40,828 bases of DNA from Saprospiraceae bacterium. GTDB taxonomy: Bacteria > Bacteroidota > Bacteroidia > Chitinophagales > Saprospiraceae. Numbering within the stretch: the stretch's first letter is position 1; the number at the start of each line of letters is the position of its first letter. A program made the position numbers and the translations under genes. Under the pieces are notes generated by a model that made no database searches, had not been told where the DNA came from, and was given only the letters and a program-made list of their open reading frames with translations. Shown here one piece after another: positions 1 through 40,828 of this stretch. Location: contig JALHQW010000066.1 in the NCBI GenBank assembly GCA_022841745.1, positions 1 through 40,828 of the forward strand. The letters are read 5' to 3'.

Positions 1-36
1 CAATTTTTCAAGAATATGATGGATTTTGGTGACAAT

Positions 37-304
37 AGTGAGGGCGTGACTTTGAGTCACACCCTCACTAAGCCTACGCCATTGGTTTTGGCCATAGTGA
101 GGGCGTGACTTTGAGTCACACCCTCACTAAGCCTACGCCATTGGTTTTGGCCATAGTGAGGGCGTGACTTTGAGTCACACCCTCACTAAGCCTACGCCAT
201 TGGTTTGGCCATAGTGAGGGCGTGACTTTGAGTCACACCCTCACTAAGCCTACGCCATTGGTTTTGGCCATAGTGAGGGCGTGACTCAAAGTCACACCCT
301 CACT
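37..304. repeat. Tandem array of five 59-bp hairpin units
   Basis: Units begin at 37, 96, 155, 213 and 272, so the period is 59, 59, 58 and 59 bases. Each unit opens with a 15-base arm starting AGTGAGGG, a 3-base loop and a complementary arm ending CCCTCACT; the arms differ at one G/T position. About 26 bases of spacer (AAGCCTACGCCATTGG plus a T/G run) link one unit to the next. Units 1-4 have the loop TTG, while unit 5 has CAA, the reverse complement, and its downstream spacer has diverged. The array lies just beyond the 3' end of the leftward VIT/vWA gene, so it could act as a terminator or mRNA-end structure for it. It is not a CRISPR array because the spacers are identical. Function is unknown. 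Confidence 0.9.
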
Positions 305-359
305 AGACCTTCTCCATTGTTTTTTTGCGAAACGGTAGCAACTCATTGTGATGAACTCC

Positions 360-2375
360 TCACAGCCGTTTCACCCCAAAAACCACCAGCACCACCCCGA
401 CCACCAGCAGAACAGCTTGGAGCATTTTTTTCCCAAAAAGGCCGCTTTGAACGCCCCGCAGCACCAATCCCTCAATGGCGGGCGAAAACCCAACGGCGCT
501 ATCTTCCACGCCTTCGGGCAACGGCAAGGCTTGTTTCACTTCCGCCAGTTCGCCCTTGGCATTTTTCACGATTTCCCGGTCAACGGCCACGAAGGAGGTG
601 TAGGCTGTCATCAGGTTGTATTTCAGGCCGAGGTTGGTTACTTCCTTTACCCTTTCGTCGCTGGGGTCGAGGCGGTTGTAGTCGTCGAGCAGGCGGATGC
701 GCTCCCGTGCCCAGAGGTAACGGAGGGCGGTGTTGCGGGTATCGGGGGTGGTTTTGCCTACGGCAAAGCTGGACTTGAACTTCTTCTTGCCGCTGAAACC
801 CGTCAGCGTGATTTTGCCCTTCGCTTCACCTTTGTATTTGCCAAAAATGATGACAGGCCGCTCGGCCAGCACATCGGGAATGCTGACTGGCTCCACGTCA
901 TAAGCCTCGAAGCCATCAAAGCTGGCCTTTACCCTCGTCAGCACGGGCGACTGGATGTACTTGCGGAATTGTTCAGCGGCGGTGGCCGCCTCTTCTTCTT
1001 TGGTGATAATGGCGGGTTCGCCCTGCCCAACATGCGCCAAGCCCTCGATGATGAAGTGGTTCACGCTGCTGCCAATGCCGAAGGAGAACAAGTTGGCATC
1101 GTCGAGGTGGTTTCGTACGAGGTCGAAGGCTTCTTTTTCCAAGCCAATAAAACCGTCGGTGACCACGACCATGGAGCGGGAAACGCCCTCTTCATCCCTT
1201 GCCAAGTCCAGCGCACGTTGCAAGGCGGGCAAAAGTTCGGTGCCGCCGCCCTGCTGGCTGTCAATAAAGCCAATGCCCTGTTCGATATTGTCCGCCGAGG
1301 CCGTTACCGATTTCTCGGAAAACAAGGCGGAGGTGCCCGCAAAGAGTAACACGTTGAACTTGTCGGTGGGGCGGAGGCCCGTGAGCAGATTGCGCATCAG
1401 TTTCTTGGAAACTTCCAATGGGAACCCGTGCATGGAGCCGGAAACGTCAACGATGAATATGTACTCCCTTGGCGGTATTTTTTCGATGGAAACCCGCTTG
1501 GGGGGTTGGGCCATGTACAGGAAGTATTTTTCCCCACCCGTTTCATAGAGCAAAAGGCCGTCCTCGATTTCGCCACCGGCAAGGCGGTATTTCAGCTTGA
1601 AATCTCGGTTGCCCCCTTGGCGCTCGGCGGGGTCGAGGCTAACCTGTACGCTGTTAGTGACCTCGTATTTTAGGTGCGTCTTGTGGCTGGTGCAGGTCAC
1701 ATCTTGCAGCGGCATGCCCGCCGATAGCCAAACTTTTAGGTCAAAGTTATAAGTTGGTTTTTCCTTGGCGTGGAGGTAGGGCATGGAGGCAAATTTGGCA
1801 TTAGACTCCGAGCCGTTCATGTACCTCGGCCCTACGACGGTGGGATAAACGAACGCATACTCGCCCTCAGTCGGTACGATGAGTTCCGTGTATTTCAGCT
1901 CGACCTGAATCTCATCGCCGGGCTGCACATTGGCCACGTTCATCTGGAAGACGTTGGGGCGCTCCTGCTCCAGCAACGAGGTGCGCTGGCCATTGTTTTT
2001 TGCTGTTTCGTAGGTTTGTCGTGCCTTTTCCCGCTCCTGAATTTCAGCGGTAATGGTGCGGGTTCCGACCTTCATTTTCATCCCATAAATGGCTGCCCGG
2101 CTGCTGGCCGGGAAAACGTAGATGGCCTCGATGGGAAACTCACCTTCGTTACAATAGACTTGGGTGATGGTCACATCGGCGATGACCCCAGCGATGTTCA
2201 CAGCCGCCGAAGTTGATTTCAAGGGTAGTTGGTCAAGTTCCTTTCCTTCGCTTTTTACCATAAAATAGGGTGAAAGCGTACGGTCGGGGCCAGCTTCCTG
2301 GGCCAGTAGGCTTTTGGCAAAAAACAAGAGGAGGAATGCGATGCAAGTCTTGGATAATTGAGTGGTCTTTTTCAT
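360..2375 (-). CDS. Secreted VIT and von Willebrand factor A domain protein
   Basis: The 671-residue product has a signal peptide (residues 1-25, cleavage near LLAQ), a vault/inter-alpha-trypsin (VIT) domain at about residues 35-170, and a vWA domain at about 303-470. The metal-ion-dependent adhesion motif is visible as D310-V-S-G-S314 and a second metal loop as T406-D-G. A single hydrophobic segment (about 650-667) followed by Lys-Arg ends the protein, suggesting anchoring in the inner membrane with the bulk exported. Known VIT/vWA proteins bind protein partners through the bound metal; the partner here is unknown. The start is the ATG at 2375, immediately before an ordinary signal sequence. 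The gene is divergent from the neighbouring regulator, and its 3' end faces the hairpin array. Confidence 0.88.
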   Translation of the reverse strand: MKKTTQLSKTCIAFLLLFFAKSLLAQEAGPDRTLSPYFMVKSEGKELDQLPLKSTSAAVNIAGVIADVTITQVYCNEGEFPIEAIYVFPASSRAAIYGMKMKVGTRTITAEIQEREKARQTYETAKNNGQRTSLLEQERPNVFQMNVANVQPGDEIQVELKYTELIVPTEGEYAFVYPTVVGPRYMNGSESNAKFASMPYLHAKEKPTYNFDLKVWLSAGMPLQDVTCTSHKTHLKYEVTNSVQVSLDPAERQGGNRDFKLKYRLAGGEIEDGLLLYETGGEKYFLYMAQPPKRVSIEKIPPREYIFIVDVSGSMHGFPLEVSKKLMRNLLTGLRPTDKFNVLLFAGTSALFSEKSVTASADNIEQGIGFIDSQQGGGTELLPALQRALDLARDEEGVSRSMVVVTDGFIGLEKEAFDLVRNHLDDANLFSFGIGSSVNHFIIEGLAHVGQGEPAIITKEEEAATAAEQFRKYIQSPVLTRVKASFDGFEAYDVEPVSIPDVLAERPVIIFGKYKGEAKGKITLTGFSGKKKFKSSFAVGKTTPDTRNTALRYLWARERIRLLDDYNRLDPSDERVKEVTNLGLKYNLMTAYTSFVAVDREIVKNAKGELAEVKQALPLPEGVEDSAVGFSPAIEGLVLRGVQSGLFGKKMLQAVLLVVGVVLVVFGVKRL

Positions 2376-2580
2376 TTTGCAATTATTGATTTAGTTGACC
2401 GGGAGGAGGGAGTTTCTCCCGTTTCGGGCAGCAAGATGTGGGCAGTCATCGGGCGGAAGCGAGTAGGTATTAGCAAGCGTAGGCAGGTGGTGATTATGCG
2501 TGTTTGGAATTGAGTATCCGTGTTGGGGGTGAGGTGAATTCACCCCATCGTTTCTTAGCGAATTTTCGCAACGTTTCCCC

Positions 2581-2588
2581 TATCTTTG
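2581..2588 (+). promoter_or_regulatory. Bacteroidota -7 promoter element (TATCTTTG)
   Basis: TATCTTTG matches the TAnnTTTG consensus of Bacteroidota primary-sigma promoters. It ends only five bases before the ATG at 2594, so transcription would begin at or very near the start codon, giving a leaderless or nearly leaderless mRNA. This also argues for 2594 over the upstream in-frame ATG at 2504. Confidence 0.65.
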
Positions 2589-2593
2589 TGGGT

Positions 2594-4084
2594 ATGAGTC
2601 AGAAGTCAACCAACGAGCGCATAATATTCGGCTTGAAAATCAAGCAGTTGCGACAATCCCGTGGCCTGAATTTCGCTGATTTTTCGAAGCAAACAGGCAT
2701 GTCCATCTCGTACCTGAACGAAATCGAGAAGGGAAAGAAATTTCCGAAGGAAGACAAAATCGGGATGATGGCCAATGCGCTCGGCGTGGAACCTGCGGAA
2801 CTCATGTCGCTCGACCTTGGCAAGAACCTGACGCCCGTTGCCGAACTGCTCAGTTCCAATTTCCTCAACGAACTGCCGCTCGACCTCTTTGACATTGACC
2901 TCGCCAAAGTGGTCGAAATCATCGCCAATGCGCCGCTAAAGGTCGGGGCGTTCATCTCCACGCTGGTGGAGCTTTCCCGCAACTACGCCCTTGCCGAGGA
3001 GAATTTCTATTTCGGTGCTCTGCGCTCCTACCTGGAATTGAACAACAATTATTTCGAGGAGATAGAACAGGCTGCCGCCGATTTTGCGGAGCGCAACAAG
3101 CTGCCCACCAACAGCCTCGTGCCCGTGGAAGCCTTGGCCCGCATCTTGGAGAAACGCTACGGTTATGCCATCGTCGAGAATGGGCTGGCACCTTACCCTG
3201 AATTGGCGGACATCCGCTCGGTACATGTGCCCAAGTCGAAAAAGCTGCTGCTGAACGCCAAGCTGAACGATATGCAGAAGGCGTTTCAGTTTGGTAAAGA
3301 GTTGGGATTCAATTATTTAGGATTAAAAGAGCGGGCCAATACGGCGGCGCTGCTGCGGGTCAATTCATTCGAGGAAGTGCTCAGTCATTTCAAGGCGGGC
3401 TATTTCTCGGCGGCCTTGTTGCTCAATCGGGAGGCGTTCAACCGGGACATGGAGACGTTTTTCCAGCAGCCCCGCTGGGATGGGGATTTCATTTTAGGCT
3501 TGCTCCGCAAATACCAGGCATCGCCAGAGATGCTCTTCCAGCGGATGACCAACGTGCTGCCGCAATTTTTTGGCTTGGACAAGCTGTTCCTGCTCCGTTT
3601 CATTCAGACCCCGGCGAAGGGCCACTTCAAGATGGACAAGGAACTCCACCTCAATCGCCGCCACCAACCGCACGGCAACTCGCTCAACGAGCACTACTGC
3701 CGTCGCTGGCTCGCCGTCTCCCTGCTCGGCGACCTGAGCGAGATGCAGCAGGCTGGGAAGTTCACTGGGGCGCTGGTTAGCGCACAGCGCAGCCGCTACC
3801 ACGATTCCAAGGACGAGTACCTCTGCTTTACCATTGCAAGGCCCGCCTACCCTTCGCCCGACCAGAATGTGAGCATCACCGTGGGCATCCTTTTGGACGG
3901 GCCGCTTCGCCGCAAGGTCAAGTTCCTCGACGACCCCGCCATTTCCCGCAAGGAAGTGAACACGACCTGCGAGCGCTGCCCGATAAAGGACTGTGCCGAA
4001 CGTGCCGCCCCACCGACCATCGTGGAAGCGAAGGAAAAGCGGAAGCGGATGCAGAAGGTGCTGAAAGGGCTTGAAGAGGTATGA
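2594..4084 (+). CDS. XRE-family regulator of the ScfR/RamB type
   Basis: The 496-residue product begins with a Cro/C1-type helix-turn-helix (about residues 10-68; recognition region near SKQTGMSISYLNEIEKGKKF). A long all-helical middle follows, corresponding to the ImmA/IrrE-like region of this family but with no HExxH metallopeptidase motif. The C-terminal DUF2083-like region carries a cysteine cluster at about 459-467 (CERCPIKDC). Family members sense acyl-CoA or other central metabolites and control short-chain fatty acid, glyoxylate or propionate genes; the ligand here is not known. A start at 2504 is possible on paper, but the promoter lies inside that extension. It is convergent with the next gene. 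Family assignment is fairly secure, the regulated pathway is not. Confidence 0.8.
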   Translation: MSQKSTNERIIFGLKIKQLRQSRGLNFADFSKQTGMSISYLNEIEKGKKFPKEDKIGMMANALGVEPAELMSLDLGKNLTPVAELLSSNFLNELPLDLFDIDLAKVVEIIANAPLKVGAFISTLVELSRNYALAEENFYFGALRSYLELNNNYFEEIEQAAADFAERNKLPTNSLVPVEALARILEKRYGYAIVENGLAPYPELADIRSVHVPKSKKLLLNAKLNDMQKAFQFGKELGFNYLGLKERANTAALLRVNSFEEVLSHFKAGYFSAALLLNREAFNRDMETFFQQPRWDGDFILGLLRKYQASPEMLFQRMTNVLPQFFGLDKLFLLRFIQTPAKGHFKMDKELHLNRRHQPHGNSLNEHYCRRWLAVSLLGDLSEMQQAGKFTGALVSAQRSRYHDSKDEYLCFTIARPAYPSPDQNVSITVGILLDGPLRRKVKFLDDPAISRKEVNTTCERCPIKDCAERAAPPTIVEAKEKRKRMQKVLKGLEEV

Positions 4085-4090
4085 GGTATG

Positions 4091-4127
4091 AAGGTGTGAT
4101 TCATGACTGGTGATTCGTGACTCGGAG
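4091..4127. repeat. Degenerate GATTCRTGACTGGT word repeat between convergent genes
   Basis: Two tandem copies of a GATTC(A/G)TGACT word fill the gap between the stop of the ScfR-like gene and that of the ligase-like gene. The same word occurs at 32158-32226 and 35637-35685, so it is a dispersed family. Unlike the 32-kb copy, it has only a short inverted complement here. Confidence 0.6.
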
Positions 4128-5453
4128 CTAGTCAACGGCACGGTTGTTTGATAGGAAATTCAAACCCACCAACAGGAAGAAAAGGTAGAGCGATACCCCG
4201 AAATTGTTCTCAATTGTGTTTTCCACAAAAAAGGAGGAGAAGATGACGGCGTGCAGCGCCAGGAAGAGGGGGTTTCGCCAGTTTCTTCGATAAAAAAGCG
4301 GGAAGAAAAAGGCTACGACGAACACCGCCAAACCGACCAGCCCCGTGCCAGCGAAGATGGTCACGAGTTGGTTGTGGGGCATTTTGAATTTGTAGCTGCC
4401 AACCAGGCCCGTTTCATAGCGGCGATTCACTACTTGTTTCAAATCACCCGCTCCGACGCCAAGCAGCAGGTGCTCCCGCCCAATTTCCAGCCCAATTTTC
4501 ATGGAAGCAAAACGCTCCGAGTCGGGGTAGTCCGAGCCGATGCCTTGGCGAAACTGAAGGTAGTCCCAACGGGCGTAGTCCACCTTGGCCTTGAAGCTGG
4601 GAACGGCGAAATAGGCGATAATTGGCAAAGCCACCACCCCAGCGATGCCCGCCAAGCCGAGCAGGTAGCGTTTTTTTACCAAAACAAACCATGCGCCGAG
4701 CGCCAACAAGGCGATGTACAGCGACACCAGCCCGCTTCGCACGGAAAGGACGTGGATGAAGGCGAAGAGGAACAGGGTCAGGATGGCGATTAGGGGATTG
4801 CGGATTAGGTTCCCTGCAGGAATGACAAAATGCGGATTGGAGGGACTAGCGACTTCTTCATTTTTGGGTTGAAACGAGAAATTGTCGAACCAAAGTACGC
4901 CGCCGCCAAGGATGGCTAGGGCGAGCATGAGGCTGAAACGGATATGGTTGCTGGGGGTGGGCAGGTGGCCGCCACGGCCAAGGTCGGCCATCACGGCGTC
5001 GTAGTTGGCGATAAAATTCACCAGCACATAGGCGCTGATGATGGACATGATGACCAGCAGGAAATACAAAACGACATAGACCTCCCGTTTGCGCAGCGGC
5101 GGCATTGAGGCAAAGGCAAACGGCAGCACTAGGAAGGGCAGCTTGATACGAAGCCGCTCCAGGGTATAACCCAAGTCATTCGACCAAATCCACGAGACCA
5201 AGACAAGCAAAAATGGGATGGAAATGGCCAGCCAAGCCCGGTACTGGCGGTAGTGCTTGAAATTCTCCCGCAAGCTGTCCCTCAGCGTCAGCCGGACGCT
5301 TGGCCCTTCAATCTTCAACTGGAACAAGGCCAGCAACAACAGTGCTATCATCGAAATGGACAGCACGAACTCCGCCGATAGCACCATGCTCACCAACCAG
5401 ATGAAGAGGAAGGTGACGGCTTGTGCCTTGTAGGATTGAAGGAAGGTTTGCAA
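4128..5453 (-). CDS. O-antigen ligase/polymerase-like membrane protein
   Basis: The 441-residue protein is highly hydrophobic, with roughly ten to twelve membrane segments. A larger soluble loop at about 285-365 holds charged residues and the conserved H360 in PHNQLVTIFAGTGLVG, as in the Wzy_C (O-antigen ligase) family. Such proteins join or polymerise lipid-linked glycans at the periplasmic face of the inner membrane; whether this one ligates or polymerises cannot be told. The frame opens with TTG at 5453; the first in-frame ATG (5387) would remove most of the first membrane segment, and the first residues are encoded by an intergenic repeat, so the start is uncertain. Residues 207-220 (containing VIPAGNL) match a repeat also found in mfd and upstream of this gene. 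Confidence 0.78.
   Translation of the reverse strand: MQTFLQSYKAQAVTFLFIWLVSMVLSAEFVLSISMIALLLLALFQLKIEGPSVRLTLRDSLRENFKHYRQYRAWLAISIPFLLVLVSWIWSNDLGYTLERLRIKLPFLVLPFAFASMPPLRKREVYVVLYFLLVIMSIISAYVLVNFIANYDAVMADLGRGGHLPTPSNHIRFSLMLALAILGGGVLWFDNFSFQPKNEEVASPSNPHFVIPAGNLIRNPLIAILTLFLFAFIHVLSVRSGLVSLYIALLALGAWFVLVKKRYLLGLAGIAGVVALPIIAYFAVPSFKAKVDYARWDYLQFRQGIGSDYPDSERFASMKIGLEIGREHLLLGVGAGDLKQVVNRRYETGLVGSYKFKMPHNQLVTIFAGTGLVGLAVFVVAFFFPLFYRRNWRNPLFLALHAVIFSSFFVENTIENNFGVSLYLFFLLVGLNFLSNNRAVD
4804..4828. repeat. AGGTTCCC-TNC-GGGAATGACA repeat inside the ligase-like gene
   Basis: This 25-base stretch matches copies at 5463-5487 and 26873-26897 apart from two or three bases. Its centre is an imperfect palindrome, TTCCC and GGGAA with a short loop. 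Here it is read in frame, giving VIPAGNL in a loop between membrane segments, and is flanked by GCGGATT words. Confidence 0.75.
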
Positions 5454-5501
5454 AAAGAAGGATTTAGGTTCCCTGCGGGAATGACAATTGAAGGATTGAA
5501 G
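5432..5501. repeat. Composite intergenic repeat upstream of pheS
   Basis: GGATTGAAGG words at both ends enclose the AGGTTCCC-TGC-GGGAATGACA palindrome (5463-5487). The same composite order, word-palindrome-word, occurs inside mfd at 26861-26911. It overlaps the uncertain 5' end of the leftward ligase-like gene. Confidence 0.7.
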
Positions 5502-5546
5502 GTGGCAAACGGGAACGAAATCGTACAGATTAAACTTTTTACAGAT

Positions 5547-5554
5547 TACCTTTG
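5547..5554 (+). promoter_or_regulatory. pheS promoter -7 element (TACCTTTG)
   Basis: TACCTTTG fits TAnnTTTG and is followed by CCCC, as at other promoters in this window. It lies 90 bases upstream of the pheS ATG at 5645. No clear -33 TTTG is present, only a T-rich stretch at about 5536-5540. Confidence 0.55.
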
Positions 5555-5602
5555 CCCCTCATTTTTTATGAGGAAAATGAAGCAAGGAAGGTGTTCGAAC
5601 CG

Positions 5603-5644
5603 TTATTCAATCCTTCTATCCTTCAATCCTCCAATCCTTTCAAC
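5603..5644. repeat. TTCAATCC word run abutting the pheS start codon
   Basis: Five to six degenerate copies of CCTTCAATC (the reverse complement of GGATTGAAGG) run up to the ATG of pheS. They could pair with the opposite-sense words at 5489-5501, looping out the promoter in DNA, although only the downstream set would be in the mRNA leader. Confidence 0.7.
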
Positions 5645-6673
5645 ATGGATTCATTCGCAAATGTAAAACGCATCATCGAAGAAATAGCAGCGGCCAGCCC
5701 AAAGACGAAAGAAGAGCTGGAGCAGTTCCGCATCCAGTACCTCGGCTCGAAGAACGTCATCAAGCCGCTGATGGGCGAAATCCGCAACGTGCCCAACGAG
5801 CAGAAAAAGGAGTACGGCCAGCTCGTGAACGAGGCCAAGGACACCGCCGAGCGCAAATTTGCGGAGCTGCAAGAAGCGCTCGAATCGGTCGGCGATGATG
5901 CCAGTTTCGACCTGCTCGACCTCACCCGCCCCGGCGAGCCGCTCCCGATGGGCAGCCGCCACCCCATCGCCACGACGATGAACCGCATCGTGGGCATCTT
6001 CCAGCGCATGGGCTTTGCCATTGCCGAGGGGCCGGACATCGAGGACGACTGGCACAATTTCACCGCCATGAACACGCCAGAAGACCACCCCGCACGGGAT
6101 ATGCAGGATACTTTCTATCTGTTGAACAGCACGGAAATGCTGCTGCGTACCCACACCAGCCCCGTGCAGGCAAGGGTGATGACCTCGCAGAAGCCGCCCA
6201 TCCGCATCATTGCACCAGGCCGGGTGTATCGCAACGAGACCATCAGCGCTCGCAGCCATGCGCAGTTCCACCAGATAGAGGGCCTCTATGTGGACGAAGG
6301 CGTGAGCTTCGCCGACCTGAAGCAGACGCTGATGTACTTCGCACAGGAGATGTTCGGCACGCCAAAAATCAGGCTGCGGCCCAGCTTCTTCCCCTTTACC
6401 GAACCGAGTGCCGAGATGGACGTGTGGATTGGCATGGACAACGAAAAAAACTACCGCCTGAGCAAGGGCACCGGCTGGCTCGAAATACTCGGCTGCGGCA
6501 TGGTGGACCCCCAAGTGCTCGAAAACTGCGGCATTGACTCCACGAAATACTCAGGTTATGCCTTCGGTATGGGCATCGAGCGGCAGGCGATGCGGCTGTA
6601 CGACATCCACGACATCCGGCTGTTTTTTGAGAACGATGTAAGGTTTTTGGGGCAGTTTGGTTCTGTGGTTTAG
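5645..6673 (+). CDS. pheS: Phenylalanyl-tRNA synthetase alpha subunit
   Basis: The 342-residue product is the catalytic alpha subunit of the (alpha-beta)2 enzyme that charges tRNA-Phe. An N-terminal coiled-coil tRNA-binding arm (about 1-85) precedes the class II core. Motif 2 is visible as RVYRNETISARSHAQFHQIE, the phenylalanine-pocket segment as PSFFPFTEPSAEMDVW, and motif 3 as GMGIERQAMRLYDIHDIR near the C-terminus. Length is normal. The frame is open upstream to 5552, but MDSFANVKRIIEEI at 5645 is the family-like start and follows the repeat leader. pheT is not adjacent, which is common in Bacteroidota. Confidence 0.97.
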   Translation: MDSFANVKRIIEEIAAASPKTKEELEQFRIQYLGSKNVIKPLMGEIRNVPNEQKKEYGQLVNEAKDTAERKFAELQEALESVGDDASFDLLDLTRPGEPLPMGSRHPIATTMNRIVGIFQRMGFAIAEGPDIEDDWHNFTAMNTPEDHPARDMQDTFYLLNSTEMLLRTHTSPVQARVMTSQKPPIRIIAPGRVYRNETISARSHAQFHQIEGLYVDEGVSFADLKQTLMYFAQEMFGTPKIRLRPSFFPFTEPSAEMDVWIGMDNEKNYRLSKGTGWLEILGCGMVDPQVLENCGIDSTKYSGYAFGMGIERQAMRLYDIHDIRLFFENDVRFLGQFGSVV

Positions 6674-6684
6674 ACTGGTTTCTT

Positions 6685-6692
6685 TATCTTTG
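6685..6692 (+). promoter_or_regulatory. Promoter -7 element of the Uma2 gene (TATCTTTG)
   Basis: An exact TAnnTTTG match lies between the pheS stop (6673) and the ATG at 6710, 17 bases before the start codon, so this gene probably has its own promoter and a very short leader. Confidence 0.6.
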
Positions 6693-6709
6693 TTCAAACT
6701 TGATTCGAA

Positions 6710-7282
6710 ATGACGATAGGTACATTGGACATAACCGAGCGCCAGTTCTCCGTGGAAGAATGGCTGGAGTTTGAAAAACAGGCCGAGGTTCGGCATGAAT
6801 ACTACTATGGAAAACTTATTCCTATGCCTGGAGAAGCAAAAAAGGCCAACCGCATTTCCAAGACCTTGGTCAAATTGATGGACGACCATCTTTTGGAACA
6901 AGGTTACGAAGCGTTTTACCTCGACGTGAAAGCCGAAGTCCTGCCAAAAGGGATTTACCGCTACCCAGATATGGTGGTTGCCCCTATTTCCGATGACGAA
7001 CACGAGTACATCGTCAAGCAACCGGTTATGCTGGTTGAGGTAGCATCAGAAGATTCGAATTATCGTGACCGGGTGAAGAAGCGCAAGGAGTACTTCAAGA
7101 TTCCCAGCCTTCGGTATTACCTTATCATTTCGCAGGATGATATTTGGATAGAACTTCATGTAAAATTGGATGACGGTAATTGGACGACCCGATACTTTAC
7201 CGAATTAGAAGATGTGATTGAACTGGAAAAGTTCAAGTTAAAATTGGCTGTTTCGGATATTTATAAACAGACGAAAGGATAG
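6710..7282 (+). CDS. Uma2-family (DUF820) PD-(D/E)XK nuclease-fold protein
   Basis: The 190-residue product shows the Uma2 pattern: an N-terminal helix pair (SVEEWLEFEKQ), then the strand-rich core with P86-D87 in YRYPDMVV and E110 in PVMLVEVASEDS, followed by the RDRVKKRKEYFKIPSLRYYLII helix-strand unit. The acidic pair is where the PD-(D/E)XK metal site sits. Uma2 proteins are abundant in cyanobacteria and Bacteroidota and usually occur singly; their biological target is not known, and no antitoxin-like partner is adjacent. It has its own promoter and lies downstream of pheS. Confidence 0.85.
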   Translation: MTIGTLDITERQFSVEEWLEFEKQAEVRHEYYYGKLIPMPGEAKKANRISKTLVKLMDDHLLEQGYEAFYLDVKAEVLPKGIYRYPDMVVAPISDDEHEYIVKQPVMLVEVASEDSNYRDRVKKRKEYFKIPSLRYYLIISQDDIWIELHVKLDDGNWTTRYFTELEDVIELEKFKLKLAVSDIYKQTKG

Positions 7283-7308
7283 GCCGTCCTTTTAATTAAC
7301 TTCGGAAA

Positions 7309-7567
7309 ATGCAAGACATCCTCGCCACCGCTTTCTGCATCGTCCTGCTGCTTTTATACCTATATTTGGTTACAGGGACGACTATCGAAGGAATCCAAAA
7401 CAATTTTGGAGGATGATCGTTGGCGTTCCCATTGGCTGTGCTGCTTTGGTTTTAGCCACGGGGGCATTTACCGACTTGCCTACTTGGTGGGGCATAATTG
7501 CTGCTTTTTTCTAAGTTATGTAGCCAAATATTCCAAACGATGGATACAAGAAGCGGAGGAAAAATAA
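7309..7567 (+). pseudogene. Small two-segment membrane protein gene, apparently frameshifted
   Basis: An ATG at 7309 opens a 35-codon frame that is almost entirely one hydrophobic segment (FCIVLLLLYLYL) and stops at 7414-7416. A second ATG at 7413 overlaps that stop (ATGA) and opens a 33-codon hydrophobic frame stopping at 7512-7514. A third frame from about 7511 to 7567 gives a charged tail ending YSKRWIQEAEEK. Adding one T to the six-T run at 7505-7510 would join the second and third frames into a continuous AAFFLSYVAK product, and another one-base change would join the first. I infer a small two-pass membrane protein disrupted by one or two single-base losses, but two overlapping tiny genes are also possible. 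The family is not recognised. It ends 27 bases before gatA. Confidence 0.4.
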
Positions 7568-7594
7568 CTTTCTTCGCCCATTCAATTTGAATCA

Positions 7595-9028
7595 ATGTCA
7601 ATCACGAATATATCAATTTCGCCATCAAGGGCAGAAATTCAGCAAGGCCAAACCACCTGCCTCGCCCTCGTTGAGCATTACCTCGAACGGATCGAGGCGA
7701 CCCGCCACCTGAACATCTACATCGAAGTTTACGAAGTGGAAGCCCGTCAGCGGGCAAGGGAACTGGATGAAAAATTCCAGCAAAACTCAGCATCGGTCGG
7801 AAAGCTGTTCGGGGCTGTCATTTCGCTGAAAGACGTGATTTGCTACGCAGGCCACGAGGTCACGGCAGGTTCCAAGATATTGAAAGGCTTCAAGTCACTG
7901 TTCAGCGCAACGGCAGTGGAGCGGCTGCTGGCCGAAGATGCCATCATCATCGGCCGGGTGAACTGCGACGAGTTTGCCATGGGCAGCACCAACGAGACCT
8001 CCTGCTACGGCCCCACCCGTAACGCCGCCGACCCCACAAAGGTGCCGGGCGGCAGCAGCGGTGCATCGGCGGTGGCGGTGCAGGCGGGCACTTGCTGGGC
8101 CTCCATCGGCAGCGACACGGGCGGTTCAGTGCGGCAGCCAGCGGCCTTCTGTGGCGTGGTGGGCTTCAAGCCGACCTATGGTCGAATATCGAGGCACGGG
8201 TTGCTGGCCTACGCCTCCAGTTTCGACCAGATTGGCATCTTGGCAAACAAGGTAGAGGATGCTGCGCTCCTGCTGGAGGTCATGGCCGGGGCGGACGAAT
8301 TCGATGCGACCTGTACTGCGGAACCCCAGTTCCGCAGCGCTACGGAACTGGGGTTCCGCAGTACAAAATCTAAAATCGCCTATTTCGATACCGCCCTCGA
8401 ACACCCCGGCATGGACGAGGGGGTGAAAAAACTCACCTTCGATTTCATCGAAAAACTGAAGGCGGATGGGCATTCCGTCGAGCCGGTCGGGTTCGAGTAC
8501 CTCGATTTCATCATTCCGGCATACTATGTGCTGACAACCGCCGAGGCTTCGAGCAACCTCAGCCGCTACGACGGTATCCGCTTCGGACACCGGACCCAAG
8601 GGGCGAGGGACATCCACGAGGTCTATAAAAAGTCGAGAACAGAGGGATTTGGGACAGAGGTAAAACGCCGTATCATGCTCGGTACTTTCGTGTTAAGTGC
8701 GGGCTATTACGATGCCTATTATGCAAAGGCGCAGCAGGTTCGGAGGCTGATTTTGGAGCGCACGGAAGAAATTTTGAAAAATTTTGACTTTATTTTAATG
8801 CCCGCTTCGCCCACCCCTGCATGGAACATTGGGGAGATGGCCGACGACCCCGTTGCGATGTACTTAGCAGACATCTTCACGGTGCAGGCAAACATGGTCG
8901 GGATGCCAGCCATCGCATTGCCAATTGGTCAGCATTCATGCGGGTTACCGGTCGGGGTGCAGCTTATGGCAGGTAGGTTTGAAGAGGCCAAATTGTTGGG
9001 CTTTTCCGCCAACTTGAAAACCGCCTGA
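7595..9028 (+). CDS. gatA: Asp-tRNA(Asn)/Glu-tRNA(Gln) amidotransferase subunit A
   Basis: The 477-residue product is the glutaminase subunit of GatCAB, which releases ammonia from glutamine to amidate mischarged tRNA. The amidase-signature triad is at the expected positions: K79 in ISLKD, S154 in PGGSSGAS and S178 in SDTGGSVRQPAAFCG. Length and both ends are normal for Bacteroidota. Residues 240-257 are encoded by a perfect 52-base palindrome placed in frame, at a surface-variable position just after GADEFDAT where relatives have an unrelated short linker; the strand KSKIAYFDTALEHPG resumes directly after it. gatB is 12.6 kb downstream on the other strand and no gatC is recognisable in the window. 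The ATG at 7595 is the only sensible start. Confidence 0.95.
   Translation: MSITNISISPSRAEIQQGQTTCLALVEHYLERIEATRHLNIYIEVYEVEARQRARELDEKFQQNSASVGKLFGAVISLKDVICYAGHEVTAGSKILKGFKSLFSATAVERLLAEDAIIIGRVNCDEFAMGSTNETSCYGPTRNAADPTKVPGGSSGASAVAVQAGTCWASIGSDTGGSVRQPAAFCGVVGFKPTYGRISRHGLLAYASSFDQIGILANKVEDAALLLEVMAGADEFDATCTAEPQFRSATELGFRSTKSKIAYFDTALEHPGMDEGVKKLTFDFIEKLKADGHSVEPVGFEYLDFIIPAYYVLTTAEASSNLSRYDGIRFGHRTQGARDIHEVYKKSRTEGFGTEVKRRIMLGTFVLSAGYYDAYYAKAQQVRRLILERTEEILKNFDFILMPASPTPAWNIGEMADDPVAMYLADIFTVQANMVGMPAIALPIGQHSCGLPVGVQLMAGRFEEAKLLGFSANLKTA
8313..8364. repeat. Perfect palindrome (22-bp arms, 8-base loop) inside gatA
   Basis: The left arm 8313-8334 and right arm 8343-8364 are exact reverse complements, with loop CAGCGCTA. 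Arms begin GTACTGCGGAACC and end GGTTCCGCAGTAC. It is read in frame without a stop. Perfect arms in a coding sequence, and sequence unlike the surrounding codons, suggest a REP-like or Rickettsia-palindromic-element-like insertion rather than ancestral gatA sequence. Confidence 0.9.
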
Positions 9029-9130
9029 AAGGGTAATTTTAATTTTGGTTTTTACCTAAAAATCGCTCTTTTTTTTGCCCCTTGTAAAGGGTCTTCCAAA
9101 GCGATGTGGAAAACTTTTAATGCATAGCTC

Positions 9131-9160
9131 TTGCACAGCCAAAACATTTGGCTACTTTTG
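9131..9160 (+). promoter_or_regulatory. Promoter of the lytic transglycosylase gene
   Basis: A -33-like TTG at 9131-9133 is followed about 19 bases later by TACTTTTG at 9153-9160, a full TAnnTTTG element followed by CGGCC. Transcription would start near 9167, giving a leader of about 168 bases before the ATG at 9335. The 306 bases between gatA and this gene hold nothing else that I can support. Confidence 0.7.
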
Positions 9161-9334
9161 CGGCCTCACACAGTCTATGGACAATCGAAAAACGGCTTAC
9201 CGATACGAACAAACTATCCTCGTTCAACATCTTGAAGAAAACTACGGAGGAGCCGGTTCTGCAACAGTTTTCAGAATAAACGCCTATTGCGCTGCTGCAC
9301 GATACCGGGATTTGTTAACGAATCAGAATAATGC

Positions 9335-10852
9335 ATGGAACCTTTTAGATTTCGCCAATTACTGGCTTTGCTGTTTATTTTTTCTTTGTCCGCTCTCCAG
9401 ACTAACGCAAATACCAGCTTTAACGCAGATGAAATAAAGTCCCGTTTCGAGACGATGAACTGCATGATAGCTCCCCGCTACACACCCGAAGTGGAGAGTT
9501 TTATCAAAAAGCACTTTGCCTATAATGGCTCCAGCGCAAGGCGCATCATGGAAAGGGCTTCTGTCTATTTTCCCATTTATGAAAAATACCTGAAGGAGCA
9601 CGACCTGCCACAGGATTTGAAATTCCTATCCATCGTGGAGTCTTCCTTAGTGCCACAAGCGGCCTCACCTGCTGGCGCAAAAGGGCTTTGGCAGTTCATG
9701 TCGGAAACGGGCAAGAACTACTGCCTAACCATTGATAAAGAGGTGGACGAGCGCCTATGTCCCTACAATGCCACCGAGGCCGCCATGCAGTACCTTGCCA
9801 AGCAGTTCCAACGCTTCGGTACTTGGGAACTGGCCTTGGCCTCCTACAACTGTGGTCCTGGCACCATCAACAACGCCATGAAAAGGGCCAGAAGCAACGA
9901 CTACTGGGCCATTTCCAAGCACCTGCCAAGGGAAACGAAAAACTTCGTTCCTGCCTTCCTCGGTGCTGCCTACATCGCCAATTTCTACCACCTGCATGGC
10001 ATTGAACCCAATTACCCCAACCTCGACATGCAGGTAACGGAAGCCATTAAAGTATATGACAAGCTTGATTTTACGACCATCGCTTCCGTCACTGGCTTGC
10101 CAGTTTTCGTCATCGAAAAATTGAATCCTGCCTTCAAAAAGGATTTTGTGCCGGACAACACCGAAGGGTACGATGTCATCGTTCCACGCCGCACTTCTGC
10201 TGCCTTGGTAGAGTACCTCGAAGCCCGCCGCCCGAATAGCCCCCGCAAAAAAGACATGCCCGAGGTTCTGCCAGCCCCCGCAGACTCATCCATTTACAAG
10301 CCAGAAGAACTTTATTTTAGGTCGGTTTACGTGGTGGCCGAAGGCGATAAAATAGGCGAGCTTGCAGAAACCTTCAATATTGCGCCCTACAACCTCAAGG
10401 TTTGGAACAAACTGACGAGCTACCAACTCAAAAAAGGGCAAGAATTGACTATCTGGTTTCCCAATGAGTTCCACCACTTCTTGCCAAAAGATGAAAAGCT
10501 GAACATTGCACCCGTTGCGGCTCATGGCGTCAATTCCAAGGTGGCGGAAGTAGTGGTCGAGGAAGTGTTTGAAAGGGACAACCTCCCCTTGCCAAGTGAA
10601 ATGCCGACCATTCAAACGGCATCGAAGCTGCAATCCATCCACACGCCCAGCCTGAAAGTTGCGATAGCGCCACCAGCTACTGTTGCAGCACCGAAAGCGA
10701 AGGAGAACAAGGTGGAGAAAATCATTGCACCGCTGAAGGACATCAAAATCCAGTTGCCGAAGCTAAAGGAAAAACAGCCAAAGCAACCGAAACCTGCTCC
10801 GGTCAAACCTGGGAAAAAATATATTGAGACGAGTGGCCACGGGCTGCTCTGA
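9335..10852 (+). CDS. MltD-like membrane-bound lytic murein transglycosylase with LysM
   Basis: The 505-residue exported protein cleaves the glycan strands of peptidoglycan to 1,6-anhydro products. A signal peptide (1-25) precedes an SLT goose-lysozyme-like domain (about 75-215), with catalytic E102 in SIVESSL and the family signatures GLWQFM (117-122) and LASYNCGPG (168-176). A divergent LysM wall-binding module lies at about 330-376 (YVVAEGDKIGELAETFNIAP). The C-terminal 100 residues are a Pro/Lys/Ala-rich tail, probably disordered. Starting at 9335 puts the signal sequence right at the N-terminus. It has its own promoter upstream and a strong terminator downstream, so it is probably monocistronic. 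Confidence 0.92.
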   Translation: MEPFRFRQLLALLFIFSLSALQTNANTSFNADEIKSRFETMNCMIAPRYTPEVESFIKKHFAYNGSSARRIMERASVYFPIYEKYLKEHDLPQDLKFLSIVESSLVPQAASPAGAKGLWQFMSETGKNYCLTIDKEVDERLCPYNATEAAMQYLAKQFQRFGTWELALASYNCGPGTINNAMKRARSNDYWAISKHLPRETKNFVPAFLGAAYIANFYHLHGIEPNYPNLDMQVTEAIKVYDKLDFTTIASVTGLPVFVIEKLNPAFKKDFVPDNTEGYDVIVPRRTSAALVEYLEARRPNSPRKKDMPEVLPAPADSSIYKPEELYFRSVYVVAEGDKIGELAETFNIAPYNLKVWNKLTSYQLKKGQELTIWFPNEFHHFLPKDEKLNIAPVAAHGVNSKVAEVVVEEVFERDNLPLPSEMPTIQTASKLQSIHTPSLKVAIAPPATVAAPKAKENKVEKIIAPLKDIKIQLPKLKEKQPKQPKPAPVKPGKKYIETSGHGLL

Positions 10853-10869
10853 TTTGCCATAAAATGCAT

Positions 10870-10907
10870 AAACAAGGGCTTCCAGCGATTACTGGAAGCC
10901 CTTGTTT
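10870..10907 (+). terminator. Strong stem-loop terminator after the transglycosylase
   Basis: Arms 10870-10885 and 10892-10907 are perfectly complementary over 16 bases with a 6-base loop (CGATTA); the right arm ends CCCTTGTTT followed by ATTTC. It lies 18 bases after the stop codon. Confidence 0.85.
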
Positions 10908-10968
10908 ATTTCGGCAATCCCTACCCGCCATCCAATGAAAACCCATTGCTTTGCAAAAAAAATCTACC

Positions 10969-11610
10969 ATGCCAGCCACCATTGCCATATTCACCTTCAA
11001 CCCCTTTCAAGAGAACACCTACCTCGTTTTCGATGAAACAAAAGAATGCGCCATCATAGACCCTGGCTGCTTTGAGGCGCATGAGCGCATCGAATTGGAC
11101 AAGTTCATCCAAGACAATGAGCTGAAACCCGTTCGGCTTATCAACACCCATTGCCATTTAGACCATGTTTTCGGCAATGCTTTCGTCAGTCGTACCTGGG
11201 AACTGGAATTAGAGATACACAAGGGCGAGCTACCCGTGCTGGAGGCCGTGCCGCAGATTGCGAAATTTTACGGAATGCCATCGGGCGAGCTTTCGCCAGC
11301 CCCCGGCAGGTTCATCGAAGAAGGGGAAATAATTGCCTTCGGCAATACCAAGATGGAAGCAATTTTGACGCCAGGCCACTCACCGGCCAGCCTGTCTTTT
11401 TTCATTCGTGAAGGCGGACTGCTCATTGCTGGGGATGTGCTGTTCAGGGAGGGTATTGGCCGTACCGACCTGCCCGGCGGCGACTACGATACGCTTATTG
11501 CCAGCATCAATGACAAGCTGTTGCCCTTGGGCGATGACGTGAAGGTGTTCCCCGGCCACGGCCCCTCCACCACGATTGGGCACGAGCGGCGGCACAATCC
11601 GTTCCTCTGA
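10969..11610 (+). CDS. Metallo-beta-lactamase-fold hydrolase (glyoxalase II/YcbL-like)
   Basis: The 213-residue product has the complete zinc-binding set: H61-C-H63-L-D65-H66, H137 in TPGHSPAS, D156 in IAGDVLF and H197 in FPGHGP. The compact size, without the C-terminal helical domain of GloB, fits the YcbL-type group that hydrolyses S-lactoylglutathione-like or other thioesters; the substrate is not established. The ATG at 10969 (MPATIAIFTFNPFQENTYL) is preferred over an in-frame TTG at 10951. The stop is only two bases from the stop of the convergent T9SS gene. Confidence 0.88.
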   Translation: MPATIAIFTFNPFQENTYLVFDETKECAIIDPGCFEAHERIELDKFIQDNELKPVRLINTHCHLDHVFGNAFVSRTWELELEIHKGELPVLEAVPQIAKFYGMPSGELSPAPGRFIEEGEIIAFGNTKMEAILTPGHSPASLSFFIREGGLLIAGDVLFREGIGRTDLPGGDYDTLIASINDKLLPLGDDVKVFPGHGPSTTIGHERRHNPFL

Positions 11611-11612
11611 GC

Positions 11613-14372
11613 CTACCGCACTATCATCACATCTCCTTCAAAAAGGATGACCGCCCCGTCTAAAAACTCCACCTGCGCCAGATAGGCAAAGATGCCGGGG
11701 TTCATCAACTTGCCTCGGAAGAAGCCGTCCCAGCCCATTGTTTCATCACCAAACTTGATATCGGTGCCGTTAAAGACATTGTCGCCCCAGCGGTCAAAAA
11801 TCTTCAGCGCCTTGATGGACGTGGCCGCCCTGCCGCCATAGCCTGTGAAGTAATCGTTGATGCCGTCGCCGTTGGGCGAGAAGGCATTGGGGAAATAGAC
11901 GGGCCTCACGAGGTTGACGAAGATGGTCACGGAGTCAACGCCCGTGCAGCCGTTTTCGTCAATGGCATTGAGGTAAAAAGTAGTCGTTCTGTAAGGGAAG
12001 GCCGTAGGATTGAGGCAGTCCGCACAATCGAGCAAGGGCGCTCCGGATGGCGTCCATGTGAGCGTCACGGGCAGGTTAGTGGGCGTCACGATGGCGTTGA
12101 TGTCAGCCGTATAGCCAAGGTCAATGGTTTGGTCGTTGCCAGCCTCTACAATGATTTGCAGAGGTTGATTGATGGTGGCGGGCAAGGTAACGGTACAGCC
12201 CCTGCTGTCTTGAACGACCACATCGTAGGTGCCTGCGGCAAGGTTTGTGAAAGACGAATCTTCTTGAAAATCGGTGCCATCCAAGCTATACTCATAAGGC
12301 GTTGTGCCGCCAGCGGCTGAGATGTTGATAACGCCAGTTTCATCGCCAAAGCAAATCACGTCCTCGGCCTCAAGGGTCATGGTGAGCAGGGGCGGCTCAA
12401 TGATGGTTGTCGTAGCAACAGCTGTGCAGCCATTTTCATCGGTGACGGTAACTTCGTAGGTGCCAGCCACGAGGTTTTCGATGCCGGGGGTAGTGGCCCC
12501 ATTATCCCATAGGTAAGTATAGCCGCCTGCCCCACCGCTGGGAGAAGCCATTGCCGAGCCATCATTTTCGCCAAAACAACTGATGTTGACGGAACTGATA
12601 TTGGGTTCCAGCACTGGGAAGTCCAACACCTCGATGATGAAATTGCCGGGGCAGCCCTGGCCGTCCACCACCTGCACATTGTAGGTGCCTGCGGGGATGC
12701 CGCTGAGGGTATTGCTGGACTGCGGCCCGTTGCCGAAGTCGAAGGTGACGGGCGGGTTGGAGACCTGGATGGTGATGGAGATGCTGCCGTCCGAGTCGCC
12801 GTTGCAGGTGGGTGGTACAACGGGGTCAACATTGGCCGCAAGGCTAAGCCCTTCTTCTACTTCAAAATCAAAAGTCTGGGTGCAGCCATCGGCTGTTTGC
12901 ACCGTGACCTCGTAATTGCCTGCCACCAAGTCAACAATGGAAGTATCAGTAGTGAAAACGCCGGTGCCAGTCCAGTCATAGCCGTAGGGTTGCCCGGCGC
13001 CAGTTGGCAATAGAATGACCGCTCCCGTATTGGCCGAAGGGCCACAATAATCCAAGAGCAGCGTGGGGTCAACCTCTGGCAGTGGAAGTATGGTGATGTT
13101 TTCGACGCTGGTCACTTGGCAGCCATCCTCGTTGGTAATGGTAAGTGCTGCTGAGACCGTGCCGGGGATGTTGTAGGTGACGGTATGCGGCCCTTTGCCA
13201 TTGGCGGTGGCAGGGCTTGCACCCACCCCAAAGTTCCAGTTCCAGTCGGTGATGGCGTCAATGGAACTAGAGGCATCGGTGAAGGTAACCTGGGTGCTTG
13301 CGCAAACGAGCGTAGGAGCCAGGGTGAAGTCGGCAGTTGGGCCTTGGAAGGTGCTGGTTCCGCCGAAATCAATGGAGAAACCACTGCCCGATTCACTGAA
13401 ATTGTTGATGACGAGGGCATAGCTTTTGCCTGCCACCATGTCAATGGCCGCTACAAAATTGTTCTGGCCAACGGAACAGCCGGGCGCTTCAGAGATGTCG
13501 GATTCATCGAGGCTGAGGCCGGTAGCCCCTGAGCATTGTTGCCAATCCGAGAAAGGCTGTCCCACGTTCTCACCTGCTGCTTCGCAACGGAGAAGCTCCT
13601 TGTTGTCACAATCGTCTATACCACCGGGCAGTTCATAAACCGCAAAGTCGATATCGTCGACAGCGTTGTTGGGAGTAATGGTAAACGTGAAAGTGCCCGA
13701 CTCTTTGCAGGTCCAGCGGTACCAAGAGCTTGCGATTTCAGCATTGATGCAAGCCGAAGGGTCCACTTCATTGGGGTTGCTACCTTCTCCAATGGCCTGT
13801 TCCACGCTGAAGGAAGATTTGTCGCAGAGGATGACGGCAGAGGAGCAGTCGCTGCTAAGCTCTGGGATGGCGTTGTAGTTGTTGAGGCAAAGCTTGAACG
13901 TGCCCGTATTGCCGCTGCGTGCAGCCACCCGAAGGTAGTACGTCTGCCCAATGGTGAGCGGCCCGGCGAAGGTCTCCGCTACGTTGAGGTTAAAGGCGTC
14001 CGATATGCACTGAACCTCGGTTAGTGCGGTGCAATTGCCGGAATAGACGACCACCTCGGGGTCCTCCAAGGTGCCACCGGGCGGTACATTGCCACCTGTA
14101 GCACCCACCACCCTGACGTTCAAGGTATTGGCCTGGGCCACGAACGAAAACCAGATGTCGTTGTGGGTCTGGTTGCTGGGAAAGCACCCGGGCAGTATGA
14201 CGTTGCTTTGCGTTGCCCCGGCATTGGAATAGGCTTCGTTGGCCGAGCACCAGTTGCTAAGACTTGTAAGATTGATGGCGTTGGCACATTCATTATTGGC
14301 TGGTTGGGCAAACAGGGTCGTTGCACCAAGGGTGAAAGCCAATAAAATACAATGGGTCAAGTGTTGTTTCAT
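11613..14372 (-). CDS. Large secreted protein with PKD, SprB-like repeats and gliding-motility C-terminal domain
   Basis: The 919-residue product has a signal peptide (1-22), two N-terminal beta-sandwich regions with paired cysteines (about 24-165 and 175-340), a PKD domain (about 344-429), three to four SprB-like repeats (about 500-736; each has a C-x-G-x2-D-G-x-I/A start and a G-x-Y-x-V-x-V-x-D-x-x-G-C end), and a CHU_C/gliding-motility C-terminal domain (about 825-919) opening YFPNAFSPNGDGINDYF and ending in VMIVR. The last domain is the known signal for export and surface attachment by the type IX secretion system. The role is probably adhesin-like. A TACTTTTG promoter lies 84-91 bases upstream of the ATG. 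Confidence 0.9.
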   Translation of the reverse strand: MKQHLTHCILLAFTLGATTLFAQPANNECANAINLTSLSNWCSANEAYSNAGATQSNVILPGCFPSNQTHNDIWFSFVAQANTLNVRVVGATGGNVPPGGTLEDPEVVVYSGNCTALTEVQCISDAFNLNVAETFAGPLTIGQTYYLRVAARSGNTGTFKLCLNNYNAIPELSSDCSSAVILCDKSSFSVEQAIGEGSNPNEVDPSACINAEIASSWYRWTCKESGTFTFTITPNNAVDDIDFAVYELPGGIDDCDNKELLRCEAAGENVGQPFSDWQQCSGATGLSLDESDISEAPGCSVGQNNFVAAIDMVAGKSYALVINNFSESGSGFSIDFGGTSTFQGPTADFTLAPTLVCASTQVTFTDASSSIDAITDWNWNFGVGASPATANGKGPHTVTYNIPGTVSAALTITNEDGCQVTSVENITILPLPEVDPTLLLDYCGPSANTGAVILLPTGAGQPYGYDWTGTGVFTTDTSIVDLVAGNYEVTVQTADGCTQTFDFEVEEGLSLAANVDPVVPPTCNGDSDGSISITIQVSNPPVTFDFGNGPQSSNTLSGIPAGTYNVQVVDGQGCPGNFIIEVLDFPVLEPNISSVNISCFGENDGSAMASPSGGAGGYTYLWDNGATTPGIENLVAGTYEVTVTDENGCTAVATTTIIEPPLLTMTLEAEDVICFGDETGVINISAAGGTTPYEYSLDGTDFQEDSSFTNLAAGTYDVVVQDSRGCTVTLPATINQPLQIIVEAGNDQTIDLGYTADINAIVTPTNLPVTLTWTPSGAPLLDCADCLNPTAFPYRTTTFYLNAIDENGCTGVDSVTIFVNLVRPVYFPNAFSPNGDGINDYFTGYGGRAATSIKALKIFDRWGDNVFNGTDIKFGDETMGWDGFFRGKLMNPGIFAYLAQVEFLDGAVILFEGDVMIVR

Positions 14373-14455
14373 GACAGGTTGTTGTGCAGGTTGAAGAGGG
14401 TTGATATTGTTGATAAGGGTTGATGATTTGTTTGCGAGAACGCAGCCTTGCCCTG

Positions 14456-14463
14456 CAAAAGTA
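14456..14463 (-). promoter_or_regulatory. Leftward promoter -7 element (TACTTTTG) of the T9SS gene
   Basis: The plus strand reads CAAAAGTA, so the minus strand has TACTTTTG. It lies 84 bases upstream of the start at 14372. The -33 region is not clear. Confidence 0.5.
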
Positions 14464-14523
14464 CGCCATCAATGGCAGAAGTCCGTTACAGTTGCGTTAA
14501 GATGGCCAATAGCCGATAAACCA

Positions 14524-14556
14524 TTTGACCATGAAACCATGAAAATATTACTTTTG
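14524..14556 (+). promoter_or_regulatory. pssA promoter (TTTG and TACTTTTG)
   Basis: TTTG at 14524-14527 and TACTTTTG at 14549-14556 are spaced by 21 bases and followed by CCCC, close to the ideal -33/-7 arrangement. The leader to the pssA ATG is about 50 bases. Confidence 0.7.
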
Positions 14557-14612
14557 CCCCTTATGATGACGCCTAAGCCAGCCCTTGGGGTTGGGCTTTA
14601 ACCTATGATGGC

Positions 14613-15332
14613 ATGAAAAAGAACATACCGAATTTTATCACCTTGTTGAACCTGTTCTTTGGCTGCTGTGCCATTGCCAGCGTACTGTATGGGCAGTTTG
14701 TGCAGGCGTTTTGGTTCAGCTTTGCCAGTGGCGTGGCCGATTACTTGGACGGTGCCTGCGCCCGCATGCTCAAGGTGAAGTCGCCCCTTGGCCAGCAACT
14801 TGACTCCCTTGCCGATATGGTTTCGTTCGGCGTGGCACCTGGTGCCGTCATTTACATGCTTTTGGTGAAAGGGCTTGCTGGTAGCGATGTGCTCCCCATT
14901 CAACTTACCCTCGCCGCTTCGCCCGCTTTTCTTATTACACTCTTCGCTGCCATCCGACTTGCCAACTTCAATATTGACACCCGCCAGACTGAAAACTTCA
15001 TTGGGATGCCGACGCCATCCTGCGCCATTTACACCGTTGGCCTGCTGCTCGTCTATCATTTCGACTCGTTCGGTTTCGCCAAATTGGTGTCCAACCCTGT
15101 CTTCCTTTACCTAAACATTCCCGTGCTTTGTTGGTTGATGGTGGCCGGGCTTCCCATGTTCAGCCTTAAATTCAAAAACCTCGCTTGGGAGGGCAACGAG
15201 ATTCGGTTTATATTTGCCGCCTTCGCCGTGGGAGCCTTGGTTTTGCTCAGGGAAGCTGCTTTCCCTATCATCATCATCGGCCACGTGCTTTTTTCATTGT
15301 TCAACCACCTGAAAGTTAGCAGGAACGTATAA
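14613..15332 (+). CDS. pssA: CDP-diacylglycerol--serine O-phosphatidyltransferase
   Basis: The 239-residue membrane enzyme makes phosphatidylserine, the precursor of phosphatidylethanolamine. The CDP-alcohol phosphotransferase signature D-G-x2-A-R-x8-G-x3-D-x3-D is intact in DYLDGACARMLKVKSPLGQQ followed by LDSLAD (about residues 44-70). About seven hydrophobic segments follow. Length is typical of the Bacteroidota type. The ATG at 14613 follows a clear promoter. purS and rsmI follow on the same strand with gaps of 87 and 71 bases made of repeats, so they may be co-transcribed. Confidence 0.94.
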   Translation: MKKNIPNFITLLNLFFGCCAIASVLYGQFVQAFWFSFASGVADYLDGACARMLKVKSPLGQQLDSLADMVSFGVAPGAVIYMLLVKGLAGSDVLPIQLTLAASPAFLITLFAAIRLANFNIDTRQTENFIGMPTPSCAIYTVGLLLVYHFDSFGFAKLVSNPVFLYLNIPVLCWLMVAGLPMFSLKFKNLAWEGNEIRFIFAAFAVGALVLLREAAFPIIIIGHVLFSLFNHLKVSRNV

Positions 15333-15337
15333 AAATA

Positions 15338-15413
15338 GATACTGGATACTTGATACTGGATATTGCCGGGCGTTGCGCCAGCATCCAGCACCAAGCATCC
15401 AGCATCCAGCATC
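15338..15413. repeat. Word-type hairpin between pssA and purS
   Basis: Tandem copies of GATACTGGATACTT (15338-15366) face an inverted run of GCATCCAGCACCAAGC-type words (15381-15413). Over 24 aligned positions, the arms differ only by A versus G, so one strand's RNA would pair by G-U wobble while the other has A-C mismatches. The loop is about 14 bases (CGGGCGTTGCGCCA). Confidence 0.75.
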
Positions 15414-15419
15414 ACTACC

Positions 15420-15671
15420 ATGAAATTCACAGCAGAAATAGACATCATGCCCCACAAAGAACTGCTCGATCCACAGGGCAAGGCCGTTCAGCACAGCATG
15501 GGCAACCTCCACATCTCTGGCGTACACGACGTGCGCATTGGCAAGCACATCCGCATGGATGTTGAGGCCGATACCAAAGAAGAAGCCACCGCCAAAGTGG
15601 ACGAAGCCTGCAAGAAGCTGCTTGCCAACCTTATTATGGAGACGTATCACTTCACTTTGCACGAGAATTAA
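15420..15671 (+). CDS. purS: Phosphoribosylformylglycinamidine synthase subunit PurS
   Basis: The 83-residue product matches the small PurS subunit: MKFTAEIDIMPHKELLDPQG, then the helix-strand pattern GISGVHDVRIGKHI-like segment and the C-terminal ACKKLLANLIMETYHF. PurS bridges PurQ and PurL in the fourth step of purine synthesis. PurQ and PurL are not in the window. The frame is open upstream to 15363, but that part is repeat-encoded; the ATG at 15420 is the right start. The gene is normal in length. Confidence 0.9.
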   Translation: MKFTAEIDIMPHKELLDPQGKAVQHSMGNLHISGVHDVRIGKHIRMDVEADTKEEATAKVDEACKKLLANLIMETYHFTLHEN

Positions 15672-15742
15672 GGATTGAAGGATTGAATGGGCAAACGGCC
15701 GCTTCCTTCAACCCTTCAACCCTTCAACTCTCCAATCCTTCC
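15670..15742. repeat. GGATTGAA / TTCAACCC word hairpin between purS and rsmI
   Basis: Two GGATTGAA words (15670-15687) after the purS stop face four TTCAACCC/TCCAATCC words (15706-15740) that end two bases before the rsmI ATG. The arms can pair imperfectly. The same word family occurs at 5432-5501, 5603-5644, 26861-26911 and 34646-34681. Confidence 0.75.
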
Positions 15743-16411
15743 ATGCTTTACCTCATCCCCACGCCCATCGGCAACTTGGAGGACATCACCCTCCGCAGCA
15801 TCCGCATCCTGAAAGAGGTGGACAGGGTTTGGGCGGAGGATACCCGCGTGACCAAGCGGCTGCTCGACCATTTTGAGATAAAGACCCCGGTTTCGGCCTT
15901 TCATGCCTTCAACGAGCATGCCGTTACGACCAATATCGTGCAGCAGCTAAAGACAGGTGCCACCTTTGCACTTGCCTCCGATGCAGGTACGCCCGGCATT
16001 TCCGACCCTGGGTTCCTGCTCGTGCGGGAGTGCGTGCGGCAGGGCGTACGGGTAGAGTGCCTGCCCGGCCCGACAGCTTTTGTGCCGGCTCTTGCTGCCA
16101 GTGGCCTGCCCTGTGACAAGTTTTTTTTCGAGGGCTTTTTGCCCCATAAAAAAGGTCGCCAGACCCGCCTGAAATACCTCGCCACTTTGCCCTGTACCTT
16201 CATCCTGTACGAATCGCCTAACCGGCTCGTCAAATGCCTGGAGCAACTGTCCGAGTTTTGCAGCCCCGAACGACAAGCCTGCGTGGCCAGGGAACTGACG
16301 AAAATCCACGAAGAACTGCGCACGGATACGCTGGCCGAACTCTTGGCGTTTTACAAGGAGAAAAACGTGAAAGGGGAAATAGTGGTGGTGGTGGCGGGGA
16401 CTGGTGAATAA
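15743..16411 (+). CDS. rsmI: 16S rRNA (cytidine(1402)-2'-O)-methyltransferase
   Basis: The 222-residue SAM-dependent tetrapyrrole-methylase-fold enzyme opens with the diagnostic LYLIPTPIGNLEDITLRSIR, followed by VWAEDTRVTKRLLDHF and PGPTAFVPALAASGLP, and the SPNRLVKCLEQL helix. It methylates the 2'-OH of C1402 in the decoding centre. The family's additional C-terminal domain is absent, as in other Bacteroidota forms of about 220 residues. The ATG at 15743 gives the canonical start; the extension to 15683 is made of repeat words. Confidence 0.95.
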   Translation: MLYLIPTPIGNLEDITLRSIRILKEVDRVWAEDTRVTKRLLDHFEIKTPVSAFHAFNEHAVTTNIVQQLKTGATFALASDAGTPGISDPGFLLVRECVRQGVRVECLPGPTAFVPALAASGLPCDKFFFEGFLPHKKGRQTRLKYLATLPCTFILYESPNRLVKCLEQLSEFCSPERQACVARELTKIHEELRTDTLAELLAFYKEKNVKGEIVVVVAGTGE

Positions 16412-16506
16412 CATTTGCAGTTCGACAGTGGGCAGTGTGCTGTCAGTGCGCAGTTCAGAAGCCTAATAGTTGGCATGTGGTCTTAACTCAAAAGGGTAAA
16501 ATCGAA

Positions 16507-17247
16507 ATGAAGAAGTTATACCTCATTTTTTGGTTGCCTCCGGCAATGCTTTTTACTGCTTGCGGCAATGAGAATCAAGCCAGCGATGGGCTGAAAGACA
16601 TCGAATCCTATTACTACCCACTGAGTGATTTGCAGGATGGCAAGGTGTATGAATACGAGCCGCTCGGCGACGAGCATGACCCTCCCGTTTATTGGTACTA
16701 CAAGTCCATGATACAGGACGGCAAAGGCTATTTGCTCGGCACGTCTTATGGGCCTTCTTTCAACCCAGACCAGTTCGTCAGGGAAGAGCGGGTGGACAAT
16801 GGCATGATGCTCGTTGATTTTCTCATTTATGAGACGAATGCCGAGGGCAAGAGCCAACAGATTAAGGCAGACATCGAGTCGGCCAATGTTTTCCCTTTCA
16901 AAGCAAAGCCGCTTGGCAGCGTGCTGCTCACTTCGCTGCATTGGCGGCCCCTTGGCGACACATCCAGCATCACGTTGGTACGCAACCGCCAGTACGACAG
17001 CGACACGACCTTCAGTTTTCAAGGAAAAAAACTGGATGCCATAAAATTCAACACCCGTGAACTCGTTGACCAAGAGGAAGTGGGACACCTCGAACTAGAG
17101 TTTGGCGGTATGGAGGTTTACGGCAAAAACCTTGGCCTTGTCTATTTCCGAAAAGACATTAGCGGCGAACGACGAATCGAATACCAACTAAAGGCGACCT
17201 ATGGCATGAAGGAGTTTGAGGAAAAATTCAAACAGCGATTGCAGTGA
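16507..17247 (+). CDS. Lipoprotein of unknown function
   Basis: The 246-residue product begins MKKLYLIFWLPPAMLFTACG, a lipoprotein signal peptide with lipobox FTAC (acylated Cys at about residue 19). The mature part is acidic and beta-rich, with YYYPLSDLQDGKVYEYEP near its start and RRIEYQLKATYGMKEFEEKF at its end; the pattern suggests a single beta-sheet domain of a kind common among Bacteroidota lipoproteins, but I do not recognise the family. An upstream in-frame start at 16435 is rejected because it would bury the signal peptide. It lies 95 bases after rsmI. Confidence 0.7.
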   Translation: MKKLYLIFWLPPAMLFTACGNENQASDGLKDIESYYYPLSDLQDGKVYEYEPLGDEHDPPVYWYYKSMIQDGKGYLLGTSYGPSFNPDQFVREERVDNGMMLVDFLIYETNAEGKSQQIKADIESANVFPFKAKPLGSVLLTSLHWRPLGDTSSITLVRNRQYDSDTTFSFQGKKLDAIKFNTRELVDQEEVGHLELEFGGMEVYGKNLGLVYFRKDISGERRIEYQLKATYGMKEFEEKFKQRLQ

Positions 17248-17293
17248 GTAAAGGATACATGAACAGGCACCAAGCCATTTTTCAATTAATTTC

Positions 17294-19024
17294 ATGAAAA
17301 AAATATTTTTTCTGGCGGCCTTTGGGCTTTTGTTGGCGGGGAAAACATCGGCGCAGGTACTGCCACCGGATTTCCTCTGCGTCCGTGGCGACACTTTGTT
17401 CTGGACGCCAGCGGTAAACAGTTGTGGCCCGTTCGTTAGTTATGAAATATGGGCAAGCCAAAGCCCCGGCGGTCCGTTCGTGCTGCAAGCGACCGTTACC
17501 GACCAGTCGCAGCACTTCTTCCCATTCATCAATCCAAGTGGCGAGCAGTGGTACTTCTACCTACTCAGCAACCACAATTGCCTTGGCCAATTGCCCGTCC
17601 CTTCTGATACCCTCGACAATCGCCCGCCAGTGGTATCGCCCATAGAGTCAGTGACAGTAGAGGGGGGACAAACGGTGGTCACCTGGTACCCAAGCCCTTC
17701 GCCAGAAGTGGTTGGCTATGTGGTTTATCGGCAAACAGATATCGGCGTGGTGCCCATAGATACCGTTTTCAATGGATTAAGCTTCACCGACCCCGATGCA
17801 GAGCCAAATACAGCACCTGTCTCTTACTTCGTAAATGCCCTTGACCCATGCGGCAACACGAGCATTTTCGATGCAAAGCACACGAGCATTTTTCTGGAGG
17901 GTGAGGTCATTCCCTGCAACCAGTCGGTGCTGCTGAAATGGAACCGCTATGATGGTTGGGTCAACCCCATTGCGGAGCAACAAGTGTGGGTGGGCCTCAA
18001 CGGCGGGGCATTGGCGGCGGTCGCCGACGCAGGGGGCACGGCTTCCAGTTTTGAAGTGGAAGACCTCCAAGACGAGGCCACTTACTGCTTTGAACTAAGG
18101 GCAGTGGAGGAGGCGACGGGTGTCGTTTCCAAATCGAATCAAATCTGTTTAACGGTGGATGTTGTGCAACCTCCGTTGGGCATGTTATTGGAAAACGTGA
18201 GCGTCACTTCCAACAATGAAGTAGAGCTTACATGGCAATGGGACGCCTTGGCCGAGTTGACGCAGTACCAAGTGTTGCGGAGCACCCAAAACAGTGCTTA
18301 TCAACCCATTGCAACGCAACCAATAAGCCCGCCGCTCATGGCCGTCAACAACTATATTGATAATGCAAGCGGAGCGACCGGGGGCAAGGTTTTTTATAAA
18401 ATAGAAACCCGTGACGTGTGCGACTCCGTACGGGTCAGCAATTACGGTAGCACTATCTTCCTTATGGCGGAATCTATTCCTGGTAATATCAACCAACTGA
18501 ATTGGACAGCATTCGATATAGAAAATGCCGATGTCATTTCCTACGCCATCCACAAGACGTCTGGTGGGGTTGACAGCGAAATCAGCACCCAAGGCCCTGC
18601 CATCATCACCTATGCCGACAATTATGACCCTACCAATCTCAACGATGCACAGGCCTGCTACTATGTAGTGGCCAAGTCGCAGATAACTACGCAAAATGGA
18701 GAGGTACTGCTGCGGGAAAGCCACTCCAACACAGCTTGCGTGGAGCAATCAGCAAGGATATATGCGCCAAACGCCTTTGTGCCAGAGGGAATCAACACTG
18801 AGTTCAGGCCGCTTATCGTGCTCGGCGATATCGCCAGCTACGAACTGAAAGTCTATGACCGCTATGGGCAGGAAGTGTTCCGCACCGACAACCCCGACGA
18901 GGGCTGGGACGGACGCAAGGACGGAAGAAATCTGGCTCAAGGAGTATATACCTATACCATTCAGCTCAAACAAGATAATGGCAAAATACAGCTAAAGAAA
19001 GGGCATGTGACCCTCATAAGATAG
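17294..19024 (+). CDS. Secreted fibronectin-III-like protein with gliding-motility C-terminal domain
   Basis: The 576-residue product has a signal peptide (1-21, ending TSAQ), four or so fibronectin type III-like modules (for example around residues 110-200 with VVTWYPSPSPEVVGYVVYRQ, and 295-390 with VELTWQWDALAELTQYQVLR), and a C-terminal CHU_C domain (about 487-576: YAPNAFVPEGINTEFRP, YDRYGQEVFRT, EGWDGRKDGRNLAQGVYTY). The C-terminal domain marks it for type IX secretion. A surface or matrix role is inferred. It follows the lipoprotein gene by 46 bases; no promoter is evident between them. Confidence 0.88.
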   Translation: MKKIFFLAAFGLLLAGKTSAQVLPPDFLCVRGDTLFWTPAVNSCGPFVSYEIWASQSPGGPFVLQATVTDQSQHFFPFINPSGEQWYFYLLSNHNCLGQLPVPSDTLDNRPPVVSPIESVTVEGGQTVVTWYPSPSPEVVGYVVYRQTDIGVVPIDTVFNGLSFTDPDAEPNTAPVSYFVNALDPCGNTSIFDAKHTSIFLEGEVIPCNQSVLLKWNRYDGWVNPIAEQQVWVGLNGGALAAVADAGGTASSFEVEDLQDEATYCFELRAVEEATGVVSKSNQICLTVDVVQPPLGMLLENVSVTSNNEVELTWQWDALAELTQYQVLRSTQNSAYQPIATQPISPPLMAVNNYIDNASGATGGKVFYKIETRDVCDSVRVSNYGSTIFLMAESIPGNINQLNWTAFDIENADVISYAIHKTSGGVDSEISTQGPAIITYADNYDPTNLNDAQACYYVVAKSQITTQNGEVLLRESHSNTACVEQSARIYAPNAFVPEGINTEFRPLIVLGDIASYELKVYDRYGQEVFRTDNPDEGWDGRKDGRNLAQGVYTYTIQLKQDNGKIQLKKGHVTLIR

Positions 19025-19159
19025 ATTTGGAGCTATTTTTGTCTAACAGATAAATCACTCCCCTAAGTCAGCTTCATAGACCTTTTCTTTTCGTGCAAAA
19101 GGGAACCTCCCCCTTAACAACCTTGCATGAGTAGCCACTAACCTTTCATTTATTTTTAC

Positions 19160-20293
19160 ATGAGAACAAAAACATTTGCTGCAAAATCAGTTGATGGCGT
19201 CGCACAAGAACTCAGTTTGTTGAAGGAGGAAGGCTTTTTGCCCAACCTTGCCATCGTATTCTGCTCCATTAATTTTGATATTGAAAAAGTAGCTGCTATT
19301 TTCGACAGCGCTGGCATTGATGTGGCTGGAGCTTCCACGGCTGGAGAAATAGTAAATGATGGCATTTTCGATGGCATCGTCACGGGGCTATTGATGGAAA
19401 TCAGCCCGGATTTTTATTCGGTTTATGCTGAAGAATACGAAGGCGATAACCCTTTCAGTGCCTGCAAAAAGTTAGGAACACTGGCAACCGCCCGCTTCGA
19501 ACACCCGGCCTTGATGATCATGTCTGGTGGGGTCACGATTGATGCAGAGCAAATCGTTTATGGGCTAAGGGCTGGCCTTAAAGAGAATGCACCTATTTTT
19601 GGAGGCCTTGCTGCCGACGATCTTCTACTCACACAGACTTTCTCGTTCACAAGGCACGGTGCTTTATCGAACGGCATTGCTGTACTTGCCTTCGACAACG
19701 ACAAAGTGGAATTGAAAGGGCTTGCCACCAGTGGATGGGAAGGCGTGGGCATGGAGAATATCATCACCCATGCTGAAGGCAACATCGTCTATACCATCAA
19801 CAACGAACCAGCTATTGATGCATTTGTCAAGTATTTTGGCTATTTTGAGAACAGCAGCAGCAATGAGGTGAGCGACATCAGTGCCCAGTACCCGCTTCAA
19901 ATCATGCGAGAGGACGGTTCGGCTGTGCTCCGGTCTCCTTTGATGAGCTTAAAGGAAAACGGGGCTTTGGTGCTGGCCGGCGGGGTCAGGAATGGCGACA
20001 AGTTCCGCTTCTCCATTGCGCCAGGCTTCGAGGTCATAGACCAGATAATAGGAGAGTTTGGCGACTGGAAGCAATATGCCGAAGATGCCGATGCCCTCGT
20101 GCTGTTCTCCTGCAAGGGACGCCATGCCGCGCTTGGCCCTATGATTGAGGACGAGGTGAAGGGGATTTATGATTTTTGGAAAAAACCCATGATAGGTTTT
20201 TTCACTTATGGCGAAATAGGCCCTACCAAGAACGGCGTTTGTGAGTTTCACAACGAGACCTGTTCCCTTGTCGTGATAAATGAGCGCAAGTAA
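19160..20293 (+). CDS. FIST N- and C-domain sensory protein
   Basis: The 377-residue soluble product matches the FIST family: a FIST_N domain (about 10-205, with GASTAGEIVNDG and the PIFGGLAADDLLLTQTF segment) and a FIST_C domain (about 215-360, with EIGPTKNGVCEFHNETCSLVVI near the end). FIST domains are proposed to bind small ligands such as amino acids and feed signalling proteins. No transmembrane segment is seen. A histidine kinase gene starts 43 bases downstream on the same strand, which supports a sensor-kinase pair. The ATG at 19160 is well supported. Confidence 0.88.
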   Translation: MRTKTFAAKSVDGVAQELSLLKEEGFLPNLAIVFCSINFDIEKVAAIFDSAGIDVAGASTAGEIVNDGIFDGIVTGLLMEISPDFYSVYAEEYEGDNPFSACKKLGTLATARFEHPALMIMSGGVTIDAEQIVYGLRAGLKENAPIFGGLAADDLLLTQTFSFTRHGALSNGIAVLAFDNDKVELKGLATSGWEGVGMENIITHAEGNIVYTINNEPAIDAFVKYFGYFENSSSNEVSDISAQYPLQIMREDGSAVLRSPLMSLKENGALVLAGGVRNGDKFRFSIAPGFEVIDQIIGEFGDWKQYAEDADALVLFSCKGRHAALGPMIEDEVKGIYDFWKKPMIGFFTYGEIGPTKNGVCEFHNETCSLVVINERK

Positions 20294-20336
20294 CTGTTGT
20301 TGCTGATAAACAAAAGCATTGAACAATCTTTAAACC

Positions 20337-21323
20337 ATGCAAAGCACCAAAGATGAGTTCCAAGAGTTCATCCATTCTTTGTCCATTTCGGAAGATGAGG
20401 AGGCTGAACTGCTCAACTTTGCGGCCAAGTACAAGAAGGAGGTACAACGAATTGATTTTCGGATCATGCGTACCCTAAAGGATAAGTCCATTATCATCAA
20501 CCTGCTCAACCGGACTATCGAAGAGTTGCAGCTCCGCCAAAAAGAAATCGAAACAACCAACAAGGAACTACAGCACCAGAAGCAACTCGTTGAGGAACAG
20601 TCCGCTCAGCTTTCACAGCAGCTACAAATGCTCGAAAAATCATACGCAGAACTGGAGCAGTTCTCGTATATCGCATCTCACGACCTGAAAAGTCCCCTGC
20701 GCACCATTGCAAGCTATGCTGGACTGCTCAAACGGCGCTACACCGGCCAATTGGAGCCTGAAGCCATTGAATTCATTGATTATATCGTAAAGGGGGCCAG
20801 TCACATGAACGAAATCATCCGTGACCTGCTGGAGTATGCGGGGTTGAACAAAGAAGGCAACGTCGAACCAGTGGACTTCAACGAGATAACTCAGCTTGTG
20901 GTGCAGAACCTTACCGCGGAAATCAAGGAAAGCCAAGCGCAAATCATCATTCCCGAACTGCCCAAGCTTCAAGCCCATCGGACAGGCATCATGCAGTTGT
21001 TCCAAAATCTGATGGGCAATGCCATCAAGTTCAGGGGAGAACAGCAACCTGTCATCGAACTTTCGGTGCAAGAGCAGCCTATTTTTTGGCAGTTCACCGT
21101 CACCGACAATGGCCTCGGCCTTGATGAAAGCTTCCAACAAAAAGCCTTTCTCCCGTTTCAGCGTATTAGCCACCTCGACCGACCCGGCACGGGCATGGGG
21201 CTTGCCATCTGTAAGAAAATAGCCAAGCTGCACAAAGGCGATATTTGGTACAAGTCCGAAATTGGGAAAGGTACCAGTTTTTACTTTACCTTATCAAAGC
21301 TACTTAACGAAAACCAAGCCTGA
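20337..21323 (+). CDS. Cytoplasmic sensor histidine kinase
   Basis: The 328-residue product has no membrane segment. A helical N-terminus with a coiled coil (about 55-105) leads into a HisKA domain with H115 in SYIASHDLKSPLRTIASYAG, then a HATPase domain with the N box N224-L-M-G-N228, G1 box D257-N-G-L-G261 and G2 box GTGMGLAICKKIAK (284-297). This is the phytochrome/bacteriophytochrome-kinase type common in Bacteroidota. It lacks its own sensor domain, so the upstream FIST protein is the natural candidate for signal input. No response regulator is nearby. It probably shares an mRNA with the FIST gene. Confidence 0.92.
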   Translation: MQSTKDEFQEFIHSLSISEDEEAELLNFAAKYKKEVQRIDFRIMRTLKDKSIIINLLNRTIEELQLRQKEIETTNKELQHQKQLVEEQSAQLSQQLQMLEKSYAELEQFSYIASHDLKSPLRTIASYAGLLKRRYTGQLEPEAIEFIDYIVKGASHMNEIIRDLLEYAGLNKEGNVEPVDFNEITQLVVQNLTAEIKESQAQIIIPELPKLQAHRTGIMQLFQNLMGNAIKFRGEQQPVIELSVQEQPIFWQFTVTDNGLGLDESFQQKAFLPFQRISHLDRPGTGMGLAICKKIAKLHKGDIWYKSEIGKGTSFYFTLSKLLNENQA

Positions 21324-21361
21324 TCAGCCCATCCAAAAAAATAGCACTTCGCATTAGTTGC

Positions 21362-21389
21362 TTTGGTTTAAGAAAAGTCCTTACATTTG
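21362..21389 (+). promoter_or_regulatory. tRNA-Cys promoter
   Basis: TTTG at 21362-21365 and TACATTTG at 21382-21389 (TAnnTTTG), spaced by 16 bases, lie about 110 bases upstream of the tRNA. Confidence 0.55.
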
Positions 21390-21498
21390 CATCCGCTTCT
21401 GAAGGAAGCCCGTCAAGCAAACCAGTTTGACAAAAAACAAAGCCGATGAAACCTTACAGCCTTGCAAGGCGTTAAAGGGTTTCTAAAACTTTGAAAAC

Positions 21499-21569
21499 GG
21501 TCGGTTGGCCGAGTGGTTAGGCACAGCTCTGCAAAAGCTGCTACAGCGGTTCGAATCCGCTATCGACCT
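21499..21569 (+). tRNA. tRNA-Cys, anticodon GCA
   Basis: A full cloverleaf can be drawn: acceptor GGTCGGT (21499-21505) with ATCGACC (21562-21568), D arm GCC/GGC with loop GAGTGGTTA, anticodon stem CAGCT/AGCTG with loop CTGCAAA (GCA at 21531-21533), and T arm AGCGG/CCGCT with loop TTCGAAT. The discriminator is U, as expected for tRNA-Cys. CCA is not encoded. Confidence 0.97.
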
Positions 21570-21582
21570 CGTAAAATGTAGC

Positions 21583-21620
21583 AAAGGCGTATGATTCTTG
21601 AATGAGTCATACGCCTTTTG
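21583..21620. terminator. Stem-loop between tRNA-Cys and gatB, probably bidirectional
   Basis: Arms 21583-21594 and 21607-21618 are perfectly complementary over 12 bases (AAAGGCGTATGA and complement), with a T run ending the right arm. It sits 14 bases after the tRNA and 7 bases beyond the gatB stop, so it can end both transcripts. Confidence 0.8.
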
Positions 21621-21626
21621 ATTTTG

Positions 21627-23084
21627 TCACCCCACCAACTTCCTCAATACCACCTCGTTCGCCCCCTTCGGCTCGGCCTTGCCCTTTGAGGCCCGCATCA
21701 CCTCGCCCATGAAGAAGCCGATGAGGCCCTTCTTGCCCTTGCGGTATTCTTCCACCTTGTCGGGGTTGGCGGCCAGCACCTCGTCCACGATTTTTTCAAG
21801 GAAATCCGAGTCCGAACTTTGCAGCAGGTTCAGCTTTTGCGCCAACTCCAATGGCGGCGTATTGGGCGACTTCACTAATTCGGGGAAAATGCGCTGGTTG
21901 GCAATGGAGGCGCTCACTTGCCCCGTTTCGATGAGTTGGAGGTAGCCCGCCAACTGCTCCGCCGATACGGGGAAATCCGCAATCTCACGATTGGTCTCCG
22001 CCAGCCACGGGCTTATTTTATTGATAAATAGGTTGGCTACCGACTTGCCCCCCACTCCTAAAGGAGAGCAGGCTCGTGCCGTTTTTTCGAAAAACTCCGC
22101 CGTCTCCCGCTCCTGCGTCAGCAGCTTGGCGTCGTATTCCGATAGGCCGAACTCGTTGACGAACTTATTGTGCATCGCCTTCGGCAAAACGGGTAATTGC
22201 GCCAGCACCTCGTCCACCCATTGCTGCGTGAACACCACGGGCGGCAGGTCGGGGTCGGGAAAGTAGCGGTAGTCGTGGGCGCTCTCCTTGTCCCGCATGG
22301 GCGAGGTGGTGCCCGTCGCAGGGTTGAAGTTGAGGGTGGAGCGTGTGACGGCCTCGCCGTTTTCAATCAAGTCCACCTGCCGTTTCACCTCAAATTCAAT
22401 GGCCTGCCTTGCAAAACGCATCGAGTTCATGTTCTTGATTTCGCAGCGTTCCCCGAAGCCCGTGTCGCCTTTTTTTCGGACGGAAACGTTCACGTCGCAG
22501 CGCATGGAGCCTTCCTGCATATTGCCGTCGCTGATGCCGAGGTAGCGGGCCAATTGACGCATGGCGGTCATAAAGGCATCCACCTCCTCGCCGCTGTGCA
22601 GGTCGGGCTCCGTCACGATTTCGAGCAGGGGCACGCCCGCCCGGTTCAGGTCAATCATCGAATGACTGGGGCTGAGGTCGTGGATGCTCTTCCCGGCGTC
22701 CTCCTCCATGTGGATATGGTGGAGGCGAACGGTTTTCCGATAACCTTCCATTTGCAGCTCCAGCGAGCCGCCCACGCACACGGGCAGGCGGTCTTGCGTG
22801 ATCTGGTAGCCCTTGGGCAAATCGGTGTAGAAATAATTCTTCCGGTCGAAGCAGTTGCGCAGGTTGATGCGGCTGCCCAGCGCCAAGCCTAAGCGAACGG
22901 CGTATTCCACCTGCTTTTTGTTCAGGCGGGGCAATGTGCCGGGGTGACCCAAAGAAATGGCACTTACGTGCGTGTTTGGGTCGCCACCAAAACTGGCATC
23001 GTCGGCACAGAACGCCTTGCTCTGCGTGGCCAGTTGCAGGTGTATTTCGAGGCCGATGACGGGTTCGTAGGAATCGTATTTCAT
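21627..23084 (-). CDS. gatB: Asp-tRNA(Asn)/Glu-tRNA(Gln) amidotransferase subunit B
   Basis: The 485-residue product binds tRNA and phosphorylates the mischarged aminoacyl group before amidation. It begins YEPVIGLEIHLQLATQSKAFC and includes the kinase-core segments FDRKNYFYTDLPKGYQITQ, HMEEDAGKS and EIVTEPDLHS, followed by the helical and YqeY-like C-terminal domains. Full length for the family. The true start is the ATG at 23084, not the upstream in-frame position at 23153, which precedes the promoter. Residues near 338-346 (CSPLGVGGK) are encoded by a CTCCTTTAGGAG-type repeat read in frame. Confidence 0.95.
   Translation of the reverse strand: MKYDSYEPVIGLEIHLQLATQSKAFCADDASFGGDPNTHVSAISLGHPGTLPRLNKKQVEYAVRLGLALGSRINLRNCFDRKNYFYTDLPKGYQITQDRLPVCVGGSLELQMEGYRKTVRLHHIHMEEDAGKSIHDLSPSHSMIDLNRAGVPLLEIVTEPDLHSGEEVDAFMTAMRQLARYLGISDGNMQEGSMRCDVNVSVRKKGDTGFGERCEIKNMNSMRFARQAIEFEVKRQVDLIENGEAVTRSTLNFNPATGTTSPMRDKESAHDYRYFPDPDLPPVVFTQQWVDEVLAQLPVLPKAMHNKFVNEFGLSEYDAKLLTQERETAEFFEKTARACSPLGVGGKSVANLFINKISPWLAETNREIADFPVSAEQLAGYLQLIETGQVSASIANQRIFPELVKSPNTPPLELAQKLNLLQSSDSDFLEKIVDEVLAANPDKVEEYRKGKKGLIGFFMGEVMRASKGKAEPKGANEVVLRKLVG
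22048..22071. repeat. CTCCTTTAGGAG repeat in frame within gatB
   Basis: The minus strand has a 12-base palindrome CTCCTTTAGGAG (plus-strand 22055-22066) followed by TGGGGGGC. A related CCCTTTAGGG...TGGGGGG string lies in mfd at 27788-27810. The encoded SPLGVGG replaces what is usually an unrelated segment between conserved helices of GatB. Confidence 0.55.
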
Positions 23085-23127
23085 GGATGAAAAAGCAGGT
23101 TCTTTGACAAAAGAAGTTACCAAGAAG

Positions 23128-23135
23128 CAAAAATA
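23128..23135 (-). promoter_or_regulatory. gatB promoter -7 element (TATTTTTG)
   Basis: The minus strand reads TATTTTTG, a TAnnTTTG match, 44 bases upstream of the ATG at 23084. The remaining 250 bases up to the toxin-antitoxin pair show no further gene. Confidence 0.55.
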
Positions 23136-23385
23136 GGGTTGTTGGTGGAACACCAGTAACCTTCTATTCCTACGGCGCTTTGGGGTCGAAGGTTCGGGTT
23201 CAAACCCAGCCCTTTCCCTTGCACCCCATGTCAGGCCATGATCAAACTGTGAGACATCTTTTTTACCGTGACTTCATACTATATTTAGAGCTATCCATTC
23301 AAGTTCTGTACTTGTATTCTATAAACAAGCTAGTGCTTCTTTGCAAACTGTTTCAAAACCGCTTACTTTGCATAAAAATAAACTT

Positions 23386-24057
23386 ATGCCCGCTGATACT
23401 TTAATCAGACCAAGACTGGGAGAAGGAATCTACAGTGTGCCTGAGGCTGCTAAGATTTTGAATTTGCCACTATACAAGGTACGGCGACTATTGAAGCGAT
23501 ATTGGAATGAACGCTTTGGTAAAGGCAAAGATTTGTATTCTTGGGGTGAGGGTGGAGGAACTGCATTCAACTTTCTTACATTGATTGAGTTTTATGTTTT
23601 CTACCAATTGAAAGATGCCGGAGTGAAAACCAAGGAGATACTTGCCGCTCATGAGAGGCTTTCTAAAAGGTTAAAAACAAGCTTTCCATTTGCATCTACC
23701 ACCCTCCTTACGGACGGAGGTAAAGTTCTTTTTGAAACAGAAGGTGGGGCAATAGTTGACGTTGATGAATCTTTTCAATTCAACCTCAAAGAGGTGATTA
23801 ACCCATTCTGCAAAAAGATTGAATTCAATGGTGAAAGAATTGCTCGGCGCTTTTACCCACTTGGCAAGGAAAAGAACATTGTTGTTGACCCACACCACCA
23901 ATTTGGTCAACCTACCATAGCAGGCACAAATATCTTACCTACCACTATATTTTCTTATTACAAGGGTGGAGAGCCAATTGATTTCATTTCCAATATCTTT
24001 GAAATATCCAAACAACAGGTATCTGATGCTGTGGAATATTGTAAAATAGCTGCTTGA
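23386..24057 (+). CDS. DUF433-type antitoxin (MerR-like N-terminus)
   Basis: The 223-residue product has an N-terminal winged-helix-like DNA-binding segment (YSVPEAAKILNLPLYKVRRL) and a C-terminal DUF433 domain (about 150-220: VVDPHHQFGQPTIAGTNILP, then a helix ISKQQVSDAVEYCKIA). DUF433 proteins are known antitoxin partners of PIN-like (VapC45/DUF5615) toxins, here encoded directly downstream. The ATG at 23386 is chosen over a TTG at 23341; a partial promoter (TTTG at 23339-23342, TACTTTG at 23364-23370) would give a leader of about ten bases. The pair is visibly A+T-richer than the genes around it, suggesting acquisition. Confidence 0.82.
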   Translation: MPADTLIRPRLGEGIYSVPEAAKILNLPLYKVRRLLKRYWNERFGKGKDLYSWGEGGGTAFNFLTLIEFYVFYQLKDAGVKTKEILAAHERLSKRLKTSFPFASTTLLTDGGKVLFETEGGAIVDVDESFQFNLKEVINPFCKKIEFNGERIARRFYPLGKEKNIVVDPHHQFGQPTIAGTNILPTTIFSYYKGGEPIDFISNIFEISKQQVSDAVEYCKIAA

Positions 24058-24467
24058 TGATAGTTTATATTGACGAAAATATGCCCCCTCAATTGGCAAG
24101 AGGATTGAACATACTTCAACAGCCATTAAACTTGAAGGAAAAAGTGGCGATTGAAGTGAAATCAATCAAAGACGAATTCGGACAAGGCGCGCAAGACGAA
24201 GATTGGATTCCTAAAGCTGGTAAAGAAAATGCTATAATAATAACACAAGACTATAGGATTCAAAGAGATAAAAATCAAAATGCGCTTTATCAAGAGCATG
24301 GGCTTGGAATTTTCTTTTTCAAGCCACCTTCCAATAATGGATTTAACTATTGGGAAATGGTAGAGCAAGTAGTCAAAAGATGGGAAACAGTAAAGAAATT
24401 GGCAATTAAGGAAAAAAGGCCTTTTGCATACCGCTGTTCCTCAAGGTCTGATTTCGATAAAATATAG
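24057..24467 (+). CDS. PIN-like (VapC45/DUF5615-type) toxin
   Basis: The 136-residue product begins MIVYIDENMPPQLARGL, giving the first acidic residues of a PIN-like fold, then has QDEDWIPKAGKENAIIITQD with further acidic residues, as in the Mut7-C/DUF5615 group of predicted RNases. Its ATG overlaps the antitoxin stop by one base (TGATG), so translation is coupled. The stop is four bases from the stop of the convergent mfd gene. The toxic activity is inferred from the family and gene order. Lys-rich, A+T-rich coding matches its partner. Confidence 0.8.
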   Translation: MIVYIDENMPPQLARGLNILQQPLNLKEKVAIEVKSIKDEFGQGAQDEDWIPKAGKENAIIITQDYRIQRDKNQNALYQEHGLGIFFFKPPSNNGFNYWEMVEQVVKRWETVKKLAIKEKRPFAYRCSSRSDFDKI

Positions 24468-24471
24468 GAAT

Positions 24472-27400
24472 TCACACCCACGCCTTCCCCCGCACCCCCT
24501 CCAACAACTTCCTCGCCCCTGCCAGCGTCCGCACTCCGTCCCTAGCCATGATGAGGCTCCGCACTGATTTTTTCAATGTAATCTGCATCTGTTCCCCATG
24601 CTGGGAAAGGTACTGGAACACCTGTTGGAACATCTTGCTATCATAAAACGGCGACTGCGGGTTCTCCACGAAATAGCAGCGCAGCTTGCTGTCTTTCAAG
24701 ATGACCCGCTCAAAGCCCAGTTCCCTCGCCATCCAGCGAAGGCGGAGGCCGTCGAAAAGCTCCTGCACGGGTTCTGGCACGGGGCCGAAGCGGTCACGCA
24801 GGTTCTCGCTGAAGGTCTCCAACTCGGCCTCTGACTGGATGTCGTCAATGGCCGTGTAGAGCAGCAGGCGCTCGCTGGTGCTGCTCACGTAGTCGGTCGG
24901 GATGTGCATTTCCACGTCTGTGTCCACGTTCACGTCCCGCACAAAGCCGCCTTTTTTCTCCAAATCTTCTTTGAAAACATCCTTGAAATCGGTCTCCTTC
25001 AGTTCCTGCACAGCCTCTTCGAGGATGCGCTGGAAGGTCTCGTAGCCAATGTCGGCGATGAAGCCGCTCTGCTCCGAGCCAAGCAGGTTGCCCGCCCCCC
25101 GGATGTCGAGGTCACGCATCGCAATCTCGAAGCCGGAGCCGAGGTCGTTGTGCTCCTCGATGGTCTTTAGGCGCTTGCGGGCATCGTGCGTGAGCACGGA
25201 CATGGGCGGCGCAAACAGGTAGCAGAACGCCTTCTTGTTCGAGCGCCCGATGCGGCCCCGCAACTGGTGTAGGTCGCTGAGGCCGAACTCGTTGGCGGCG
25301 TTGATAATCATCGTGTTGGCGTTGGGGATGTCGAGACCCGTTTCGATGATGTTCGTGCAGACGAGCACGTCGTATTTTTTATCAATAAAATCCAGCAGCG
25401 TGCTTTCTAAATGGTCGCTCTCCATCTGTCCGTGCGCCGTGGCCACGTCCACATCGGGGCAGAGGCGCTTGATGAGGGCGGCCATATCGGGCAACGTTTT
25501 CACCCGGTTATGCACGAAAAACACCTGCCCGCCCCGGTGGACTTCCTTGTAAATGGCGTCCTTGATGAGCGTCTCGTGCAACACCCTGATTTCCGTGTGG
25601 ATGGGTTGGCGGTTGGGCGGCGGCGTGCGGATGATGCTCAGGTCACGGGCAGCCATGAGCGAGAACTGGAGGGTGCGGGGAATTGGAGTCGCCGTCAGCG
25701 TCAGTGTGTCCACGTTCACCTTCAGGTTGCGCAGCTTTTCCTTGGCCGTCACGCCGAATTTTTGCTCCTCGTCAATGACCAACAGGCCGAGGTCTTTGAA
25801 CTTTAAATCGGCACTTAGGAGGGCATGTGTGCCAATGAGAATGTCCACCTTCCCCGCCTTGGTATTTTCAAAAATCTCCTTTTTCTCCTTCGCCGACTTG
25901 AAGCGGTTGACGTACTCGATTTTGAGCTTGAATTGCGCAAGCCTGTCATTGAATGTCTTATAGTGCTGCAAAGCGAGGATGGTCGTGGGCACGAGGATGG
26001 CCACCTGTTTGCCATCGGTCACCGCCTTGAACGCCGCCCGGATGGCCACTTCCGTTTTCCCGAAACCCACGTCCCCACAGATGAGGCGGTCCATTGGGTA
26101 GGGTTTTTCCATGTCCTCTTTTACGTCAATGGTTGCCTTTTCCTGGTCGGGCGTGTCCTCGTAGATGAACGATGCTTCGAGTTCGGCTTGCAGGTAATTA
26201 TCGGGCGGAAAGGCGTGGCCGGGCGAGGCTTTGCGCAGCGCATAGAGCTTGATAAGTTCCTTCGCAATGTCCTTGACCTTCTTCTTGGCATTGCGCTTCA
26301 TCGTCTGCCAGGTGTCCGAGCCGAGTTTGTTGAGCACGGGCGGGGTGCCGTCCTTGCCTGTGTATTTCGATATTTTGTGCAACGAGTTGATGCCCACGTA
26401 GAGCACATCGTTGTTTTTGTAAAAAATGCGCACCGACTCCTGCGTATGGCCGTTGACCGTGATTTTTTCGAGGCCGCTGTACTTGCCCACCCCGTGGTCA
26501 ATATGCACCACGAAGTCGCCGGGTTGCAGCTCCCGCAATAACTTGACGTTCAGCGCCTTATCTGCCGTGAAGCCCTGCCGCAGCTTGTAGTGGTGGTGCC
26601 GCTGGAAAACCTGGTGGTCGGTGTAGCAGGCGATTTTCAAATCCAAATCCACAAAGCCCTCGTGGATGGCCTTGATGACCGGCTCGAATTTCACCGAACC
26701 CACTGTCTCGGCCATGTCCTCGAAAATGGCATGGAACCGCTCTATCTGCTTGGGGTTGTCGGTGAAAATGAAGTTCTCGATACGCTCTTCGGTGTTGCTC
26801 CGCAAATTGTTGCCAAGCAGCTTAAAATCCTTGTTGAAGGAGGGTTGGGTCTTGGAATGGAAGGATTGAATGATTAGGTTCCCTTCGGGAATGACAATTA
26901 AGGATTGAAGGCTGGGGCCGAGGTTCACGAGTGGGAACTTGGCTACGTCTTCGACCACCTCGTGAGGGCGGATAAATGCCCTGTCTCGAAAGATTTCTCC
27001 CAGTTCGCTCTCGTCCATCAAAGGGAGGGTCTTCGCAAATTCCTCGGCTTTTTCAAAGCACAATTGCAGCTTTTCCTCCAGGGCATTCCAGTCTTTTATC
27101 CAAATGACCGTGTTGGGCGCCAGCACGTTGAGCAGCGAGACCTTCTGCGACTGGTTGAACTTAGTGTTGATGTTGGGTACGATGCTCACCCGCCCGATGT
27201 TCTGCACGGAAAGCTGCGTGAGCGGGTCGAAGGTGCGGATACTCTCCACGTCCTCGTCGAACAGTTCGATGCGGTAGGGGTAGTCGTTTCCGTAGCTGAA
27301 AATATCCACAATGGCGCCCCGGATACTGAACTGGCCGGGTTCATACACGAAATCCTCCCGTTTGAAGCCGTAGGTTACGAGCATTTCGATGGTGAAATCC

Positions 27401-27897
27401 ACGTCCAGTTTCTGCCCCGGCTGTATTTCGATGCGGGTCTTTTCGAGTTCGGCTGGCGCAACGACTTTTTCAAACAGCGCCTCTGGGTACGTGACCAAAA
27501 TCTCCGGGCTGCCCATCGGGGAGCTGATTTTATTGATGGCCTCGGTGCGTTCCAGCACGTTCGTGGTGTTCAGTTCTTCGAAATACATGGGCCGCTTGAA
27601 CGAGTCGGGGAAGAAGCGCACGGGCCTTTTTTCCAGCAAGCCGCTCAGGTCGTTTTGCAGGTAAGCGGCCTCCTCCTTGTCAATGGCGATGAACAACTGC
27701 GGCCTTGGGTCGGCGAGGTAGGCGCCAGCGAGGACAAAAGCTTCCTGAGCACCAGCCAAGCCGTTGAGTTGGACGGTGGCGGGTGTCACCCCCTTTAGGG
27801 CGCTGGGGGGCGTGGACGATTGGCGGAGAGTTTCTACGATTTTTTGCGTTCTCCGGTCGTCACGGTAAAGGGCAAGGATGCGGTCGAGATTGCTCAC
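24472..27897 (-). CDS. mfd: Transcription-repair coupling factor
   Basis: The 1141-residue ATPase removes RNA polymerase stalled at lesions and recruits UvrA. In order: UvrB-like N-terminal domains (1-430), the RNA-polymerase-interaction domain (about 450-530, GDFVVHIDHGVGKYSGLEKI), helicase motor with Walker A G-D-V-G-F-G-K-T (about 600-610), DEEQ box, and TATPIPRTLQFSL, then the TRG motif region (HQLRGRIGRSNKKAFCYLF) and the C-terminal UvrA-binding-control domain. Length is normal. Two stretches look inserted in frame: about residues 328-345 (LQSLIVIPEGNLIIQS), encoded by a repeat also found near pheS, and about residues 28-38 (PPSALKGVTP), encoded by a CCTTTAGG repeat. The start ATG lies almost on the promoter. 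Confidence 0.96.
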   Translation of the reverse strand: MSNLDRILALYRDDRRTQKIVETLRQSSTPPSALKGVTPATVQLNGLAGAQEAFVLAGAYLADPRPQLFIAIDKEEAAYLQNDLSGLLEKRPVRFFPDSFKRPMYFEELNTTNVLERTEAINKISSPMGSPEILVTYPEALFEKVVAPAELEKTRIEIQPGQKLDVDFTIEMLVTYGFKREDFVYEPGQFSIRGAIVDIFSYGNDYPYRIELFDEDVESIRTFDPLTQLSVQNIGRVSIVPNINTKFNQSQKVSLLNVLAPNTVIWIKDWNALEEKLQLCFEKAEEFAKTLPLMDESELGEIFRDRAFIRPHEVVEDVAKFPLVNLGPSLQSLIVIPEGNLIIQSFHSKTQPSFNKDFKLLGNNLRSNTEERIENFIFTDNPKQIERFHAIFEDMAETVGSVKFEPVIKAIHEGFVDLDLKIACYTDHQVFQRHHHYKLRQGFTADKALNVKLLRELQPGDFVVHIDHGVGKYSGLEKITVNGHTQESVRIFYKNNDVLYVGINSLHKISKYTGKDGTPPVLNKLGSDTWQTMKRNAKKKVKDIAKELIKLYALRKASPGHAFPPDNYLQAELEASFIYEDTPDQEKATIDVKEDMEKPYPMDRLICGDVGFGKTEVAIRAAFKAVTDGKQVAILVPTTILALQHYKTFNDRLAQFKLKIEYVNRFKSAKEKKEIFENTKAGKVDILIGTHALLSADLKFKDLGLLVIDEEQKFGVTAKEKLRNLKVNVDTLTLTATPIPRTLQFSLMAARDLSIIRTPPPNRQPIHTEIRVLHETLIKDAIYKEVHRGGQVFFVHNRVKTLPDMAALIKRLCPDVDVATAHGQMESDHLESTLLDFIDKKYDVLVCTNIIETGLDIPNANTMIINAANEFGLSDLHQLRGRIGRSNKKAFCYLFAPPMSVLTHDARKRLKTIEEHNDLGSGFEIAMRDLDIRGAGNLLGSEQSGFIADIGYETFQRILEEAVQELKETDFKDVFKEDLEKKGGFVRDVNVDTDVEMHIPTDYVSSTSERLLLYTAIDDIQSEAELETFSENLRDRFGPVPEPVQELFDGLRLRWMARELGFERVILKDSKLRCYFVENPQSPFYDSKMFQQVFQYLSQHGEQMQITLKKSVRSLIMARDGVRTLAGARKLLEGVRGKAWV
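26861..26911. repeat. Composite 51-base repeat in frame within mfd
   Basis: AAGGATTGAATG, then the AGGTTCCC-TTC-GGGAATGACA palindrome (26873-26897), then AAGGATTGAAGG. It has the same order as the intergenic copy at 5432-5501. Its length of 51 bases is a multiple of three, it contains no stop in the mfd frame, and it encodes a hydrophobic VIPEGNLI peptide in the N-terminal half of Mfd, where relatives have a short loop. Confidence 0.8.
27788..27810. repeat. CCCTTTAGGG repeat in frame within mfd
   Basis: The plus strand reads ACCCCCTTTAGGGCGCTGGGGGG, related to the gatB repeat at 22048-22071 but in the opposite orientation relative to its gene. It encodes PPSALKGVTP in the Mfd N-terminus, an apparent lengthening before the conserved LNGLAG-like turn. 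Confidence 0.45.
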
Positions 27898-27901
27898 GGG
27901 G

Positions 27902-27909
27902 CAAAGGTA
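27902..27909 (-). promoter_or_regulatory. mfd promoter -7 element (TACCTTTG)
   Basis: The minus strand reads TACCTTTG followed by CCCC, five bases before the mfd ATG at 27897. Transcription would start at or beside the start codon, as for the gene at 2594. mfd thus need not depend on the upstream dut transcript. Confidence 0.6.
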
Positions 27910-27960
27910 GGAAATGGGGTAAATGCAGCGGGAAGAAAAGGATGGTGAGTATAAACTGAC

Positions 27961-28392
27961 CTAACCCCCCGTACTTCCAAACCCCCCAGCCCCCCGTTCC
28001 GTCTCCGACAGCACGGCCACTTCCGCCCATTCGATTTGCTCGTATTTGGCAATGACCATCTGGGCGATGCGTTCGCCAGGCTCCACGGTCTGTGGCTGGT
28101 TGGAGAGGTTGACGAGGATGATTTTGATTTCGCCCCGGTAGTCGGAGTCAATGGTGCCGGGCGAGTTGACAAGGGTAAGCCCTTTTTTGATGGAAAGGCC
28201 GCTGCGGGGGCGCACCTGCGCCTCGTAGCCGTGCGGCAGCTCGATGAAAAGCCCAGTAGGCACAAGCGTGCGCTCCAAAGAGCTGAGGCTGATTGGCTCC
28301 GCAATATTCGCCCGAAGGTCGAGGCCAGCGCTGCCTGTGGTCTCGTATTGCGGCAGCGGGAAGGAGGATTGGTTGATGATTTTTACTTGCAT
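27961..28392 (-). CDS. dut: dUTP diphosphatase
   Basis: The 143-residue trimeric enzyme hydrolyses dUTP to dUMP. The five motifs are visible: AGLDLRAN (motif 1), [11 protein letters not shown] (2), [17 protein letters not shown] (3), [11 protein letters not shown] (4) and the C-terminal [11 protein letters not shown] (5). Normal length. The ATG at 28392 begins [20 protein letters not shown]. It lies 67 bases downstream of pyk on the same strand, the gap being filled by a hairpin repeat, and 63 bases upstream of mfd. Confidence 0.96.
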
Positions 28393-28399
28393 GGAAGAA

Positions 28400-28460
28400 G
28401 TTTCGAGTTTTGAGTTACGAGTTTCGAGTAGCTGGCAGCTGGCAACTCGAAGCTCGAAAC
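28400..28460. repeat. TTCGAG word hairpin between pyk and dut
   Basis: A left arm 28400-28416 (GTTTCGAGTTTTGAGTT) pairs with 28444-28460 except at two C/T positions. Another TTACGAGTTTCGAG copy and a GCTGGCA doublet form the loop. The outer end of the right arm is the first base of the pyk stop codon. Confidence 0.8.
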
Positions 28461-29893
28461 TATTCCACCACCGTCACCCGCAGCATGTTCGTCCGCAGCC
28501 GTTTCACGAGCGGCATGGATCCGATGTTGACCACCACATCGCCCGCTTGCACTTCCCCAGCGCTTTTCAGGATGGCGAGTGTGTCCTCAATCGTTTCGTC
28601 GGTGGTCGTGAACTTGTCATAGTAGTAGCCCTTCACGCCCCAGACGAGGTTCAGGGTGGCGAGTATGTGGATTTGGCCGGAGAAGATGCAAATTTTGCGC
28701 TTGGGCCTGCGGCTGCTGACCTTGAAGGCCGTGTAGCCGGACACGGTGACGCCCGTAATGACCTTTGCGTTTATGCGCTCGGCCACGTCCACGGCACTGT
28801 AGCAGACCACATCGCTGTGGAAGGTGGACGAGTTGGGCGATGGCTCAGGGAACCGCAATTGATAAAGGTCGTTGGTTTCTACTTCACGTATGATTCGGCC
28901 CATGGTCTCGATGGTTTCTACGGGGAATTTTCCCATGGCCGTTTCGCCTGAACACATAATGGCATCGCAACCGTCGAGTACGGCGTTGGCCACGTCCGTC
29001 ACCTCTGGGCGGGTCGGGGTAGGGTTCTCCATCATAGACTCCATCATTTGCGTAGCAACGATGACGGGCCTGCTGCGCTTAATGCACTTGGCAATAATGT
29101 TTTTCTGGGTCATGGCCAGCCCTTCGATGGGTGTCTCGATGCCGAGGTCACCACGGGCTATCATGATGCCGTTGGAGTTTTTGATGATTTCATCAATATT
29201 CTCCAAGGCTTCTGGTTTTTCAATCTTTGAAATGACCTTGGCGGGGTGGCCCTTGGCGGAGATTCGCCGCCAAAGCTCGTCGAGGTCCTGTGCGCTGCGC
29301 ACGAAGGAGAGCGCAATCCAGTTGACAGGCTGCGTGAGGATGAAGTCGAGGTCACGGATGTCCTTCTCGGTGAGGGCGGGCAGCTTGACCTTGGTGTTGG
29401 GCAGGTTCACGCCCTTGTTGGAGCGGATGGGGCCGCCGTGGGTCACTTCGAGCTTTACGGTGTCCTTTCTATTGGTTTCGAGCACTTTGAGGCGGATTTT
29501 GCCGTCGTCCACGAGGATGGTCTCGCCGGGGTTTACGTCCTCGGCGAGGGCTTGGTAGCTCATGTAGATGGCCTCCTTGGTGCCTTCGCAGGGTGTGTTC
29601 ACAAAAGTAATGACGTCACCTTGCGCCAACATCAGTGGCTCATCCTTGATGGTGCCGACCCTCAGCTTGGGGCCTTGTAGGTCGGCGAGGATGCCGACAT
29701 GAGTGCCAAGTTCCTCGTTCACCCGTCTGATATAGTTGATGACTTCTTTGTGGGCCTCGTGCTTTCCATGGGAAAAGTTCAAGCGGAAAATGTCCACGCC
29801 TGCGATGGCCAGTTTCCGCAGCATTTCGTAGTTGCTGCTGGCCGGGCCAACGGTGGCCACTATTTTAGTGCTATTCTTGTCCTTGCTCATCAT
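28460..29893 (-). CDS. pyk: Pyruvate kinase
   Basis: The 477-residue enzyme converts phosphoenolpyruvate and ADP to pyruvate and ATP. Signatures: [20 protein letters not shown] with [42 protein letters not shown] (catalytic Lys), [12 protein letters not shown] and [19 protein letters not shown]. The C-terminal domain is complete. Two ATGs in tandem (29893 and 29890) are possible starts. Upstream, 400 bases separate it from the divergent acpP. It heads a leftward pyk-dut-mfd block. Confidence 0.97.
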
Positions 29894-30302
29894 AGGTTAA
29901 TGTACTTAAGCATCCGCTTCCGACATTGCAAAAATGCTGATTAACTGCCTAATTCACTTGTTTTTTTATTACAAATGAACCGTCCTTGCTCCAAAGCGCA
30001 AACTTCGGATGGGGACTAAGTGTATTTTTGACAAATTACTTTGGCCGTCAAAAGTACATTGTGGTTTGAACTTGTCAAACCTTCGGGCGTTTTTTCCCGA
30101 TAAATCAAAACGCCAAGAATTTCTCACCTGCCAAAAATTATTTTTCCAAGTCGGCGGGTTTGCCTTTCTTTGCAGCGAATTTTTAAACCCTTTTTGGAGA
30201 TAAGGGCTAGGCTACACAGGTACGGGGCATGGTCTAATGCTCAATAAACCAAGCCCAGTGCCCTAACTTCAATTAGATTTTACAATTTAAACAGCGTTTG
30301 AT
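29894..30302. other. Intergenic region between pyk and acpP, with promoter-like and stem-loop sequences
   Basis: About 400 bases without a supported gene. It contains TATTTTTG at 30023-30030 (a TAnnTTTG match reading towards acpP), a GGTTTGA/TCAAACC stem (30063-30069 with 30075-30081) and a GGCGTTTT/AAAACGCC stem (30086-30093 with 30107-30114). If that promoter is used, acpP has a structured leader of about 265 bases. A weaker TTTCTTTG at 30165-30172 is an alternative. Confidence 0.45.
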
Positions 30303-30545
30303 ATGTCTGACATTGCAAGCCGTGTTAAAAAACTCATCGTAGAAAAATTGGGTGTTGAAGAAAATGAAGTAGTCCCTGAGGCTAGCTTCACCAATGACCT
30401 CGGTGCCGACTCGCTCGATACCGTTGAACTTATCATGGAATTAGAGAAGGAGTTCGATATCTCTATTCCAGATGATCAAGCCGAAAAGATTTCTACCGTA
30501 GGTGAGGCCATCGATTATATCGAGAAAAACCCGTCGAAGAATTAA
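30303..30545 (+). CDS. acpP: Acyl carrier protein
   Basis: The 80-residue acidic protein carries growing acyl chains on a phosphopantetheine arm. The attachment motif is G-A-D36-S37-L-D-T-V-E-L, with S37 the modified serine. The four-helix pattern and the [16 protein letters not shown] end are typical. ATG at 30303. fabF follows on the same strand, but after a terminator and 368 bases. Confidence 0.97.
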
Positions 30546-30578
30546 GGCGGCCAATCCGAATCATTTTATTAGTTGAAG

Positions 30579-30612
30579 CCAAAAACGCTGATTATGGCGT
30601 TTTTGGTTTTTC
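30579..30612 (+). terminator. acpP terminator
   Basis: Perfect 10-base arms, 30579-30588 (CCAAAAACGC) and 30597-30606, with an 8-base loop, then a TTTTTC run. It lies 34 bases after the acpP stop. The remaining 300 bases before fabF show no gene and no clear promoter. Confidence 0.75.
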
Positions 30613-30913
30613 TTACCTTTATTCACCACCCACGCAGTAGGTTCGGCAGTCACTTTTTATTGCCTAGTTCACTCCTCTGCCGCCTGCCTCGGCGTTTTGA
30701 AACTAAACCAAGTTGTGGGTACATGCCATACGCAAGCTGCGTTGTGGGCATTAGCGTAAATCCGCAACTCGAATTAAAACTAACCACTTAGCAGGGGGTG
30801 TGGGGAAAATTGGAAAAATTCCCAAAGGACACCCAGAATTTGTGGGAGGAGAAAGGAATTTCATTTTTTTCTCACCTACCATCCCTCCTAAATGGCATCA
30901 TTAAAACTAAATT

Positions 30914-32158
30914 ATGAGAAGGGTAGTCATCACTGGTATCGGCGCACTGACCCCCATTGGCAACAATATCCAAGAATATCTTGAGGGCTTGAAAAATGGT
31001 GTCAGCGGTGCTGGCCCCATCACCCGCTTCGACACCACGCACTTCAAGACGCAGTTTGCCTGCGAGGTCAAAAACTTCAATCCTGAGGAGTTCTTGGACA
31101 AAAAAGAGGTTCGCAAACTCGACAATTTCACCATCTATGCCATGGTTGCCGCCGACGAGGCCATCGCCCATGCGGGCCTTGACCCCGAAAAGCTCGACTG
31201 CGACCGGGTGGGCGTTATTATCTCCTCAGGCATCGGCGGCATGGCCACACTGGAAAAAGAGGTGGAGGAATTCATCACCGGCAACGGCATTCCCCGCTAC
31301 AACCCCTTCCTCATCCCAAAGATGATCATTGACATTGCCTCTGGGCATGTCTCCATGAAATACGGCTTCCGTGGCATCAACTACTCCACCGTATCGGCTT
31401 GCGCTTCGTCTTCGCACGGCGTCATGGTGGCTTTCGACAGCATCCGCATTGGTCGGAACGATGTGATAATAGCAGGTGGTGCAGAGGCAACCATCATCAA
31501 AGTGGCCGTTGGCGGCTTCGGGGCCATGAAGGCACTCTCCACCCGCAACGACGACCCCGCCACGGCGTCCCGCCCGTTTGACCTCGACCGGGACGGCTTC
31601 GTGCTCGGCGAAGGTGCTGGCATGCTCGTGCTCGAAGAACTGGAGCACGCCAAACGCCGTGGTGCCAACATCATCTGCGAGTTGGTCGGTGCTGGCGCAA
31701 CAGCCGATGCACACCACATCACTGCCCCACACCCCGAGGGCCTTGGCGCCGCCAACGTGATGAAGGCCGCCCTTGCCGATGCCAACATGAACGCCGATGA
31801 GATTGACTACATCAACGTACACGGCACCTCCACCCCGCTCGGCGATGTGGCCGAGGTGAAGGCCATCCAGAAAGTGTTCGGTGACAATATTTTCAAGCTG
31901 AATGTCAGCTCCACCAAGTCCATGACGGGCCACCTGCTCGGTGCCGCCGGAGCCATAGAGGCCATTGCCGGGATTCTGGCCATCCAGCACCAGTTCATAC
32001 CGCCTACCATTAACCACTTCACCGACGACCCGGAACTCGACACCCGCATCAACCTGACCTTCAACGAGGCACAGGAGCGGGAAGTGAGGGCCATCCTCAG
32101 CAATACCTTTGGCTTCGGCGGGCACAATGGGTCGTTGATTTTTAGGAGGTTTGAGTGA
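30914..32158 (+). CDS. fabF: Beta-ketoacyl-ACP synthase II
   Basis: The 414-residue condensing enzyme elongates acyl-ACP with malonyl-ACP. The catalytic triad is visible as C163 in VSACASSSHG, His in NVHGTSTPLGD and His in STKSMTGHLLGAAG, with the FGFGGHNGSLIF end. Length and start (MRRVVITGIGALTPIGNN at 30914) are normal. The stop codon lies inside the left arm of a long hairpin shared with the convergent fucosidase gene. Confidence 0.97.
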   Translation: MRRVVITGIGALTPIGNNIQEYLEGLKNGVSGAGPITRFDTTHFKTQFACEVKNFNPEEFLDKKEVRKLDNFTIYAMVAADEAIAHAGLDPEKLDCDRVGVIISSGIGGMATLEKEVEEFITGNGIPRYNPFLIPKMIIDIASGHVSMKYGFRGINYSTVSACASSSHGVMVAFDSIRIGRNDVIIAGGAEATIIKVAVGGFGAMKALSTRNDDPATASRPFDLDRDGFVLGEGAGMLVLEELEHAKRRGANIICELVGAGATADAHHITAPHPEGLGAANVMKAALADANMNADEIDYINVHGTSTPLGDVAEVKAIQKVFGDNIFKLNVSSTKSMTGHLLGAAGAIEAIAGILAIQHQFIPPTINHFTDDPELDTRINLTFNEAQEREVRAILSNTFGFGGHNGSLIFRRFE

Positions 32159-32226
32159 TTGGTGATTCGTGACTGGTGAATGGAGATGCCCTACGAATCA
32201 CTAATCACCAGTCACGAATCACTAAT
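32154..32226. terminator. Long word-type hairpin spanning the stop codons of fabF and the fucosidase gene
   Basis: Left arm 32158-32181 and right arm 32203-32226 (24 bases each) pair at 22 positions; the loop is 21 bases. Each arm is made of repeated GATTCGTGACTGGT-type words. The fabF stop (32156-32158) and the fucosidase stop (32222-32224) lie in the two arms, so the hairpin is placed exactly between the two reading frames. A bidirectional terminator is likely. Confidence 0.8.
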
Positions 32227-33694
32227 ACACCCCCACCTCGCTGATACACAGCGGCGCCCTTCCTTCAAATTCGATTTTGATTTTCTCTGCCTCCATTTTT
32301 GTGAAGCGTAAAATGCGTTTGTAACCTATCGTGGAGCCTTCCCCATTGGGGCTAACCGCAATGGGCTTCCATTGTCCATTTTGCTGCGCAAAGACCTTGA
32401 AGGACGTGACCCGCTGGCCCAGCCGGATTTGCTCTTGCAAAACAAGGCGGCTGATGGACTTTTTCCCACCTAAATCAATTTCCAAACTGGCCGATTTCAT
32501 GCCGTCCTTTGTGGCCCAATAGGTGTCTGGGTTGCCGTCCACCGCATTTTTCGCCTCAAAGCCATTGCCCCGTTCATTGCTTGCACTGGCTTTGTTGGGT
32601 TCCCCTTTGGGGCCTTTGGCAAAATTGGTGGCAAAGTCTTTTTCCAGCACCTTTTTCAGTTCCATCAAACGGGCAGCATCGTTCTCGTGTACGAGGCCAC
32701 GAGTGTCCACGGGTAGGTTGAGCAGCAGCAGGCCATTGCGGCCCACGGAATTGTAATAGATATTGGTGAGTTTTTCGAGCGAATGGACTTTGTCGTCCTG
32801 TTCGGGGTGGTAGTACCAACCAGGCCGGATGCTCACGTCGCACTCGGCTGGAACCCAAGCGTAGCCGTCGGCATGACCGGTGGTGAGTTCCTTGTAGTTG
32901 GGAGAACCGGGGTAAAACTCTTTCAGGCGCAGGGTGCTCCAGTTCGTTTCATTCGCAAAGCCTTCCTCGTTGCCGACCCAGCGGCAGCCTGGCCCGGCGT
33001 CGCTGAAAATGATGGTGTTGGGCTGTAGTTCATAGACCAGCTTGTGCGTGGTTGGCCAGTCGTAGTAGTTTTGGCGGTCAACTTCCCTTTTTTCATTGGC
33101 ACCGCCATAGTAGCCATCGCCGCCGTTTGCCCCATCGAACCAGACCTCGAAGATGGGGCCGTAATTGGTCAGTAGTTCCCGCAACTGGTTTCTGAAATAA
33201 GTCAAGTATTCCGGCTTCCCGTAGGCCGGGTGGTTGCGGTCCCAAGGCGAGAGATAGACGCCGAACTTGAGGCCGTACTCCTTGCAGGCGTCGGAAAGCT
33301 CCCGCACCACGTCGCCCTTGCCGTTCTTCCAAGGCGAGTTTTTCACGGAGTGCTCCGTGTACTTGCTGGGCCAGAGGCAGAATCCGTCGTGGTGCTTGGC
33401 CGTGAGTATGATGCCCTTCATGCCCGCTTCCTTGCACACCCTTGCCCATTGGCGGCAGTCGAGCGCCGTGGGGTTGAAGGTGGTGGGCGACTCGCTGCCC
33501 ATGCCCCATTCGATGTTCGTGAAGGTGTTCATGTTGAAATGCACGAAGGCGGTGTACTCCAGCCGCTGCCAGTCGAGTTGGGCCTTGGTCGGCACGGGGC
33601 CGAAGGGGGCTGGTTCATTGGGCAAGGAAGTGACGGCGGGCTTTTTTGCGCAAGCGAAGAAAAGGAAGGGGAGCAGGGCAAGCAGGTATTTCAT
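32222..33694 (-). CDS. GH29 alpha-L-fucosidase lipoprotein with C-terminal carbohydrate-binding-like domain
   Basis: The 490-residue product has a lipoprotein signal (MKYLLALLPFLFFAC, Cys at 15), a GH29 catalytic barrel (about 35-350: FVHFNMNTFTNIEWG, TAKHHDGFCLWPSKYTEHSV, IFEVWFDGANG with nucleophile D187) and a C-terminal F5/8-type beta-sandwich (about 375-490, DGNPDTYWATKDGMKSASLE). It releases terminal alpha-fucose from glycans, here probably at the cell surface; the WFDGANG form resembles alpha-1,3/1,4-specific members. The start at 33694 places the lipobox correctly. No SusC/D genes are adjacent. Confidence 0.92.
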   Translation of the reverse strand: MKYLLALLPFLFFACAKKPAVTSLPNEPAPFGPVPTKAQLDWQRLEYTAFVHFNMNTFTNIEWGMGSESPTTFNPTALDCRQWARVCKEAGMKGIILTAKHHDGFCLWPSKYTEHSVKNSPWKNGKGDVVRELSDACKEYGLKFGVYLSPWDRNHPAYGKPEYLTYFRNQLRELLTNYGPIFEVWFDGANGGDGYYGGANEKREVDRQNYYDWPTTHKLVYELQPNTIIFSDAGPGCRWVGNEEGFANETNWSTLRLKEFYPGSPNYKELTTGHADGYAWVPAECDVSIRPGWYYHPEQDDKVHSLEKLTNIYYNSVGRNGLLLLNLPVDTRGLVHENDAARLMELKKVLEKDFATNFAKGPKGEPNKASASNERGNGFEAKNAVDGNPDTYWATKDGMKSASLEIDLGGKKSISRLVLQEQIRLGQRVTSFKVFAQQNGQWKPIAVSPNGEGSTIGYKRILRFTKMEAEKIKIEFEGRAPLCISEVGVY

Positions 33695-33724
33695 AAAGGT
33701 TTGTTTTGATGAAAGATAACCTGC

Positions 33725-33732
33725 CAAAGGTA
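33725..33732 (-). promoter_or_regulatory. Fucosidase gene promoter -7 element (TACCTTTG)
   Basis: The minus strand reads TACCTTTGGC, 31 bases upstream of the ATG at 33694. It excludes the longer in-frame start at 33727. Confidence 0.6.
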
Positions 33733-33782
33733 GGAAATGGAAATTGGAGAAGCTTACCGACTTGAGTTTTTGCGGAACATCA

Positions 33783-34784
33783 TTAATCCAAAATCACCGC
33801 CCCCGTATTGTTCGTCTTGTCGCATTCGAGCTTGAACTGGTCGGAGTCGAGCGAAAGGATGAGGCTTTTCATATAGCGGGTCTTCTTGCGCACGTCCACC
33901 TTGATGCGGCTGGTAAAGGTGCCGCCGGGCAATAACTCGCCTGAGTGGGAGGCATCTGGCTTAAGGGTTTGTTCTCCTGCTGGCAATGCGCCCCGTGAGA
34001 GTGTCGGTACGCCGGAGATGAACGATTTTAGTAGCACCCGCTCGGTCTGTTTGCTGTCTTTGCTGTAAAGATGGAACGGCCCAAAACCCTTGTTTGCGAT
34101 GGTGAATTCGATGGTGGCCGTCTTGTCGTTCTGCTCAATGATGCGCAGGCGCTGGAAATAAATATCTGGGCAGTCCTCGGCGATACCAGGGGGGACTGCG
34201 GCGGTGGGTGAAGCGTCTTCCTCGCCGCCCTTTCCAACGAGCACGGCAGATCCTTGGTTTTCAGGGGCTTTGGGTTTTTCGCCGGCCTTGGTTTCGAAGC
34301 CTTCTGCAGCGGGTGGCGTCGAAGCTTCCTGCTTTTGGGCAATAATGACGGGCACCTTCAGTTCCTTGCCCTGTACCGATTTGCCGACGCCCAGTTTGAA
34401 TGCTTCCTCGAAAAGGGCCTGCTGGATATTTGGCCGGAGGCCGCCCAGTTTATTGCTGAAAATGCTTTGGTCGAAGATGAACTGCACCCAATGCTCGGTA
34501 CCTTTTTTTGAAAAATCCACGTCCACCCGGCCTGAGTTCACGATGTTGAAGCGGAGCTTCACCCAATCATCATTGCGCTTGAGCACTTCAAAACTGCTCA
34601 GTTCGAGGCGGTAGCCACGGTATTTGACGGAGTCGCCTTCGGGGTAAGGATTGAAGGATTGAAGGGCTGAAGGATTGAAGGTTTGGGGGGGCGTAGCTGT
34701 TGGGGAAAATGACAGACCTGCGAGGCTAACCGTGATGGCGAGCACCCAAAAAAAACAATTGGCAGGTCTTAGATGGAATGACAT
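33783..34784 (-). CDS. Exported protein of unknown function
   Basis: The 333-residue product has a signal peptide (about 1-28, FFWVLAITVSLAGLSFS). A Thr/Pro linker (29-48) is partly encoded by GGATTGAA words (TFNPSALQSFNP). Two beta-rich domains follow (about 50-165, RGYRLELSSFEVLKRNDDWV; and about 225-333, DIYFQRLRIIEQNDKTATIE), separated by a low-complexity Glu/Ala/Pro stretch. Both domains seem to have the immunoglobulin-like pattern of CARDB-type modules, each dealing with NSGRVDVDF or NKGFGPFHL strands, so an internal duplication is possible. No family is recognised. Upstream gene is the Lrp-like regulator on the same strand. Confidence 0.7.
   Translation of the reverse strand: MSFHLRPANCFFWVLAITVSLAGLSFSPTATPPQTFNPSALQSFNPYPEGDSVKYRGYRLELSSFEVLKRNDDWVKLRFNIVNSGRVDVDFSKKGTEHWVQFIFDQSIFSNKLGGLRPNIQQALFEEAFKLGVGKSVQGKELKVPVIIAQKQEASTPPAAEGFETKAGEKPKAPENQGSAVLVGKGGEEDASPTAAVPPGIAEDCPDIYFQRLRIIEQNDKTATIEFTIANKGFGPFHLYSKDSKQTERVLLKSFISGVPTLSRGALPAGEQTLKPDASHSGELLPGGTFTSRIKVDVRKKTRYMKSLILSLDSDQFKLECDKTNNTGAVILD
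34646..34681. repeat. GGATTGAAGG word run in frame within the exported protein gene
   Basis: Three to four copies of AAGGATTGAAGG occupy 36 bases (12 codons) just after the signal peptide; on the coding strand each copy reads TTCAATCCT and gives FNP. It belongs to the same word family as the intergenic runs around pheS and rsmI. Confidence 0.8.
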
Positions 34785-34914
34785 GGTCGTTTAACGTGCT
34801 TTGCGAAGCCTTTATGAGTGGGCGGATGCGATTTTTTCATATAAAATTCTTGCCACCCTTTGAATGACTGCACCAAAATAAGGCCAACCTTTAATTTTAA
34901 GGGATTAGGTGTTG

Positions 34915-35394
34915 TCAAGGTGCCGTTTCGTCTTCATCCAGGACCGCTACGGGGCGGTTGATGCTCTCTTGCAAAGAGATGAAGGTCTCGGTGCGCTGTA
35001 TGCCCGAAATCTTCTGGATTTTGTCGTGCAGCACATCCCGCAGGTGGTTGGTGTCACGGCAGTATATCTTGGCGAAAATGCTGTATAGGCCCGTCGTATA
35101 GTAGGCTTCCACCACTTCCGGTATGTTCTTCAGTTGCTCCGCAACATCGTCGTAAAGCGAGCTTTTGTCAAGGTAAATGCCAAGAAATGCGCAGATATCA
35201 TAGCCTAATTTCTCATGGTCAATGATGAGGTGGGCACCCTGAACGATACCCATGTCACGCAGTTTTTTCATACGCACATGTACCGTGCCGCCAGAGACGT
35301 ACCCGATTTTCTTCGCAACGTCCGTGTAGGCTTGCTCGGCATCGGTCATCAGCATGGAAAGTATGAGCTTATCGGTTTTGTCAATTCCGTTCAT
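34915..35394 (-). CDS. Lrp/AsnC-family transcriptional regulator
   Basis: The 159-residue product has an N-terminal AsnC-type helix-turn-helix (about 5-60: DKTDKLILSMLMTDAEQAYT, GYVSGGTVHVRMKKLRDMG) and a C-terminal RAM ligand-binding domain (about 68-145, with VVEAYYTTGLYSIFAKIYCRD). Such regulators form octamers that respond to amino acids. The C-terminal tail of about ten residues is acidic. The start at 35394 (MNGIDKTDK) is preferred over 35415, which lies within an AAAAAGT repeat. The target genes cannot be named from the sequence. Confidence 0.92.
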   Translation of the reverse strand: MNGIDKTDKLILSMLMTDAEQAYTDVAKKIGYVSGGTVHVRMKKLRDMGIVQGAHLIIDHEKLGYDICAFLGIYLDKSSLYDDVAEQLKNIPEVVEAYYTTGLYSIFAKIYCRDTNHLRDVLHDKIQKISGIQRTETFISLQESINRPVAVLDEDETAP

Positions 35395-35401
35395 GTTGGT
35401 A

Positions 35402-35439
35402 AGTAAAAAGTACAAAGTAAAAAGTAAAAAGTAAAAAGT
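35402..35439. repeat. AAAAAGT tandem repeat upstream of the Lrp-like gene
   Basis: Five near-copies of the 7-base word AAAAAGT (one interrupted as ACAAAGT) lie eight bases upstream of the Lrp-like ATG, within its leader or promoter. Copy number could vary by slippage and alter expression. Confidence 0.8.
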
Positions 35440-35574
35440 TGAGCGGCGAGGTGACTTTGCCGTTTCAAATTTTTCAACAAAAATGCTATTCTATGCTGTA
35501 ATCTTCAAAAACTGAAGCGGAATTGTTCATTGGCTTGCCAATTTTTCAATTTTATTGCCCTTGATTTGACCAGC

Positions 35575-35607
35575 AGTCAGGCGGTGACATCAAGTCACCG
35601 CCTGACT
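35575..35607. repeat. Perfect 14-bp-arm palindrome
   Basis: Arms 35575-35588 (AGTCAGGCGGTGAC) and 35594-35607 with a 5-base loop ATCAA. The shape, a GTGAC/GTCAC core with an AGTCAGG outer end, resembles the hairpin units at 37-304. It lies in the 283-base gap between the small unknown gene and the Lrp-like gene. Confidence 0.8.
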
Positions 35608-35636
35608 TTGGCTGCCGAAACCCTCCAAAAGGTGCA

Positions 35637-35685
35637 AGCGAATCACGAATCACCAATCACGAGTCACCAATCACCAATCACCACC
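35637..35685. repeat. AATCACCAATCACGAGTC word run
   Basis: Six degenerate copies of (C)AATCAC(C/G) run into the 3' end of the small unknown gene (stop at 35678). They are the complement of the GATTCGTGACTGGTGATT words at 4091 and 32158. Confidence 0.8.
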
Positions 35686-36016
35686 TCAAATCCTCGTCTA
35701 CTTCCTCGGAGCATTGGTTGCCGTACTGTTTTTTGGTGGCGAGGCGTTGGCGTTGGCGCTCCATGACGAGTTTGGCAAGGGCCACATTGGCAGGGTCGGG
35801 ATTGCCGGGTGAAAGGGCATCGAGGATTTTATGCTCCAGCACGTCGTTGCGGTAGAGCAGGCTCATTAGGTACTCCATATTGTGCTCTATCATCCATGAA
35901 ATGCGGTCGCAGAGCAGTTGGAAAAGCTCTTCTTCCGACGGGGCATCCGCTTCAGGCGATAAAAGCTCGAATTCCTTGATAATCAATTGATTGGTGCTGT
36001 CGTCGGGTAAGCTCAT
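35678..36016 (-). CDS. Small conserved-looking protein of unknown function
   Basis: The 112-residue acidic, helical product (SEEELFQLLCDRISWMIEHNMEYLMSLLYRNDVLEHKILDAL) has no signal or membrane segment. The C-terminal part is rich in Arg/Gln/Lys (KLVMERQRQRLATKKQ). I do not recognise the family. It lies 32 bases downstream of the GH3-like gene on the same strand and is probably co-transcribed with it. The C-terminal few codons run into the AATCACC word repeat. Confidence 0.7.
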   Translation of the reverse strand: MSLPDDSTNQLIIKEFELLSPEADAPSEEELFQLLCDRISWMIEHNMEYLMSLLYRNDVLEHKILDALSPGNPDPANVALAKLVMERQRQRLATKKQYGNQCSEEVDEDLRW

Positions 36017-36048
36017 CCTTTATTTTTTTAACTATTAAGCAGTTTCCC

Positions 36049-37572
36049 CTACGCATAAATGCGGGTAAACGCCAAAATTTCCTCCACGTAGTTGCGGTTG
36101 TTCGAGAGCCGGGGCACTTTGTGCTGGCCGCCGTATTTGCCCTTGGTTTTCAGCCAATGGTTGAACGTGCCTTTGGGCACTGTGTGCAGCCGTAGGCGGT
36201 CGAGGGCCATGGAGTTGTACCGTTTCTGCTCGTAGTTGGAGTTCACTTTTTGGAGGTTCACGTCAAGGCGCTCGGCAAAAGTGTCGAGGCAAGGCGGGGC
36301 TTTTTCAAACTCCACAATCCACTCGTGGCCTCCTTTTTTGTCTTGCTCGAAATAGACGGGTGCCATCGTGTAGTCGCTCATGATGGCGTCCAGTTCCTGG
36401 CAGGTGAGCGTGATGGCCCGGTCGGTATTCGAGAGGATGACGTCTTCGCCGAAGGCATTCACGTAGAGGCTCGTTCGCCCGCTGACCTTTATTTTATAGG
36501 GACTCAAGGAAGTGAACTGCACCGTATCGCCGATGACGTAGCGCCAAAGCCCGGCATTGGTCGTGATGACGAGGGCGTAGTCTTGGCCCAGTTCCACTTC
36601 TTGCAAGGGTATCGCCCGTGGGCTTTCGGCGCCCCACTCCGATTTCGGCAGGAACTCGAAATAGACGGCGCTGTCGAGCATGAGCAACATGGCGCTGTCC
36701 TGTAGGTCATTTTGGATGGAGAAATAGCCCTCCGAGGCGTTGTATATCTCTTGATACCAGAATTTTTTGGAACCAAAATAATGGTCGAACTGCTTGCGGT
36801 GCGGCTCGAAATTGACGCCGCCATGGATGTACGTTTCAAGGTTCGGCCAAACGTCGAAGATGCAGGATTTGCCGGAGACTTCCAGCACTTTTTGCAGGAA
36901 GATGTTCGTCCAAGTGGGTACGCCACCTATCATCGAGATGTCCTCTTCTTGCAGCATGTCGGCCATGACGCCGATTTTTTCCTCCCAATTGCGCATGGTG
37001 GCAATCTCCGGCCCCGGTACGTAGAAAAGGCGGCCCACGAGCGGCATTTGGCGCAGCAGCAAGGCAGATATATCGCCAATGGTGACGGCGGGGTAATTCT
37101 CATCGGGGTAATAGGTGCCGCCCATTACAATGTTCTTGTAGGCAAAAACATTGCTTTCCGGGTTGTTGTCGTAGAGGAAGGCAAGGGTGTCCCAGCCGCC
37201 TTTCACGTGGTTGTCCATCAGGCTCTCCTCGGTCACGGGCAGGTACTTGCTCACGGCCCCGGTGGTGCCGCTCGACTTGGCGAACCACTCCACGAAGCCA
37301 GCGCAGAGCACGTCCGTCTCGCCCCGCATCATGCGCTCGATGAAGGGTTTCAGGCTGAGGTAGGTCTGCACGGGCACGTTTTGGGCAAAGTCGGCGGGGG
37401 AATTGATGCGGGGGAAATTGTGCATCCGGCCCCAAGAGGTGTCGGCATGGGCCTGCACCAGTTCCATCAACACCCGGTGCTGGGTCTCGTGCGGCGAGGC
37501 CATGAAGCGGCGATTGGCCTCCATGCGGTGCTCCAAATATTTCGAGAATAGTTTGTTGACAAGAGTCCTCAT
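36049..37572 (-). CDS. GH3 auxin-responsive-promoter family protein (acyl-adenylate enzyme)
   Basis: The 507-residue product belongs to the GH3 group of the ANL adenylating superfamily, best known in plants for conjugating amino acids to hormones; bacterial members have no established substrate. The ATP-binding signature is FAKSSGTTGAVSKYLPVTEESL (about residues 90-115), followed by YNASEGYFSIQ and WRYVIGDTVQFTSLSPYKIKVSGR. The end WLKTKGKYGGQHKVPRLSNNR is family-typical. Complete in length. The ATG at 37572 is well placed. It is divergent from the transporter gene. Confidence 0.9.
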   Translation of the reverse strand: MRTLVNKLFSKYLEHRMEANRRFMASPHETQHRVLMELVQAHADTSWGRMHNFPRINSPADFAQNVPVQTYLSLKPFIERMMRGETDVLCAGFVEWFAKSSGTTGAVSKYLPVTEESLMDNHVKGGWDTLAFLYDNNPESNVFAYKNIVMGGTYYPDENYPAVTIGDISALLLRQMPLVGRLFYVPGPEIATMRNWEEKIGVMADMLQEEDISMIGGVPTWTNIFLQKVLEVSGKSCIFDVWPNLETYIHGGVNFEPHRKQFDHYFGSKKFWYQEIYNASEGYFSIQNDLQDSAMLLMLDSAVYFEFLPKSEWGAESPRAIPLQEVELGQDYALVITTNAGLWRYVIGDTVQFTSLSPYKIKVSGRTSLYVNAFGEDVILSNTDRAITLTCQELDAIMSDYTMAPVYFEQDKKGGHEWIVEFEKAPPCLDTFAERLDVNLQKVNSNYEQKRYNSMALDRLRLHTVPKGTFNHWLKTKGKYGGQHKVPRLSNNRNYVEEILAFTRIYA

Positions 37573-37602
37573 GGTTTGTTCATCAACTTTTGAAATCCTT
37601 TC

Positions 37603-37610
37603 TACCTTTG
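37603..37610 (+). promoter_or_regulatory. Promoter -7 element (TACCTTTG) for the BASS transporter
   Basis: A TAnnTTTG match on the plus strand, with TTTG at 37575-37578 as a distant -33 candidate. It gives a leader of about 105 bases to the TTG start at 37721. Confidence 0.45.
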
Positions 37611-37720
37611 GAGTTTCACGGGAGCATTCTTACAACGGGAATGGCTTGGGGCGAAAATAAGAGATGTTCTGAATTGTTTTCAACAAAAGGGGCATGTAAT
37701 CAATCATTTAACTCAATACA

Positions 37721-38611
37721 TTGATAGGATTTATAAGTGTTGAAACGTTTTTGCAGGCCGTTCTGGCGCTGATCATGCTTAGTGTGGGCCTGTCATTAAC
37801 TACCAAGGACTTCCAATACATCGTTCAGAACCCACGCATCACCATCATTGGGTTGTTCCTGAAAATGATCGTGTTCCCGTTCATAGGGGTGACTATCGCC
37901 AACCTGTTGGGGCTTTCCGTCACTTTTCAGTTGGGTATTTTCATCCTGCTGATTTGCCCCGGCGGCACCACTTCCAACCTCATCACCTATTGGTTTTCAG
38001 GCAATATACCCCTCACCATCGCCCTCACGACCATCGCCAGTTTCATCTCGGTGCTCACGGTACCTGTTTTCACCAATTGGGCGCATCGGTATTACTTCGG
38101 CGACAGCGTCATCGTTGAGCTGCCCGTTTGGGACACCGTCACCAATATCTTCATCGTGATGATACTGCCCGTGCTGGTGGGCATGGCGCTGCGTTGGCGC
38201 TACGAAAAGCCGGCCATCGTAGCAGAGAATGTGCTGAAGTATGTATCAGTCGTGCTGCTGGCCATCGTTTACCTGATAAAATTCTTTGCCAGCAAGGAGC
38301 AGGGCGGCACGGAAATCAGCGGGGAAGAGTTCAAGACGCTGCTGCCCGTGCTGCTCGTCATTAATGCCACGGCGCTGCTTTTTGGCTTTTTGGCTTCCAA
38401 ATTATTTAGGATAAACACGCAGGACAGCATGACCATCGGTATCGAGGTAGGCCTGGAGAACGTGAGCCTTGCCATCGTAGTGGGCAGTGTGCTGCTGCAA
38501 AACGAAGACCTCGTGAAGCCTGGCCTCATCTACGCCATGTTCTCGTTCTGGACGGTGATGGGGTTTGCGGTGTTGGTGAAGAAATTGTTTCATGGGAAAA
38601 ACTGGACATAA
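37721..38611 (+). CDS. Bile acid:sodium symporter (BASS) family transporter
   Basis: The 296-residue membrane protein has eight to ten hydrophobic segments. Family signatures are LSVGLSLTTKDFQ at the start, CPGGTTSNLITYWFSGNIPL (the crossover segment) and GIEVGLENVSLAIVVGSVLL (second crossover). It imports organic anions with sodium; the substrate is probably not a bile acid. The start appears to be TTG at 37721: an in-frame stop lies at 37709-37711, and the first ATG (residue 19) would cut into the first membrane segment. Confidence 0.88.
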   Translation: MIGFISVETFLQAVLALIMLSVGLSLTTKDFQYIVQNPRITIIGLFLKMIVFPFIGVTIANLLGLSVTFQLGIFILLICPGGTTSNLITYWFSGNIPLTIALTTIASFISVLTVPVFTNWAHRYYFGDSVIVELPVWDTVTNIFIVMILPVLVGMALRWRYEKPAIVAENVLKYVSVVLLAIVYLIKFFASKEQGGTEISGEEFKTLLPVLLVINATALLFGFLASKLFRINTQDSMTIGIEVGLENVSLAIVVGSVLLQNEDLVKPGLIYAMFSFWTVMGFAVLVKKLFHGKNWT

Positions 38612-38654
38612 TCATTTTCCGCCGTAAATTTCCCCTCCGAATAAGCAAACTACT

Positions 38655-39923
38655 ATGAAAGAAGACCTCCTACACTTCCTGTGGCGCACCCGCCGCTTCG
38701 AGCTGACGGGGCTGCGCACCACCGAGGGCGAGCCGCTCGAAATCCTCAGCCCCGGCAACCACAATACCCACGCTGGCCCCGACTTCCTCGACGCCCGGCT
38801 GCGCATCGGCGGCACCACTTGGGCGGGCAACGTGGAGATGCACCTCACCGCCAGCGAATGGCTGCGCCACGGCCACCAAGCCGACGCTGCCTACGGCAAC
38901 GTCATCCTGCACGTTGTCATGGAAGAAGACCAGCCTGTGCTGCGCAACGACGGCTCCCGCATCCCCTGCCTCGAAATGCGCAACCTCGTGCCGCCGGGCA
39001 TCGCCGCCACCTACCAACGGCTGCTGCACAACGAGCACTGGATTCCCTGCCACAACCTCTTCCACACCGTGCCCCCGATGACCCGTACGCTCTGGCTCGA
39101 CCGGATGCTGGTGGAGCGTTTGGAACAAAAAACCACCATAATAAAGGAAGCATTGGAGCGCAATAACGGCGATTGGGAAGAGACGTTCTACCAAATCCTC
39201 GCTCGCAATTTTGGCCTGAAGGTGAACGCCGAACCCTTTGAAATGCTGGCCCGCTCGCTGCCGCAGCGCATACTCGCCCGTCACAAGGACAACCCGCTGC
39301 AACTCGAAGCCCTGCTCTTCGGCCAGTCCGGCCTGTTGCCAGATGCGACGGATGAGGAGTACCCCCTTGCCCTCAAAAAAGAATACGATTTCCTTCGGAA
39401 AAAATACAACCTGACGCCCCTGGAGGCCGTGCAGTGGCGGTTCCTGCGGCTGCACCCCGGCAATTTCCCGACCATCCGGCTGGCGGAGTTCGCCCGGCTC
39501 ACGGCGCAGTCGGCGCACCTGTTCAGCCGCATCCTGGAGGTGGAAGACCAGGCGGACATCGAGGCGCTTTTCAAGGTAAAACTCGACGGCTACTGGCTCA
39601 CGCACTATACCTTCGGCAACGAATCGCCCCAAAAAAACAAATCGCTCGGCAAGGAGGCCATCCGGCTTTTGACCATCAATACCATCGTACCGTTCCTGTT
39701 CCTTTATGGAAAAATGCGGGGGGAAGAAGCCCACAAGGACAAGGCGCTGCACCTGCTCGAAGCCCTGCCCCCAGAGCGCAACGCCATCATCGAAGGCTGG
39801 CAGCGGCTGGGCGTGGAGCCACCCTCGGCTTACCAAACGCAGGGGCTTTTGCAGTTGAAAAACGTATATTGCGATGCGAAACGGTGCTTGGCGTGCGGGA
39901 TTGGGGCGGGGATATTGAAGTGA
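38655..39923 (+). CDS. DUF2851 family protein
   Basis: The 422-residue soluble product matches DUF2851, a family found almost only in Bacteroidota: MKEDLLHFLWRTRRFELTGL, the GNHNTHAGPDFLDARLRIGG block, WAGNVEMHLTASEW and VILHVVMEED. The N-terminal part has D and E spaced as in restriction-endonuclease-like folds (PDFLDA...GNVEMH), which could be a nuclease-like core, but that is my inference. The C-terminal half is helical. The role is unknown. It has a short 43-base gap after the transporter gene and no clear promoter of its own. Confidence 0.88.
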   Translation: MKEDLLHFLWRTRRFELTGLRTTEGEPLEILSPGNHNTHAGPDFLDARLRIGGTTWAGNVEMHLTASEWLRHGHQADAAYGNVILHVVMEEDQPVLRNDGSRIPCLEMRNLVPPGIAATYQRLLHNEHWIPCHNLFHTVPPMTRTLWLDRMLVERLEQKTTIIKEALERNNGDWEETFYQILARNFGLKVNAEPFEMLARSLPQRILARHKDNPLQLEALLFGQSGLLPDATDEEYPLALKKEYDFLRKKYNLTPLEAVQWRFLRLHPGNFPTIRLAEFARLTAQSAHLFSRILEVEDQADIEALFKVKLDGYWLTHYTFGNESPQKNKSLGKEAIRLLTINTIVPFLFLYGKMRGEEAHKDKALHLLEALPPERNAIIEGWQRLGVEPPSAYQTQGLLQLKNVYCDAKRCLACGIGAGILK

Positions 39924-39940
39924 GGGATGAAATGCCCCCG

Positions 39941-40063
39941 TAAAATTTTGAGTGTTCAAGCCAAAGTTTTAGGTCGTAGGACGTAAAACTTTAGGTTATT
40001 TTGCTAAAATTTTACGTTGACCAACCTAAAATTTTAGGTCATTTCATCAAAGTTTTAGGTTGG
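39941..40063. repeat. Three consecutive AAAANTTTTAGG hairpins
   Basis: Hairpin 1 pairs 39941-39950 with 39962-39971. Hairpin 2 pairs 39981-39995 with 40003-40017 (13 of 15). Hairpin 3 pairs 40021-40035 with 40049-40063 (14 of 15). All share a TAAAA-C/T-TTTAGG core, and ACCTAAAATTTTAGGT at 40024-40039 is itself a perfect palindrome. The block fills the 300-base gap between the DUF2851 and XRE genes, together with the terminator. Confidence 0.8.
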
Positions 40064-40140
40064 TGAAGTGGTCTTTTTACGCTGTTTTTTCAAATTGATG
40101 CATTTTATTTAATTGATAATCAAATAGTTGCAAAAGAAGA

Positions 40141-40172
40141 GGGCTTTTCGACCATTTCCGGTCGAAAAGCCC
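40141..40172 (-). terminator. Terminator of the XRE gene
   Basis: Perfect 13-base arms 40141-40153 and 40160-40172 with a 6-base loop; in the leftward direction it is followed by TCTTCTTTTGC. It lies 51 bases beyond the stop of the XRE gene. Confidence 0.75.
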
Positions 40173-40223
40173 CTGTTGAGATTCCGGGCTTAAAGCCCAT
40201 TTATGGCAAAATATGCGTGCGGT

Positions 40224-40661
40224 CTATCCTTCCCCTTTCCGCTGGCCAAGCAGCAGCATGATTTGCTCGTGCTGCATGGCTATTTGCTCGTTCAGCCGGA
40301 CATTCTGCTTCTCAAGGCTGGCTACCAGCTCCTTCCAAGGTGCGACCGCCATATCAACGATTTTGTGTACGTCTTCGCAGGTATAGATGGTAGCGTGGTT
40401 TGACCCTGCCACATTTAGGTTGCCAGTATGGTTATTGATAAAATTGACGATTTTTCCTTCATCATAAGCCTCAATGGCCTCCGCGGTCGTGCCGATGATT
40501 TCGGCAACCTTGTCGAGCATCTCGTCAGATATTTCCACCTTCCCCGCCTCCCATGCGCTGTACGAGTTCTGGTTGATGCCCAGCCCTCGTGCCACTTCGA
40601 TTTGTTTTTTTCCCATCAATTCCCGCATTTTTTGGACTTTGAACCCACGCTGTTTGTTCAT
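40224..40661 (-). CDS. XRE-family helix-turn-helix regulator with C-terminal coiled coil
   Basis: The 145-residue product has a Cro/C1-type helix-turn-helix (about 5-62: VQKMRELMGKKQIEVARGLG, NQNSYSAWEAGKVEIS), a short middle (NFINNHTGNLNVAGSNHATI) and a C-terminal coiled coil (about 108-140, LEKQNVRLNEQIAMQHEQIM) that probably dimerises it. This pattern recurs in small Bacteroidota regulators. The ATG at 40661 follows an A+T-rich leader. It lies beside an insertion-sequence end. Confidence 0.85.
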   Translation of the reverse strand: MNKQRGFKVQKMRELMGKKQIEVARGLGINQNSYSAWEAGKVEISDEMLDKVAEIIGTTAEAIEAYDEGKIVNFINNHTGNLNVAGSNHATIYTCEDVHKIVDMAVAPWKELVASLEKQNVRLNEQIAMQHEQIMLLLGQRKGEG

Positions 40662-40676
40662 ATAAAAATTTTTATT

Positions 40677-40704
40677 AACGATAAAAAAGCAAAGATAAAC
40701 GATA
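40677..40704 (-). promoter_or_regulatory. XRE gene promoter with two AACGATA direct repeats
   Basis: The minus strand has TATCTTTG at 40690-40697, a full TAnnTTTG element, 29 bases before the ATG. On the plus strand, AACGATA occurs at 40677-40683 and 40698-40704, 21 bases (two helical turns) apart and flanking the promoter element. This is a plausible operator for autoregulation by the XRE protein. Confidence 0.5.
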
Positions 40705-40709
40705 TTTTA

Positions 40710-40828
40710 TGACCTGTCCTGAAATAAGTTGCCCTGAAAAAGTAACTTAAAACATGTCAAGTCATCAAAAATCTAAATTGGAAATCCGCCAAAGGCGTAT
40801 CTTTAGTGAAGAGTTCAAGCGTCAGAAA
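40710..40828 (+). mobile_element. Left end of an insertion sequence, cut by the window edge
   Basis: The sequence changes abruptly from A+T-rich leader to TGACCTGTCCTGAAATAAG, a typical terminal-inverted-repeat-like start, and leads to a transposase start 44 bases later. The other end, the inverted repeat and the target duplication are outside the window, so the exact boundary is an inference. Confidence 0.5.
40754..40828 (+). CDS. Transposase, N-terminal fragment (IS3/IS911-type OrfA-like)
   Basis: Twenty-five codons are visible before the window ends, beginning MSSHQKSKLEIRQRRIFSEE and followed by FKRQK. The RRIFSEEFKRQ pattern is the usual opening of the helix-turn-helix OrfA transposase subunit of IS3-family elements. 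No stop codon is reached. It is too short for a full classification. Confidence 0.6.
   Translation, partial: MSSHQKSKLEIRQRRIFSEEFKRQK

Follow-up and report, generated by a model that had tools for sequence, protein, structure and literature searches.

The gatA gene of an uncultured genus of, or near, the Saprospiraceae carries a palindrome that is best explained as a REPIN of a RAYT-carried repeat family, which keeps the reading frame and takes the place of the enzyme's native loop; we give this reading a probability of about 0.8. The gene lies at 7595..9028 on the plus strand of a 40,828-nt stretch of DNA (hereafter the window) from a draft genome (G000) whose closest named relatives are mostly Saprospiraceae assemblies. 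It encodes subunit A of Asp/Glu-tRNA amidotransferase (477 aa; 542.9 bits against the TIGR00132 gatA cut-off of 481.1) and is the sole copy found in the genome, with one match at E<=1e-60. The palindrome is translated as residues 240-257 of this open reading frame, as the original prediction had it, and both the frame and the two flanks of the palindrome are intact. The catalytic Lys-Ser-Ser was likewise rightly described as preserved: K79, S154 and S178, which we take to be the catalytic residues of the amidase, do not vary across 51 aligned GatA sequences. In a GatA tree built with the loop left out, the branch of this genome (0.062) is no longer than those of its neighbours (0.062-0.068). 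An AlphaFold model of the protein has a pLDDT of 89.7 overall and of about 70 across residues 241-260, which are mostly coil with a helix on one side and a strand on the other.

The palindrome spans 54 nt (8312..8365, assigned to no strand), is complementary at 26 of 27 pairs, and is read in frame as CTAEPQFRSATELGFRST. It had been placed at 8313-8364 with 22-nt arms and an 8-base loop; this is the same feature, with perfect arms that extend to 23 nt (8312-8334 and 8343-8365) and 8 nt between them, and the sole mismatch over the 54 nt is C vs A at pair 24. The single palindrome is real but is composed of two shorter hairpins that face each other, namely two REP-like units of the form GTACTGCGGAACCCCAGTTCCGCAG and a near-copy on the opposite strand. 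Unit 1 (8313..8337, plus strand) consists of a GTAC foot followed by a CTGCGGAAC-CCCA-GTTCCGCAG hairpin, and unit 2 (8340..8364, minus strand) is its inverted copy with one difference. The gatA copy is therefore two inverted REP hairpins in a REPIN-like layout with a short spacer. Triplet shuffling of the window, repeated 20 times, gave longest hairpin arms of 8-11 nt, against 23 nt in gatA. The element folds as RNA at -49.4 kcal/mol (z -9.59), and none of 200 shuffles folded as well. It is open in five of six frames, so there are few stops to avoid.

The element belongs to a dispersed family. Its 14-nt core, GGAACCCCAGTTCC, has 37 exact matches at 16 sites of its own genome (gatA included, C24 counted once), where base count alone would give about 0.06. 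Exact matches alone were used, since a count at up to two mismatches hardly rose over the control (142 vs 133) and was dropped. Arms unique in the genome, the outcome that the original prediction had named as refuting it, were partly borne out: in the search with the element, which scored 40 of its 48 candidates, the 22-nt arm did not recur exactly, the best other hairpin pair being 81-82% identical over 55-64 nt and half units at most 95% identical over 20 nt, and only the core is exactly repeated. At three of the 16 sites (gatA, HsdR and a PRK06148 fusion) the core is read in frame within a gene supported by homology; 12 were not placed in supported coding sequence, at an uneven depth of inspection. 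The remaining site is within the repeat region of a large adhesin-like protein, whose own sequence probably accounts for the peptide. In these adhesin-like repeats (L030, 2402-7999, minus strand), the codons for GTPVPAG or GTPVPTG coincide exactly with the REP core at three positions; chance or conversion may account for this, or it may point to the origin of such cores. SprB-like repeats on C4, with three of the 37 core matches, were excluded from the in-frame set because GTPVPAG fits a repeated motif of the host protein.

Across 41 distinct units from 18 loci, the bases before the stem are GTA in 39, and the foot reads GTAC in 25, GTAG in 6, GTAA in 4, GTAT in 4 and otherwise in 2 (one of them a non-member). 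The canonical GT[AG]G foot of REPs is thus mostly absent from these 41 units; according to PMC6006769, classes 2.6 and 3 also go without it, so that its absence is no bar to RAYT association in general. REPINs are expected to be extragenic and this copy lies inside gatA, a location for which intragenic REPs are the published exception (PMC3733652). Searched against 13 congeners, the element found matches (E<=0.05) in only 5. One REPIN of the family has similar flanks in G000 (C24:31390-31444) and in G011 (C289:9177-9239), and is probably one old insertion kept across species.

A REP-associated Y1 transposase gene, which the original prediction had suggested looking for, was found on C24 among the family copies. 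Family hairpins stand on both sides of this RAYT-type gene, a few upstream and an array downstream. Its product scores just under the cut-off of NCBIfam REP_Tyr_transpos (NF047646; E 6e-21, 74.9 bits against 80), passes that of Pfam Y1_Tnp (24.8 bits against 23) and matches the TnpArep structure 4er8 in the PDB at E 5.9e-6. It is a predicted transposase by pattern, with NHVH as the HUH motif and YILNNP around the catalytic Tyr; its W site, read by eye, is SFWESESYD, that is W-E and not W-Q. The motif pattern search missed 5 of 17 RAYTs and placed the W motif wrongly in some rows. At E<=1e-10 the C24 RAYT has matches in 14 of 60 genomes, its own included. Several of these RAYTs have hairpins of their own on their flanks, and the hairpin sequence varies from RAYT to RAYT. 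The RAYTs on C51 of G001 and C54 of G008 are 66% identical to the C24 RAYT and are flanked by CCGCCGAACCCCAGTTCGGCGG-type hairpins. The repeats that flank the C24 gene have stem bases (ACACCGGAAC, ACTCCGAAAC) that differ from those of the gatA copy, and because of this the partner of the gatA copy is proposed from the common core: the RAYT link is direct for the family, and a RAYT of this kind would be the probable mover of the gatA copy.

The genome also holds a second type of RAYT. On C2, an array surrounds a RAYT gene with the motifs NHFH and YIHHNP, whose own C-terminal portion contains four in-frame palindrome copies. It matches NF047646 at E 2e-13 (50.4 bits, below the cut-off of 80), has no significant match to 4er8 (E 0.59), and by motif resembles the Bacteroidetes subclass 2.6, or group 5, as described in PMC6006769. 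A survey of 60 stretches (1.2 Mb of the 8.4-Mb genome), with open reading frames taken without gene calling, yielded 125 perfect hairpins with arms of at least 12 nt, against none in 0.4 Mb of triplet-shuffled sequence. Many of these are 33-35 nt palindromes and others are terminator-like; some lie inside Pfam domains, namely gamma-glutamyltranspeptidase, NRPS condensation, HATPase_c and HsdR ResIII. In long open reading frames there were 14 hits, five of which come from one array region (L288) and several others from frames that may not be genes. The corresponding surveys of G004 and G029 gave 2 in 0.4 Mb and 1 in 0.33 Mb, a difference that is suggestive at most, as these stretches are smaller and their GC contents are 0.425 and 0.387 vs 0.501.

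Several other repeats were seen in passing. In L288 (15041-18060, on C2), an hsdR-like frame runs into a 33-nt palindrome array, after which comes an hsdM-like gene (both identified by eye). In L281 (19806-19890), a palindrome with 41-nt arms lies in an NRPS/PKS-like open reading frame of 2701 codons. The window itself opens at the contig start with an array of a 59-nt unit with 35-nt palindromes (30-324; TAGTGAGGGCGTGACT...AGTCACACCCTCACTA), which resemble the 33-35 nt class, and near the contig end there is an AT-rich repeat cluster with a TAAAATTTTAGGT core (39941-40060). Tandem repeats of 8 nt, of the TTCAATCC type or its complement, occur at 5598-5658, 15699-15759 and 34646-34692.

Within GatA, the element stands in place of nearly all of one loop. 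The codons between DATC and KIAYF (8315..8371, plus strand) encode 19 residues. When this GatA is aligned with 29 relatives from DATC to KIAYF, the loop exceeds the usual 17-18 residues by one or two, so that the 54-nt element has replaced a native loop and not added 18 residues. Residues 240-257 are thus not the insertion that they had been taken for. The loop has 18 residues in most GatA outside the genus in this alignment and in 60 of the 78 named relatives that could be parsed (80 taken, two unparsed), where a pattern of the SxxPVxAYSxxLxFxxKA type recurs, and the REP-coded ELGF sits roughly at the LxF position of the relatives. The solved GatA 2df4 aligns without gaps through this stretch. 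Loop length by itself is no proof of replacement, as the eight palindrome-free congeners span 16-21 residues (17 in G004, G006, G008 and G011; 16 in G007; 19 in G012; 21 in G003 and G005). The palindrome is nearly perfect, which suggests either a recent event or arms kept alike by conversion.

Judged by sequence comparison, the same loop has been occupied recurrently, with other palindromes standing there in congeners. In G001, the gatA loop holds CCGCCGAACTGGAGTTCGGCGG, an exact 22-nt copy of the hairpins found on both sides of the RAYT on C58 (L119), one of the two being on the opposite strand. In G002, it holds GAGGTGACACCTTTTCAAAAGGTGTCACCTC and a further half, and the half-site GAGGTGACACCTTTT has 115 matches in that genome at up to one mismatch, against 0 for the control. 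Three copies of this 33-nt palindrome stand on C513 of G002 just before a RAYT-like open reading frame with NHFH, which shares 40% identity with the C2 RAYT across 187 aa; the open frame ends within the matched stretch, so that this RAYT copy may be broken. On the same contig (L396, about 4500-6400), palindromes of the 33-nt family were also seen in frame in an open reading frame of 1067 codons. The gatA loops of G009 and G010 carry C-rich palindromes, which we do not accept as proven elements: CCCCCCTNNNGGGGGG finds only its own copy in G009, and 12 in G010.

Five perfect hairpins with arms of at least 8 nt were found among 13 GatA genes of the genus, four of them in the loop; among 17 others, one of seven touches it. 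In eight of the 13, the loop lacks any perfect hairpin of at least 7 pairs, and no palindrome was seen there. Four of 80 named relatives (two unparsed) have a loop hairpin with arms of at least 8 nt, and three of these four are genus members already counted. The GatA tree pairs G009 with G010 as sisters and places G000 and G001 together in a group that it does not resolve. Two independent occupations are thus the minimum, with three or more perhaps required, and G000 and G001 may share one.

Could such a palindrome have been made in place, by template switching that perfected a native quasi-palindrome in the loop without any mobile element? The loop was indeed replaced rather than lengthened, and some palindromes at the same sites are unique, such as that in gatA of G009 (one match) and that in an oxidoreductase-like protein of G007 described below. 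Against this, the exact 14-nt core is common to gatA and 15 other sites, many of which have the REPIN layout in common, RAYT-flanking hairpins of G001 are repeated exactly, over 22 nt, in its gatA, and the half-site family of G002 has its 115 matches over a control of 0. An in-place origin is improbable and strongly disfavoured for the gatA palindrome.

Copies of the family also lie in frame in other conserved genes. In PurL of G001, 21 REP-coded residues stand where AKNDS or similar is found in all nine rows that cover the site (10 given). In HsdR of G000 on C17, four REP repeats of 30 nt are read in frame together with one inverted unit, and at the same residue its paralogue on C1 (89-90% identical) has a different palindrome, with perfect 16-nt arms. 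In G001, a ferredoxin-domain oxidoreductase-like protein (named by eye) carries a REPIN where its G007 orthologue has another palindrome, the stretch being 4 residues longer in G001; the G007 palindrome finds only itself in G007 within 3 mismatches, and 20 places in G010 within 2-3 mismatches. The PRK06148 aminotransferase fusion on C61 of G000 has a REPIN in frame, in a linker that is one residue longer than in G001 and G013, shorter than in G011 and longer than in the other five orthologues measured (three of 11 left unmeasured). Homologues without an in-frame copy exist for all four, that is, for PurL, HsdR, PRK06148 and the oxidoreductase-like protein. Elements of 18-21 residues are accompanied by net length gains of about +2 in gatA, +16 in PurL, +4 in the oxidoreductase-like protein (vs G007) and +1 in PRK06148 (vs G001); overwriting is frequent within this small gene set, and linkers vary in length without palindromes too. 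A half match in IleRS of G011 was not counted, as native sequence is suspected there, nor was the G011 PRK06148 insert, which is weakly palindromic (6-nt arms by eye). At the HsdR variable site, G043 (L254) has a stretch that resembles a GIY-YIG domain in the alignment.

The copies in gatA, PurL, the oxidoreductase-like protein and an NRPS of G008 are read in a common frame, AEPQF...AELGF or its second half, and those in HsdR and PRK06148 in other frames than gatA. Palindromes read in frame in unrelated proteins, four of them in the same frame, are also what would be expected of a selfish repeat like the Rickettsia palindromic elements, spread by an unknown mechanism and matching the core of the RAYT repeats by coincidence. 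This account is similarly improbable, as RAYT genes stand among copies with the same core in G000, G001 and G008. We know of no RAYT partner for the Rickettsia palindromic elements, and the likeness to them drawn in the original prediction holds as an analogy (palindromic, in frame, in unrelated proteins) that stops at the RAYT genes found among the copies here. The broader claim of a palindromic mobile element in coding genes holds in its dispersed family, its RAYT-type gene among the copies and its in-frame copies, and fails in one respect, that the element in gatA is not an added insertion.

A hairpin kept in gatA for a function in mRNA or DNA, such as translational pausing or transcript control, would fit the very stable fold and the congener palindromes at the same place. 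It is very improbable given that 8 of 13 genus GatA genes show neither a perfect loop hairpin of at least 7 pairs nor a palindrome there, that loop hairpins with arms of at least 8 nt occur in only 4 of the 80 named relatives (two unparsed; three of the four are genus members), and that sequences and stabilities vary widely. An assembly artefact or chimera at a repeat, which a draft of 178 contigs with N runs in other REP arrays might raise, is extremely improbable, since the gatA frame and both flanks are intact, separate assemblies also have palindromes in the GatA loop, and the gatA copy shares no more than 81-82% identity with the other full pairs found, which makes a collapse there unlikely.

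Under the preferred reading, a REPIN of a RAYT-carried family, the RAYT would nick REP single-stranded DNA and copy the REP into new sites. Most insertions into coding sequence would be purged, and the survivors would be those of frame-keeping length, with no stop in frame, in a tolerant surface loop. The native GatA loop would have disappeared together with the insertion or shortly afterwards, as the palindrome is still almost perfect. A more speculative extension, which we consider possible but doubtful, is that certain loops in the genus are exchange sites, at which palindromes from different RAYT systems replace the native sequence or each other and leave the length little changed, hairpins or tolerant loops being targeted by templated replacement and not by simple insertion. 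Candidate cases are GatA, with REPs of YILNNP-type RAYTs in G000 and G001 and the 33-nt repeat beside an NHFH-type RAYT in G002, the two HsdR paralogues of one genome, and the oxidoreductase-like protein of G001 vs G007. The genus offers several loci and two RAYT types for telling insertion from replacement, and gatA shows in detail, against its homologues, how a RAYT-linked repeat can rewrite part of an essential enzyme. It also links the old puzzle of in-frame palindromes, as in the Rickettsia elements and intragenic REPs, to a candidate enzyme.

Among known systems, the nearest is REP/REPIN with RAYT (TnpAREP), by motif subclass 2.4, or RAYT group 4 (PMC6006769, PMC3116915). The points in common are inverted hairpin pairs, a Y1 transposase gene (NHVH, YILNNP) surrounded by copies, and several families per genus beside different RAYTs. 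Of the subclass 2.4 motifs NH[IFV]H, WQ and YIxNNP, the first and last fit the C24 RAYT by pattern, and the W motif, read by eye, differs. The system departs from those described in its foot (GTA and any base vs GT[AG]G), in W-E vs W-Q, in its modest copy number, and in that the copy lies in gatA, in place of a loop. REPINs were defined in PMC3116915, where just 14 of the most abundant 16-mers overlap genes, and the GTAG guide is treated in PMC8266576. Genes for subclass 2.4 tnpAREP are themselves reported to carry in-frame REPs (PMC6006769). Rickettsia palindromic elements are likewise palindromic, in frame and tolerated in unrelated proteins (PMC10969869, PMC3733652), but measure about 150 bp vs about 54 nt with a RAYT family here. 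Coding palindromes in the mitochondria of Nematomorpha are also perfect inverted repeats in translated genes (PMC6649704); there both arms encode conserved residues, and the abstract describes no dispersed family. A literature search over titles and the openings of abstracts gave no REPs of gatA or Saprospiraceae among the matches listed. The closest precedent is PMC3733652, in which intragenic GTAG/CGTC REPs, single or as dimers, lie in frame in open reading frames of many species with a proposed location in loops, and in which different REPs occupy about the same site in Xanthomonas recB; the passages of it compared here do not name gatA among such genes. In-frame REPs and same-site occupation by different REPs are common to that work and ours, which differs from it, as far as those passages go, in comparing loop lengths with homologues and in that the same loop holds families beside two RAYT types. 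In-frame REPs inside genes are thus already published (PMC3733652, PMC6006769), and what is unusual here is replacement together with recurrent occupation of the same site, by a mechanism that we infer.
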